From the NCBI RefSeq assembly GCF_027887165.1, contig NC_077231.1, positions 124,819,987 to 124,883,986 on the forward strand: a stretch of 64,000 nt of DNA, given 5' to 3'. The notes under the pieces are model-generated. The model saw only the letters and a program-made list of their open reading frames with translations. It searched no databases and was not told the origin of the DNA. Both the position numbers and the translations under genes were made by a program. Positions within the stretch are counted from its first letter, which is position 1; every line of letters starts with the position of its first letter. The DNA is from Monodelphis domestica. Its lineage: Eukaryota; Chordata; Mammalia; Didelphimorphia; Didelphidae. Below are positions 1 through 64,000 of the stretch, in pieces.

Positions 1-199
1 CTAAAGTAATCCTTTGATGTTTTTATTGGAATGACACTAAATAACTGAAATTAATACAGACAATATTGTTATTCTTGTTATATTATTATGATTCAACCAT
101 GAAGAACTAATCTCTCTACAATTTTTAGGTCTTTTTTCTATAAAATATGTTTTGTATTCATATTTACCTAGTTCTTATGCCTTAGTAGTGTTAAAGGGA

Positions 200-700
200 A
201 ATTAGCAGAAGCAAGAGCAATGCTACAAACCAGGAGCAGGAGAGCAAGATTCCAGAACTCTGGAGAAGTGACAGGCAGTTTTTTCTTTTGAGAGAGACAA
301 TTAAGCAGCCAGGAGTGGAGTTTCTGTCTGGTTCTTCTAGAGTAGACCTAGAGATCTAGAAATTCTCTCTGCTGTGGTTTTCCTTGTGATTCTGCCTATC
401 CCTGTGAATCCTATTGATTCTGAGAGTGATTTCCAACAAAACTGCTCAATACTCCAGAGGACAACTGTCAGTGAGACCCTTCCTTTGAACCCTGTTCCTG
501 CTACCTTCAATTTCTTCCCATTTTATATATTAACTAAGGGGGTTTAATTTAACTAGTTGTAGGAAGTAGATTTGTAGGAAGAGAAGTATTAGATAGTGTG
601 GGTTAACAACTTGATTTGGGGTTTGGATAGATCTTCCCAATTCCCTCCCCTTCCTTCCCTTATCTTAAAATAAACTATTATTTTAGTTATATTTATATAT
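200..700 (+). other. Possible LTR-like fossil (weak)
   Basis: The stretch ends in a C/T-rich run and TTAAAATAAACTATT, which has the look of an LTR poly(A)-signal region. No boundaries or target duplication found; family unknown. The rest of 1-1450 shows nothing recognisable except the CA repeat. Confidence 0.2.
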
Positions 701-1048
701 ATATGTATATATATTATTTCAGTTTACTTATTTCAGTAGCTAGTCTCTCAAATTTCTGTCTATTCTATAGTTATTTTGAATGAGTTTTCTCTTTCTAGCT
801 CTTCTTTCTGGGTCCCTTCACTACATTTATATTTTGATCTCAGAATAGTGTTCTCCATTAAAGAATTTGTTTTATTTTCCAAGGATATACTTGGGGGATA
901 TATTTCATGATTCTTTTATTAAAACTTTGTTCTATAATATTTTGAACTGTATACTGAAAGCCAAGGAGGTGGTCTTAGAACTTTGAGAGGTATTAGGAAT
1001 AGATCATCACAAGTGAGAAAATCTTTTGCTTTTTCCAAGACTTAAGAG

Positions 1049-1049
<1 letters not shown>

Positions 1050-1096
<47 letters not shown>
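1050..1096. repeat. (CA)n microsatellite
   Basis: An uninterrupted CA/AC run of 47 bases. Confidence 0.98.
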
Positions 1097-1098
<2 letters not shown>

Positions 1099-1479
1099 AT
1101 GTAGAAGTTATACCCATATAAATGCTCTAATCAGTTATATGGCACCATTTTCTCACATATAATACCTACTGGACAAGCTAATTTAGGTTTAAGATATTCT
1201 GTGGGTCTTTATCTACTCAGAAATAACTCACTCACTCACAAGTAACTCACAATTCCCCAGTGATATGTTTACTCTTACTTGTTAGCAGAGGAAACAATTC
1301 AAGATAAAGCTACCTAATGAAATATTGTGGTAATAAAAGCAGCAATAAAATATTTTACCTATAAATCTGAAGGAAACTCTCTTACTACTAAAGATACTAG
1401 TAGTGGGAGGAGTGGACACATCTAGGGAACACACAACGTAGAGAAAAGGTGTGGACAGGATATAAGCAAGAAGGGGCAT

Positions 1480-1690
1480 AATGTGGCTAAGTGGACAGAA
1501 TGTTGGACTTGATATTAGAAATTCTACATTCAGATCCTTCATCTGATGCTCACTAGTTGTGTGATTATGAGCAAGCCTCTTAAGCTCTCTAAACTTCAGT
1601 TTTGTCATCTATAACATGGGTAAAATAATATCTATAATATCTACCTAATAGGGATTGAAGTTATTTGAGAAGGAATAAAATATATATGTA
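1480..1690 (+). repeat. MIR-type SINE remnant
   Basis: Carries the MIR-like core CTAGTTGTGTGATTATGAGC followed by CTAAACTTCAGTTTTGTCAT. Old and diverged. Confidence 0.6.
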
Positions 1691-1749
1691 TATTTTAGGA
1701 ACCATAAAGATAGGGACCTACTCATATTTATTCTTTTCATAATAAAATT

Positions 1750-1860
1750 ACAGATTTAGAGCTGATAGGGCCTTAGGTAATATAAGACCTACCCCCACTT
1801 ATTTTATAGATAAGAAAGTGAGATCCATAGAAGTTTGACTTATCCAAGGTCACATAGATA
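1750..1860 (+). repeat. Old interspersed repeat (MIR/L3-like tail)
   Basis: Resembles the widespread amniote phrase TAGAGCTGGAAGGGACCTTAG and ends in AAGGTCACATAG. Family not asserted. Interrupted on its right by the LTR at 1862. Confidence 0.45.
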
Positions 1861-1861
1861 A

Positions 1862-2583
1862 TAAAACTTCCCGGTCTGTGAGAAGTTTTAAGGTAGGAAA
1901 ATAGAAACAGGATAGAAGTTTTGGATCCCACGAAGGGCGTGAAAGAGTCAACCTTTGATATATGAATAAATGAGTCAGTAATCAATTATTAATATTCGGG
2001 AGCCACAGCCCTGCTCCGACCACTGGACGTTACTATTAAGGCTATTCCCATCCAATGATCCCAATTTAACACTGCACTGGTCAAAGGATAATACTAGCTC
2101 AGTAGGAAAGGAGATTAGAAACTAAAGGAGTTAGATAATGCTAGGTATTAGCATTGGAAAAGAGAGAGAGACAGGAAGGTCTGACCGAAGGGCCAGGCCT
2201 CAGGGAAAAAGATAGAGAGGAGAGAGAAAGGGGAGAAGTTGCTCCTTGGCAAACCTGTTGATGTCCTCGAAGTGGGAGGAGCTGGCTGCGTCCCTTTCTT
2301 TTATTCTCTTTGATACACAAATGAGCTCAATACATATTGATAAGTTACATGATGCCTCAATACATATAGATGAGTTACATAGTGTATTGCCATTGGATAA
2401 TTGCAAATTATGACAAGGTGAAGGTGGGGTTATTATCCTCAGGTGAGTGAGACAAAGGGAAGCAAGGTTTCGCCCCCTAACTTCAGCCACACTGGGAATA
2501 GAGTTCATTGCCATGCGCAGAATGGCCATGTGCTCACTCACAATCCTTGTCTCTCTATAATACCTATGGGCTGGACTGCTACA
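1862..2583 (-). mobile_element. Solo LTR, family A, copy 1 (endogenous retrovirus-like fossil)
   Basis: Minus-strand LTR opening TGTAGCAGTCCA, flanked by a perfect 5-bp target duplication GATAA (1857-1861 and 2584-2588). Its 3' edge forms a 9-bp hairpin, TAAAACTTC with GAAGTTTTA (1862-1892). It is the most diverged of the three family A copies, so probably the oldest. No internal region; the element is a broken remnant. Confidence 0.8.
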
Positions 2584-2629
2584 GATAACAACTGGCCAAG
2601 CCAATATTTGAATCAGGTGTTCTGATTTC

Positions 2630-2960
2630 TCATCTAGTGATCTTTCTACCATACTACATGCTGAATCAACACTGGTTGAATAATTAATGTAAAAGAGAAC
2701 CAGTGGATCTAATTTCTTCCATCTATCAAAAAGCCTTTGACAAAATTCCATATTGATGGCAAAAAAAAAAAAGCATCATTTAGGTCATAATGGGATTGGT
2801 TGGTATGGGAACTTAGCAAATCATTGGAAACTCGAGTAAGGTAGGAACAAATGGGTTCTTCTCCAGCTGGTGAGTGGGAATTATAGGTCTCGGTGTTTAT
2901 AAACATGTATAAAAATGATCTGTAGAATACTTTGTAAAATTTCCAAGTTTGCTTATATTA
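2630..2960 (+). repeat. CR1/L3-like LINE remnant
   Basis: Contains phrases of a CR1-clade 3' region (CTTTGACAAAATTCC, ATGTATAAAAATGATCTG) and an internal poly-A stretch. Diverged; low confidence. Confidence 0.35.
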
Positions 2961-3004
2961 GAAGGGTAAAACAAAAAGCAAGACTTTTATTATAATTTTG
3001 TTTT

Positions 3005-3671
3005 TGTAGCAGTCCACCCCTATCTAGGGACAAGGGAAACAGTTAGAAGGTACAGAGGGGCTTAGAAGAGAGCATGCTCAGTCTTGCGCATGGCTAGGAA
3101 AGCCTCTGACCCTTGACCCCAGCTTTCCCCAGGTGAAGCGGGAAAACAGGTTTCTTTGTGTTCACCTGGCTAAGATAAACCACACCTATACCTTGTCGTT
3201 AACCAATGATAATCATCCCTATGTATCGTGTATATTTGCATATCAAAGACATTAAAAACAGAGCCACAGCAATCTCCACCCTCTCTCGCTCTCTTGGATC
3301 TCAGCTCTCACTGATGCCTGTCCTGGCTGGAGCTTGGCCTCTGGCCAAGCTCCATCTTTAATTCCTTTCCTTCTCTATCTCTCTCACCTGGGACCTGGCC
3401 TTCGGCCAGGCACTTTCTTTTCTCTATTGTCTCTCCAACCTGTGTGGTATTAAATTTGGATCACTGGGTGGGATTAGCCTTTTGGAAAGAGGTCCAGACT
3501 GATCGGGGTTCTGCTGTGGCTCCATTATAATCAATAAGGCCTGGTTTTCTGACTCACTTCTGCCATCTCATATCTATAACTTGGCTCCGCCACGCCCCTC
3601 GCAGTATCCAAAACTTCTATCCTTCCTCTATCTTCCTATCTTGTGGCTTCACGCTGGTTCGGGAAGCCACA
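3005..3671 (+). mobile_element. Solo LTR, family A, copy 2 (endogenous retrovirus-like fossil)
   Basis: Runs TGTAGCAGTCC to GGAAGCCACA, 667 bp, with a perfect 5-bp target duplication GTTTT (3000-3004 and 3672-3676). A poly(A)-signal-like ATTAAA lies near 3450. The 3' edge is a perfect 9-bp hairpin, TGTGGCTTC (3642-3650) with GAAGCCACA (3663-3671). No internal region. Confidence 0.88.
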
Positions 3672-4064
3672 GTTTTTAACTTTACATATGAAAAGGTACC
3701 TCCAAGAGGCAAAAACTCTGAGAGGAAAACAGGAAGAAGAACACAACACCATGGAAACAGAATGGCTGCCAGATGTCTTTATGCCATGTCAAAAGGAGAA
3801 AGGGTTTTTCAGGATGCTTAATGCTTTTTTGAAGAAGCTGATTGGTGCTTTCAACTTCAGCTTTCCCTTCACTCTTTTTAATCAGTATAGTAGATTTTTG
3901 GGTCTAGGATGGCAAATGATCATCCAAACTAGGGCTTAAAGCTGACCTCCACATACTATGGCAGCCAATTACTAATATTGCTTATAGCAGGTGGGAGGTA
4001 AGGGTAGGAGGGAGTCTTACTTAGATGTATTTTATTGGTTTCCCATCTCTGATGCCAATCAATG

Positions 4065-4720
4065 AATTAATCAATAATACTTATGGAATACCAACTATGG
4101 ATCAGGCAATGCTCAAGATACTGGGTCCATAGAACCAAAGATAAAACAGTACTTGCCCTCAAGGAGTTTATATTCTTTCAGGGAAGATGATATGTAGAAA
4201 AGTAAATATATAGAAAATAAATAGATTGTGTTTGGGAAAGGGGAAACCCTAGTAGTTAGAGGGAGGGGATCAAGAAAAGCTTCATGTATAGATTGGCACT
4301 TAAGATGAACTTCAAAGGAAACTAGAAATACTAAGAGGCATAAGAAGAGAGTTCATAGGAGGCAGTTGGGTAGCTCAGTGGAATGAGAGCCAGGCCTAGA
4401 GACAGGAGGTCCTAGGTTCAAATCTGGCCTCAGACACTTCCTAGCTGTGTGACCCTGGGCAAGTCACTTGACCCCCATTGCCTAGCCCTTACCACTCTTC
4501 TGCCTTGGAGCCAATACACAGTATTGATGCCAAGACAGAAGGTAAGGGTTTAAAAAAAAAGAGAGAGAGTTTCATGTCACAAGCAAAGAAACACCAACTA
4601 ACAAAGGTATATATGGTCCAAGGAATTTTCTAGAGTGGAAATTTTAAGGTATAAAAAAATTCTAGAAAACAGAAATGGTGCCAGGCAGAGGAAGTGGACA
4701 TGTCTGAGGTAAAGACAGTA
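4065..4720 (+). repeat. Old long interspersed repeat (family R) split by a SINE
   Basis: Fits the common therian repeat that opens with a phrase like ACCTACTATGTGCCAGGCA, continues CTCAAGGAGTTTATATTCT and later GTCACAAGCAAAG. I do not assert its database name. A SINE sits in it at 4359-4560. Confidence 0.45.
4359..4560 (+). mobile_element. Marsupial CORE-SINE, near full length
   Basis: Opens with a tRNA-like promoter part (GGGTAGCTCAGTGGAATGAG, GGTTCAAATCTGG), then a MIR-like core (CTAGCTGTGTGACCCTGGGC), and ends AAGGTAAGGGTTT plus A9. The flanks share a diverged target duplication, about AGAGAGTTCAT. Best-preserved copy in the window. Confidence 0.85.
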
Positions 4721-4871
4721 CCAAAAAAATTTGGTCCAAAACACAAGGTTTTCTTGGACTATAAATTCTTTCCACTTACTGAAATATGGAGGCTGAAGGA
4801 AAATCTTACAAAGTCTTTTATGCAGGTACAAAAAAAGATGAAAGTCAAATGATATATTTAAAGGAATGGAC

Positions 4872-4873
<2 letters not shown>

Positions 4874-4909
<36 letters not shown>
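4874..4909. repeat. (CA)n microsatellite
   Basis: Pure CA run of 36 bases. Confidence 0.97.
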
Positions 4910-4911
<2 letters not shown>

Positions 4912-4954
4912 CAAGTCACATTCCTAGAGCACAGCTGGCTATATCTCAGTCAGC

Positions 4955-5310
4955 CAATGACATTTATTAAAGTGCCTACTAGGTGCCAGGCACTCTGCTA
5001 AACATTGGGGACCCCAAAAGAGGCAAAAGATAGTTCCACTCTCAAGGAGCTCACAGTCTAATGGGGGAGAAAACAAGCAAAGAAATATGTACAAACCAGC
5101 AATACAAGATAAATAGGAAGCAACTGCCAGAAGGAAGGCACTAGAATTAAGAGGAGTTGAGGAAGGCCACCAATAAAAAATGAGATTTTAGTTGAGAGGT
5201 CAATAGTCAGTCTGGAGAAGATAAGAGTGTTCCAGGCACATGGGGGATAGCCAAAGAAAATGCCTAGAACCTAGAAATGGAGTGTCTTGTTCATGAAACA
5301 GCCAGTAGGC
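4955..5310 (+). repeat. Family R repeat, 5' part
   Basis: Begins TTTATTAAAGTGCCTACTAG and TGCCAGGCACTCTGCTAAAC and continues through CTCAAGGAGCTCACAGTCTA to TGTCTTGTTCATGAAACAGC. From 5310 to 6267 nothing further was recognised. Confidence 0.6.
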
Positions 5311-6267
5311 CAGTGTCACATCTCCCCTCAAGATTATAAAAATACCTTTGAGGAACTGTGGGGTACTTCTCATGTTATCAGCTTGAAATTCCCATCAGTT
5401 TTGTTCCCCTCAATATCATCACCAATGATTAGTGCCCTAGTATCAGTTATAACTAAATAGTATCTCCTCATCCTTGATAAATACTTAATATAAATGTGTT
5501 CCTATAATGAGATATTTATTGATAAGAAATAGAATGAAGAGTATAAGTACTTCTCCCTGGATGGGGGGGATGATCTCCCTCAACTCCCTTGGGTCAGCTT
5601 AAAGTGGTTACTACTAAACATTCATCCCACCAAGCTTACATCTAGGTGTGGCATAGCTATTAGGTAATCCTTGTTATAGAACATGACATCTTGGTAGACG
5701 GAACTTCATCACTGGGAGTTTCCACACCAATGAAGTTACAAGTTCAGATTTAAGATATACATACTTTACATACATACCTAACAAGTTCTCAGTTATAACT
5801 TTTTAGATTCTGCCTAGATTACACCAGTGCAAATGGCCAACAAAACACAAGATATTAGATAATAGAAAAATAAACCCAAACCTTATGTTTATAAAAAAAA
5901 TCAGTCTAAACCTAGGATTCTATCATTAATCCTAGCCAAAACTGATGATGAAGAATACAATGGAACAGGGAAAAGCTCTGAAGAGGAGATTTAATATGAA
6001 AAGGATATGGGGATTGCTATATGAATTGGAGAAGATTAAGATTTAGTAGGAAATTCAGATGTTGAGAGGAAATATGCTTAATCAACCAGTCAGTCAACAA
6101 GTAATAACTAGGTACCCATTAAGTGTCAGGCACAGGCTTACCCCTAGGATCCTGAAGGAATTTAAATAGAATGTGGTCTTCCCCTTCTTTGGGAAGTGGA
6201 GTATAGTAGGGTAAGCCTGTCCAGGGAAGGTAGGCAGCCAATGACTCCTGTAAAGAGATATGCTAGC

Positions 6268-6395
6268 GGGCAGCTGGGTGGCTCAGTGGATTGAGAGCCG
6301 GGCCTAGAGAGGGGAAGTCCTAGGTTCAGATCTGACCTCAGACCCTTCCTAGTTGTGTGACCTTTAGCAAGTTACTTAACCCCCACTGCCTAGCC
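6268..6395 (+). mobile_element. CORE-SINE, left part (split by a hAT element)
   Basis: Starts GGGCAGCTGGGTGGCTCAGT and reaches CCACTGCCTAGCC, where the hAT element begins. The remaining part resumes at 7142. Confidence 0.85.
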
Positions 6396-7133
6396 CTGTG
6401 ATGGCAAACCTATGACTCATGTACACACATAGTCATTTTCAATGACATATAGCAGCATGCAGGCTCAGTAGGGCAGGCAGGCTTGTGGGTAGCAGCTGCT
6501 GCTCTAGCTCCACCCTCAGGCCGGAAGGCTGGGGAGGGGTGGAAGGGGCCCAGCAGGAGCCTCCAGCCCATATATAATGGAGGAGTGCCTGGAACCAATC
6601 ACCAGACACTTTTAGCACCCTGAAAAATATAGCAATGCCTTTACTCATGATTTTTCCCTCTATGTACTTTTGTGAGACCTTATTCTCAGTGTTAAATAAT
6701 GTCAAAACCAACAAAAGAAACAGATTGACAGATGAAATTAGTAGCACTTGCTTGGGCTTGAAGTATACAAAAGACCAACCTTCAATTGAAGATTTAGCCA
6801 ATGAAATTCAGCAACAAAAAAGTCACTAATAGGCAGGTTAGTTAAAGAATTCCCCCTCACCCTCACTTATCTTAGTTTGGGACACCCCACACAAGTTAAA
6901 TAATATCAAAACCAACAAAAGAAACCAACTGACAGATGAACAAAGAAGTCACTAAGTTAAATAATTAGTTTTTGGTTTACTAAATACAGTTACATATTAC
7001 AATTATACATTTTTTGTTAAATTACAAATATCAAAAAATTATGGGTTTTTTCTTGAAGTGACATATCACCCAAGTTATGCTCAGTTTTTTGGTGAATTTT
7101 GACATACCAAGCTCAAAAGGTTGCCCATCACAG
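6396..7133 (+). mobile_element. hAT DNA transposon fragment with transposase C-terminus
   Basis: Terminal inverted repeats CTGTGATGGCAAACC and GGTTGCCCATCACAG. The 8-bp target duplication is GCCTAGCC / GTCTAACC (6 of 8 match). Positions 6635-6826 encode the end of a hAT transposase (dimerisation region): CETLFSVLNNVKTNKRNRLT, then DEISSTCLGLKYTKDQPSIE and a final QQQKSH. The rest of the transposase is missing, so this is an internally deleted copy. About 45 bases (6693-6738) are repeated at 6895-6941. Confidence 0.8.
6635..6826 (+). pseudogene. hAT transposase, C-terminal fragment
   Basis: 63 residues; the pattern CETLFS..N..KT..RNRLTDE....CLGL..T..QPSIEDLA is the hAT C-terminal signature shared with ZBED/SCAND3-like domesticated proteins. 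It lies inside the terminal repeats, so it is a transposon remnant and not a host gene. Confidence 0.75.
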
Positions 7134-7141
7134 GTCTAACC

Positions 7142-7216
7142 CTTACCACTCTTGTGCCTTGGAACCAATACAAAATATTGATTCTAAGACAAAAGGTAAG
7201 GGTTAAAAAAAAAAAA
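7142..7216 (+). mobile_element. CORE-SINE, right part
   Basis: CTTACCACTCTTGTGCCTTG to AAGGTAAGGGTTA plus poly-A; completes the SINE begun at 6268. From 7217 to 8100 nothing further was recognised beyond AT-rich sequence. Confidence 0.85.
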
Positions 7217-8106
7217 GATACTGCAGTAGGGAGCTCATCCATTATACATTATATTAGAACTATCTTAATTCTTATGTATTGAAGAAACATAAAAAGAGAC
7301 TTCTATGAGGATTAAGTCTGGCGAAGAATTTGTTTTCCTATCACAATTGGAGAGAAACTGGGAAACAGTGAGATGAGGGATAGAAAGACTTTTTTGGATG
7401 AAGTCTTGATGTTTTCCTTTAGAAGATTTTTGAGAAGAAACTTTAGTTGGTGTCTCTAGAGAAACTAAATGTATACAATTGGATTTTCAGAACTTATGGA
7501 AAAGTCATCTGCCCTTCATTACAATGAAAGTCTAACGTGAATCTGATTTGGATCTTTTGCACAATTGAAAATGATTTTAAAAATTATATGTGTATTTGGT
7601 TTTTATTGATTTAGTTTTAATAAATCATGTTAAGTTATCGTAATATATATGTATTTGTTTGTAAGAGATTTACTATATAGAGAAGAGTAAAATTAGTCAT
7701 TGGGAAATGAGATTTCTCTAAGTTTCTTAAATAATATTTAATGAACTGTGGTGGAAGCTTAAGCTTAATTAATGAGAAAGCTGTCATAGTTTTACTAATT
7801 AGGAAAAAAACATCCAAATACACACTTTCTCAAGCTCAGGATAACAAAACCAAGTATTTATCTTTCCTCACAATTCCACCTCTATTTCAAACTTCCCTTT
7901 TTCTTGTAGGGATCCCCTATTTTTCCAGTCATAGAGATGTTACAACTTTAATGTTGTCTTGAAATCTTCACTCTCTTTCACCTAACATTAATTCTGTTGC
8001 CAAGTCATCATATATTCCTCTACACTTTCATATTAGTCCTCTCTCCCAACTCTCATGACTTACCACCACGGTTCATGTCCTCATCCCCTTTCCCTCTTAC
8101 TGTTGT

Positions 8107-8245
8107 TCAGTTGTTTCAGCCATGTCAAACAGGTTAAGTGACTTGTCCAGGATCACACAGCTTGTAAATGTCTGAGGCCAAATTTGAATTCAGGAAGCTG
8201 TCTTCCTGATTTGGGGCCCACCACTGTGCAGTCTAGTCACACTCC
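8107..8245 (-). repeat. MIR-type SINE remnant
   Basis: Minus orientation: GTTAAGTGACTTGTCCAGGA and TCACACAGCTTGTAAATGTC are the complement of the MIR core. Confidence 0.7.
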
Positions 8246-8249
8246 CTTC

Positions 8250-8765
8250 CCTTTCCTTAGATTAGTGCAATAACTTACTAATTGTTCTCCTGCTTTAAGT
8301 CTCTCCCCTTTCTAATCCATCCTTTACACAGCTGCCTATGATTTTCCAAAATTGTAGGTCTGATCATGTCACTTCCTTGTACTTCTTCATTAATTCCCAG
8401 TGACTCCCTGTATCCTCTAGGATCAATTATAAGCTCCTGTTTGTTTAGCATTTAAAGCTCTTTATGACCTGTGAATGCAGCCTTTATACATTTACTACAC
8501 ATTATTCCCCTTCATGTACTCTCCAATTCATTCAAACTGGTCTTCTTGCTCCTTTCTGTCTCTGGGTTTCTGCACTGGATATTCCTCCTGTCTGGAATGA
8601 ATTACCATCTCCTCTTCACCTCTTGGAATCCCTGGTTTCCATCAAGACATAGCTCAGAGCCACCTTCTACTGGACGCCTTTTTTCTAGCTGTCAATGCCT
8701 ACTCCCAAAGGTTCCCTTATACTTACATTACATTATGTGTTTTGTATATATTTAGGTAGCAAACT
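8250..8765 (+). mobile_element. L2 LINE 3' fragment
   Basis: Matches the L2 3' pattern: GATCATGTCACTTCCTTGTA, then TCAATTATAAGCTCCTGTTT, TTAAAGCTCTTTATGACCTG and a late TCTGGAATGAATTACC. Two overlapping short open frames here are chance frames in the LINE. 8766-9550 holds only a short CA run near 9375. Confidence 0.6.
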
Positions 8766-9565
8766 ATGCAGGAGTTGACTGCACTTACACGTCAGCCCTC
8801 TGTCTGTGACTTACATTTAGTTGTATTTAATCATGTATAATTTAACTATATTTAAGCAGAATTTGGGTGCATGAAGAGTCTTGTAACAATCAAGGAAATA
8901 ATGGATGTCAGATGAACCTCAGTCTTATCTGAAAAGTACAAAGGAAGGTCGAACACACACAGTTTGGTTTAATATCAATCACAACAGGGAAATGAGGAGA
9001 AGGGAAGAGAGTTAAGAGGGAGAATGATCACAGGGAGGGGATGGTACAAACACAATAAACTTCCTGACACTGAAGAAAGAAAAGAAAGAACTAGAATATA
9101 AGTGGCATGGGCATCGTACTCCCCAAACCCAGGCAAACTGCAAGCAGGGAAATTCCTTTACTCCCTTCAGTCCTCATGACTCCTAGCCCAAGAACATCTG
9201 ATAACTTCTATAAGACCCTGAGATTATTATCATCTTTAGATCATCCATTAGATTTGAGATGGATTTAGAGATGTACCTCCAGGTGATACCATTGGGTTGT
9301 TTCTCAGACATCTAGCTGTCCCCTAAACTATAAGGGTCTTCAGCAGACCCTGGTCAGATGACCACCACCACCCCCCACACACACACACACCACCAAAAGT
9401 CTGAGTGTTTACCACTCTAGAATCATGTCCATACCATGACACAACATCACGTCCCCACTGGTGTAAAAAGTATATAATCCCTAGAATTGGTGGATTCTGG
9501 GAGCAGCCTTTCATCTTGCTGTTCCACCTATACTATCCTCCTGGCCAGTTTCAACATTACTTTCT

Positions 9566-9766
9566 TTGTTTTTTTTTTTTAATCCTTACCTTCTGTCAAT
9601 ACTGTATATTGGTTCCAAGGCAGAAGAGTGGTAAGGGCTAGGCAATGGGGGTTAAGTGACTTGCCCAGGGTCACACAGCTAGGAAGTGTCTGAGGCCAGA
9701 TTTGAATCTAGGACCTCCCATCCCTAGGCCTGACTCTTAATCCACTGAGCTACTCAGCTGCCCCCA
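9566..9766 (-). mobile_element. CORE-SINE with perfect 15-bp target duplication
   Basis: Reverse orientation, from poly-T and AATCCTTACCTTCTGTCAAT to GAGCTACTCAGCTGCCCCC. TCAACATTACTTTCT occurs at 9551-9565 and 9767-9781, an L1-type target-site duplication. A relatively young insertion. Confidence 0.9.
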
Positions 9767-9904
9767 TCAACATTACTTTCTAAATTAATAAATTTTTCTT
9801 TTTATTTTTAAGCTAAGTTTTGGAGCCTTGTGTTCTTGCAAAAGTTATCCTTCCTGAACCCCAGGGGTTCACCTCTAGTACCCCACAACATAAGGGCTAA
9901 CTTA

Positions 9905-9958
9905 AGTTGCCTCAGTTGGGGAATGGATGAACAAACTGTGGTATCTGAATATAATTTT
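9905..9958 (+). repeat. L1 3' fragment (short)
   Basis: CAGTTGGGGAATGGATGAAC and AAACTGTGGTATCTGAAT are typical of the L1 ORF2 tail (WLNKLWYM region). The LTR-like block that follows appears to have landed in it. Confidence 0.5.
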
Positions 9959-9960
9959 AA

Positions 9961-10576
9961 TATCCAACATGGAATCTAGAAGCCCCCAAACTTGTAGCCT
10001 AGAAAGATTAAAAGAACCCCAGTTTACTTGGCTTAAGGGTGAAGGCTCCTGGTTTGACCTTATCACTTGAGAGTTCCTCCCTGAGGGAAAGTCCTACTTC
10101 ACTAATCTCAGACCAACAATAGACTTTAAGAGGTTCCATATCTCTTTTGTCCCAATGGTTTCTCCCCCTAGGCTAAAGTCCTTTACTGGTGGTCTGGCCC
10201 TTGGTTGGGTCTTTCCCTTTTGGGTCCATGTAAAGCATTCACCCCTCACTGTGATTCCTGGCTGAAACTCCTCATTTTCCTTTGTTACCATTGTAAAATC
10301 AATCTTCTATCCCTCTCATTATCAGCCCCCATGTTCCACCTAGAAAGGTATTTAAGCTCCCCAACTTTAATGGCTCTTTGGAAATGTCAATCTCTCAAGT
10401 CTGGCACTCCCAGGGCTCCATGTCCAGAGCGGCCAGAGTTCAATCCTCGATTCTGTGCAGTCGTGTGGGGGCAGTTCTGTGTTGAGGCCTACTATTGCAT
10501 TGAACCCCTTTCCCTTGATTAAAGAGTGGTTTTTAACTATTTGATAGTTCTGTGTTTTTTCCCAGTCAACACTCCA
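9961..10576 (+). mobile_element. Solo LTR-like fossil, family D, copy 1
   Basis: CCAACATGGAATCTAGAAGC near the start, a TATA-like GGTATTTAAGCTCC near 10347, and a poly(A)-like GATTAAAGAG near 10518. Homologous in reverse orientation to 10862-11447. No target duplication was found, so the ends are approximate. A broken remnant. Confidence 0.55.
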
Positions 10577-10861
10577 GAAGAAATGACAAAAGAGAAGATT
10601 TTAGAGTCCTATCGTATGCCCTAATATAGAGTGAGAACTATTTCTACAAGGACTGCAACACTGGAAAGAAATAAACAGAAATGCCTAAGAATTTTGAACA
10701 ATAATTTCGACCATCCATGTCACCACCAGAAACCCTATCCTGAAGCACGACGTGACCTAACTTTTGCCAGATAGAAAATCCACCCAAGATGCAGAGACAT
10801 GCTTTTTTTCCTTTTTTAACATGGCCTTCATGTGAATTCATTTTGCTTAATTTGGCTTATT

Positions 10862-11447
10862 TGTCCCAGGAGTTCTTTGCTTTTTCTCTCAGTCTTTAAT
10901 TCAAGTCAGAACCAGTAAAAGGGTAGGAATAGAGATGCCACAGATAGCAGGGCAGCTTTAAAAGTGACTGTAAATTTGGATCCATCTTATTTTTCACCAG
11001 CCCCTGGGAGTGCCACCGACTCAGGATGGGCTCCGAGGAACAAAAGAACTTGGGGAACCTATATGCCACTCTAGGTGACCTGGGGGCTTTAGGATTAGAG
11101 GGACAGTTGATTGACTTTACAATGGTAAGAAAGGAAAATGAAGAGTTCCAGACAGGAATAATAGTGAGGGGCTGGGGCCCTACAATGGACACAAAAGGGA
11201 AAGACTCAGCCTAGGGCTGGGTCACCTTGGTCATGGACCTTAGCCTAGGGGGAAGAAACCATTGGGACAAAAGGGATGTTTAATATTGGATGGGATTAGC
11301 TGTTCCCACCCAAACTACCAGGAAGCTCACTGTCTGATGAAGAGGGACCTTCCCTCAGGGGGAAACCTCTCCTGTGACAAGGTCAAAACCTGGGGTTTCT
11401 ACACTCAAACTAAATAAACTGGGGATCTCTAGATTTCCATGTTGACA
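10862..11447 (-). mobile_element. Solo LTR-like fossil, family D, copy 2
   Basis: Minus orientation, opening TGTCAACATGGAAATCTAGA, then CCCCAGTTTATTTAG as in copy 1. The left end is approximate. The opposite orientation to copy 1 rules out a single two-LTR provirus. Confidence 0.5.
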
Positions 11448-11849
11448 AGTATTTAAGTTCAGATTTTTTTTAAAGAATTAAGAAATTATTAATAACATTG
11501 GGATAGCACTTTCAGTTGAGTGATGAGTTTGAAGCCAGTTTACAAAGCATGGAGAATAAATGAAAAAGAGCACAACTGTTTTAGGAATTTGAGAAAGGAA
11601 GCAGAGTTTTAATATGACAAAATGCTTAAACGGATGATGGTCTAGTATAGGTTTGATTTGGTTTTTTAGGACGACTGAGAATTGGGAATGCATAATGGCA
11701 AAGAGGGTAGGAAGAGTGATTGAGAAGTATGTTTTTTCTCATTTACAGGAGTTGGCCTAGCCAAGAACAAGGACTAGCTTCCACATAGTCTGAAACTGAA
11801 AGGGGGTGGGGCGAGAGATAGGGAGAGAGGGAAAGAAGAAGAGAGGGGC

Positions 11850-11850
<1 letters not shown>

Positions 11851-11880
<30 letters not shown>

Positions 11881-11893
11881 GGCAGGCAGGCAG
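11851..11893. repeat. (GACA)n/(GGCA)n microsatellite
   Basis: About eight GACA units followed by GGCA units. The rest of 11450-13850 shows no gene; a possible weak family R trace lies near 12540-12730. Confidence 0.9.
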
Positions 11894-13813
11894 AGACAGA
11901 GAGGTGATATCAAGGAGCCTTTCTGAAATCACCAGAAGGCAGTACACCAATTCTTTTGAAGGAGATTCAGTGCAGTAAGAACAGAAGAGGTACAGAGTGA
12001 AGAAGTTGCATTACAGTTTGGGGCCCTTGTGTTTCAGAACAGTGCAAATCTCTCTTAAAGAGTGTCTCCTCCTCTTGCTGTCTTACACTTCCCTTTATAT
12101 CCTAGTTTCTTCATCAGTAAAAATAAATAGTTGTACAGGCTAATTTCTACAGTTCCTTCCAGGTTGAAAAGTGTGAATTTTTTCTTTCTCTCTTCCTTTT
12201 ATTCCAAAAGTTCCATAAATTTGGAGGATAGTGGGGAGGACCTCCATAATTATATCCTAATTCAAATGGACTAGATGACCTCCTTTCAAATCCTGAATCC
12301 CACTTTACTTGGATATTTCAGCAAATGGGAGTGTAACAGATTTTCTGGAAGGCAGTTGAATGCATTCCTTACACTTTTAAAGCTAATGACTCTCAATGTT
12401 ATGCAGATGAAAGAATGGCCCAGTCTAGGCCCAGAAAGACAATCTGGTTGATTCAGGGAAAAGAAAAGGTTGGTTCAGGTATAATCTGGGTATTGAAATG
12501 GGGAAATTTATCCCTTAAAAGAAAATAGATATCATTGTGTTTATTCTTAGCTCCCTGAAACAAATATTTAGTAGAAGCCTAGATGTACTGGACTTATGTA
12601 GATTCTGGGGCTACAATGTAAAAGACTGGGAAAAAAGACACATTTATTCTGGCCCTCCAGTAGTTTACTGTTTGATAGGCATGTGGCCTGTATATAAATA
12701 CAGAGATACAAAATATAAAGTGCTAAGGGTTTTAGGAATATAATATATGGTCTCCATATGTATATATGTATAAATCCTGATAATCACATCCTAGATGTGC
12801 CTAAATGATTTAATTTCTAATCTAAAAGATGAAGTAACCACTTTAAATGTCCCATTCATTTTGCCAGTATCTCAATTTCCCAACAATTTTGCTTTTCCCC
12901 TTTCTGTGCTGAGCCTTTTTGCAGAACACAGCTCTAAATTGGGGAAAGTAGAATAAACAAAATATACTTGTATGGGTAAAAAAGTGGAGAGCTAATTGTG
13001 TGGAAATTACAAGTTGGAAAATTAAGCATTAAGGGTGAAAAAAGGGGTTTAAGTGGTTGTGTTAAATTTATAAAGTTAAAGCTAACCAGGCCCTAATACC
13101 ATTCCAAAATCCCCTACAGTATTTCTTTTTATTATTTACAGTAAGAAACCAAATATTCCACTTAAAATCTTGAACTATTTCTTCAATGGCATAAAAGCAG
13201 TTTAGGCAAATTCTCTTAAAGTCAGGCCACTAACCAAAGCTGGTAGGGGAGAAAGGCTGGTCTTTCCTTTCTACCTTTAGCCTCAGATCCCAGTCATACT
13301 TTAGGTTTCCTCAATGGGCAGGTAGACACAGGTAGGTCCTATGTCGTTTAACCTCTTTGGGTTTAATGAGCAGGGTTATACTAGATGGCACTGAAATTCT
13401 CTTTAAGCTTTCAAACTATGAGCCTATATTCCTATGAATATGTGTTGTAGTTGCTACTAGTTATACCAAATGAAATCCTTGAACTAGCATGCCTAAAGAC
13501 AACTTCACTCCCAATCTGTCACTCATGTCTTGGCAAACACTGTTCCTCTCCCCTCTGCTTTTTTTTAGTCCTTTGGCTGCTCTCCTATTTCTTTCTCTCA
13601 TACTTCTGGTTCGGCCCATTCCTGGAAGCTTCACAATACTTTCTGAATTATATTAATCTGGGCAGCCACAAATAAAACCCTTGGCATATCACGAAAACAA
13701 ACAAACAAAAACACCTTGGGGTTTAATCCCTGCTCTCAATACCAACCCAGATCTGCCATCTGCCATCTGGTGGCTTTGTGAATTATAAGTGTTCTTTTAT
13801 TTCCCTGCCCCTT

Positions 13814-13828
13814 GGGGGGGGGGGGGGA
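13814..13828. repeat. Poly-G run
   Basis: About 15 consecutive G bases; length is prone to sequencing error. Confidence 0.9.
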
Positions 13829-14714
13829 GGAATGACTCCAGAAGGCTCTGTAGGGAACTTTCATTCATTCATTCAATAAGAATTTATTAAATGCCTACTA
13901 TATACCTGGCATTGTACTAAATTCAGGGGATACATAGGCAAAAATTAAATGATTCCCCATCTCATTGAGCTTGTATTGTATTGGGGGAAACAATATATAC
14001 AAGTAAGTGTAGCGGGGAGTGAAATGGCTGCAAGGATAGGTTCAGGGCAGGGATGAAACTACAGTAGAGGTTAGAAGACAAGGATGAGATTTTGTTAGTC
14101 CCCTGAGTTGACCCATCACCATTTTAGCTTATTATTGATTTAATCCATTGGAAAGATTTCTGGGACTTTTTTCCAACCAGATTTCTAGACTGCCATTCCA
14201 TGAGTCTTTATGTATTTCTGAGATTAAACAAGCTCAAAAGACTATGAGTTCTCAGTGGCACAAGCAATTTCTCAGCCATTTGCTACTTGTTGTGGCCATC
14301 CAAGCTGGATGATGTATAGGATCAGCTTTGACAAATCCTGAAGTAGTGAACTGTGGACTTGGAATGGAGAAAGAATCATGAAATTGTGGTGACTGAGGGA
14401 TACTAGGAGCACCAGCAAAACAGTACTATATAAGAAGTAAATAAAAGTAATTAGAGGGTAATATAATCAGGGCATCAAGAAAAACCTTTGTAGAAGGGGG
14501 CACTGACCTTTGAAAGAAGCTAGATACTTTAAAAGGTGGAGGTAAAAAGAGAGTGGAATTCCAAGCATAAGACAGATTGTACAAAGTTACAGAGATAGGA
14601 GATGGAATGTCATATGTAGAAAGAGTCAGTGATCCAAAGTAATATGTAATTAGTCTGAAAAGAATGTTTAGATGTAAGGCTATAAATTAAGAGAGCAATT
14701 AGTTTATCCTAGAG

Positions 14715-15718
14715 CAGTGATGGTGAACCTTTTAGAGACCATATGCTAAGCTAAAGCTTCCCGAGGAGAGAGAAGCTTTAAGGTAGGAAGATAGAGGAAG
14801 GATAGAGGTTCTAGATACTGTGAGGGGGGTGGCGGAGCCAAATTAGAGATATGAGGTGGCAGGAATGAGTCAGAAATGCAGGCCTTATTAATTATCAATG
14901 AGCCACAGCAAAACTCCCATCAGTGGACTACTCAGAAGGCTTGTACCCATCCAGTGATCCAAATTTAATACCACACAGGTCGGAGACATGATAGAGAAAA
15001 GAAAGTGCCTGGCTGAAGGCCAGGTCCCAGGTGAGAGAGATAGAGAAGGAAAGGAATTAAAGATGGAGCTTTGATATGCAAATATACATAGGGATGATTA
15101 TCATTGGTTAATGACAAGGTATAGGTGTGGTTTCTCTTAGTCAGGTGAACCCAAAGAAACCTGTTTTCCCACCTAACCTGGGGGAAGCTGGGGTCAAGGG
15201 TCAGAGGCTTTCCTAGTCAAGTGCAAGACTGAGCATGCTCTCTTCTAAGACAATCTGTACATACTGTTTCCTTGCCCATAGCTAGGAGTGGACTGCTACA
15301 TAAGCCCCCACTTGGTGCCAAGCATGCCCTTCCCCCCCCCTTATCCCATAAAGGAGAAGAAGAAAGCATTCCCATTGGATTGCTGGGCAGAAGGGCAGGT
15401 GAAGTGAGGAATGTCCTCAGTGAGTTAAGAGACAGGGAGAGGAGTGGCCTGAGTGTTCTGCTTCCCCTCTAGCTCTGCTGCCTGTGAGCCACCCCTTTAC
15501 CCCAGTATGCACCCATTGGACTACTAGGTAGAGGGACAGGTGATGCGAAAAAATGTCATCAGGCACAGTGGAGAGGGGGAAAGGAGCAGCTCTTTCCAAG
15601 ACCCTCTTGTCTTTTTAGTAATGAACTCTGGGGGTGGGGGGCAGAGTGGTGCACATGCCTACAGAGAGAGCTCTTTATGCCATCTTTGGCACCCATGCCA
15701 TAAGTTTGCCATCACTGT
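14715..15718 (+). mobile_element. Non-autonomous hAT element with perfect 8-bp target duplication
   Basis: Terminal inverted repeats CAGTGATGGTGAACC and AGTTTGCCATCACTG. The duplication TCCTAGAG is at 14707-14714 and 15719-15726. Without the inserted LTR it is about 450 bp. The interior has a partial tandem duplication: the CCCATTGGATTGCTGGGCAG block at about 15371 recurs, diverged, at about 15511. Related to the MITE at 59253. No transposase seen. Confidence 0.85.
14752..15300 (-). mobile_element. Solo LTR, family A, copy 3 (endogenous retrovirus-like fossil)
   Basis: Minus orientation, opening TGTAGCAGTCCACTCC at the right edge. Perfect 5-bp target duplication TAAGC (14747-14751 and 15301-15305). 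The 3' edge is a perfect 9-bp hairpin, TAAAGCTTC with GAAGCTTTA (14752-14780). It lies inside a hAT element, so it is younger than that element. Broken remnant without internal region. Confidence 0.85.
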
Positions 15719-16064
15719 CCTAGAGGCAAAAGGGAACCAATGGAATTTTGTTTCTTTTTCCAGTGGTATGAGTGCCTAAATCAGAGCAATTCTAGGAAAA
15801 CCTCTTTGATTTTGGAGGGTAGATTAGAAAGGAAAGAGATTTGAGGCTGAAAGATATTATAATAGTTCTTCTGAAAGTTGATAAGAACTTGAACCAAGAT
15901 ATAGGCTGTATGAGTCTTAGATGGAAGGAGAGATTGGGAAAGATATTTAGAAGTAGAATTGATAAAACTTTGCAATTTATTGTATTCAAGGGCTGAGGGA
16001 CATGAAAAGTCAAGGATTTGGAGACAGAAAAGAAAAATCAAAGGAGAGGCCATTTGCCTTTAAA

Positions 16065-16205
16065 GAGTCTGACTACTTCATTTTACAGATTAGGAGACTT
16101 GAGGCCCAGGTAGGTTAAATGACTTGTGCACATCAGAAATGAGATTTGAACTCGGTCAGCCTTTCTGACTCCAGAGTTAGTCAATGCTCTTTCTATTGTC
16201 TTATT
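16065..16205 (-). repeat. MIR-type SINE remnant
   Basis: CATTTTACAGATTAGGAGAC, GGTTAAATGACTTGTGCACA and TGAACTCGGTCAGCCTTTCT are the complement of the MIR 3' half. Confidence 0.7.
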
Positions 16206-16369
16206 GGCACCATTAAATTAAGGGTTTGACTTCAGGTTGAAATAACCTTGACTCCATGGAAATGAGTAGCAGCTCATGGTGCTATTTAGAAGAGAATTGA
16301 ATTAACACCAAACAGAAAAACAGATATGTGTTCTAATCTAGATATACAAATAGAATTTTAGAGCTCAAA

Positions 16370-16925
16370 GTGACTTTGTCAGTCACCTAGACCAACACAT
16401 ACAAGAAAAATAATTCCCACTACATCACATCTAACCTCTATTTGAGTACTTCTGAGGGGGAAACCTAGGGCCAGTTCATTTTACTTTTGCATAGCTTTAA
16501 TGGTCTGGAAGTTATTCTTCATATTGAGCTTCGATTTGTCCATCTGTAACTTCCAAACCCAGTGTTCCTACTTCTCTCCCCTAGAGCTAAGAACAAGTCT
16601 TCCATGTGAGAGTCCTTCAAAAATTTAAAGATAGCTATCATGTTTTCCCAAGATTTTCTTTGTCTAGACCAAATATCCTTAGCTCATTCAACTAATCTTT
16701 CTATTATACTTACCATTTCCATTTTCCTTCTTTTGAACACTCTCCAACTATCACTTTTCTTCTTAAATTGGGGATCCAAAGCCAAAAATAATACTCCAGA
16801 TGTAAGTTTATGAGGGCAGGGGTTGGTGAGATTATTGCCTTCTTATTAGCCTATGGGTCTCTTTACCTACTCCCAAACCAAATAGGCTTTTTTTTGACTC
16901 TCATGCCACTCTCTGACATTAAACA
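16370..16925 (-). repeat. CR1/L3 LINE remnant
   Basis: Reverse of the CR1/L3 tail: ACACTCTCCAACTATCAC, then AATAATACTCCAGATGTAAG. Old and diverged. Confidence 0.5.
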
Positions 16926-17252
16926 ACATTCACTAAGGGCCCACAAGAAACCCATACAGTACTAAACTCTGTTTGAGAGTTTCAAACAAGATAAAAATCT
17001 TGTCATTGCTATAAAAAAAAAAACTTAGAATGTAATGTGAGAGGAAAAGGGAAGTTTGCAAACATATTGCTTGTGATATGTAGACTATTACCAATTTCCT
17101 ATGTCTTTGGGGGCTTAAAAAAAACAACTCAACCATAGATGTGTTCTGAAATGAAATTATATCCCTTATGGGGGGGAATTATTTCAAAATAAAAATTTCA
17201 TAAAAGTTTAGTTGCATCTTTTTTTTCTTTCCTTTTTTTTCCTTTTTATCTA

Positions 17253-17345
17253 GACCTGTAACTTTGTTGGTATAGGAACTCCTGTTGAAGAAGCTCCTTC
17301 CATCAATACAGGTCAGCACATTGAAGCCAAGTCTGAGAAGTGGAA
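17253..17345 (+). repeat. SINE remnant of a second family
   Basis: CTGTAACTTTGTTGGTATAG, GAACTCCTGTTGAAGAAG. A related phrase (TATGACTTCATTGGCACAGG) recurs at 19678. Family not asserted. Confidence 0.35.
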
Positions 17346-18159
17346 ACAGTGAGATTCAGTTGCTAATCCAAGATCCTAGTAAGAAGGCTGAAATAGGCCC
17401 TGACATCAGCCCCTTTGATGAACTGCTTCCAAGCAACAGGTAGGACAGATTAGAAGGGTATTTCCCCCTTCTTTATGGCTGTGATATGTGGGGGAATGAA
17501 AGATAATTTACCCTGGTTAAGGGCTTCCAGAAACATTTGTTGCCTGGGGGGGGAGTCAAAGTTTGAACTCAGCCTCGGTCATTAGGAAAGCTGCCACAGT
17601 TACTGAGGCTAGTCATGGACTTTTTAACCTGATTTCTTTGGTAGCTATAGTACTCAAAGCCAATTGGGGAATCTCAGCATCAGATTTCATTATCTTTCTA
17701 TCATATATACTAAGATATAACATGAATATATTTCCTACTGGATTACGTAAAGTCGGAGAGGTGATAAGAATTTTAATAGGGAAGGAGACGAGTTTTACTA
17801 AACTAGATTTGGAGACTTTTCTGAAATAAATTACAAATAAGGACAAAAAAAAGTTAATGTTGTGATACATTAATGAAACAATCTATGTAAATTGTTCCAG
17901 TTATATTTTTAAAAAATTCTATACAGATACTAGAGGAACCTGGACCAAAGGTGGGGAGCTTGCTGCTGTTAGAACAATTTCCCAAATTATTTTTAGCCAC
18001 AGTATTGGTCTTTCACCTGTGGAGAGTACTTAATCCAACCGTGATTTTTCTAGACAGGTATAATAAAAGCTTAATTCTCCTTACCTGCCTTTATATATGG
18101 GAATCAAGCTCCTTATCCTAAAGTGAAAATGATAGATAAAATATCTTATGCTATTCTAG

Positions 18160-19360
18160 TGGAAAAATGGAGAAATGTAAGCTGGATTGTAGATTCAGAA
18201 CTAGTTGAATGACTAAGAGTTGGTGAGAGATCAACACAACAGCAGGTTTCCAGGGGAGTGCTTCAGGGATCTAATCCATACTTGGCCTTGTGTAACTTGA
18301 CATCTTCTTTTTCTGATGACTTGGATAAAAACATATATGGCATGCAAATTAAATCATCAAAGAACACCAAGCTGAGAGCTATTCTTAACAGATAGTCCAT
18401 ATCTAAAATATGTTATATACGTATAAAATATGAGATGGTCGATATCCTGTTAGGCTAGGCTATTGAGCCAATCAACTGTAAAACATTTATTTAATGGGGA
18501 TGAATGGAAAATCTTACCCTTGAGTTCCACAAGTCCAGAAATTCATTCCTTAAGTACTATCTAGTATGTTAGAGAACAGTTTGATTTAAAAAGGTTTGGA
18601 AGTTTCAGTGTATTCCTAGTTCAGAGTCAATAAGATCAGCCAAAAAACAAGTAATAATGAGATCCTGAGCTGAACTAGGCTTAGCTTCCAGAAAGAGGCA
18701 GGCAAAGTACTCTTTTTTAGTTAAAATAGGAAGGGCATTGATAAGCTGGAAAGCATCTGAGGAGGGCAACCTGAATGGTGAAGGGCCTAGAGTCCTAGTT
18801 CTAAGAGGATCAGTGGAAGGAAATGCAGTTGTTTTGTATAATTAAGAACACTTTGGATATTAACTCTCACCCATTTCTCCTGGTAGTATAAAACATAGAA
18901 AAATTGTGCCTACCCACTGAAAGCTTATATTCATTCAAAACTAGCCAAGCACATCATTCTATTCTGTGGGCATTATTATTATAAGAATGTCCTCATTTAA
19001 AGTGTAAAATATAGTAGAGAGAGAAACCAGTAAGAATTTGGGAAGAGAAGATTCAGAGGATACCTAAAGCAAATTCAAATATTCGAAGGGCTTTTGTTCA
19101 GGGAAGAAGGGTTACCAAGAGGGGTAGAATCTGGAGCCCAGGAAGGAAATTACAAAGAGGCAAATAAGAGGCTTATTGTAATGAGAAACTTGCTAACAAT
19201 TAAACTTATCTGAAAGTGCAATGGGTTGCCTCAGGATGTGGAAAGCTCTCCCAAAGTAGAAGTCTTCTGGTGGAGGGAGGCTAGTTGGGTATTTTAAGGT
19301 TTCTTTTTTGTGTGGGTGGGTCTAGGTTGCTGTGGGTCCTTAGGGGTTTCTGTGAGAGGA
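18160..19360 (+). mobile_element. CR1/L3 LINE 3' region, diverged
   Basis: In CR1 order: GGAGTGCTTCAGGGATCTAA, GATGACTTGGATAAAAACAT, ATTGATAAGCTGGAAAGCAT, TGAATGGTGAAGGGCCTAGA, then TGCAATGGGTTGCCTCAGGA. No usable frame remains. 17350-18150 shows nothing recognisable. Confidence 0.6.
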
Positions 19361-19675
19361 TATCTGTAAAATGTTTTAAGATGAACTGGTAGCATGAGGA
19401 AATAATAAAGGCACCTCTTCTCAGATGTTTGACAGTGACAGATTCACTTCTATCTTCTTTGATCTTTGTTTCTCCTCTCTTTGATTTCCACCTCTGAATG
19501 AGTTCATGTTGATTTTATGAATTATAACTATAATATAACATTACTTAAAAACACAAACAAGAATTCATACATTTCAATGAATGTTCCTTCCTTGGGGAAT
19601 TAGTCTATATTCCAGCCTTGACATTATTCAGAATATATTGGAACTTCTATTTAGAAATGATGATTTTTTGAGCAA

Positions 19676-19905
19676 GACCTATGACTTCATTGGCACAGGA
19701 AAGGTCCAGTAAGTATACTCACACTCAATTACCACTACCTCTGCAGTTTATAGTCTCTTAGAGTTATCGGAGGATATACGAAGAGCTTAAATGATTGGTA
19801 TAGGGTCCTATATACACACCCTTTGGCAGACAAACTTGTTTATGCTGAAGACGAAATTTGAACTCTGATCTTCTCTCCCCAGTATAACATCCAGTACTGC
19901 TTAAT
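19676..19905 (+). repeat. MIR3/core-SINE-like remnant
   Basis: TATGACTTCATTGGCACAGG at the start; the 3' part has GAAATTTGAACTCTGATCTT. 19906-20440 shows no gene; a short phrase GAGACACCCTGTAC near 20120 looks like part of an old repeat. Confidence 0.4.
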
Positions 19906-20440
19906 TTAAAATAAGCAAATTCTTTATAACTTAATATCGCCCCCAGAAACAGGATGTGTGTGTGTGGCTACCTTTGAAGCATGTAAGTTTTCGGTGAGCA
20001 GGTATAACTTTTTTCATGCTTTGTATTACCTTCCTGGAGAGGCTGGTGAAAATTAATATGCGAAGTGTTTTTAATTGTAATATTTAACATGTATGGCTAA
20101 AACTACACCAACTTTTTTGAGACACCCTGTACATGAAACCAACATGGAATCACATAGATTCAGACCATCCTCTTTTTTTCAAGTGAATAAACTCCAGGTA
20201 AATCAGACTAAGCTATTTGTGGAAGATCAACACTAATAGTAGGGGGAAGAGCTATAAATTTGCACTCAGGTCCTCTTGATTCTAATTCAACAGGAATTGA
20301 GGAGCCCAGGCTTCCCACTCAACATCCCATCATTCTTTTCCTTCAGTTTCTCCCCACAGTTCCTTTTCTGACTCTTTCAAGATCTCTTTTAAGACTCTGT
20401 TTTCTTTCTGCCAGTAAGTGCTAATTTCTAGCCCCCATTC

Positions 20441-20690
20441 CCAGATGCTCAAGCCCACCCCCTACAGCCCCTCTCTCTTCTTTCTCTCCCTTATTCCCAG
20501 ATGCTCGAGTCCACCCCCACAACCCTCCACATTTCCCCCTCTCTCCATTTCCCCCTCCTTCACCCCCAGATGCTCCAACCCCCCCTTACATTCTCTCCTC
20601 CTTTCCCTCCCCCCTCCTTTCTTCACTCCCAGATCCTGGAGCCCCTCACCCCCCCCCCCCTCTCTTGGCGAACCCCCTCTAGAGTCCAGC
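20441..20690. repeat. Imperfect pyrimidine-rich tandem repeat upstream of PHC1
   Basis: The phrase CCAGATGCTC (last copy CCAGATCCTG) recurs at 20441, 20497, 20566 and 20629, each time followed by a C/T-rich tail. This gives about four units of 56-69 bases. Open frames on both strands are shadows of the low-complexity repeat. Confidence 0.7.
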
Positions 20691-20737
20691 TCTTTGGCCC
20701 CTTCCTCCATCCAACCAGGACTCAGAACAGAGAAAGA

Positions 20738-20773
20738 GGGTCGGGGGTTGGGGGGGAGGGGGAGAGGGAGGAA
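20738..20773 (+). promoter_or_regulatory. G-quadruplex-prone run upstream of PHC1
   Basis: Five G-runs of three to seven Gs are separated by one to three bases. This satisfies the usual G3+N1-7 pattern. It lies 40-70 bases upstream of the X-box. Confidence 0.5.
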
Positions 20774-20811
20774 CTGGGGCCCAGCCAGGCCGAGGGAGGC
20801 CTAAGAGCTGC

Positions 20812-20825
20812 GTCGCCATGGCAAC
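20812..20825. promoter_or_regulatory. RFX-type X-box in the PHC1 promoter
   Basis: GTCGCC-AT-GGCAAC matches the X-box consensus GTNRCC(N0-3)RGYAAC in both half-sites. RFX factors bind this inverted repeat. It lies at the upstream edge of the CpG island, about 0.55 kb before the exon 1 donor. Binding itself is inferred. Confidence 0.7.
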
Positions 20826-20989
20826 GGGCCCGGGCAGGAAACGAGGGAAGCGAGGGAGGGAGGGAAGGAGGGAGGAGAGGAGAGGGAGAAGAGGAGAGGG
20901 ATCAGGCTGCCCCGGAAGCACCTCCTCCGCCAGCCCCCCTCTCTTCCATCCCCAGCCTTCCAGCCCACCCGCCCCCTCCTCCCCGCTTG

Positions 20990-21375
20990 GCAGGAAGTGA
21001 CAGGGCCCTGGAGGGAGCCCCGGAGGCCAGAGCGGAGCTGCCGCCTGTGCCCGCTGCCCGGCCCGGCCCCGGCCCAGGAGGAGGAGAAGGAGGAGAAGGA
21101 GGAGGAGCCCGGCAGGCGGGCGGGCGCGCTGCTGCCCGGACAGTCGCTCTGCCACCCCGCCCCTCTTCCCTCCGGGCTGGGGAGGGAGGAGGCGAGGAGC
21201 CCGCTGCCCCTGCCGCCGCAGCGCCGCCGCGGAGCCGAGGCCCTTCGGAGCCCCAGCCAGCACATCGGCCCCGGGGCTCCGTCCCCGCCCCCCCCCGGCG
21301 CCGGCGACTGGGGATTCCCTGACACCCGAGGTGGATGCCTCCCGGGAGGCCCCGGGGGCCGAACCGGGCGTGAAG
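20990..21375 (+). other. PHC1: PHC1 non-coding exon 1 (probable; start approximate)
   Basis: The CpG-rich block ends at a good donor, GTGAAG|GTAACC, with the exon end at 21375. The next acceptor on the strand with the right context is that of exon 2 at 23681, so intron 1 would be 2.3 kb. The transcription start is not visible; I place it somewhere between the X-box and 21100. Confidence 0.55.
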
Positions 21376-23680
21376 GTAACCGCAGCCACCTAGGAGGCTT
21401 GGCCACCCCGCCTCCGCCGCCCCCTCCCCTGGCGACGGCCGCAGTGGTCCTGGGGTTCTCTGCCTCCCAGGTCCCTCTTCCAGGCCGACTCCGCCGTCGT
21501 CTCCTTCTCCTCGCTCCTCAGCTGTCTCTGTCGAGGCTGCTTTCCCATTCATTTTCTGCCGCGAACTTTTCGTTCCTACAGTCCAGCGGCGGCTGTCCTT
21601 TCTGGGCATCCCCCTCCTCAGGGGTGGGCTCCTGCTCTTGTCGCGGTCCCCGCCTCTCTCTGCCATTTCCTGAGCTGTGGCTATTCTTATTTCTCCCCCC
21701 CACCCCCCGAATTTGACTTCCCTATTCTTTCAGGAGCATTTCCACTCTCCGTTAGTTGGGGATCAGTGGACCAAGGACCCCTGACATTTTACCCTTACCG
21801 TTCTGGTTTCTCTCCATTTTCTTCTCTTGACAGTGTCCCAGCCCCTACACACATACCCCAGTCTATTTTGCCTCCTTCTTAAGCGTCTGTTCTGGGAAAT
21901 CTCACTTGGAAATGGATTTCTGCCTTACCCATTCCCTCTTTTAAGTTTGTTCTCCTTAACACACTTGGTACTCCCCACCGCCTTCATTTTCTATCATCAC
22001 TAGTATTAAGGTCCCAACTCTTGAACTTCTAAACTGGTACCCAGGATTCATGGGTCTCTGAAATCTTCCCTGGTGTTAAGGTCCCCCTCCTCTGAGGCAG
22101 TTTCTCTTTCTGTAAAATGGAGCTGTATAAAAAGGATCTGTTTTTTCATCAGTTATTAATAGGATTCACGGACCCGAGTGCTTTAGGTTCTCAGTTTTGA
22201 GGTACGAGGAGTCAGAACTGATCCTTGGGATACAATCACTTACCAGAGATCGAGCATTTTTGCCATTGACATGCTAGTTTCAGATTTAACTGTGGATGGC
22301 TTTAGTTCTTGGGAGTCATAACTGTGTCAGATAATCTTGGACAAAGATGAGTATTTTTAGTAAAGTTTCTGACATGGCCCAGTATTTTGTTTTTGTTTAG
22401 TTGTTGTTGTTTTTTTATGGCTATGGACCTAAGACAAATAATAAATCATTGACAACCCTTAGCAAAAAATTCTATTTGATCTTTTCATTTCTGAGCCAAA
22501 TAATGCTACTGGCTTACCCAACCAACCCACCTAAGTGAAGCAGTGGGGCAGATCAGGTTAAAGGGGAAAAAAATAATGGGCAGTTATTTATAGCTTCTGT
22601 CCAATCAATTAGGGTCAAAAAAAGTAAAAAAGAACAATGGACAAAGTTCTTTCAAGCTGGTTTGTGAGTTCATTGGTACTGCCTTTTCTCCTGTCTCTTT
22701 AACTGGTCCTTAGCAATATCTAGAAGTCTCTTTCAGTGGAAAGAGTGTAAGACAAGGATAGGAGCCAGTTCTGGTTTTCCCTTTTCCACAGCTCACCTTG
22801 TGATCATGGTGAGTAGCTCCATCTCTTGAACTTTGGTTTTTCCATCTGTAAAGTGAGGGGAGTTGAATATCTTCAAGGTCTTTTTATACTCCAAAGACTT
22901 TATGTTTTTTTTTTATGTGTTTCAGTCCCAGTATTTTTAAAGAGCTTTTATGTTTTCAGTAGGTTTAGGGGGAAGACTCTTTTTAAAAGTTAAAGCATCA
23001 AACCTTGATCCCTTTGGAAATTTCCTTTGATTTTAGATAATTTTATCTTCTTACATGTGTATGTAAAATTCTTTTACAATATATCATTGGATATCTTTTT
23101 TTTTCTTTTTATAATGGAGGAACTGAGGCACGAATTGGGGAAAGTGATGTGCCCAAACTAGAACCAGAGCTGAAGGTAGACAAAGGTTCAAGCTGTGATT
23201 CTTTCATTCAGCTAGTTCATTGGTTTTAGGCAAGTAACTTAACCTTGCTTTTCCCTGGTTTCTGCACCTGTTAAATAAAATAATTTTTACCTGATATCTT
23301 GAAATCATCAAGATTAAAAGATAAAAGAAGACTTTGAAATAAAAAAAAATTCACCTTCCTCGAGGTGATATTGTTAACTACAAATTTCTCTACCAAAGAC
23401 CATTGAATTTCTCTTATTTACTGACAGCTTTGAGGAAGGACAATGTATGGGAGATCTGAAACTTCAAAAGAATACAGGAGTTTGGGGTGGAGGAGACTAG
23501 AGGTAATATCTGAATAGTGGCGAATAATAGTGTTTGGTAGAGTTATGGGAGATCTGAGTATAGGAAACAAAAGTCTAGGGGAAAAAATTGATCTGCTTTT
23601 TTTTTTCCTGATTAAGAATTATAAGGCAAAAAAGCCATTTTGGTTTCAGTTATGACTTTATTAATTCTGTTTCCATCTAG
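21376..23680 (+). other. PHC1: PHC1 intron 1
   Basis: 2.3 kb. The first 100-150 bases are still CpG-rich. A MIR remnant lies at about 22735-22890 (TGAACTTTGGTTTTTCCATC). Otherwise unique, AT-leaning sequence with no exon-like signal. Confidence 0.55.
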
Positions 23681-23839
23681 GTCTCACGTTCAGAGTGTTA
23701 AATTTGGGGCCCCTGGACTGCTGTAATGGAAACTGAGAGTGAACAGAACTCCAACTCCACCAATGGGAGCTCCAGCTCAGGGGGAAGCACTCGCCCCCAG
23801 ATAGCTCAGATGTCACTATACGAGCGCCAGGCAGTGCAG
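23681..23839 (+). CDS. PHC1: PHC1 exon 2 (first coding exon; CDS from 23726)
   Basis: The acceptor is TTTCCATCTAG and the donor is CAG|GTGAGA. The first 45 bases are 5' UTR. Codons 1-38 are Ser/Asn/Gly-rich and end LYERQAVQ in phase 0. Confidence 0.96.
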
Positions 23840-26800
23840 GTGAGAAGATTTCTGAGAGTTATGGGGCTATAATTTGTGAAATGGGCAAGGACAAGAAAAG
23901 ATAGATGGGCCATATGTTGGCTTCCTTGTTTGTGGAACAAAGGGGCTGAAATAAGTGATATCTTTTAGTTTCAGAATTGTGTGCTTTCTATGCTTCGAAA
24001 AAGGTTCAGACAAGCAAGATATGGGGAATCAGGAGGAAGTGAGTTGCTTATGTAAAGATTGGTCTGCTCTATTTGTGTAATTGCTACCTATTTCTGATGC
24101 TCGGGATCAGATTTGCCATCTACTGGCTTTGAGGAACAGTGTGATACAGTAGAAAGGATGGGATTTGGAGGCATGATCTGGGTTCAGATTCTAGCTCTGT
24201 TATTATCCTTGTAACCATCACTTGATTGTTATTACCCTTGTAACCATCACTCCCTGGGCCTTAATTGTCCTCATTTATAAAATGAGGGTTTTGAACTTAA
24301 TGATATTTAAGGCCTAACTATGACATTATGTGATTCTTTATGTCATTTTGGATGATCATATGGTAAAGTTTAATGTATCTCTTCATATTTTTATATGTAA
24401 AGTTTCTGTTGTCATTGTTGGGAAGTAGAATATCCTATATCTATGAGATTTAGAGTAGTCATTATAGTATCCCAGGGTCATAATTATGAACCTGTTATTA
24501 TATGTTATCAGAATGTCAGGTAATTGAAAAGTCTGATTTCTAGAGTGCTAGATAAAACCATTGTGCTGCCTTTTAAATTAAATGAGAAAAGATTAATAAA
24601 GCCCTTTGCAAACTTTATAAAGAGTTTAACTATAAATACTCGTATATAGCTATAAATACCCCTTGTTACTGTTATCTCCTGTCTACTCACTTAATGCTAC
24701 TTTACCAACCTAGGAACTATAGTATTTGGTTTCTTAATCTGTTTCTTTTCTTAAATTGTCATCATCTACTGTTTATTTCCCCTCAGAATGCCCTTTTTTT
24801 CCCTTTTCTAGCAAATATTCAGAGATCCCACTTTGAGAAGTGTGGATTTGTTTGAGTCGCACTGCTTTCCTTTTTGCTGTACAAACTTAAACAATTTAGT
24901 ACATCTTGTACCCATTGCTTTGAATAGAATATTGGTCCAAACACAATCTTTTTTTCTCTTGTGTATATCTGGCTTTCACCTCCAGTTGACCTCTTTCTCC
25001 AACTGGCTCACTCAGTGCAGGTAGGTTAGGAATTAGCAGTGTCCTATTCTGAATGACTTGGCCTTTCTTTCTCTTGTTTTTTTAGGCCCTGCAGGCATTA
25101 CAGAGACAGCCTAATGCAGCCCAGTACTTCCACCAGTTTATGCTTCAGCAGCAGCTCAGCAATGCCCAGCTGCACAGCCTGGCTGCCGTCCAGCAGGTGA
25201 GAGGTCAGCAGCCAGCTGGCCCAAGAGGGAGGGGAAAGGCACCACAGGTGGGTCGGGGGGAAATCTTGGGGAGCACTGCTTATACACTCAGTAGGGCTGG
25301 GGATAAAGTCTCTCCAGTGCCTCTTGTCCTCCTTTAGGGGAGGGATGGACCTTTGACACTTGGCTAGGGTTTCTGGAGTCCACTGGAGAGCTGTCCAAGA
25401 GTTGGAATTTCTGAGGTCTCATCTCAGTACTGTCTTTGATGTAATCCTATAAAAGAGCCTCTTAATCCTAAATTTTACCTATCCAGTAAGTGCAAATAAG
25501 AATATTGACCTCTTGTGCCCTCTTTGGGCCAGCAGAGAGGTCATTGTGGCTGCATATGTAAAACTGCTTTGCCACAACCGAAACAAAAGGTATCTTTATA
25601 CCTTCTAGCCCCATACTCTGTAATAGAGCCTTTATCTTCACCAGGGATTTTGTGCACATTTGTGTGTGTTATATGTTATTGGAAGATTCAGGTCTTTCCT
25701 TGGCTCTGTGCTCTCTCTTCTCTCTTTTGTTATACGCAGGCTACAATTGCAGCCAGTCGCCAGGCCAGCTCCCCAAGTACCAGCACGCCTCAGCAGACCA
25801 CTACTACTCAGGCTTCGGTAAGTATTTCTCCCACCTGGGTAGCCAGTACAGGGGACCCCTGTATCTGCTGTGGGAGACAAAGTCCAAGACCTACCATGAA
25901 TGGCCGAAATCTAGGATCTAAGGGAGCATCTGCTGATCAGAAATATACAGCCTCTGGGCTCCTGCCCCTCAGCTCAGGCTTCCACCCCCTCTCTTAAAAA
26001 AAAAAAAGCAGTGAAAGTGAAAGCAAGAAAACTGAGGCTGGAACCTAGATATGCCAGTGAGGACTACTACTATATAGCACTTCTAGTGTTGGAAGAAGGG
26101 AAGGGAAGGGAACAAGCACTTATTTAGTCTCTCCTATGCTAAATACTTTACAAATACTGCCTTGATTAATTCTTACAATAACCTTGGGAGGGCATTGCAA
26201 TTTCTATATATGGGGAAACTGAAGTCAATAGTGCCCAAAGTTAGATTTGAACTCAATTCTTCCTGACTTCACACCCAACACTATCCATGGTGCCATCTTG
26301 CTGTCTTTATTCCAGTTTTTCACCTAGCCAATTTAGGGATAACAAAAGCTTTTTGCTCTGGTATAGAAGCTATTTGAATTTGTATTAGGGTCTTAATAGA
26401 TATAAACAATGTAAAAGAAGAAAGAAACTAGGAGGAGATAACTTTCTGGGAAATGCCCAGCCCTCAGCTCTGTGTAGCCCTGTGAGGACAGACTACTTTC
26501 TTATGCTTCTGGGACTGGCCCCAATGTGCTGGATCTATTGGATGACATTGGGGGATACCCTGCATATCAGGGACTTAAGTGACAAACAAGTAGTAGTTCA
26601 CCTCCTAAATTTCACATTAATTGGAAGTTGTGGTTCCTTTGACTGCCTGACGGGGTATGTGAGTTGGGGGAAGATATCCTACTCTTAACTGTAATGCTAG
26701 ATTTGTTGGAAGGGAAACATACAAGGGTCTTCTGTCTTCCTAGCCATCTATACCTCTTGTTCTTTTGCCATTATGTAGATCAATCTGGCTACCACATCTG

Positions 26801-29800
26801 CTGCTCAGCTCATCAGTCGTTCCCAGAGTGTGAGCTCCCCAAGTGCTACCACCCTTACCCAGTCTGTACTCCTGGGAAATACCACCTCTCCACCTCTCAA
26901 CCAGTCCCAGGCCCAGATGTATCTTCGGGTAAGCCACTATATATAACAACGATCTGAATAAGAACACCCTGATCTCTCAACCTAGCAAAGAACCTGGGCC
27001 AAAACTGGGAACCAAGATTTGTCACCTTCTTCAATCTTGGTCTCCTGAATATCCTGGAACAAACTATTCTGTTTTCATTGCCTTGATTTACCCAGGAAGT
27101 GATTGCTGATCTTTATAGCTCCCAGGTGGATAAGAATGCTTTGAGATCCTAAAATGGAAGGTACTAGATCAGGGCTAATAGATCAGTTCTTTGCAATGCT
27201 TAATATATATTAACAATATTTTTCTTTATAATCAACCCAGTGTTAAAATATAGATATAAAGAGAAATCTTTGCCTCTTGGCTAGTACCTTAGAATCTCTG
27301 GAAATTCTAGAGCAGATTGCCATATCTCAGTGTATTTCCCAATTGTGTTTTGACTTATTTTAAATCTTTTATATGTGTCCAGTTAATTTCCCAAGTACAT
27401 GAATCCCTGGTTCTGGTTTCTTGTAATAAGTCCCATTTTCTGGTACAATAGAAAAAAGTGATGATTTAGGGAGTAAAGGACAGGAAGATAAATATAGGTT
27501 TCCTGATCCTGAGGTTATGACTCCCATTATCCCAGTCCACTCACCACCTAGAAGCACTGAAGCCCATGTTACCCTGAAAGTGGGAAAAGTGGGAAATAGT
27601 ATGATTGACAGCCTCTAAATCTGTTTTAAAGAACTTACCTGATGCACAATGTGGTACTGTGGGATCAGTGAAAGTTAATAGGGATTTTAGGGACACCCCT
27701 CAAAGTGAAGAAGCTACCATCCAGGATGGTTTCCCTGGGCCTCTTGAGTGTGGAGCATTCATTTTTGTTAATGCCCAACTCCCCTGCAAATCTTAAAAAG
27801 ATGGAAAATGGGAAAACTCATATTGACTATGAGTGGAGTAATTCCAGACTGTTGTTCTGGGGTCCTGGTTTTCCCCAAATCTTTTTTTTTTTTCATTGCT
27901 GCTGTTACCATATATACTGCCATTAAAAAAGAATGTCCAGCTCTAGATTAGCTGGCATGCTTCAAAGGCTCCCAACTTTTTAAAATTGTATCAGTGTACC
28001 TTTCCCTACCCTAAGAGGTAGTCAACAGAGGTAACATCTTTATTGTACTTGGCTTGCTGTTAAAGATTCTCTGAAGCTTCTTCAAGGCAGTTGGTATTTT
28101 AAATGACACAATTACTTTGTCCTATCACCAGATTAAGCTTTGAGAAAGAATTATAAATGGTTAATGCAAAAGTGAAGTCTTGCCTTAGCTTTTACTATAA
28201 GTAACTAGTCTGTTTTTAGCATTCCCTTAAAAATTAGTTTCCCTTGAACCATAATCTCATATAGCGTATTTTTCCCTAAAAATGGAATTGAAAAATTGTC
28301 AGATTATGTACAGAATGGTACTGTGGTTGATAGTGGAAAGTAGTGCTACTTGTCATAATAACACAACTATATCATGTTACTTGAACTCTGTTTCCTGTAT
28401 CCAAATTTATGCACTATTAAATGAGATTTGGCTTGTTTGTATTATGCAAAAAAAAAATAAGTCCCATTTTCTACATATTAATCAAATATTGAGGGTGAAA
28501 GGGCTGACATGGAAAAGAGCCAGACTAGCTGCTTCATCAGTTGTGTCTATTTTATCTTGTTTTCTCTATTTCTCTACTTCTTTTTTCACCTTTTGTCCTC
28601 TTACTCGCCTTTCTTCCATTCTTGTTCTGCTGTCCCTGCCAGCCACAGCTGGGTAACCTGTTACAGGTAAACCGGACTCTGGGCCGGAATGTGCCTCTGG
28701 CATCCCAGCTCATCCTTATGCCTAATGGGGCTGTGGCTGCTGTCCAGCAGGAAGTGCCATCTGCTCAGTCTCCTGGAGTCCACACAGATACAGATCAGGT
28801 CAGTAATGACTACTTCAGCTGAGGAGAATAGATGTCAACAAACATTTAAGTGCCTTATTTATGCCAGACTCTGTTAGATGCTGGGGATAAAAAGGCAAAA
28901 AGTGAAGTAATCTCTGCTTTCAAAGAGCAGATTCTCTTGTCTTCTGACAGGAGAGAAAACTTACATATATGTATATACAAAAAACAAGAAAGCACATACT
29001 AAGCTAACCTGGGCAGAGCAGAGAAAGGAAAACCCCTAGCAGTGATGGTAACTAAGGAATTTTTGAAGAAAATCAGATCCTAAGAGGCAGAAATGAGGAG
29101 GAAATACATTCTAGATAACAGAGACAGGAACTAGAGTATTGGATGACAAATAGCAGGAAGGCCAGTTTGGCTGGATTGTGGAGTGTGTGGAGGAGGGAAA
29201 TGCATAAGATAGAATTGGGAGAGAGTGTAAAGAGCTTTAAATGACAAACAGAAGTTTAGTTTGAACCAATCGATACTGGGGTTTATACTGGAGTTTATTG
29301 AATAGGGGCATGACAGTGGTCAGCCCTGCATTTAGAAAGATCACTTTAGCTGTTCTGTTGAGCATAGATAAGAGCTGGGAGAATCTTGAGGCCTAGAGAT
29401 AGACCAGATGCCATTATTGCTACTTTCATGGCAAGATCTGATAAGGACCTACGTGGATTAGAGGGGCTGTGGTGTGTGGAGGGAAGGAAATGGACTGTGG
29501 ATGTGGAAGAAGAAATGGAAAGATTTGACACAGCATTGAGTATAACAGATAAGCAAGAGAAGAGGCAAGGATGACTGATCATGAACTAGATAACTAGGTA
29601 GCCATGCCCTTGACAGAAAGTGGAAATTTGGGGATCCAGGTGGTTGTAAAGAGAAAAACAAAGAGTTTTTGTTTTAGATCTGTTGAGTTAGAAATGCCCC
29701 TCATACTTTGAGAGATCAAGATTCAGTAGGCCACAAGGAGAAATGGATAATTGAATAGGAGAATAGCAGAGGAAGTGAAATTTTAGGAAGATGAGTCTGG

Positions 29801-32800
29801 CAACAGTATGCAAGAGCAATTAGAGGAAAAGGATAGTAGAGGCAGGGAGACTAAGGAGGATTCACTTGGAGGCATCCAGATTTAAGGTGAGGGAGGCCAG
29901 GACCAAGGAGATGTAGTATAGAAATGAGATGTGCTGTTTTGAAATCAGAGGATTTGGTGACATCTAATAGAGGGGTAAGGACCTTGCCTTATGGAGGAGA
30001 GTTTAGCCCCAGAGGGAAGAGCAAGTTCTAATGGGAGGAGATTTTAGGGACACAGATTTTTGACTTATAGGGGAAATTCTCGTCTTTATCATTGAGCATT
30101 TAGTAAGTATCTGCTATGTGCCAGACACTACTGGATCCAGGAGATAGAAATAAAGTCAAGAAACATGATCCTTTCCTTCAAGGAGCTTATATTCTAAGGG
30201 GTTGATATAATCCACATGTTTATAGAGGAGGAAATAGCCTACCAAAAATATACTCAAAGAAAGCAGTCACAGGTTAGTCTTAAAGGAAACAAGGGAAGTG
30301 TGAAGGCATACATTCGAGAGGTGAGTGTCATTTGCAAAGAAGAGTAAGGCCAGTGTCATTGGATTGTTGAGTATGTAGGGGAGGGAAAAAATGTAAGAGG
30401 CCTGGAAAGGTAGGCTGAAGGGCTTTAAAAGCTAAATAAGATTCTATATTTGATCCAGATGGTAACTGGGAACTACTAGAGGTTATGGAGGCTTGGGAGA
30501 AGAGAAAATTAGTTCTATTTTGGACATGTTAAGTTTGAGATGTTCACAGAACATCCTGATTTGAAATGTCCAATAAACAGTTGGTGATAAGAGACTTAGA
30601 GGTCAGAAGAGGGATTAGAGTTGGATAAAAAGATGGGCTAGTAGGGGGCACCTAGGTGTCTCAATGGATTGACAGCCTGGCTAGAGATAGGAGGTCCTAT
30701 CTCTCAAATACTTCCTAGTTGTTTGACCCTGGGCAAGTATTTAATCCCCATTGCCTAGCCCATAGCCTCTCTTGCCTAGGTACCAATACATTGTCTTGAT
30801 TCTAAGATGGAAAGCAAGGGTTTTTTTGTTGTGTTTTTTTTGGGGGGTGCCTATCTTGAAGAAAATAAAGAATCTTGCTAGAAGTCTCCAAGTAGGCACA
30901 ATGAACACTTGTTGAGGATATTAGAGAAGGAATAACTGTTCAGTCATGGGTGGGTCTAGATGATTTTTTTTAAACCCTTACCTTCTGTCTTAGAACAGTA
31001 AGGGCTAGGTATGGGGATTAAGTGACTTGCCCAGGATCACATAGCTAGGAAGTGTCTGAGGTCAGATTTAAACTCCGGTCCTTCAGTCTCCAGGCCTGAC
31101 TCTCCATCTACTGTGCTCTAGCTGCCCCTGGGAGTAGATAACGTCTGAGGCCCTTTCCAACTGACATGCTTTGCATCTAGGATCTCAAATTCTCTAGCCT
31201 GGGACAATGGAAACTTTTAATGTGTTTTGTTCTAACCCTGGGGAATTAAAGTTATGATGCAGTAACTGGTTTCCCTTCCATATGGACATGCCACAGACTC
31301 TTGAAGAAGACAGAAAGAGATGTGGATTCGATAGCAGTATTATGTGAGGGATTCAGAACTTTGGCTAGCTGGGTTTTAAAAGTAGTTAGTTAACAAATAT
31401 TAACTGTTTCCTTCAGTCATTGTGGCAAGAGGTCTCCAGTAGAGTACCATGAGGATCTGTCCTTGGTCCTGTGCTGTTTAATAATTTTATCAATGACTTT
31501 GAAAGGCCTGCTTATAAAATTTGCAGATGACACAAAGCTGGTAGAGATGGCTAACACACTGAATGACCAATTTTGATAGGCAAGAACACTGAGATGAATA
31601 TAGTAAGAAAAACCAAAAAGGATAAATATATAATTTTTCAATTGGATATAAACAGTTCCACAAGTATAAGATGAGGAGGCTTGGTCAACAGTTGTTCTGA
31701 AAAAGATCTTGGGAGCTGGTTGGACTGCAAACTTAATGTGACTCAATGTGATATGGCAGACAAAAAAACTTAATGTGATTTCGGCTGACATTAGCTAAGT
31801 CTAGGTTCCAGAAATAGGGAGGTAATGTACCATTAATTTACTATTTTAGTTGTATTGTCAGACCTAATCTAGGTCTATATTAGAAGAAGACAGTTTTGGA
31901 CACCAGAGTTTCAGTTCACTGATAAACTAGAGAGAATTGTGAGGAGGGCAACCAGAATAGTGAAAGACCTTGAGTTCATGACATAATGGGATCGGTCAAA
32001 GGCATGTTTAGCGAAGAGATGAGACCCTTAGGGGAACATTACAGCTTTCTTTAAAGTATTTGAATTGCTTTACTATTGAGGAGGGATTAGATTTCTTCTG
32101 TTTAGTCCCAGAGACCAGAACTTGGAACAATGGATGGAAGTTGCAAAAGGGACAAATATAGGCTTAACTGAAGTTAGAAAGTTTCCTAATAATTAACGGT
32201 GTCAAAAAGTAGAATAATCTGCTTTGAAAAGTGGTGGTTTCTTCTTGTCCATCCATTTCCCCCACCCTGAGCCCTGTCCATGTCTTGAAACAGACTAGAA
32301 GAACATTTCCTCTGTCGATGGGTTAGATGTAGATGGCTGTTGAGTCCCCTCCAACTCCTATATTCTATGATTTCCCATAGTTCCTACCTTTTTTACCAAT
32401 CTGTATTCTCACTTCATGTTTTTCAGGTGCAGAACTTGGCAGTGAGGAGCCAACAGTCTTCAGCCCAGGGTCCTCAAATGCAGGGCTCTGCTCAAAAGGC
32501 CATTCCCCCTGGAGCCTCTCCCACCACAGGCCTTCCCCAGGCCACTGGCCAACCTTTAGCTGTGGCTCAAGCTTCCTCTGGTGGGGCAGGCCAGTCCCTC
32601 AACCTCAGTCAAGCTGGTGGGAGCAGTGGGAATGGCATCCCAGGATCTATGGGACAGGGGGGTGGCCAGGCATCTGGGGGCCTGGGTCAGGTGCCCTCTT
32701 CAGGATTGGGTGGAGGTGGGAGCTGCTCCAGGAAGGGCACTGGGGTGGTGCAGCCTTTGCCTGCAGCCCAGGCAGTGACAGTGAGCCAGGGCAGCCAGAC

Positions 32801-35800
32801 AGAGGCAGAAAATGCAGCAGCCAAGAAGGCAGAGGTAGAGAGCAGTGGACAGCAGAGTGTGGGCATGAACCTGACCCGGACAGCTACACCTGCTCCCAGC
32901 CAGACCCTTATCAGCTCAGGTGAGCTATCTTGGCTCTGCAGGGTGTCTTTACTCACCAAAGACCTATAGTTTTTTTCTCTGAAAGCAGAGGACTGGCTAT
33001 TTATTATTTGTTTAAAAGATTTTTCAGTCTTTTCTTGATTGCCCCCATTGTATAGCATGAGAAAAGAAAATGAACATCCATTCATCTTATGTCATGCTGG
33101 TGCTAATCAGGAAAAGATTGCCCACTAATGGCAATTCTGTACCAACCAGCTTCCAAGCTGCTCACTTCTGGCTGCCTTACTCTGAAAAAAAGTTCTCTTT
33201 CCCCTGTTGCCCATTCCCTCTTAGGCTTAGGGACAGGCCTTAAAATGTCTGTAAGAACTATGGGCCAAGTATTGAGGAGTAAACAGACCAAGTTTCTGCC
33301 CAGCGTATATATCTGCTAGATTCAGGATTACCCATCACTTGAGAAAAGAAAACATTGTAGCTGAGTCTACTTTTAGACCCACCCTGATTTTCTGGAAGAA
33401 ATAAGCAGCTCCCTATTGCTCCTTGGACCTTTGTTTTCTTGATATTTTGCCGTTTAAAGCAATTGAAAGGTTTTATGAGATGTTTCATCCATGAGATTTT
33501 AAAAAATATAGGTTAATAGCAGTTGTTGAAGCAGCATAGTGAAACCTATATTCTAATTTTGCCAAGTCAAGCAAATAAATAAGCAAATAATAATAATAAT
33601 AATAGAGGGGGAGGTAATAGTACCAAAACAAAGTGTAATAAAAATAAATATATTATTTTTGGAATTTAGGTAGATAAGTATCACTACATACATGCATTAC
33701 CCTTTTTTAGTGGTTAGTCCTAAATCCCCTGCTTATTTAATTTTAGCTTAGATGTCCTAAGCCTCAGCTAGGGGAGAAGTCCATATATTATCTGAAATAT
33801 TTCAGTGGGGATAAATCACTAAGCAAGAATTGAGTTGATTGTAATTGTTAACAATAACTTGGCATTTCTAGTACTTCAGGGGAAAAAAACCTTTACCTTC
33901 TGTCTCAGAATCAATAGAAGAGTGGTAAGGGCTAGGCAATGGGGGTTAAGTTACTTGTCCAAGGTCAGAGAGCTAAGAAGTGTCTGGGGTCAGATTTGAA
34001 CCTAGGACCTCCCACCTCTAGGATTGGGTCTATCCACTGAGCAGTGTAGCAGGCCCCTTACATCATTCTTTTAATGCCACTTCTTTGTAATTTTGAGAAG
34101 ATCCTCTTAGGGTTTTTAGGACTAGGCAAATTTGTTAACAGCTGCCTTGAAGCAACAGTATGACTAAGATGGCATCAGAAGGTGCATCTCAGTCTAGGTT
34201 TCTTTTTATTATACAGCCTCAAAGCTTGGAACTCCTGGAAGGAACGCTTTAGTTTGATCACATTTTATTCTTTCCCTGTTCCCTTGCCTGCTTTGGCCTC
34301 ATTCCTCTAGCAACCTACACACAGATCCAGCCCCATTCACTGATACAGCAACAGCAACAGATCCACCTACAGCAGAAGCAAGTAGTAATCCAGCAGCAAA
34401 TTGCCATCCACCACCAGCAGCAGTTCCAGCACCGGCAGTCCCAGTTGCTCCACACCGCTACCCATCTCCAGTTAGCCCAGCAGCAGCAGCAGCAGCAGCA
34501 GCAACAGCATCAGCAACAACAACAACAGCAGCAGCAGCAGCAAGCCCCAACTCTCACTGCCCCTCAGCCACAAGTTCCTCCTCCCCAGCAAGCCCCACCC
34601 CCACAGTCTCAACAAGCCCAGACCCTGGTTGTCCAGCCCATGCTCCAGTCCCAGGCCCTGACACTCCCACCTGACTCGGCTCCTAAACCACCCATGCCCA
34701 TCCAGTCCAAACTGCCCCTGGCATCCATTAAGCCTCCTCAGTTAGGGGCTACCAAGATGTCTGCTACCCAACAACCTCCCCCACATATTCCAGTTCAAGT
34801 TGTGGGAAGTCGGCAGCCAGGTTCAGCCCAGGCACAGGCTTTGGGATTGGCACAGCTGGCAGCTGCTGGACCAGCTTCTCGGGGAATGCCAGGCACAATG
34901 CAAGGAATGGGCCAGACCCATGTCACTTCACCACCCTCCCAGGCTACTAGCACCCTGCACGAGGTCCCTCCACCACTGGCTTCTGGGGTCAGCTTGACCC
35001 CTCTGCAGGGGACAGCACATGTGGTAAAGGGTGGAACCTCTGCCTCACCCGTTGTGGCCCAAGTGCCTGCTGCCTTCTATATGCAGTCTGTCCAGCTGTC
35101 GGTGAGTGACGTCAGAAAACAAAAGGATGTTAAATTTGGGGAAGTGGAGGGGAAATAACCTGGCTTACAGCGGACATATTTCCCTTTTAAACTGGAAGAG
35201 AGGCTCAAAGATGAGGGGCACTGCTGCTTATCTGATCCTGATGGTAATTCAAACTCTGTCCTTAGTAATCAGTTTTCTGAGCAGTCAGCCACTCTGAAGT
35301 CACTCTGAGGTAGGCAAGAGTATTGGGACAAAGCAACATGGAATAGAACTCAGCTCCTAGGTTAGTCTCAGAAGTGGCACAGACTAGAAAGAAGAGGGAG
35401 GACCCAGAAGGGAATACTTCAGTTAGCGAATTGAGAGATGCTGAAGTGTCAACTGGAATGAATGGGAGTTGTCAGAATCCTAGATTATCCTTCATCCTTG
35501 GGTCTTTCTGGTTTTCTATTCTCATTTCCCATTATAAAGGGCAAACCCCAGACTCTGGCCGTTAAGCGAAAGGCTGAATCTGAAGAAGATAGAGAAGAAT
35601 CCTCTACTGTAAACACTATGCTTCCTGCCAAGTCGTCACCAATCATAGAGAATCCCAAAATCATGGAAGAAAAGGGCAGCCTTGCAGGTAAGATGACAGC
35701 AGGCTTCCTAGTGACTTCTGGAGTATGCTAGGAACAGACACTTACATCAAAGAGCCAAAAGACAAATCTAGTGCAGTAGTGTGCCCAAAGTACAGTGGAT

Positions 35801-38800
35801 AAATGGACAGATTCCCAAAACTGGTATGTCTGGGTTGCGATTATCTACCAAGGCCATTATTGTGACAGAGCAAACTGAAGGAACCTCTTGTTCTTCTACC
35901 TACTTCTATATATGTATTTTTGTTTTCTAGAGAAAGCTGAACCAGTGGTCAACATGGTCCCTAACACTCCGAGCAGTGAACTGGTGGTTTCGGCCCCCAC
36001 CCCATCAGTGCCACCTCCCACACTGGCCATGATGTCTCGACAGCTGGGTGACTTGAAGCCCCCACAGGCCATTGTGAAACCTCAAATCCTTACTCATATC
36101 ATTGAAGGCTTTGTCATCCAGGAAGGGGCAGAACCTTTTCCGGTGAGGGAGCATAGGGTCAAGTGATTTATAGATAAGAATTTCAACTTTCTCCCCTAAG
36201 CAAAAGATATTGTTCCACCAATCTAAATGAATGAACCCATGACAAAGAAGGGTACACCTCAGGGTTCATTAGCCCTGGATTTAGACAATGAACCTGTGTT
36301 TGAATCCTGCCACTGCCATTTTGGAGCCTTGGGCATGGCACTTACTATACCTGCTCCTCATTTTCCTCACCTGTAAAACAAAGGAGAGAGGACTAAGTGA
36401 TCTAAGACCGTTCTGGCTCAAAATATATGACTATATGAGTCAGAAAGAAACAAAAAAAAATTTTTTTTGATGGAGGTAGGCAAATGAAAGAAAATATTTG
36501 TAGAATGAAGATTGGGTCTCTGGAGAGACCCAATGTATTTCAACCCTTTGATTTTACACATAGAACAGATAGTTTACAATAGGCGAAAGGGTTACCTGAG
36601 GTCATTCAGTTAGTAAGTGACAGAGCCAAGACTTAATTGAGTCCCAGGCCAGACATCTCACTGTAAGAAAAGTCTAAAAAGAAATACAGTGGTAGGGAGA
36701 ATGTACATCTGTTCTCCAGTGTCTTGTATGAAAACCTGGGGACTCTTGACTGTAACACCCATTCTGGGATAATGATCTCTGATTCAGACTTTGCAACTAG
36801 TTTACAGATACAGAGAGGAACCTTATGGAGGGATCTCCTTGAAAAGAAATGTAAAGAGAGAAGGAAAAAAATGAACTAACTGGTTATGTTGCACTTTCAG
36901 GTGAACTGTTCTCAGCTCTTAAAGGAGTCTGAGAAGCCATTACAGACGGGAGCTCCTGTAGGGATGAATGAAGGCCAACCAGGTGGCCCCCTGGGAGGAG
37001 ACAGTATAACTTCAGGTGAGTATGGCTATGAAGAACCCTCTTGGGAAAAGAGATTCATGGTGGTGGGCTTGGACTAATTTATTAGTTTTCTTTAGGGTTT
37101 TCATTAATCTTTGGGTGGAAGGGGTCTCATCTACTTAGTTAGCCAGTAGGGATCTTTCCTTAGCCAGTGAAGTGAGCAGCAGAGGTGGGGATAGGGGTTG
37201 GAGGAGAATGTGAATGAAGAAAGGGATAATGAAAACATCTCAGGTGTCAGTGACATATTCTTGAACAGTTTCAATGATGAAGGGCCAAAAGAGCTCCCAG
37301 CAGGGCTACTTAAGGGCCGAGAACTCAGTAGGGCTTCTGAAGGGCTGCCTCTAGGGCTTAGTGCATCCTGATAGCATCTGTGATAGTCCATCCCTCAGCA
37401 TTTTCCTGTTCTCCAGAGCTGGATAAGAAAACAAATCTTCTGAAGTGTGAGTACTGTGGAAAATATGCTCCGGAGGAGCAGTTTCGTGGCTCCAAGAGAT
37501 TCTGCTCCATGACATGTGCTAAGAGGTACTCAGGCCCCTAACCCTCACATCCCTTTCCCAGGACCATTTCCCAGATGCTCTCATGACACTTTCTTCCTTT
37601 CCTTTTTTAAAGTTCATTTGTTTGGTATAGGGTTGGCACACACAGTGGGAAGCCCTACCCTAAGACTTGACCTGCTCCTATGCTTTTAACCCTTGCTCCC
37701 TTAGGTACAATGTAAGCTGTAGCCACCAGTTTCGACTAAAGCGGAAGAAGATGAAAGAGTTCCAGGAGGCTAACTATGCTCGAGTACGCCGGCGTGGGCC
37801 TAGACGGAGTTCTTCTGACATTGCCCGGGCCAAGATTCAGGGCAAGCGACACCGGGTAAGGTTCCCTTGAAGAGCCAGCGGCCATTGAAAGAGATACCTA
37901 TTCCCCACCCTGAAATGAGTTTCCTTCCATCTTCCTCCTGCCCCTGATTCAAGTAATTGGAAGCAAATTGAGTCACTGCTGCTTGAGTGTGGCTTTTGAT
38001 GGCAACATAACCAACCCATTATTAGTCTGGAAAAAAATGTCACCAGTTGCCTTCCCTCACTTCCCTTTATATTGTCCTCTAGTTCTTGCCTTCACCAGTT
38101 CTTTAAATGTAATTCTTGCACAGTGGTTGTTATATTAAGTGAAAAAAAAAGAGAAGCACAAAAAATAAAAAAGCAACAATGCAGTAAAAATTGGAATTTG
38201 CCTGTAAATAGGGTTGTCTTGTGCTCATTTGTAGATTATTTCACACATGTATATATCACTTGGAAACATTCTGAAGGCCTCTAGAATATCTGAGATACAT
38301 ATAATAGCCCAAATTTAATTCTACCAATCTCTTCCTTATTCTCTCTTTTCTTCCATAGGGTCAAGAGGATTCTAGCCGGGGCTCAGATAACTCTAGTTAT
38401 GATGAAGCACTATCTCCCACATCCCCTGGGCCTTTATCAGTGAGGGCTGGCCATGGAGAACGAGACCTGGGAAATCCTAACACAGACACCCTAACACCAG
38501 AGCTGCATGGTATCAACCCTGTCTTCCTGTCCAGTAACCCCAGCCGCTGGAGTGTGGAAGAAGTCTATGAGTTCATCGCCTCTCTACAAGGTCAGACCCT
38601 ACTGATAACCCCTTCCCACTGCCTGAAAGGTTCATCTCAATTTAGAAAGTGTTCCAAACCCTTCTTTAGGAATAGTGTAATGAAGCTGTAGGATAGTGTA
38701 TGTATAGTTTAGAAAGATGCATTTTTCTTTTTAGTTAATTATATTTCCTTTCCATAGCATGGTTTTGGTGGTTGGGAGGAGGGATTGTGGTGCTTTATCT

Positions 38801-39913
38801 AATTTCTCACTCAGAAATTGGCTTGGTACTCTACCATGTTACAGGAATGGCAGCAGCTTTCTTTTACTTTAATGGCTTTTATTCTCTACAGTGGGCCTGC
38901 TTTCCAACTAGGTTACTCTTTATTCACCCCAAGTGGGCCTTTTGTGCTGACTTCTCTTACAAAATGAAAATATTGTATTTCTTGTAAGAGTGACTGGAAG
39001 TATTCTTTATCTTTCCCTGTAATGAGGGGACTATGGCTTCTTGAAGTCAGAAAAAGCTAGAAGTCAAAGATTTTCAAGAATTAAGATGTTCTTCCCTGCC
39101 TCAGCAAGAAAGACAATTTCCAAACCAGTCTTAAGATTTAACTTCTTTTGATGATCTGGTAGTATAGGTTTGAGTTCTAAGACCCAGAGTAGACATTCAG
39201 AAAGTATTCTTCATGCTTAATTATAATGTAAAGCGTATTTCTCTACCGTGGACCACAATAAGTATAAGCTTGGTTCCAGATTTTATAGTTTTACTAACTA
39301 GTTAGCTCTTTAATCCTTCTTAGGCAGTTATATTGCCCATCCTTCTCTCATTGTACCCCCAAGAACATGCCTTCTCTGCTCCCATATTATACCTCTGAAC
39401 TTCGGATAAGTGAGTCCCATTCCAGCTTTGCATTGCTTATCCTCAGTTCATCCATCACGTCCTGCCACTGTTCTGTCTGGGGTACTGTGAGGGGAAAGGA
39501 AATACTGTCTGCTATGCACCTGAAGCTCCTCAACTTGAAAATGGAAGGGGCATCGGGATGGAAATGCTGCCTGGCACAAGATGGGCCAGGATGCTTGGAG
39601 GCTGCTGTGTGAAACAGGTGGGACAGTCCTAAGGGAGACAGGCCAGGTTATAGCCCCACTGCCTTCTAAACCTTCCCCTCTCCCCTTTTCCACCCTTCCC
39701 TCTTTTTGGCTCGCTCTCATTTTTATGAAACTCTCTTTTCCTCTTTGCCTTTTTCTAGGATGCCAAGAGATTGCGGAAGAGTTCCGCTCCCAGGAGATTG
39801 ACGGACAGGCCTTGTTACTACTCAAAGAAGAACACCTTATGAGTGCCATGAACATCAAGTTGGGTCCAGCCCTAAAGATCTGCGCCAAGATCAATGTCCT
39901 TAAGGAGACCTAA
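23726..39913 (+). CDS. PHC1: PHC1, polyhomeotic homolog 1 (Polycomb PRC1 subunit), 14 coding exons
   Basis: Spliced CDS: 23726-23839, 25086-25196, 25740-25817, 26779-26928, 28643-28798, 32427-32919, 34311-35101, 35540-35687, 35931-36142, 36901-37015, 37417-37525, 37705-37855, 38359-38590, 39759-39913. All introns are GT-AG and phases close exactly, giving 1004 aa, the length I recall for human PHC1. The protein starts METESEQNSNST and ends INVLKET. Order: Ser/Gln-rich N-terminus, low-complexity Gln/Pro/Ala middle with a polyQ tract (34482-34545), HD1 (about 724-752, THIIEGFVIQEGAEPFP), FCS zinc finger (C800, C803, C819, C823), basic stretch (828-876), SAM domain (about 940-1004). Known for the family: nuclear PRC1 component; HD1 binds the PCGF (BMI1/MEL18) RAWUL domain, the FCS finger binds nucleic acid, and the SAM polymerises. 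The gene looks intact. The start is the first ATG of exon 2, 45 bases after the acceptor. Confidence 0.98.
24125..24345 (+). repeat. MIR-type SINE remnant in PHC1 intron 2
   Basis: GATACAGTAGAAAGGATGGG, then GGTTCAGATTCTAGCTCTG and CCTCATTTATAAAATGAGGG. An internal block around CTTGTAACCATCACT is tandemly repeated. Confidence 0.7.
25086..25196 (+). CDS. PHC1: PHC1 exon 3
   Basis: Residues 39-75, beginning ALQALQRQPNAAQYF and ending LAAVQQ. It is phase 0 on both sides, so in-frame skipping is possible. The donor is CAG|GTGAGA. Confidence 0.96.
25740..25817 (+). CDS. PHC1: PHC1 exon 4
   Basis: Residues 76-101, ATIAASRQASSPSTST followed by a Gln/Thr run. 78 bases, symmetric phase 0. The acceptor is TATACGCAG and the donor TCG|GTAAGT. 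The reading frame stays open for about 180 bases into the intron; this looks like chance, because the donor is strong and the encoded extension has no counterpart in PHC1 as I know it. Confidence 0.96.
26779..26928 (+). CDS. PHC1: PHC1 exon 5
   Basis: Residues 102-151, INLATTSAAQLISRSQ to QAQMYLR. Symmetric phase 0; acceptor TTATGTAG, donor CGG|GTAAGC. Confidence 0.96.
28643..28798 (+). CDS. PHC1: PHC1 exon 6
   Basis: Residues 152-203, PQLGNLLQVNRTLGRNVPLA to GVHTDTDQ. Symmetric phase 0; acceptor CCCTGCCAG, donor CAG|GTCAGT. The following 3.6-kb intron is the most repeat-loaded of the gene. Confidence 0.96.
28835..29990 (+). repeat. Family R repeat in PHC1 intron 6
   Basis: Opens ACATTTAAGTGCCTTATTTA and later has GGCATGACAGTGGTCAGCCC, AAGATCACTTTAGCTGTTCT and a GAAATGAGATGTGCTG segment. 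Old; no coding frame. Confidence 0.5.
30090..30620 (+). repeat. Second family R copy in PHC1 intron 6
   Basis: TAAGTATCTGCTATGTGCCA, CAAGGAGCTTATATTCTAAG and, near 30510, TTTTGGACATGTTAAGTTTG. The internal part is shortened relative to the copy at 28835. Confidence 0.55.
30645..30820 (+). mobile_element. CORE-SINE in PHC1 intron 6
   Basis: GGGGGCACCTAGGTGTCTCA to TCTAAGATGGAAAGCAAGGG. The tail has become T-rich. Diverged copy. Confidence 0.75.
30964..31129 (-). mobile_element. CORE-SINE, reverse, in PHC1 intron 6
   Basis: AACCCTTACCTTCTGTCTTA, AAGTGACTTGCCCAGGATCA, ending CTCTAGCTGCCCC. It forms an inverted pair with the SINE at 30645, about 140 bases away, so the intron RNA could fold back. 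Confidence 0.8.
31405..32378 (+). mobile_element. CR1/L3 LINE 3' region in PHC1 intron 6
   Basis: Follows the CR1 tail order: GGATCTGTCCTTGGTCCTGT, AAATTTGCAGATGACACAAA (the reverse-transcriptase FADDTK region), GAAAAAGATCTTGGGAGCTG, and a final TATTCTATGATTT near the PHC1 exon 7 acceptor. Many disruptions; no functional frame. Confidence 0.75.
32427..32919 (+). CDS. PHC1: PHC1 exon 7
   Basis: Residues 204-367 plus one base. Gly/Ser/Gln-rich low-complexity sequence with the conserved segments AQKAIPPGASP and TVSQGSQTEAENAAAKKAE. It ends SQTLISS plus a split Ala codon; donor CAG|GTGAGC. Confidence 0.95.
33883..34059 (-). mobile_element. CORE-SINE, reverse, in PHC1 intron 7
   Basis: AACCTTTACCTTCTGTCTCA to CCACTGAGCAGTGTAGCAGG. 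About 250 bases before exon 8. Confidence 0.75.
34311..35101 (+). CDS. PHC1: PHC1 exon 8 (glutamine-rich)
   Basis: Largest coding exon, residues 368-631. It opens with TYTQIQPHSLIQQQQQIH and carries an interrupted polyQ tract encoded by mixed CAG and CAA at 34482-34545, with a single His inside. A Pro/Gln-rich stretch and AFYMQSVQLS follow at the end. Low-complexity multivalent regions of this kind are usual in polyhomeotic proteins. The donor is TCG|GTGAGT. Confidence 0.96.
35540..35687 (+). CDS. PHC1: PHC1 exon 9
   Basis: Residues 632-680 plus one base: GKPQTLAVKRKAESEEDREE, then a Ser/Pro stretch. The basic KRK followed by an acidic run looks like a nuclear-localisation signal (inference). 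The acceptor ends in AAAG; the donor is CAG|GTAAGA. Confidence 0.94.
35931..36142 (+). CDS. PHC1: PHC1 exon 10 (HD1 segment)
   Basis: Residues 681-751. The last third is the conserved HD1 block, QAIVKPQILTHIIEGFVIQE, which in this family contacts the RAWUL domain of PCGF proteins. Acceptor TGTTTTCTAG, donor CCG|GTGAGG. Confidence 0.96.
36265..36430 (+). repeat. MIR-type SINE remnant in PHC1 intron 10
   Basis: TGTGTTTGAATCCTGCCACT, then TGCTCCTCATTTTCCTCACC and TGTAAAACAAAGGAGAGAGG. Confidence 0.7.
36901..37015 (+). CDS. PHC1: PHC1 exon 11
   Basis: Residues 752-789 plus one base: VNCSQLLKESEKPLQTG to GGDSITS. This links HD1 to the zinc finger. Donor CAG|GTGAGT. Confidence 0.95.
37417..37525 (+). 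CDS. PHC1: PHC1 exon 12 (FCS zinc finger)
   Basis: Residues 790-825 plus two bases of codon 826. It holds the four zinc ligands in CEYC and FCSMTC (C800, C803, C819, C823). Donor AAGAG|GTACTC, acceptor of the next exon TTAG|GTACAA. Confidence 0.96.
37705..37855 (+). CDS. PHC1: PHC1 exon 13 (basic region after FCS finger)
   Basis: Residues 826-876, including YNVSCSHQFRLKRKKMKEFQ and ARVRRRGPRRSS. Strongly basic, consistent with nucleic-acid contact next to the FCS finger. Donor CGG|GTAAGG. Confidence 0.96.
38359..38590 (+). CDS. PHC1: PHC1 exon 14 (start of SAM domain)
   Basis: Residues 877-953 plus one base. A Ser/Asp-rich linker is followed by HGINPVFLSSNPSRWSVEEV, the beginning of the SAM domain. 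Donor AAG|GTCAGA. Confidence 0.96.
39759..39913 (+). CDS. PHC1: PHC1 exon 15 (rest of SAM domain and stop)
   Basis: Residues 954-1004: GCQEIAEEFRSQEIDGQALL to NVLKET, stop TAA at 39911-39913. It contains the SAM helices with LLLKEEHLMSAMNIKLGPAL. The acceptor is TTTTTCTAG. Confidence 0.97.
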
Positions 39914-40904
39914 CAAAGCCTTTCCACAGACTAGTTCTAAATGAGCTTTCTCTTGCTGCCCATGCTGCAACCTGCTGAGAATCAGCAGAGATCCGGGCAG
40001 GGAAAGAGGGAGCCGTCTCACTAGTGGAGAAGTCGGGTGAAAAGATGAGTTTTCACCCACCCTCTGGTGAACTTTGCTGTCACCACATGACAGCAACTTT
40101 TGACACTTCATCCCAGTTCATTTATTTTTTGAAAAATGGCTTCTCCCTCACCATTCCACCCTTCCCTGAACCCCCAAATCTTTAAGATGAGACCACCTAG
40201 AGGGCAAGGGCTATTCAGCTCAGTCCTGGATGGCAAGCCTAGCCAAGGGTTAAATTCTGGAGGTCTACAGTAAGGCTAGGGCCTGACAATGTATGGTAGG
40301 GGCTGCTTCCCTCCATTGGGGCAGTAAGGGTAGGATTTTTAGTCTCTGGTACTTCCATCCCCAGACTGTACTATTGTAGGTCTGGCCCAGAGTCCCATGG
40401 CAGGGCTGTTCAACCCTCTTGAGAGTGGATTCACAAGCTTCTGAGTTGCTGCAGGGGCCTATGGCATGATGTTTGTGGCTGGCACGTGTGTGTGTGGCTT
40501 TTCTTATTCTTTTTTTCTCCCCCATTCTTCTGTTGGATTTCTTCTATTCTGCCCCACCCTCTTCTTTCTTTCTACCTCTTCTCTTCCCCCTAGCTTTACA
40601 AGGCAGGAATATGAGTTGTGTGGGGCCAGGAATATAAGTACCTGCCTCAGACCCTGTTTCTTGTACAACAAAAATCAAAATATTTTTTTTTTCTTCCTTA
40701 GTAAAAGGATGAAAACTGATCCTGGTTGTCTCTTTTACTTTATGCCTGAATCCCTTGACCTTAATTTTTAACTGAACAGCCAGACCACAAAGATTAGGAT
40801 TTTTTTTGGTCCTTTTAATTTTCTGAAGTTGTGTTTTTATACAAAAAGTGGCATAGACTTTGCCTCATTTTAAAACACCAGGTTAAGGAAGAAGGAAAAC
40901 AAAA

Positions 40905-40924
40905 TACACACACACACACACACA
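40905..40924. repeat. (CA)n run in PHC1 3' UTR
   Basis: About ten CA units shortly before the poly(A) signal. Confidence 0.9.
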
Positions 40925-40971
40925 AAAAAACCTGCTGATTTTATAACCTTAATTTCCCTATATTCAAAGGA

Positions 40972-40977
40972 AATAAA
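40972..40977 (+). terminator. Probable PHC1 poly(A) signal AATAAA
   Basis: First canonical AATAAA on the plus strand after the PHC1 stop codon, 1.06 kb downstream. A further plus-strand AATAAA near 41838 would extend the UTR into M6PR antisense sequence. Confidence 0.55.
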
Positions 40978-41359
40978 ATGTTCCAACAGTAATGAAAAAG
41001 CCAAAGAGAAAATTTCTGTCTGTTTGTAGCTATTTTGCCCCCAACTGGCCAGAAGAACCTTATTAAATAGCCTAAGAAAGATCAGCCCAATTTCCTGGCC
41101 ATACCACCTAATTAGAAAAGGGAGGCACCAGAAGGAATTTTGAAAACCCTTATTTACCCCAAAACATCTCCTGGGCAGCACACACTTTCCTCCCTGAGCC
41201 AGCAGAGGGAATATTAGTAGCATTCTCTATACTTGGAAGCAGGGCTCTAGGCTCCCCATCCACTATTATTTGCATTTTTGGCAATTTTTGTAAAAGAAAA
41301 ATCATATCCCTGGGGAGATAGGCCATATTCGTAAAAAGGTGGGAATATATCTTGAAAAA

Positions 41360-42216
41360 TAGGAAAAGCTTCACCAGGTTCTTTAATCAGAGAAAAAAAT
41401 TTTCTCTACACCAATAAGCTCACCCCAGGCATAGCTAATTTTCCTTTCCAGGAGCCAATGTGGCGCAATACTTCAGTCTCATTTCCCCCTTCTAGTTTCT
41501 GGCTTGGGCTTTTTGGCTGAATGTGAAGTGATACACATGATCACAAATCACATAATATTTCAAGGCAGAGTCAACCGATGACCTGGTGGTACCTCACAAA
41601 CCTGTGGCCTGGGAAAATTCACATTTTATAGTTCTGATCCCAGAGGGGGCCAAGAGAGATTGGGGGCTGCCTCAGGTCCAGACTAAATTCAGAAGTGATA
41701 ATCATAAAGCTGTCCCAAGCAGCAGGGAATTCCAACCAGACTCTTGCAGACATAGGGTAATAGCATGACAGCAACCAAAACCCTATATAAATAATTTTTT
41801 TTCTTTAGAATCCAGTGTCTCAGAAGAGCCTAACATTGAAAATGCAATAAAAAGGCTGGGAAAGTCTCTTGCCCACTCCCAGCCATCTGTACACCTCCCT
41901 AGCCATCCCTTTTCTGTAAGGGTAGTCCCCCTCCCTCTCAGACCCTCAGTTCCCTTCAGCCTGTAAGGAGGGTCCCTTCTAGGCACATTCTTCTGGGTCA
42001 GTGCCACTAATAGACTCCAAAGGGAAAACACAGAGCAGAGAGAAGGCAGCTTAGTGGGTAGAAAGAGTGAGTGCAAGTTAAAAGCAAATTAGAGGAAAAA
42101 ACTGGTAGAAGAGATGGAGCAGCAGCAGCAGTGGCGGGAGAAATCTGGCTGAGGATGCTTTGGTTCGGGGGGGGGGGAGGGTGGAGAAAAAGAAAGACTG
42201 GGTGTCTCCAGTGCAT
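41360..42216 (-). other. M6PR: M6PR 3' UTR (end uncertain)
   Basis: There is no interspersed repeat between the M6PR stop and about 41360. I found no minus-strand AATAAA between 42216 and the PHC1 poly(A) signal. The best signal is an ATTAAA variant at 41387-41382. If it is not used, the transcript would run into PHC1 3' UTR sequence. Confidence 0.45.
41382..41387 (-). terminator. Candidate M6PR poly(A) signal ATTAAA
   Basis: Minus-strand ATTAAA about 830 bases after the M6PR stop. It is a common weaker variant of AATAAA. Use is inferred. Confidence 0.35.
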
Positions 42217-42339
42217 TCACATGGGTAGCAAGTGGTCATCCCTCTCTTCCGATTCTTCCCCGAGCTGGTCATCTCCCACACCCCGGTAGGCAGCAGGCAC
42301 ATTTCGGGGCTTAGAGCGGCACACAAAATCACAGCCATC
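42217..42339 (-). CDS. M6PR: M6PR exon 7 (sorting tail and stop)
   Basis: Residues 240-279: [20 protein letters not shown], then an acidic run ending DDHLLPM, stop TGA at 42219-42217. S269 in the acidic cluster is a plausible CK2 site. Acceptor TTTTCTCAG. Confidence 0.96.
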
Positions 42340-45224
42340 CTGAGAAAAGAACAAATGACTGACTCAAGGCTTTAGCTATGGGAGTGCTAAGAGATGCTCA
42401 AAGGTCCAGTATTGGTCTTATGAATATCACAGGTTAGCCTGAGGCTGGTTCTAGGAAAAATAAAGTAATAAAGAATAAACTAAAGGTATCTGCTGCCAAC
42501 ATGCAAGGTTAAAAGTTTAGAGTTTTTGAGCCCCATTTCCTTTCCCTCACCCTCATCCCTCTTCCCCCTTAAAAAAGACTCAAGCCATTTTTAAGAGAGA
42601 AAACTAGAATAAGCCAGGTCTTGCAAAAGGCCAGAATCTGTATGTTCCCTGCAGCTAGATTAGCAGAATAGGTACCATAGCAACAGCTACTTACAGCTAC
42701 CAAATTGCCCAGATCCTGCCAGAAGGCTAGATGAGGGAACTGCTCCATGCCTTTGGCGCCTACCACCAACCTTTGGTATAAGAAGCCCCCAATGAAATAG
42801 ACAGCCACCAGTGAGGCAAACCTAAAGAAGGGGGAGGGAGGAACAGAAAAAGAATCACATAAATTTTAAGGAATAAGACTGAGAACCCAGCTAGAGCTAG
42901 GGAATAATTAATACAATAGTGACCCCTACCCCCCAAATCACCTCAAGGCAACTAGTTAGAGCTAGGGACCTGCACTGGGGAAAAAACCAGGCTCTTGGCA
43001 TTGAGCATGAATCTGGAAACCATGTCAGCACAAATTCATTCTTGGTTAAAGCAAATAATCAGCCTCTTGGCTTATGCTTTAGTTTATTCTGTTAGCTAAA
43101 GAAGGAATAAGAATAGTCAAGTCTTCTAGGATAGAGACCTAACCCAACCCCACATTCCCACTGATAAAAAAAAAAAAGACAGAATAGGTACTGAAGTACT
43201 TGTACTTCAGAGCACTCACGTGATAAGTAGGATGGAGCCCACACTGAGATGGGAATGGGAATCTTCAGGTGGGCAAGCCAGACTGCTGTCCATCTCAAAG
43301 AGGTAAAAGCATTCTTGTATTTTGCCCCTTTCTTCAGAGACTGGTGCAAAGTTGCCCTGGGAGAAGATGGGAAACAATAATTTATTCAGCTATAGGTAAC
43401 ATTTTCTACCACCTACCCCCTTAGCCTAATTCAGCAACCTAACAAAAGAAAGAATTACTCCCTTGACTCCATAGACTTTCCTAATATACCCATCCAGCAG
43501 TTCACTCTGCCATTCAGTTTCTGTCCAACTGTACTAGCCCCATGGTGTCTCACCCCGATGGTGTGTTTGTTACAGGAGATCATCACTACTGCCCGTCGCT
43601 GTTCCTTGCCACAATGGTTGTCATATTCATCACCCCCTTTATAGGTTAGCATGATCCAGTCACCTGAGGGACAAGGAAAACTTTTTGTCACAGGAAAGGA
43701 TAGAAGCAACATTACTCGAGTATACTATACAGCTATTTCAAATCAATCTTATGAGTTAATATTGAGAATCACATTCACTGAATAAATACTACTTGCTGAG
43801 AGAAGGGAGAAGTCTACATTCTGGTATTTAAAATCAGCTACTAAATTCCAAATACCTATGTACTGGTTAAATAGTGGGGGAGAAAAGATGGTGGCACAAG
43901 GATGATCATGTTCTTTCCATCTTTAACACTAAGTGAAATAATCATGCTAACAGACACTCCTTAAGCAACAAAGATCTAAAGAAAACCATAAAGAAAAAAA
44001 TATATATAAACTTAGGAGGGAGACCAGGTGGTAGATCATAAAATACATCTGAAAGGGCAAAGAAATCTGGGAAGCTGAGTTTAAATCAGTTGACTTTGAA
44101 TTTATCTAATGATAGAATAAGTGAGAAAGGGTCTTACTGCCATTGAAGACATGGGTTTCATTAATCCTCCCTACTATTGTCTCCTTTTTAGTCTTCAAGT
44201 TGACCTGCACAAGTCCAGCCCCAGAGTTGTTGCCAACTTCTCGGCACACTCTAAATTTGTAGGTATAGGATTCTGAATCATGGCCCACAGTACTCTCAAA
44301 GCTGTAAAACAGAAGAGGGAAATGAAGAAGAAGGGGGATAAAAGTCAGAACGGTTATTTCAACTTATAGCAGAACTTACCCTAACCACATCTACTGAGTT
44401 TTTGGTTCATTATCCGAGATCATCTCATCTTTTTGGCAGAGAGAATTATGGTCACAAATAGTAGTTAATACCATAGGCAGAAATATGATATCTGAGGCTC
44501 TGAAAGGTTAACTGGTAATTAAAACACACACAAAGAAACCTGCCAGAGCTTCCAGGCTTTCCACAGAGCATCTGTCTCAAGCCCTGTCACTTTATATATG
44601 CCAAGTGCCCATGCTCAGGAGAATGGAGTTCTGAAAAATTGCTTTTTTTTCCTTAAGAAGGACCATTAAATAAATAACCGATTGCCCCTTGTAGCCCCCA
44701 TCCCACACACATTCCCAAGATTCAAGGTAACAGGGATGGACCTAACAATGTCCATGTAAGAAGTCTAAGGCCCAGTGGCCAAGTCAAATACAGTTTGTCA
44801 CCAAAAGTTTACTTTAGAAAGTACCGGCTTAGACCTTGGAGGCAAACAAATCAAGCTGAATTACGCAAGAAATAGAGGCTGATGGGAAAAGTTGGGTTGA
44901 TTTCCCTCCTCTTCCTTTTATTCATTATGAAACAGGGTGGCTGGTCCCCAAAAAAGAGCACAGATAGCATTCCTTACATGGCAAGGAGAGAAAGATTCCC
45001 TAAAACAAATATTGCCCCAAGCCCTTGGAAGTTTCTGCCCTTTACCTTTGGCCAAAAAGTGGAGTCAATTTTTTCAGTAAGGCCAGCTCCTTCTCTGACT
45101 CTTTGTCCTTTTCTCCTATCAAGTCACAGCCTTTCTCTTCCACCTGCCAGGCCTCCTTCACTGCCACAGCCAGGAGTAGCAGAAATAGCAGCCCAGCCCT
45201 CCAGCAGCTGTAAAAGGGAAACAT
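42217..45224 (-). CDS. M6PR: M6PR, cation-dependent mannose-6-phosphate receptor, 6 coding exons
   Basis: Spliced CDS on the minus strand, in transcript order: 45224-45046, 44301-44138, 43663-43554, 43356-43220, 42821-42695, 42339-42217. All GT-AG, phases close, 279 aa (human, as I recall, 277). Signal peptide [20 protein letters not shown] (about 1-26). The lumenal P-type lectin domain has six Cys (C33, C79, C132, C145, C167, C179) and the sequons NNS, NET and NGS. The membrane segment is about 189-212 ([20 protein letters not shown]). The cytosolic tail carries FPHLAFW, a Cys pair near the membrane-distal start (C242, C246), and the acidic-dileucine end [13 protein letters not shown] with a DxxLL GGA-binding motif. 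Known role: binds mannose-6-phosphate on lysosomal hydrolases in the trans-Golgi and releases them in endosomes. It looks intact. Confidence 0.97.
42695..42821 (-). CDS. M6PR: M6PR exon 6 (membrane segment, start of tail)
   Basis: Residues 197-239: [20 protein letters not shown] then [20 protein letters not shown]. The FW pair is the family's TIP47/PLIN3 endosome-to-Golgi retrieval signal. Acceptor TTCTTTAG, donor GCT|GTAAGT. Confidence 0.96.
43220..43356 (-). CDS. M6PR: M6PR exon 5
   Basis: Residues 152-196 plus two bases: [40 protein letters not shown], then the start of the membrane segment. It has two residues more than human (PPEDSHSH against SPEISH as I recall it), which accounts for 279 rather than 277 aa. 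No methionine-initiated open frame covers it, so it is easy to miss. Acceptor TTCTCCCAG, donor CAC|GTGAGT. Confidence 0.94.
43554..43663 (-). CDS. M6PR: M6PR exon 4
   Basis: Residues 115-151: [20 protein letters not shown] then [17 protein letters not shown]. This is part of the sugar-binding face in the family. Acceptor CCCTCAG|GTG, donor GGG|GTGAGA. Confidence 0.95.
44138..44301 (-). CDS. M6PR: M6PR exon 3
   Basis: Residues 60-114 plus one base: [20 protein letters not shown] to INETHVFNG. It holds sequons NNS and NET and C79. Acceptor TGTTTTACAG, donor GGCA|GTAAGA. Confidence 0.96.
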
Positions 45225-45225
45225 C
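45046..45225 (-). CDS. M6PR: M6PR exon 2 (start codon, signal peptide)
   Basis: The acceptor CTTCCCTTCAG is one base before ATG (45224-45222). Residues 1-59 plus two bases; signal peptide, then [20 protein letters not shown]. Donor CAAAG|GTAAAG. A longer open frame with an upstream ATG exists, but that ATG lies in the intron. Confidence 0.96.
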
Positions 45226-45440
45226 CTGAAGGGAAGAGGAGAAGGAGAGAGGGTCAACCATCACAACACAGTGCCCAGGCTGATCTTTTAGTTATTCAAA
45301 AAGCATCAAAACCTTTGGAATAGGCACAAATACATCAATCTGTCTAACACATACCCTCTCAAGCCAACCATGCTTAATAGCTATCTCTGGCCACAGATAA
45401 CCACTAACTTACAAGTTCTCCCAAACTCAGGCACAATTTA

Positions 45441-45567
45441 TTTAAAAAACCCTTACCTTCTGTCTTTGCCCAGGGTCACACAATCACGAAGTGTCTAAGA
45501 CAACATCTGAAGCCAGGACCTCCCATCTCTGGGCCTGACACAATCTACTGCCACCTAACTGCCCCTT
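45441..45567 (-). mobile_element. CORE-SINE, shortened, in M6PR intron 1
   Basis: AACCCTTACCTTCTGTCTTT runs directly into GCCCAGGGTCACACAATCAC, so part of the SINE middle is deleted. Ends CACCTAACTGCCCC. 45570-48480 (rest of intron 1) shows no other clear feature. Confidence 0.75.
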
Positions 45568-48491
45568 AGGCATCCCCATACCTCTCTATAATGTGTCTCT
45601 ACAAGGTCTCTAGAGTGCCAGGCCAGTGCTAATTACTCTCATTATTTTGCATTTCTCTACAAAATGTTTCCATTTGTTAGTTATTCATAATACTTTGGGG
45701 AGGGGGAGATAAAATGGTGAACAAGCAGAGCTCTCCTCAGTGTTAAGGCACCAAAAAAGCCATTTTCAAATCAGGATTGGTAGAGCAGAAATTCTTAGCT
45801 GCTAAAGACAAAACAAATCACACCTCACATTTCAGAAAAACTGGGTGAGTAGGAGCATTACTGCCTATTTGGAACAGAATTAGATTTAAGATTTATGCCA
45901 AGCCAGTCGTTAGTCACAGCTCTTGCAGAAGTAAACCTCCTCCCACCCACACCCCCAAAAAGGATCATATAGGTCCAAATAAACCCCAAAATAGAATAAG
46001 AATCCCCTGATTCTTAATGTCTCAGACCAGCTAGAAATCCTACTGCCTGTCATAGTCATGGAGTGACAAAAGGACATAAAAGAATAAAGCCTCACTTAAC
46101 AAATAATAAGCACTCATTTCTTTTAAGGTCTCATGTGCCCTCTTCAAAATACACTCAATTTTATAAATTATAGGAAGAAGGCACTTCTTGCCACTGAGGT
46201 CCTGGGAATCACTTAGCCAGATCACCTTAATGTTTGCATATTTGACCCATTTTATCAAGTTACTCTGAGAATAAAAACATTGTTCATTAATTAGAACCTA
46301 CTACACATTAAAATTTCAACTTTGATCCTAGAGGTTATTTTAAGGTAACTGCTTATAAACTGGTAATTCTATAATTACAGCATCCTGCCATCATAACTCT
46401 GCCAGATACTCCATAGTTCTACCTTTTTCTATCAACTCCAAAATTCAACTGTTCTGTATTGTAATAACCCACCCATAGTCTGAAGATACCCCCATCCTCT
46501 CAAGGATCTAGATTAGGTGATAGATAATAAAACTACATCCTCCATTTCACTCAGGAATACAAAGGGGAATATGACTTCTCCAAAGTTAAGAGTGACTTAG
46601 TGGAAAACGGAACAAAAGACTCAGGCCCCAAACCTGAGCTTCCTGTACCACCTCCAAAACACTGCCTGATAGTACTACTTAAAGGGTTCAACCTTTCTGA
46701 TAACTGACGGCATGCTACTTTCTCCACATACACAAAAAGAAATGAGAAAAGATTAAAGGTATCAAAATTCTGAAACTCCCTGAAAAAAAGTCATTTCAGT
46801 TCTGGAAAGAGGGATTTCAGGCATAACGTTAAAGTCTGAAGACTTATCTGTTATAGTTGAACTTTTCTTCAAAAAAGTCTAAAGCACTAAACCCAGAAGT
46901 CCACCCCATTGAGTTCAGCAACTGGGAGAGGTCACCCCCAGTCTTCTAAGCAATTAATACCAAATCCTAAGCTATTAGAGAAATAGATTTGCCATTCTTC
47001 CAACAGGCCAAGAATCTACCCTCTTAACCTTTAAGTCACAGGAACCACCTCCAGATCACATGGAAGGCTAACTAGGTAACACTACACTTGGTTTTAGAGG
47101 CAATAGTTGAAAAATTGGGCTAGGGACATTCTAACTACAAATATTGCATGAAGGGAATAAAAAAGGATCCTTTTTCATTTGTTCCACAACTGGTCTCTTA
47201 TTAGAGAATAATTTTGCATGTAATTTTTAGTTACCACCCTATTTAAGAAGCTGAGGATTCACAAAAAATAGACTAAATATATTTTTACAATTATTAAAAA
47301 GTGATTATTATTCTTATTTATCTCTCATCAGTATTATGATTAAGGATATCAACAATCAGTCACCCATCAAAAAAAAGCATTTAGTGCAGTGGCTTGCACA
47401 TACTAAGCACTATATAAATTTTAGCTATTATTCCAGGCATTCAGCTAAGGGTCAGAGAGATAAATAGGAATATAAGCATATACAAAATACATACAAGGTT
47501 TTTTTTCTTTTCTTTCTTTTTTTTTTAATGGTGGGACCATTAACAGATGAGGGGATTAGGTCAACAGGTGAACCTTGAGGGAACCTAGGAACTCTTCAAA
47601 GTTTGAAGTGAAGAAAACATGCATTCTAGACAGGGAAACAGATGCTTTCATCAAACATGAAGGAATGAGCTTAAATTAAAAAAAAGTAGATTTTAATAGG
47701 GTTTTTTTCCCACTTAAAACTAAGAACTTCTTGACCTAGTGATAATTAAAAAAAATTTTTTTTAAACTTGTAAACAAGAAGGGTGTGTGGACCCTTGTGG
47801 ACACCCTCTCAAGTCTATGGCTTCAGAAACACTCAACCTACACTTGTAATAGGAAGCACTTCCACTTCTATCCCATCTCAACCACCCAAGTCTGATGATT
47901 GACTCTGAGCCTCCCTTGCAGCAAGAAATTCCTGCCTTCATCCCTTTCCTCTTGTTTCCATATCTAAAACACTGAAGGGATGGCAAAGAAAAACATGGAC
48001 AAATAATTCAAACTACATCTCCTCGAGAAACTCTGAGCCAGGTGACACAAGATGCTACACCGTGCACCTTCGTAATCTATCTCAAAAGACTCCGGTTTCT
48101 TCCTAGGCTTCTATTTGTTGTCTTCACCAGCAAGTTACCTTGTGAGTCCCAAACGAGAGCCCCCAGTGATAATTCAGTCAGAGTACCCAGCGAGAGGTGG
48201 GGGAACTTCCTTAGATCACTGTCTCCCTCTTCTCAACACCCATCGATCTCTCCCAAATATTACTTAAGTCCTAAAGGTTCTCTTCTCCTTCCATTCCTAC
48301 CATTTCCCTGCAGCTTCCTCATGGCCTAGTCCGAGTCCCAGCCTCCCCCTCCACCCAGTACATCCTCCGTGGGAGTTCGGATCGAGCTCTTGGCTGGGGA
48401 GAGGGATGCCAAGGATCCAAATTCCAGAAGGCTCCTCTTTAGGTCCTTCTTCCCAGTCTCCAATCCCCTTCCCAAGGGGCCTCAGCATACT

Positions 48492-48497
48492 CACGTG
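48492..48497. promoter_or_regulatory. E-box CACGTG overlapping donor of exon 1a
   Basis: CACGTG inside the 11-mer ACTCACGTGCC. TCACGTG resembles the core of the CLEAR element bound by TFEB-family factors at lysosomal genes (inference for this gene). Confidence 0.45.
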
Positions 48498-48700
48498 CCA
48501 CTGGGGAGGAGGGGCGAAACGCCGATCGTCCTGAATTATTAATGAGCCCTCATGAATATTAATTAGAGCACCCCTCCTTTGGAATTCCCAGTGAATATCG
48601 TTTGGAGACTGGGCCCGAAGAAGGGGCAGTCCAGGGTCCCAGCGGTGGTTTCCGTCCCAGCGGCCAGGGTTTCCAGTAGAACCTCACACTGCCCCGCTCT
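48495..48700 (-). other. M6PR: Candidate M6PR non-coding first exon, proximal (1a)
   Basis: On the minus strand CCAGTGGCAC|GTGAGTATG gives a donor with the exon end at 48495, 3.3 kb upstream of exon 2. Upstream are CCAAT/ATTGG boxes (near 48858, 48911 and 48958) and a GC box near 48972. The start is approximate. It may coexist with 1b. Confidence 0.45.
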
Positions 48701-48829
48701 GGGAACCGGAAACAGGAAACGCAAACCGGCCGCCCGGCAAGGATGCCTCCCACCAGGCCCCGCGGCAGGCAACCGCGGCGAGTTTTTTTTTTTAAACCCC
48801 GCCTCTTCCCTCTCGCCTCCAACTAGTCC

Positions 48830-49000
48830 AGCCCACTATTTGGCCATTCATTGGCAAAAAGTGAGTTCAATCCGTCGCTTCTGAAATTAACCCCGCCCTC
48901 TTCCCACCCCGACCAATTACTAATGGAATCCTCAGAAAGGTACCGCCCTCCCCTCCTGCCAATCTAAAAGGCTCCGCCCCCACACCCACCTTTTCCATCA
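48830..49000. promoter_or_regulatory. CCAAT- and GC-box-rich M6PR promoter segment
   Basis: ATTGG near 48858 and CCAAT near 48911 and 48958 are combined with a CCGCCCCC GC box near 48972. This is typical of TATA-less housekeeping promoters. The segment lies between the two candidate first exons. Confidence 0.5.
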
Positions 49001-49043
49001 ATAACCAACCTTCACCTCCCCACCTCCGGCTGTCACGCGGACT

Positions 49044-49049
49044 CACGTG
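49044..49049. promoter_or_regulatory. E-box CACGTG overlapping donor of exon 1b
   Basis: Second copy of the same 11-mer, ACTCACGTGCC, 552 bases upstream in the M6PR sense, again straddling a splice donor. Confidence 0.45.
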
Positions 49050-49160
49050 CCGGATAGCTGGCTCTCAGCTCTAAGGGATGTGAACTGTAAAATAGGGAAG
49101 CGGAAACCGGGGTGGAGGGGAAGATTAAGGTCAAGGAGGACTTGACGTGAATGCCGCTCA
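49047..49160 (-). other. M6PR: Candidate M6PR non-coding first exon, distal (1b)
   Basis: On the minus strand the sequence CTATCCGGCAC|GTGAGTCCG gives a strong donor with the exon end at 49047. Immediately upstream lie a ZNF143/THAP11-type motif and a CRE-like TGACGTGA (49143-49150). The start is approximate. Confidence 0.4.
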
Positions 49161-49166
49161 GCACTT

Positions 49167-49179
49167 TGGGAGTTGTAGT
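49167..49179 (-). promoter_or_regulatory. ZNF143/THAP11-type element (ACTACAACTCCCA)
   Basis: Minus-strand ACTACAACTCCCA fits the core ACTACANNTCCCA of the ZNF143/THAP11 (SBS) promoter element, which sits close to start sites of housekeeping genes. Position and orientation fit M6PR. Confidence 0.7.
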
Positions 49180-49359
49180 CTTTTCCTTTTGCTCTTGTCG
49201 CACCTACCAAGCTTACTCTCTCTTCCCTCCTGCACCTTCGTGCCCTCCATTCTGGGTCTGATAGAACTACTGAGGGACCAAACTATGAGCCCATGACATT
49301 TACCTAGATTCCTGGGAAGATTCTGAAATGTAATTCTAAAATTATAGATGGTGAATACT

Positions 49360-49920
49360 TAGGGGAAAAAAGGAAGCAAGAATCATCATGATTTCATCAA
49401 GAGCTGGTTGTGCCAGACTAATTTAATTTCCTCTTTTGACAGACTTTCCAAGCTGACATCAGAATAACTCGATTTCAGCAATGCATTTGATAAATAACGT
49501 ATACTGTCCTTGTGTTCGTATAAATTGATGCGGGCTAAATGACTGTGCATTAATGTTGATTCAAGATTGGTTGAATGATCTGATCTACCGATGGGTCAAA
49601 GTCAGCTAGGACAGGGGTCTCCAAAGAAGAGTTCCGCCCTGGTTCCTCTTCTTTGACAGTGACTTAGGTAAAATGCAAATAACCATATTTAACAAATTTT
49701 CAGAGGACATAAAAATAGTGAAAAGCTTGATAAGCCAGAACAGTGAGCAATTTCTAATAGAATGGAATTTAACACGAGCAAAAAGTCATGCTTTTTAAAA
49801 ATCGATTGCATAAATGGAAGAGGGGAATTTGTAGTTAAGGGGGTATGTTTCTGTAAAAAAAAAAAAAAGACATAGGGATTTTTAATGAGCTATCATGATT
49901 CTCAAGAGTGACAATGTGAG
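49360..49920 (+). repeat. CR1/L3 LINE remnant
   Basis: GAGCTGGTTGTGCCAGACTA, CAGCAATGCATTTGATAAAT, then AGAACAGTGAGCAATTTCTA. Includes an A-run near 49857. Confidence 0.6.
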
Positions 49921-50082
49921 GAGTACCCTTTAATCTTGGAATCTGCAAAGATATTCGGGGGTTTTCCCCTCTTGCGGGGAGAGAGGACAGTAAAATGCAA
50001 AAAAGGAAAACCTTAATGAAAATTTCACTCTATAGAGCTGGCAGTAGCTCCTTTTCGTCACCGAAGATGATTCCTCCTTTCT

Positions 50083-50153
50083 CCAATCAGCTCTTTCAGA
50101 GTGGAACGCTTTCCGCCAATCAGTTCTTTCAAATTGTCTGACTCGTCACCAAT
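50083..50153 (+). promoter_or_regulatory. Three CCAAT boxes at exact 33-bp spacing
   Basis: CCAAT begins at 50083, 50116 and 50149. The first two continue CAGCTCTTTCAGA and CAGTTCTTTCAAA. Such phased NF-Y sites with about 31-35 bp spacing are known from cell-cycle promoters such as CCNB2 and CDC25C. No gene is recognised nearby, and an LTR origin is possible. Confidence 0.5.
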
Positions 50154-50199
50154 CCCCTGAGGTCGCCAAATCAAGCATTCTTGCTGTCAGCTGAGCTGA

Positions 50200-51670
50200 G
50201 CTGATAAGCTTCTGTGCTTCTGGTCCTTGACTTCGTGGTAGGCAGCTTTCTCCCCTTGTTTTCTCAAATATCTTTCCTGTATTTTGGCTTGTTCAGAGGC
50301 TGACTCCAGTCCATATGATCTGGCATCTGTTCTCCGAATTGGCTGTTTCAGAGCTATACTTCCCATTACACTACTTAATGATGAGGAACCCTAAAAACAG
50401 TTAACCAGGTATAACACAAAATTGTTATTATACGAGCCCCCTGGTTCCTAAACAGTTCTATGCAGTTTATCAACAATAATTTATAACGTTCGGAAAGGTC
50501 CTATTCAAGTTAACTGCTGGCAAACAATGTATTTAAGTGTAAAGAGGCAATTCTAGATTTAAAGCCTCAAAAACTTCTCAGTTGTTAGAGCCCTTAGACT
50601 GAGATAAGTGCTATCTATTCCATATTGCTGCTTTCTCCTGCACTTCCCACCCCAGGCTGTCCTCAGATAGGAACAGGAAGATTGGCTGACTTTTATCCTT
50701 GGATTATGGCCAATGGGGAGGTATCCCATCTAGCTATTGGAGAGGATCATCCTGGGTCATCAGTCTTCTCAGTCTAAGAGCTCTAATTAGTGAGTTTTTC
50801 CTGGATTCAAATCTAAATTATTCTCCTTACAATTTTCATCCATTGGTCTCAGTTGTGCATTCAGGAGCCAAACAGAACAATTTTAATCCCTCTTCCACAC
50901 AATAGTTCTTAAAATGCTTGAAGTAAAAGGTAAGGGGAATGTGGGTTCTGCCCTTCACTTTCCATGTCTTAGAATAGATTTTTAACAAAGTATTAACTCT
51001 CAGTTACTCCATAACAAAATGGGAATGAATACCTTTGAAACAATCAGAAGAGGAAAGACAATTTGCTGAACTGGATATTGGCCATGGCCCCTGGAAACTA
51101 AATCCTGAGGGCTACAGTTTGACAGTTCAGCAGTTAGTCCAGTCCAGGAGAGTGCAGTGGAAGTCCCTTCTACTTAGAAGAATCACTTTTGATGAGGTGA
51201 AGATTTCTCGCCAACAGCCCTGATATCTAGTAGCACAGCTACTTGTCCAGGAGATAACCTCTTTAGCAGTTGGAGAAGCAGTTCTAGAGACTTTGAAATA
51301 TAATTGAGGGAGCAGAGAATGCCCCAGATAGACTAGATACAGAAAGGCAGTTATTCTATAAACACCTTTGAGGAGGAGACATCTGATAGAAGAGTGACTG
51401 GTATGCTAGAATAATCTAGCACTGGCAATTTAGAGTCAGGCTATGGAAAGGAGTAGACCCTGAGAGCCCAGATGAGACAAATTTAGCAGAGAACTCAGGA
51501 GAGATTAGTGAAGTCTCTACAAAGAGGGAATGGATATCAGGACCTAGCAATATTGGATTTATGAGTTTATTGGCTGAAAGTGTTCCCTACATGTGTATTC
51601 TATATTGGAATCCAGTTTTCCCTCAAAAACTATATGTATTTGAGAGAGAGAACACTTTAGGCTTATGGAG
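50200..51670. other. Gene-free stretch, nothing recognised
   Basis: Short open frames only, none with a recognisable domain or splice context. Possibly old retroelement DNA; I cannot assign it. Confidence 0.3.
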
Positions 51671-51675
51671 GAAAC

Positions 51676-53660
51676 TTTTTTTTTTTAATTTTAAACATTA
51701 TTTTATTTGGTCATTTCCAAACATTATTCACTGGAAACAAAGAGCATTTTCTTTTCCTCCCCGCCCCCCCTCCCACCACCTTTCCCTCTCCCATAGCTGA
51801 CACGCAATTCCACTGGGTATCACGTGTGTTCTTGATTCAAACCCATTTCCCTGTTGTTAGTATTTGCATTAGAGTGTTCGTTTAGAGTCTCTCCTCAGTC
51901 ATATCCCCTCAACCCCTGTAGTCAAGCAGTTGCTTTTCATCGGTGTTTTTACTCCCACAGTTTATCCTCTGCTTGTGGATAGTATTTTTTAGATCCCTGC
52001 AGATTGTTCAGGGATATTGCATTGCCACTAATGGAGAAGTCCATCACCTTCGATTGTACCACAATGTATCAGTCTCTGTGTACAATGTTTTCCTGGTTCT
52101 GCTCCTTTCGCTCTGCATCACTTCCTGGAGGTTGTTCCAGTCTCCATGGAATTCCTATACTTTATTATTCCTTTTAGCACAATAGTATTCCATCACCAAC
52201 ATATACCACAATTTGTTCAGCCATTCCCCAATTGATGGGCATCCCCTCGTTTTCCAGTTTTTGGCCACCACAAAGAGTGCAGCTATGAATATTCTTGTAC
52301 AAGTCTTTTTCCTTATTATCTCTTTGGGGTATAGATCCAGCAGTGCCATAGCTGGATCAAAGGGCAGACAGTCTTTTATCACCCTTTGGGCATAGTTCCA
52401 AATTGCTCTCCAGAATGGCTGGATCAATTCACAATCCACCAGCAATGAATTAGTGTCCCCACTTTGCCACATCCCCTCCAGCATTCATTACTTTCCATAG
52501 CTGTTATGTTAGCCAATCTGCTAGGTGTGAGGTGATATCTCAGAGTTGTTCTGATTATAAGAGATGTAGAGCACTTTTTCATGTGCTTATTAATAGTTTT
52601 GATTTCTTTGGCTGAGAACTGCCTGTTCATGTCCCTTGCCATTTATCAATTGGAGAATGGCTTGATTTTTTGTACAATTGATTTAGTTCTTTGTAAATTT
52701 GAGTAATTAAACCTTTGTCAGAGGTTTTTATGAAGATTGTTTCCCAATTTGTTGCTACCCTTCTGATTTTGGTTACATTGGTTTTGTTTGTGCAAAAACT
52801 TTTTAATTTGATGTATTCCAGATTATTTATTTTGCATTTTGTGACTCTTTCTAAGTCTTGCTTGGTTTTGAAGTCTTTCCCTTCCCAAAGGTCTGACATG
52901 TATGCTATTCTGTGTTCGCTTAATTTTCTTATAGTTTCCTTCTTTATGTTCAAGTCATTCACCCATTTTGAATTTATCTTGGTGTAGGGTGTGAGGTGTT
53001 GATCTAAACCTATTCTTTCCCACACTGTCCTCCAATTTTCCCAGCAGTTTTTATGAAATAGTGGATTTTTGTCCCAAAAGCTGGGATCTTTGGGTTTGTC
53101 ATATACTGTCTTGCTGAGGTCGCTTGCCCCCAGTCTATTCCACTGATCCTCCTTTCTGTCTCTTAGCCAGTACCAGATTGTTTTGGTGACCGCTGCTTTA
53201 TAATATAGTCTGAGATCTGGGACTGCAAGGCCCCCTTCCTTTGTATTTTTTTCATTATTTCCCTGGATATCCTTGATCTTTTGTTCTTCCAAATGAACTT
53301 TGTTATGGTTCTTTCTAAATCAGTAAAAAAGTTTTTTTGGAAGTTCCATGGGTATGGCACTAAATAGATGAGTTTGGGTAGGATGGTCATTTTTATTATA
53401 TTGGCTCGTCCTACCAATGAGCAGTTAATGTTCTTCCAATTGTTCAAGTCTAGTTTTAGTTGTGTGGAAAGTGTTTTGTAGTTGTGTTCATATAGTTCCT
53501 TGTTTGTCTCGGGAGATAGATTCCTATGTATTTTATTTTGTCTAAGGTAATTTTGAATGGGATTTCTCTTTCTAGTTCTTTCTGCTGAGCTATGTTGGAA
53601 TTATATAGAAATGCTGATGACTTATGTGGGTTTATTTTGTATCTTGCAACTTTGAGCCCT
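51676..53660 (-). mobile_element. L1 LINE, 5'-truncated, with ORF2 C-terminal region
   Basis: The poly-A tail appears as T10 at 51676; the element runs leftward from about 53660. The ORF2 protein end is visible in pieces: 53163-53447 (LVGRANIIKMTILPKLIYLV), 52627-53292 (EGGLAVPDLRLYYKAAVTKT) and 52155-52642 (GDTNSLLVDCELIQPFWRAI, IAALFVVAKNWKTRGCPSI). At least two frameshifts separate them. A possible target duplication GAGGAAAC lies at 51668-51675 and again near 53717, leaving about 55 unexplained bases at the 5' edge. It is well preserved, so relatively young. Confidence 0.85.
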
Positions 53661-53869
53661 AGTTTTAATACAGTTCCACAACTATCCCTAGAAATAGGAG
53701 TAACATATATCTTTTTTGAGGAAACCCAGGAGCAGGAATATGAGTTTGAGGTATAGCCTAGAGGAGTGTTACAAAGCTATCATGTTCTCCTAGGCACACT
53801 CTAATTTCTCTCTTCCCTTTAACCCCTCAAAAGTAGCTTTGCATTTTAATTTAACCATGACACTCATTT

Positions 53870-54720
53870 AGTTTCAAATAGTCAATAAACATTTGTTCAG
53901 AGCCTACTTTGTGTCAGATGCTGTGCTAAGTACTGGAGATACTAAAAGAAATAAATGACAGTTCCTACTCTCAAAAGGAATTCACAATCCAATGGGAAAA
54001 CAACAGAAACAAATAGGTACAAACCTAATTTTTACAGGATATATTTATATAGGATAATTGGGAAGTAATTAAAAGGGGGAAGGCACTAGAATGAAGAAGG
54101 GTTAGGAAAGTTTTCCTATAGAAGATGAGATGTTAGTTGGGACTTAAAAGAATCCAGGAAAATTAGTAGGCACAGGTGAGGAGAGAGAGCATTTAAGGCA
54201 TGAAGGATAGCCAGAGAAAACATCTAGAGCCAAGAGACAAGAATGTCTTGTTCCTGGAACAGTCAGAAGCCCAAAATGTCACTGGATCAAAGAATACATG
54301 TTAGGGAGGAAGGAGTAAAAAGATTGAAAATGAAAGAAGGATTTAGATTATAAAGGGCTTTGAATGACAAACAGGTTTTGTACAGCATTTGATCCGGAAG
54401 GTAATAGGGAGCTATTGGAGTTTAAGTAAGGAAGAGTGACATAGTTGGGTATGTGCTATGGGAAAATCATTTTAGTGGCTGAATGGAGGATGTATTGGAG
54501 TGAAGAGAGAGCTATTACAATAGTCCAGGTGTGAGGTGATGAGGGCCTATACCCCGGGGTGGTAACAGTAAACTGAAAGAATGGAGTATGTTTGGAAGCT
54601 GTAGCAAAGGTTAAGTCAGTGAGCCTCGGCAGCAGATTGGATATGAGGGAATGAGAGATGGCAAGGAGGATTCCCTAGATTGTAAGCCTAAGGGACTGGG
54701 AGAATGATTTTGCCTTCTAC
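53870..54720 (+). repeat. Family R repeat, long copy
   Basis: GTCAATAAACATTTGTTCAG, TGCTGTGCTAAGTACTGGAG, TCTTGTTCCTGGAACAGTCA, CAATAGTCCAGGTGTGAGGT, CAGATTGGATATGAGGGAAT, in the order known from other copies. The most complete copy here. 54721-55160 is AT-rich with nothing recognised. Confidence 0.65.
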
Positions 54721-55171
54721 AATAATATGGATTGTTGCATTATGCACAAGTTTTATACTTAATTGTACCTAAGTTTTAGTTCCTTTAGTTTGATGAATAA
54801 AAATAATAAAATTTTTGATTGAGCATTCAATAAATCTTTACCAGTAAAGTTTAAAAAAGTAAAACTTTCTGTGTATACCCTTCAATGAAATGTGCTACAC
54901 ATGTCTATGGGAAGACTGTTTGCAATTTTCCTAAAATTATTTAAAAATATTCCTCTCTAAGCTCTTCCTGGGAAAAGTCCCTTAAAGTGGGTGATAGGTC
55001 TGGGACAAAAAGGTCTTTCTTAGGAAAATGAATTAAGGGCTATAATCCAGACTCTACTCCAAAGCTGAATTGAATGATTTTTAATTATCATGCTGGAGAA
55101 GATGCTTGAGAGTCCCTTGAACAGCAAGAAGATCAAATCTGTCAATACTTAAAGAAATTGATTCAGACTAT

Positions 55172-55877
55172 TGTGACCTTTAGATTACTCCACCCTACTT
55201 AGTCTAACAAAAATCAGGAAATTCTGAACTTTAGATTACTCCCCCTACTTAGTCTAACAAAATCAGGAATGGCCTATGACAGACATGTGCTAGCAAATGA
55301 CAAATCAGAAAAAACAGACAGACCCCTGAGCTGTCCTAAGAGTCAAGCCTAAGATATCATTGGTACATGTAAGATGCAGAAAAGTGACGTAAAATCGTCT
55401 ATATATTTCGCATCACTTCCTCTCTCTGGCCTCTTTGATGGCAGAGAGGTGGCTGGCAGCAGCTGACTGAGCGTGTCGGCATCTTGGCATGGTATCTGCT
55501 ATTGTCTGGTTTTTAGTGGTGAGTTTTCCTTGATACTATACTTGAGGAAGCCTAGTAACCTAGTTCAGTGAGGTGTCTTCTCTGAGATCTCTTGGAGTTT
55601 TAGGCTGATTCTTCTCTTTTACCTTCCAAACACTATCCACTTAGAAGCCTCTAATCTTCTTCAGAAACCTTGTAGCGGAGGATTTTGAAATCCCCCTGGC
55701 ACAGGCCAGGTGGGAGAAATCCTATACTCTCTCCCTTTCTCTTCTCTTTGATTTCTTCCCTATATATTGATTAAACCATCATATGTTTCCAATCTGACTT
55801 GGGTATTTTATTTGGGATATCCCCTGGTGACCAAAAATTAAATTTAGATTAAGTCACAACCCTAAATTATCCTTACA
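55172..55877 (+). mobile_element. Solo LTR, family C (endogenous retrovirus-like fossil)
   Basis: TGTGACCTTTAGATTAC to CCTTACA, 706 bp, with a 4-bp target duplication CTAT (55168-55171 and 55878-55881). TATA-like CTATATATTTCG near 55399 and a poly(A)-like GATTAAACC near 55768. A block of about 50 bases starting CTTTAGATTACTCC is tandemly duplicated at its 5' end. No internal region. The 4-bp duplication suggests a class I (gamma-like) origin. Confidence 0.75.
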
Positions 55878-56479
55878 CTATTCACTAGAAGGTCAAATAC
55901 TTTGACCACATTAAATAAGAGGACAAGACTCACTGGAAAAGATCCTGATGTTGGAAAAGATTGAAGGCAAAAGGAAAATTGAATGGCAAAGGTTGATATG
56001 GATAAATAGTGTCACAGAAACAACAAACTCAAACTTGGATAGACGTTGAGAGCTAGGGACCTGGCATGCTATGGTCCATGGGGTTATGAAGTGTTAGGCA
56101 CCAGTGAACAACAACAGATAAGAACTTGGCCTTTCCCATGGGATTAGCTCTAGAATGAAATGTAAAGAAGTATCTTTTTCTTTGAAAAAGGAGGTATCCT
56201 TTCTGCCTCTGATTCAGTTTGATTCTCTATAGAGCTCTCTAGGAAGAGCCACATTGATTCCTCAGTGGCAGTGGTCCAGGAGAAATGGGATAGCATTTTT
56301 AATCCAGATTATATATGTTTCTTTGTTAAAGAGTCTTATGTTACCTGGACTCATCTTAGGCCAGACATGCCAGAGGTCATTAGGGCCATCTTTTTCTCTA
56401 AACTAGAAGTGGCTTGGATATAATGTTAGATAAAACTGTTTCTCATGGACTATTCTAAATTTCAAAGTACTGTATTAGT

Positions 56480-57060
56480 ATTTTTCTTCAACATGCCTAC
56501 ATGCTGATTCTGCTTCTTAACGTATGGGCCCCAGAATTGAACCTCCAGATGTGGATTGAACCAAATCATTGTAGGTCAGAGTAGTGACCTCCTTTTTACT
56601 GGTACCTAATCAGTGCAGATGAATATTGCAATAGCCCATTTTTCTGGCTGCCACATCATATCACACTGCTGACTCTTTTGAGTTTTCTGGCCAACAAATC
56701 TCCCAGACCTTCTCCAGAAAAACTATTATCTATGACCCTCAGTCATTCTACATTTTATATCATGAATCTAGAGCTGGAAGGGACCTTAGAGGTCATATAA
56801 TAGAATTCCCTCATTTTCTTTATAAGGAAACTAAGGTACAGGGTGATTCAATGATTTACCCAAAGCCACATGGATGATCCACTTTAGAAGTGAGATATGA
56901 ACTTAGGTCTACTGACTCCAAAGTCAGTGTGCTTTCCACTCCACCAGGCTAACTTGAGAAATGGAATTTTTTAATCCAACTATAAGACCTTCCATTTATC
57001 CCAGTTGGCTTTTATTAGAGTTAGTCCAATGTCATAGTTTATAAATGTACATACAAGGGC
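56480..57060 (-). repeat. CR1/L3 LINE remnant plus MIR/L3-like tail
   Basis: AATTGAACCTCCAGATGTGG and CACTGCTGACTCTTTTGAG are CR1 in reverse. From 56755 an oppositely oriented old repeat starts with ATCTAGAGCTGGAAGGGACC. Confidence 0.5.
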
Positions 57061-57169
57061 ACAGAAGAGAGTAATGGGATGAATAAGGAACAAGTTAAGA
57101 AATACCTAGAAAATTTTCTGATATGCAAATATGGGTTGGGAATAGGGAACACAGGGGTTCTTAACAAAT

Positions 57170-57510
57170 CCTTAAGTCAAATCCAGCATCACGATAAAAA
57201 ACTTAACCAAATCCAAATCTTTCACTGATTCTATAAACCCCCAAAAGAAGGGGATATGCAAAAAGCAAGAGACAGCACAAGAAAAGCCCAGAGTTACAGA
57301 TTCTAGCACCCAAAATTCCATACCCCCATTTTTTAAAGAGCAAGGGCAAGCTTCTACACAGAGGGAACCAAAAGATTGTGAACAAAAATCCAAATTAAAT
57401 CCTAAAGCAAAAGATTTCTTTCCCAAAACAATTGATCTACAACCAAACTGCCTAACCCAAGGCACAACATTTCTCCTTGACAGTGGGGTGACCCTAAGTT
57501 TCTGAAGGGA
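57170..57510 (+). mobile_element. Possible LTR-retroelement internal fossil (protease-like motif)
   Basis: A long stretch rich in Gln, Lys, Ser and Thr leads to TTFLLDSGVTLSF, which resembles the aspartic-protease active-site segment (LLDSG/LLDTG) of retroviruses and gypsy-like elements. It lies between two blocks of CR1/L3 DNA. Broken; no LTR pair recognised. Family not assigned; the motif alone is weak evidence. Confidence 0.3.
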
Positions 57511-57844
57511 AATGACAGTGGGTGTCCCTGAGGAGATCAGAGGCAGAAGAATCCATCCTACCTCTCAACAATACCTGGGACCAAAGGGGAGGCAGTGGGT
57601 CATTTTACCAAAGAGAATCTCTCCAGGTCTTGTCTTCCATCTCCCAGAACTATCCTCTGAGGAGACATATTCCCTCTGTCAGGGGTACAAGACTGGCTAC
57701 CTCTCTCCCAGAATAGAGAGGGGAAGAAGAATCTTTTCATCCTCTCTCCCCATTTCCCTCTCTCCTTCCATTCCCCCTGTTCCCCTCTTAATCCTATTAC
57801 ATAAAAGTATTTTTGGATTGTGACTGTCATAGAGTACATTAGTT

Positions 57845-58115
57845 ATTCTCAGCCTTATGTCATTTGCAAATTGATATTATACCATCTGTGTATTTATTCC
57901 AGTAATTAATAATAATAAAAAACAAGCTGCACAGATCCTTAGGGAATTCTACTGGAGACTCCCTGCCCTGCTGACATTGAATCTGCACTTTTGGCTAGTT
58001 CTAAATATGTTTAATTTTACTATCATCTCTTCCACATTTTTCTATGTTTCCCACATGAAGGAGAAAATAAAATACTTCATCAAATGCTTTGCTAATATTC
58101 AAGTAAACTTAACCC
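57845..58115 (-). repeat. CR1/L3 LINE remnant
   Basis: GTCATTTGCAAATTGATATT, CCTTAGGGAATTCTACTGGA, TTCATCAAATGCTTTGCTAA are CR1/L3 in reverse, apparently the same element as at 56480, separated by the fossil between. Confidence 0.55.
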
Positions 58116-58124
58116 CCTTTGTCT

Positions 58125-58195
58125 CGCCCTTACCACTCTTCTGCCTTAGAATCAATACACAGAAGGTAAGGGTTTAAAAATAAATAAATAAATAT
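58125..58195 (+). mobile_element. CORE-SINE 3' fragment
   Basis: GCCCTTACCACTCTTCTGCC to AAGGTAAGGGTTTAAAAATA with an AAAT-rich tail; 5'-truncated. Confidence 0.75.
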
Positions 58196-58490
58196 AATAA
58201 GATTCCTATTTCCTCCCTTCTGCTCCCTGAGGCAGCGAATAGTCTAATACAGGTTATACTCAAACTTTCATGTAATACAAATTTCCATATTGTTTGTGCC
58301 ATGACATCACACAGATGGTAGAAATCTCATGAAGGAAATATAGTAGAAGATGGCAAGCTTTGATCTGTACATAGATTCCAATAGTTCCTTCTTTGGCTGG
58401 GGATAGCATTTTCCTCATGAGTCCCTTTTTAAAAGGTAGAGGGGTCACATAGTTTAGTAAATCTATTTTAAAAAGGAAATAATACTAACC
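58196..58490 (-). mobile_element. L1 3' UTR fragment
   Basis: GAGGCAGCGAATAGTCTAAT, then CATGTAATACAAATTTCCAT, in the order of marsupial L1 3' UTRs, repeated in diverged form in the next element. Confidence 0.6.
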
Positions 58491-58499
58491 TGTCATGAC

Positions 58500-59195
58500 C
58501 TTTTTTTAACTTTTAAAATTTCAATTACTTTTAGAAACAATTTTCAACAATTGTTATTTGATATTTTGCAATTCAGATTCTCTCCCTTTCTCCCTTCCCT
58601 TCTCCCTTTCCCTAGTGGTAGTTTGATACATATCATACAAGTGCTGTCATACAATACATAGTTCCATACTCCTCATGGCATGAAAGAAGATATGTATCAC
58701 ATACAAGAAAAAAAACCTTTGAAGGAAATAAAGTGAAAAATTGAAAGCTTTGATTGTCAGTCAGACTCTAGAAATTCCTTCTATGGCTGTTAGAATTTTC
58801 ATTGTGAATCTTGAAACCTTGCATTGCTGATAGTAGTTTCATCCTTTACAATTAATCATGGTACAATATTTCTGTTATTGTATCCAGTGCTCTTCTGGTT
58901 CTGCTCACTTCACTTTGCTTCAGTTTATATGTCTTTCCAGGTTTTTCTGAAGTCATCCAGTTTATCATTACATATGGACCAATAGTATTCCATTACAACC
59001 ATATATCCCAACTTGTTCAGCCATTCCCCAATTGATGGACATCTCCTCAGTTTCTAATTCTTTGTCACTACAAAAAGAGTTACCAAAAACATTTTTTTAA
59101 AGTAGGTCTTTTCCCTCAATCTTTGATCTCTTTGTGATTTAGTTTCAGTAATGTTATTGCTGGATGAAAGGGTATACACATTTTATAGCCTCTGA
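58500..59195 (-). mobile_element. L1 LINE 3' end with short ORF2 remnant
   Basis: C/T-rich 3' UTR near 58580, then ATAGTATTCCATTACAACCA and TTGTTCAGCCATTCCCCAAT, the complement of the ORF2 segment for WLNKLWYMVMEYY. 5'-truncated. Confidence 0.7.
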
Positions 59196-59252
59196 CTAGG
59201 ACACTGGTAGCTGAGAGTAGCAGCAGAAGACTGCTGACAATATCTCCTGGAG

Positions 59253-59579
59253 TAGTGATAGTGAACAAACCTATGGCACAGGTGCCAAAGATGGCATGCA
59301 GAGCGCTCTCTGTGAGCACTTGGCTACCTCCTCCAGTGTCCCTTACTAGAAAGGCAGAGAGACATGGGAAGAGCTGCTCTCCTCCACTGTGCCTGATGAC
59401 ATTTTTTCACATTACCCTTCCCTCTGCCCAGCAGCCCAATGGGAATGCTTTCTCCCTGCCCTTTGTGGGGTACTGGGGCACAGCACTCTGATTGGGAGGA
59501 GGTGGGCATGGCACTTGGTCTAGGGGATGGGGTGGGGGAGGGGTTCACCACTTTGTCTCTGAAAGGTTTGCCATCACTG
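59253..59579 (-). mobile_element. hAT-derived MITE, 327 bp
   Basis: Left edge TAGTGATAGTGAAC, right edge GGTTTGCCATCACTG. Target duplication TCCTGGAG / TCCTAGAG (59245-59252, 59580-59587; 7 of 8). Same family as 14715-15718 but inverted: GTGCCAAAGATGGCATG and CCCAATGGGAATGCTTTC match its complement. Confidence 0.8.
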
Positions 59580-59587
59580 TCCTAGAG

Positions 59588-59756
59588 AATCACTTAGTGG
59601 TAGTCTCTCGGTGACCAAGAATGACAGTTGTCTTTGTGCATTATCATCTATTGATGTACCCTCATGTGGCTTTGGAGTCCAAAGGCTGAGGCGCAAAGTT
59701 TGTGGCACATGGGGCATGGGATGCCAGTTGTTATGGGAGGTGCAGTTGTGGCCTGG
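59588..59756 (-). mobile_element. RTE-like LINE, 3' part with C-terminal zinc knuckle
   Basis: On the minus strand the frame TTGIPCPMCHKLCASAFGLQ, then SHMRVHQ and stop (59650-59648), is a C2H2-like finger of the kind found at the very end of some jockey/RTE-type reverse transcriptases. It is separated from the rest of the LINE (60625-61010) by an LTR, and the frame resumes in register on the other side. Confidence 0.6.
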
Positions 59757-59887
59757 TGTGGGAAGGAAATCACTTAAAAGACTGATATATATTAATTTAA
59801 GGTCGCCAAGGAATTCAGCTATGTAATTCCTTAATGCAGCAGTCAACCTTTTATGGAGTTTAATTACAAACAGGAGGAAGAAAGGTA

Positions 59888-59889
59888 TT

Positions 59890-59940
<51 letters not shown>
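59888..59940. repeat. (GA)n microsatellite
   Basis: About 50 bases of GA with two interruptions; it lies inside the family B LTR. Confidence 0.95.
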
Positions 59941-60148
59941 GGAGAGAAGGGAATAGGGCTTAAATACCCGCTCTGTTTAGGCTGGGCCAAAAGGCTCAAG
60001 CCCTTAGATAGCTGAGGCAAAGAAAAGAGATCAGTCCCTATCACTCACTTGACCAAAATGGAGAAACAGTCTCAGGGGCCTCCACCTCCAGCTTCCTTCA
60101 GAGCAAGCTTCTCAGAGCACAACCTCTCAGAGCAAAAACCTCTCCAAT

Positions 60149-60164
60149 CCCCCCCCCCCCCCAG
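60149..60164. repeat. Poly-C run
   Basis: About 15 consecutive C bases; inside the family B LTR. Confidence 0.85.
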
Positions 60165-60624
60165 TCCTCAGACCCTGCTATCTTTAAGGAAAACATCCAA
60201 GTTCCCTCCCCTCAGTTCTCACATCTACCAATCACTGTCCATGTCTTCCCTGTGCCAATGGTGGCTCTAGCTTAACCCAGGACCGCCCAGAGGTCTGTGG
60301 CTTTGCACATGTCTGTTGAAGGTCATATTCTCAAATAATTAAATCTTGATCCTTTGCTACAGCCCTTCCTAAATCCTGTTACCCTGAGTAGGGTGGAGAT
60401 TGGAATAATTAAATTTTGATCTATGCTGCAGACCTTTCCATTGTTCAGCAAAAGGTTTCTGTCCTAAAGTAATCTTAAGAAGGGAGGAGGAGGAACCTCC
60501 CTTGCCAATGGGGTTCACATTCCAATAGAGTTCCCACTATCAGTAGGAAATTCCCTACAAGCATGAAACCTTCCAATGGTGAAATTTCCAAAATTCACAA
60601 GTCTAAGAAATTTTAAGGTTTACA

Positions 60625-61010
60625 CTGGTGTGGGCGTTCACACGCAGCAGCGAGACGTCGACGTTGCTCATCTTCAAAGGTGGCGGCGGCATGGTTAATG
60701 TGGGTTCGCCAGCTGCTTCTGTCAGAGGCAGCGAGTTCTAGTTGCTTTGGTGTCATGCCAGCCCACTTCAAGTTTGACTTTAGCTGATCCTTGAATCTTT
60801 TCTTTGGTCGACCTTGTTTCCTGAGTCCAGCTGACAGTTCACCATAGAATACTGTCTTGGTATTCGCTGTGGGTCCATACGGATGACGTGTCCAGACCAT
60901 CGTAGCTGGCTTTTGAGGACCATGACTTCGATGCTGGTGGAGTTGGCTCTGTCGAGGACTTCCTGGTTGGTGATTCAGTCCTGCCATCGGATCCTCATGA
61001 TTGACCATAG
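60625..61010 (-). mobile_element. RTE/jockey-type LINE, C-terminal reverse-transcriptase fragment
   Basis: Minus-strand frame with VFYGELSAGLRKQGRPKKRF, KDQLKSNLKWAGMTPKQLEL and AASDRSSWRTHINHAAATFE is the tail of a non-LTR reverse transcriptase (the usual pattern is YGEL..G.R..GRPKKRYKD.LK). 5'-truncated; clade assignment is by resemblance only. 61011-61515 shows nothing recognised. Confidence 0.7.
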
Positions 61011-61518
61011 ATCAATAATGCACAAGATGGTAGATAAAAATATGATAGGAAGCTCTGATGGGGAGTCATGACCTCTCTGACTTCTGGTAGGTACAGAATA
61101 CCACAGGCATAATGAAGAGCCAGGCAGAGAGCCAGAGAAACCACCTAGGGACAGAGAAATGAGAAGCAGCCACAGGAACTTCAGAAAGAAAAATGGACTT
61201 CAAAGTCATTACACAGTTAAGTTCTGTTGGGAACCTCCCCAGAGCATGACTGTAAAATGACTGAGGTGATTGACGTCTTTCCAGAGGATCACCGATAGCT
61301 ATCTACTGTTATTTCTACCCAGTTTGTGAAAGCTCTATTTATATGTTTTGGATTATCCATAAAGCTGTTTGTTCATTGAGCCTTCTTAGACATGTGCTTA
61401 TCAGAGACAATTGTTGACCATGCCCTGGGTGAGATTAGATACTGAAGTTCTCAAATCATCTAAGTAGAGTCAACTGGTCAGAAAAAGAGAAAAATCCTCA
61501 AAAGTAGTCTACTGATAG

Positions 61519-61705
61519 GAATAGTTAGATGACTTGGTGAATAGAGCTTCAGGCTTGGAGATGGGAGATCCTGAGTTCAAATTTGATCTTGGATATTCCC
61601 TAGTTGTGTGAGCCTGGGCACTTAACCCCAAATTGCTTAGCCCTTACTGTTCTTCTGCTTTGGAACTGATACTTGGCATTAATTCTAAGACAAAAGGTAA
61701 GGGTG
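61519..61705 (+). mobile_element. CORE-SINE
   Basis: TAGTTAGATGACTTGGTGAA, GAGTTCAAATTTGATCTTGG, ending TAAGACAAAAGGTAAGGGTG. The tail runs into a TATA-rich tract. Confidence 0.8.
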
Positions 61706-61721
61706 TATATATGTATATACA

Positions 61722-62540
61722 CAGTAGTGTCTTGACCCATGGGTTTAATTCATTCCATGGCCAAGCTTGTAACTCAATTTGCTCATGTATCAAATTGTAT
61801 GTCCCCATTTAAATGAATGGAAATGCAATTAATCCATTCTGGTCCCCCAAAAAACAAACTAATTTTTTGTTGTATATGCTTTTAAATATGAAAATATACT
61901 TTATCAATAACAAATAGATATATTTATAGATAATAAGAAATATTTAAAGAAATAAACGTTACTTATGAAATGTTATTTACCTTCAAGGTCAGGCAAAGAT
62001 GCTGGCAGAGAAGGTTTTCATTTCATGCACTATCACTTAACATAACCTACTTTCTACACTCATAATGCTACATTTAAATGCAAAATTGACCTTACACATT
62101 ACTTATGATATATAACTTTATTGCTAAACTTAATTGCTATTTTTTAAACTTTACTTAATTATCATCATTTTCTTCATTGAATTTTGGTTGTCTTCATTGA
62201 ATTTTGGTCACACTTTCCTCAATATCCCTTAGAGGCCATTTCAACAAAAAATTTCCATGGAAGTTTGTTTCTTCCTCTCTTTCAGAACATTTTGATAATG
62301 TGTGAAACAAGTGTCATTCAAATGAACTAGGTCCAATGTTTCCCAGCAGACACCAAAAGGACCATTTTTGTTCAGTATGCCCTCACCCAGAATTAACTCT
62401 GAAAAATATCCAAATACAGCTGATACTTATGTCTGTGTTTCCCCAAATGGGGGTAATAGGATTTCTGTCTTCTGAACAGTCAAGGTAACATGTGTATACA
62501 GGTACTATATTTGTTGTGCTTGAGTATCAAGGTACCATGT
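61722..62540. mobile_element. DNA-transposon candidate with imperfect terminal inverted repeats
   Basis: Left edge CAGTAGTGTCTTGACCCATG; the complement of the right edge reads CATGGTACCTTGATACTCAA. TA-rich DNA on both sides fits a TA target (Tc1/mariner-like), but the exact ends are unclear. The interior is AT-rich, with TCTTCATTGAATTTTGGT twice in tandem near 62175. No transposase frame. Confidence 0.35.
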
Positions 62541-62749
62541 ATATGTATATAAAATAAAGTAGTATAGTGATCTCTTTGTGTCATGTCATTTGAACCCAGA
62601 GTTTAGGAGACACTGAGTTAAAAGTCACATCTGTAACCTATCTGCCCAATATCAGGTGTTGGGACTATATGTGAAGCCTCAGAGGAAAACAGGAAATGAT
62701 GTCAGGCCCCAAAAAAAAGAACTACTAGAGGAGCTCAAAAAAGATTTTT

Positions 62750-63360
62750 AAAGTTGTTTAATTTTTTAAAAATTTTAATAAATTTCTATGTGTGTTTTCT
62801 GAAGTTACATAATCCAAATTGTCTCCCTCCCTTCTTGCCTCCCCCCTCCTGGAACTGGCAAGTAATTCAATCTGGGTTATGCATATATTATCACACAAAA
62901 TATATTTCCATATTATTCATTTTTGTAAGCAAATAATATTATAAAACCCCAACCCCAAAACATATACCCAAATAAAGTGTTAAATCATATGTTTCCATCT
63001 GCATTTATACTCCAGCTGTTCTTTCTGTGGAGGTGAATAGCATTCTTTTTCATAAGTCCCTCAGAATTGTCCTGGAACATTGTAATGCTATTATTAGCAA
63101 AGTCTATCACATTTGATCATTTCACAATATTGCTATTACTGTGTACACTATCCTCTTGGTTATGCTTATTTCACTCTGCATCAGTTCATGTAGGTCTCTC
63201 CAGCTCTTTCTGAAATCATCCTGTTCATCATTTCTTACACAATAGTATTCCATCACCACCATCATATACCACACTTTGTTCAACCATTCCTCAATTGAGT
63301 AATATTCCTTTAGTTTCCAATTCTTTGCCACCACAAAGAGAGCAGCTATAAATATTTCAA
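62750..63360 (-). mobile_element. L1 LINE 3' end with ORF2 tail
   Basis: A/T-rich 3' UTR from 62750; the minus-strand frame from 63360 to about 63122 gives IFIAALFVVAKNWKLKEYYS and EEWLNKVWYMMVVMEYYCVR, the end of L1 ORF2. 5'-truncated. 63361-64000 shows nothing recognised. Confidence 0.75.
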
Positions 63361-64000
63361 AAAGGATTTTAAAATTCAAATAAGAGAGGTACAAGAGAAA
63401 AGTTGGGAAAAGAAATGAGAATGATACAGGAGAATGATGAAAAAGGAGTCAACATCTTGGTAATGGAAGCAAAAAGATTGGAAAAAAATTCACTGAAGAA
63501 AACAAGTATATAGGCAGATTTTATTTCTTTCCATAGAAAATGTAGAAGATGCAAGGGACTTCCATGATTTCATAAATAAATACAGAAAGTACATGTCAGG
63601 CTTAAAGGACTCACAGGAACCCATAAGCAAATATTTTTTAAATGCATAAAGCACACTCACAGGTAGTCCCCTTTCGAAGTAACTTATCATCTGGGAAACC
63701 TTTGACATTTTGGTGAATCCCCAGCTTTCACAGAGTCCTACATATTCCCTCCCAGTGCCCTTTGGTTTTTATTATCTCCAGAAGACAAACTTCAAGGGAC
63801 AACAGGCTGGATGAGAAGCTCAATTCCCATTGGACCATTGCTGTTCAAATCATTCACTGTAAGAGTTGGGAGCAAAGGACAGTTGTTCTACTCTTTCATC
63901 TTGCAACTTCGGTCCTTTCCTATCTCTAATTAGAGCCTTTGTGGATGATCCTTTATTCTCTGAGGTTATGACAATGCTTAGGAAATCTCCAACTCTCTCT

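What the first reader, a model, noticed from the sequence alone, without database searches (positions are those of the whole stretch)
1862..15300. Covarying terminal hairpin in three sibling solo LTRs
Three LTRs of one family (1862-2583, 3005-3671, 14752-15300), each fixed by its own perfect 5-bp target duplication, end in a perfect 9-bp hairpin with an 11-12-base loop. The stem differs between copies, yet both arms change together: TGTGGCTTC/GAAGCCACA, TAAAGCTTC/GAAGCTTTA, TAAAACTTC/GAAGTTTTA. Four of nine pairs vary and none is broken. Unselected fossils should lose pairing, so the stem was probably maintained while the family was active, either as an RNA structure next to the primer site (compare the U5-IR stem of avian retroviruses) or by fold-back copying. 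It also means the LTR edge itself varies (CA or TA at the last two bases) without loss of integration. I know of no description of this in a marsupial LTR family.
Basis: partly seen in the sequence, partly recalled or inferred. Interest (0 to 1): 0.8.

Follow-up and report, generated by a model that had tools for sequence, protein, structure and literature searches.

The report
Covarying RNA hairpin ending marsupial LTRs
A large family of retrovirus remnants in this marsupial genome ends its long terminal repeats in a small hairpin whose two arms changed together as the family evolved, a sign that the folded RNA was kept by selection beside the site where reverse transcription starts.

Summary
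Confirmed, and it extends beyond the window. All three window LTRs end in a perfect 9-bp stem at an edge fixed by an exact 5-bp target duplication. In 64 LTRs of the same genome, with edges set by a motif and the duplication rather than by pairing, 501 of 576 stem cells are Watson-Crick and 44 G-U. Independent columns simulated on the LTR tree never reached this (0 of 2000). Genome-wide word counts agree: TGTGG/CCACA 153, TAAAG/CTTTA 939, crossed combinations 9 and 2. Single changes from paired states gave G-U 19 times, A-C 4 times, pointing to sense-strand RNA. In 7 proviruses the stem ends 2 nt before a Lys-type primer site. I read it as a U5-IR-like stem overlapping the integrase attachment site. 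The LTR edge does vary: 37 of 64 end TA, 25 CA. Function is inferred. Few changes are independent, and the pairwise sign test cannot reach significance. Some related subfamilies do not pair to the last base.

The parts
1862..2583 (-). Solo LTR A (722 bp)
   Evidence: TGTAGCAGTCC start on the minus strand, TTTTA edge, flanked by GATAA
1857..1861 (.). Target duplication GATAA, left of LTR A
   Evidence: identical to 2584-2588
2584..2588 (.). Target duplication GATAA, right of LTR A
1862..1890 (-). Terminal hairpin of LTR A: arms 1862-1870 and 1882-1890, 11-base loop; LTR sense TAAAACTTC/GAAGTTTTA
3005..3671 (+). Solo LTR B (667 bp)
   Evidence: TGTAGCAGTCC start, CACA edge, flanked by GTTTT
3000..3004 (.). 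Target duplication GTTTT, left of LTR B
   Evidence: identical to 3672-3676
3672..3676 (.). Target duplication GTTTT, right of LTR B
3642..3671 (+). Terminal hairpin of LTR B: arms 3642-3650 and 3663-3671, 12-base loop; TGTGGCTTC/GAAGCCACA
3328..3354 (+). Second, internal hairpin of LTR B (12-bp stem, TCT loop), probably in R; a T-A to C-G variant occurs in relatives
14752..15300 (-). Solo LTR C (549 bp)
   Evidence: TGTAGCAGTCC start on the minus strand, TTTA edge, flanked by TAAGC
14747..14751 (.). Target duplication TAAGC, left of LTR C
   Evidence: identical to 15301-15305
15301..15305 (.). Target duplication TAAGC, right of LTR C
14752..14780 (-). Terminal hairpin of LTR C: arms 14752-14760 and 14772-14780, 11-base loop; LTR sense TAAAGCTTC/GAAGCTTTA

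Best explanation
The last about 30 nt of U5 in this marsupial ERV family form an RNA stem-loop in the genomic RNA that ends 2 nt before a Lys-type primer binding site. While the family was active, selection kept the stem paired. Single changes in one arm were tolerated as G-U or compensated in the other arm, giving successive stem types (TGTGG, TGAGG, TAAAG, TAAAA with matching 3' arms). The 3' arm is also the U5 attachment end that integrase processes, so one 9-nt stretch serves RNA folding and DNA integration. The most likely job is the one assigned to U5-IR stems: presenting the primer site and tRNA for initiation of reverse transcription. Shown: the stem, its covariation, its place beside the primer site, the CA/TA edge. 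Inferred: selection on RNA rather than DNA, from the G-U excess. Not shown: the initiation function.
For: Pairing-independent edges give 545 of 576 paired cells; whole 3' arms dealt at random among copies give 429 WC on average (max 459) against 501 observed, 0 of 2000. Tree-aware null: 0 of 2000 on either count. Whole-genome arm words: 153 and 939 matched against 9 and 2 crossed. TAAAG stems occur in two well-separated clades of the LTR-body tree, and TGTGG re-emerges inside a TAAAG clade with nearly the same bases between the arms (L060 against L054). G-U 19 against A-C 4 among single changes from a Watson-Crick pair at positions 1-8, p 0.0026. Five of five provirus leaders folded (of 7 read) show the terminal hairpin, also with the primer site held open. 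Exactly 2 nt separate the edge from TGG of the primer site in all 7 provirus 5' LTRs read.
Against: Independent coordinated changes are few: the independent-pairs test has 5, 4, 4 and 2 usable pairs at positions 2, 3, 4 and 5, with on average 2.9, 2.7, 0.6 and 1.0 going the same way and none the opposite way, too few for significance. Positions 4-9 taken singly do not clearly beat the tree-aware null. That null is a home-made parsimony simulation, not R-scape. Recombination between co-circulating elements could move a ready-made U5 end and inflate apparent recurrence. L041 and L058 leave the last four bases (TTTA) unpaired, and L026 and L049 do not fold into a hairpin at the edge. Four of 64 copies are mismatched at position 3. 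No function was measured.
Confidence: 0.72

Rival explanations
1. DNA-level palindrome: arms are equalised by fold-back (snap-back) copying of a single strand during reverse transcription or repair, with no selection on RNA.
For: Perfect stems are common (26 of 64 all Watson-Crick) and the 3' arm lies at a DNA end, where fold-back copying is conceivable.
Against: Fold-back copying makes Watson-Crick pairs, yet G-U is the usual state of whole groups: TGAGG/CTTCA 6 and TGTGG/CTACA 5 of 64 rows. G-U exceeds A-C 19:4, although both are mismatches in DNA and equally likely without selection.
Confidence: 0.1
2. Recombination: a few ancestral U5 ends arose long ago and were shuffled as blocks between LTR lineages, so the recurrence of stems on the tree is not recurrent compensation.
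For: LTR lineages co-existed and template switching is routine in retroviruses (general knowledge). The short U5 end has little phylogenetic signal of its own.
Against: In the 10-row TGTGG group inside TAAAG both arms changed while the bases between them stayed nearly as in related TAAAG copies (L060 against L054), which would need two exchanges within about 30 nt. It does not explain why the original variants are paired.
Confidence: 0.25
3. Integrase-driven: the 3' arm evolves to suit integrase, and the resemblance of the 5' arm is incidental.
For: One group has a U5 end (GCTACA) that mirrors the U3 end (TGTAGC), accepting a G-U pair.
Against: Integrase contacts the terminal DNA (general knowledge). 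This gives no reason for the 5' arm, about 20 nt inside, to follow; genome-wide the matched words outnumber the crossed ones 1092 to 11.
Confidence: 0.05

Closest known systems
U5-IR stem-loop of avian sarcoma-leukosis virus (Miller et al. 1997; seen here only as a cited reference in passages of PMC3601003)
   Same: A hairpin in U5 just upstream of the primer binding site; U5 bases that also belong to the integration end (recalled for ASLV)
   Different: Different sequence and host lineage; here the stem ends at the very LTR edge, 2 nt from the primer site, and natural covariation includes the terminal dinucleotide; the primer site is Lys-type, not Trp
HIV-1 PBS-segment (TLE/PAS stems; passages of PMC11181671)
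   Same: Structured RNA around the primer site that also holds the integrase attachment site; conservation and covariation are reported for the TLE stem
   Different: A three-way junction, not a self-contained terminal U5 hairpin
Self-priming 5' hairpins of Tf1-like LTR retrotransposons (mentioned in passages of PMC3601003)
   Same: Hairpin-based role in starting reverse transcription
   Different: The proviruses read here have a tRNA-type primer site next to the hairpin, so self-priming is not needed
LTR elements with non-canonical ends (TGTT and AACA subfamilies of Rosaceae; title and start of abstract of PMC5659011 in the listing)
   Same: LTR ends other than TG...CA that still spread
   Different: Plant elements; here the change at the edge is matched by a change in the other arm of a stem

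Membership tests
Retroviral/ERV LTR | TG start and exact target duplication | tested here: met
   three window LTRs; the 64 sampled copies were selected for an exact 5-bp duplication, and the 6th base agrees in only 13 of 64
Retroviral/ERV LTR | CA at the 3' edge | tested here: not met
   25 of 64 end CA, 37 TA, 1 AA, 1 CC; TG...TA is known as a rare variant (recalled)
Retroviral/ERV LTR | primer binding site 2 nt after the LTR | tested here: met
   7 of 7 provirus 5' LTRs read
Class II (ERVK/betaretrovirus-like) ERV | Lys-type primer binding site | tested here: met
   TGGCGCCCAACGTGGGGC in L163 and related words in the other six; identity with tRNA-Lys1,2 is recalled
Class II (ERVK/betaretrovirus-like) ERV | class II pol | tested here: inconclusive
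   27 different stop-free pieces (28 submitted, one twice) in four Pfam scans: best retroviral match IN_DBD_C at E 0.038, below cut-off; no match of any kind above its cut-off
Class II (ERVK/betaretrovirus-like) ERV | 6-bp target duplication (usual, recalled) | tested here: not met
   duplications here are 5 bp
U5-IR stem-loop | stem in U5 next to the primer site | tested here: met
U5-IR stem-loop | stem kept by compensatory change | tested here: met
   few independent events, sign test not significant
U5-IR stem-loop | needed for initiation of reverse transcription | not testable with these tools
   needs bench work
U5-IR stem-loop | match to a described RNA family | tested here: not met
   seven provirus loci gave four matches at E 0.73-4.8, none retroviral and all below gathering scores; window none at gathering

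The most novel reading that the evidence does not exclude
In this family the RNA stem and the integrase attachment site are the same bases, and keeping the stem paired has carried the usually invariant terminal CA to TA and back. Integrase specificity and RNA folding co-evolved at the LTR edge, and the record is readable in hundreds of fossil copies and in very recent insertions of the same genome.
Probability: 0.35. Interest if true: 0.72.

Novelty: new variant of a known kind. Interest (0 to 1): 0.6.

Why it matters
U5 stems beside the primer site are known mainly from a few laboratory retroviruses (recalled). Here one genome holds over a thousand copies of just two of the stem types, plus a few naturally mismatched ones, so the tug between RNA folding and integrase recognition at an LTR end can be studied from natural variation. 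It also shows that solo LTRs, not usually read for RNA structure, can carry a covariation signal.

Tried and rejected
Chance: rejected. Misaligned arms: rejected, because both arms were placed by anchors that do not use pairing, and sliding the register by 1-3 bases drops Watson-Crick cells from 501 to 238 or fewer. A 7-bp duplication that includes TA, so that the edge is not really TA: rejected, the two bases before the 5' duplication are TA in only 7 of 64. Classifying the internal region by protein domains: 28 submitted pieces (one submitted twice, so 27 different) from four internal stretches of three proviruses gave no match above its cut-off, and one piece had no solved-structure match. 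Rfam gave nothing relevant. A covariation claim for the R-region hairpin was not pressed: the search mixed two neighbouring hairpins. Whole-genome word tables for position 3 and for the direction of wobble at position 4 were not obtained: searches (five patterns; the first of them again) all met a busy machine.

Rows dropped before counts: one search examined 159 sequences (L001-L158 without L151 and L152, plus the three window LTRs). 69 gave rows; 64 had a start and a motif match but no exact duplication at the edge, 11 no start, 5 no motif, 10 were duplicates. From the 69, five (L036, L039, L049, L058, L129) were dropped by the motif and length filter; L045 was dropped as well for the 63-row tree counts. 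Of 66 loci sampled by the LTR start, 26 entered the 64; of the other 40, 26 had no exact duplication after CA or TA and 14 had at least one candidate, several of them probably chance. One of the 66, L153, was fetched with too short a stretch by my own slip in the coordinates. A first attempt at the provirus LTR comparison failed and was redone, whose script stopped with an error after printing that comparison; its folding part was redone.
Full report
What is there. The three LTRs are confirmed at 1862-2583 (minus), 3005-3671 (plus) and 14752-15300 (minus), each with an exact 5-bp duplication, and each ends in a perfect 9-bp stem at the edge. B and C are close relatives (86-87% over aligned parts). 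A is more distant (about 70%, over its 3' part and a few short stretches). All three stand as single LTRs, each with its own duplication; A and C lie on the opposite strand to B.

Genome. The window lies in a 3.586-Gb assembly of 13 contigs. The LTR start TGTAGCAGTCC occurs 4359 times (2169 + 2190) against 98 for the reversed control. Not all of these belong to this subfamily group.

Sampling. One search listed 100 places, all on contig C1. The first 13, at spacings of 25-48 kb, were left out of the sample; six of the eight that were fetched (L003-L008) match alike. Of the other 87, 66 were fetched. Further places came from a U5 motif just upstream of the hairpin (2781 matches, control 723, so about a quarter is background). 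Of the 100 places listed there, 30 came as loci and 52 were fetched; 13 with the word TATTTTCCTATCTT were left out as likely background and 5 because they were already held. Edges were set by the motif on one side and the exact duplication on the other, never by pairing. After filtering, 64 LTRs remain, three of them the window's own.

Pairing. Of 576 stem cells, 501 are Watson-Crick, 44 G-U and 31 unpaired. Position 2 is 33 A-T, 26 G-C, 4 G-T and 1 other; position 3 is 44 A-T, 14 T-A, 2 G-T or T-G and 4 mismatches; position 4 is 34 A-T, 14 G-T, 12 G-C and 4 mismatches; position 5 is 55 G-C, 5 G-T, 3 A-T and 1 mismatch. Dealing whole 3' arms among copies gives 429 WC on average (max 459 in 2000). 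Mutual information at positions 2 and 3 is highest with the true partner (0.71 and 0.59). At position 4 it is higher with 3' column 2 (0.66) than with the true partner (0.33), because the stem types change as blocks (all). The two samples agree: start-sampled 197 WC + 24 G-U of 234 cells, motif-sampled 277 + 20 of 315.

Tree. The LTR bodies, without the terminal 45 or so bases, give a tree with 25 of 60 inner branches strongly supported. TAAAG stems sit in two clades separated by branches with 100/100 support, next to relatives with TGTGG or TGAGG; one further TAAAG copy (L131) lies in the TGAGG group. Inside the larger TAAAG clade a 10-row group (100/99) has TGTGG or TGAAG with CCACA, CTACA or decayed forms. 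Simulating each column independently with its own number of changes on this tree gave 399 (sd 50, max 524) paired cells against 539 of 567 observed, and 314 (sd 52, max 472) WC against 497: 0 of 2000 in both. By position, 2 and 3 stand out on both counts (paired reached by 40 and 3 of 2000, WC by 7 and 0). Positions 4 and 5 are suggestive (paired 74 and 222; WC 399 and 63), and 6-9 do not stand out. The independent-pairs sign test finds 5, 4, 4 and 2 usable pairs at positions 2-5, on average 2.9, 2.7, 0.6 and 1.0 in agreement and none opposed, which cannot reach significance. So pairing is far beyond chance, but the number of separate compensations is small. An earlier run on a quicker tree gave the same picture.

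Genome-wide words. CTTGTGGCTTC followed 8-18 bases later by GCCACA occurs 153 times; with GCTTTA 9 times, five of which look like family members. CTTAAAGCTTC with GCTTTA occurs 939 times, some counted on both strands; with GCCACA twice. A Fisher test gives p 8e-174, but the copies are not independent, so this number is not a real probability.

RNA or DNA. From a Watson-Crick pair, one change led to G-U 19 times and to A-C 4 times at positions 1-8 (p 0.0026); without selection the two are equally likely. Counted as cells, 44 against 4. That favours pairing in sense-strand RNA over a DNA palindrome.

Place in the element. In the 7 provirus 5' LTRs read, the edge is followed by 2 nt (GA, AA, CA or TA) and then TGGCGCC or, in one, TGGCACC; L163 reads TGGCGCCCAACGTGGGGC, which I recall as the tRNA-Lys1,2 primer site. 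The two TA-edged proviruses (L159, L161) show the TA edge beside the primer site too, though their 5' flanks were not fetched, so their duplications are unchecked. Five of these leaders were folded and all show the hairpin, with or without the primer site held open. Folding the last 150 nt keeps at least one of the three outermost pairs in 52 of 64 LTRs.

Age. Four of four proviruses of the CTACA group have identical LTRs (604, 614, 609 and 595 bases, no mismatch), so part of this family inserted recently. The coding state of the interior is not resolved: 27 different stop-free pieces gave no match above a Pfam cut-off.

Limits of the claim. Fourteen start-sampled loci outside the 64 had a candidate edge. 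L019, L036 and L039 fold with the last base paired (L019 as TGTAACCTC/GAGGTTGCA); L041 and L058 have a strong hairpin but leave TTTA unpaired; L068 leaves three bases unpaired; L026 and L049 do not form it; the other six are probably chance duplications. A hairpin near the U5 end is thus common in the wider group, the pairing of the last bases not.

Literature. Seven paper searches were answered. I saw passages of PMC3601003, PMC11181671 and PMC11334065 (no occurrence of 'hairpin' in its main text), and only listings of others. I saw no description of a covarying U5 hairpin in a marsupial LTR family in these. The library lacks most subscription journals, and the ASLV U5-IR paper I tried is not held, so absence from print is not established.

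Noticed in passing
3328-3354 (+): A second perfect hairpin inside LTR B (GGAGCTTGGCC, TCT loop, GGCCAAGCTCC in its core); relatives carry GGAGCCTGGCC/GGCCAGGCTCC, a matching two-sided change, so R may be structured too.
   Followed up: partly
L070/L071, L077/L078, L079/L080, L099/L100: Four provirus pairs with identical LTRs (no mismatch in about 600 bases each): very recent insertions of the group with U5 end CTACA.
   Followed up: partly
L003-L008 and G000:C1:47738-452806: The LTR start recurs every 25-48 kb over 13 places; six of eight fetched ones match alike: probably a tandem segmental duplication.
   Followed up: no
L163, L159, L161: In three of seven proviruses the 2 nt between LTR and primer site repeat the edge dinucleotide (CA-CA, TA-TA, TA-TA); in the other four they do not (GA, AA).
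   Followed up: no
L054 and others, LTR offset about 65-91: A U3 inverted repeat GAGCATGCTC...GAGCATGCTC in many of the 32 rows printed, possibly a protein-binding palindrome.
   Followed up: no
14752-15300 (-): LTR C lacks about 100 bases present in B, including the 5' arm of the R hairpin, so it is an internally deleted copy or variant.
   Followed up: no
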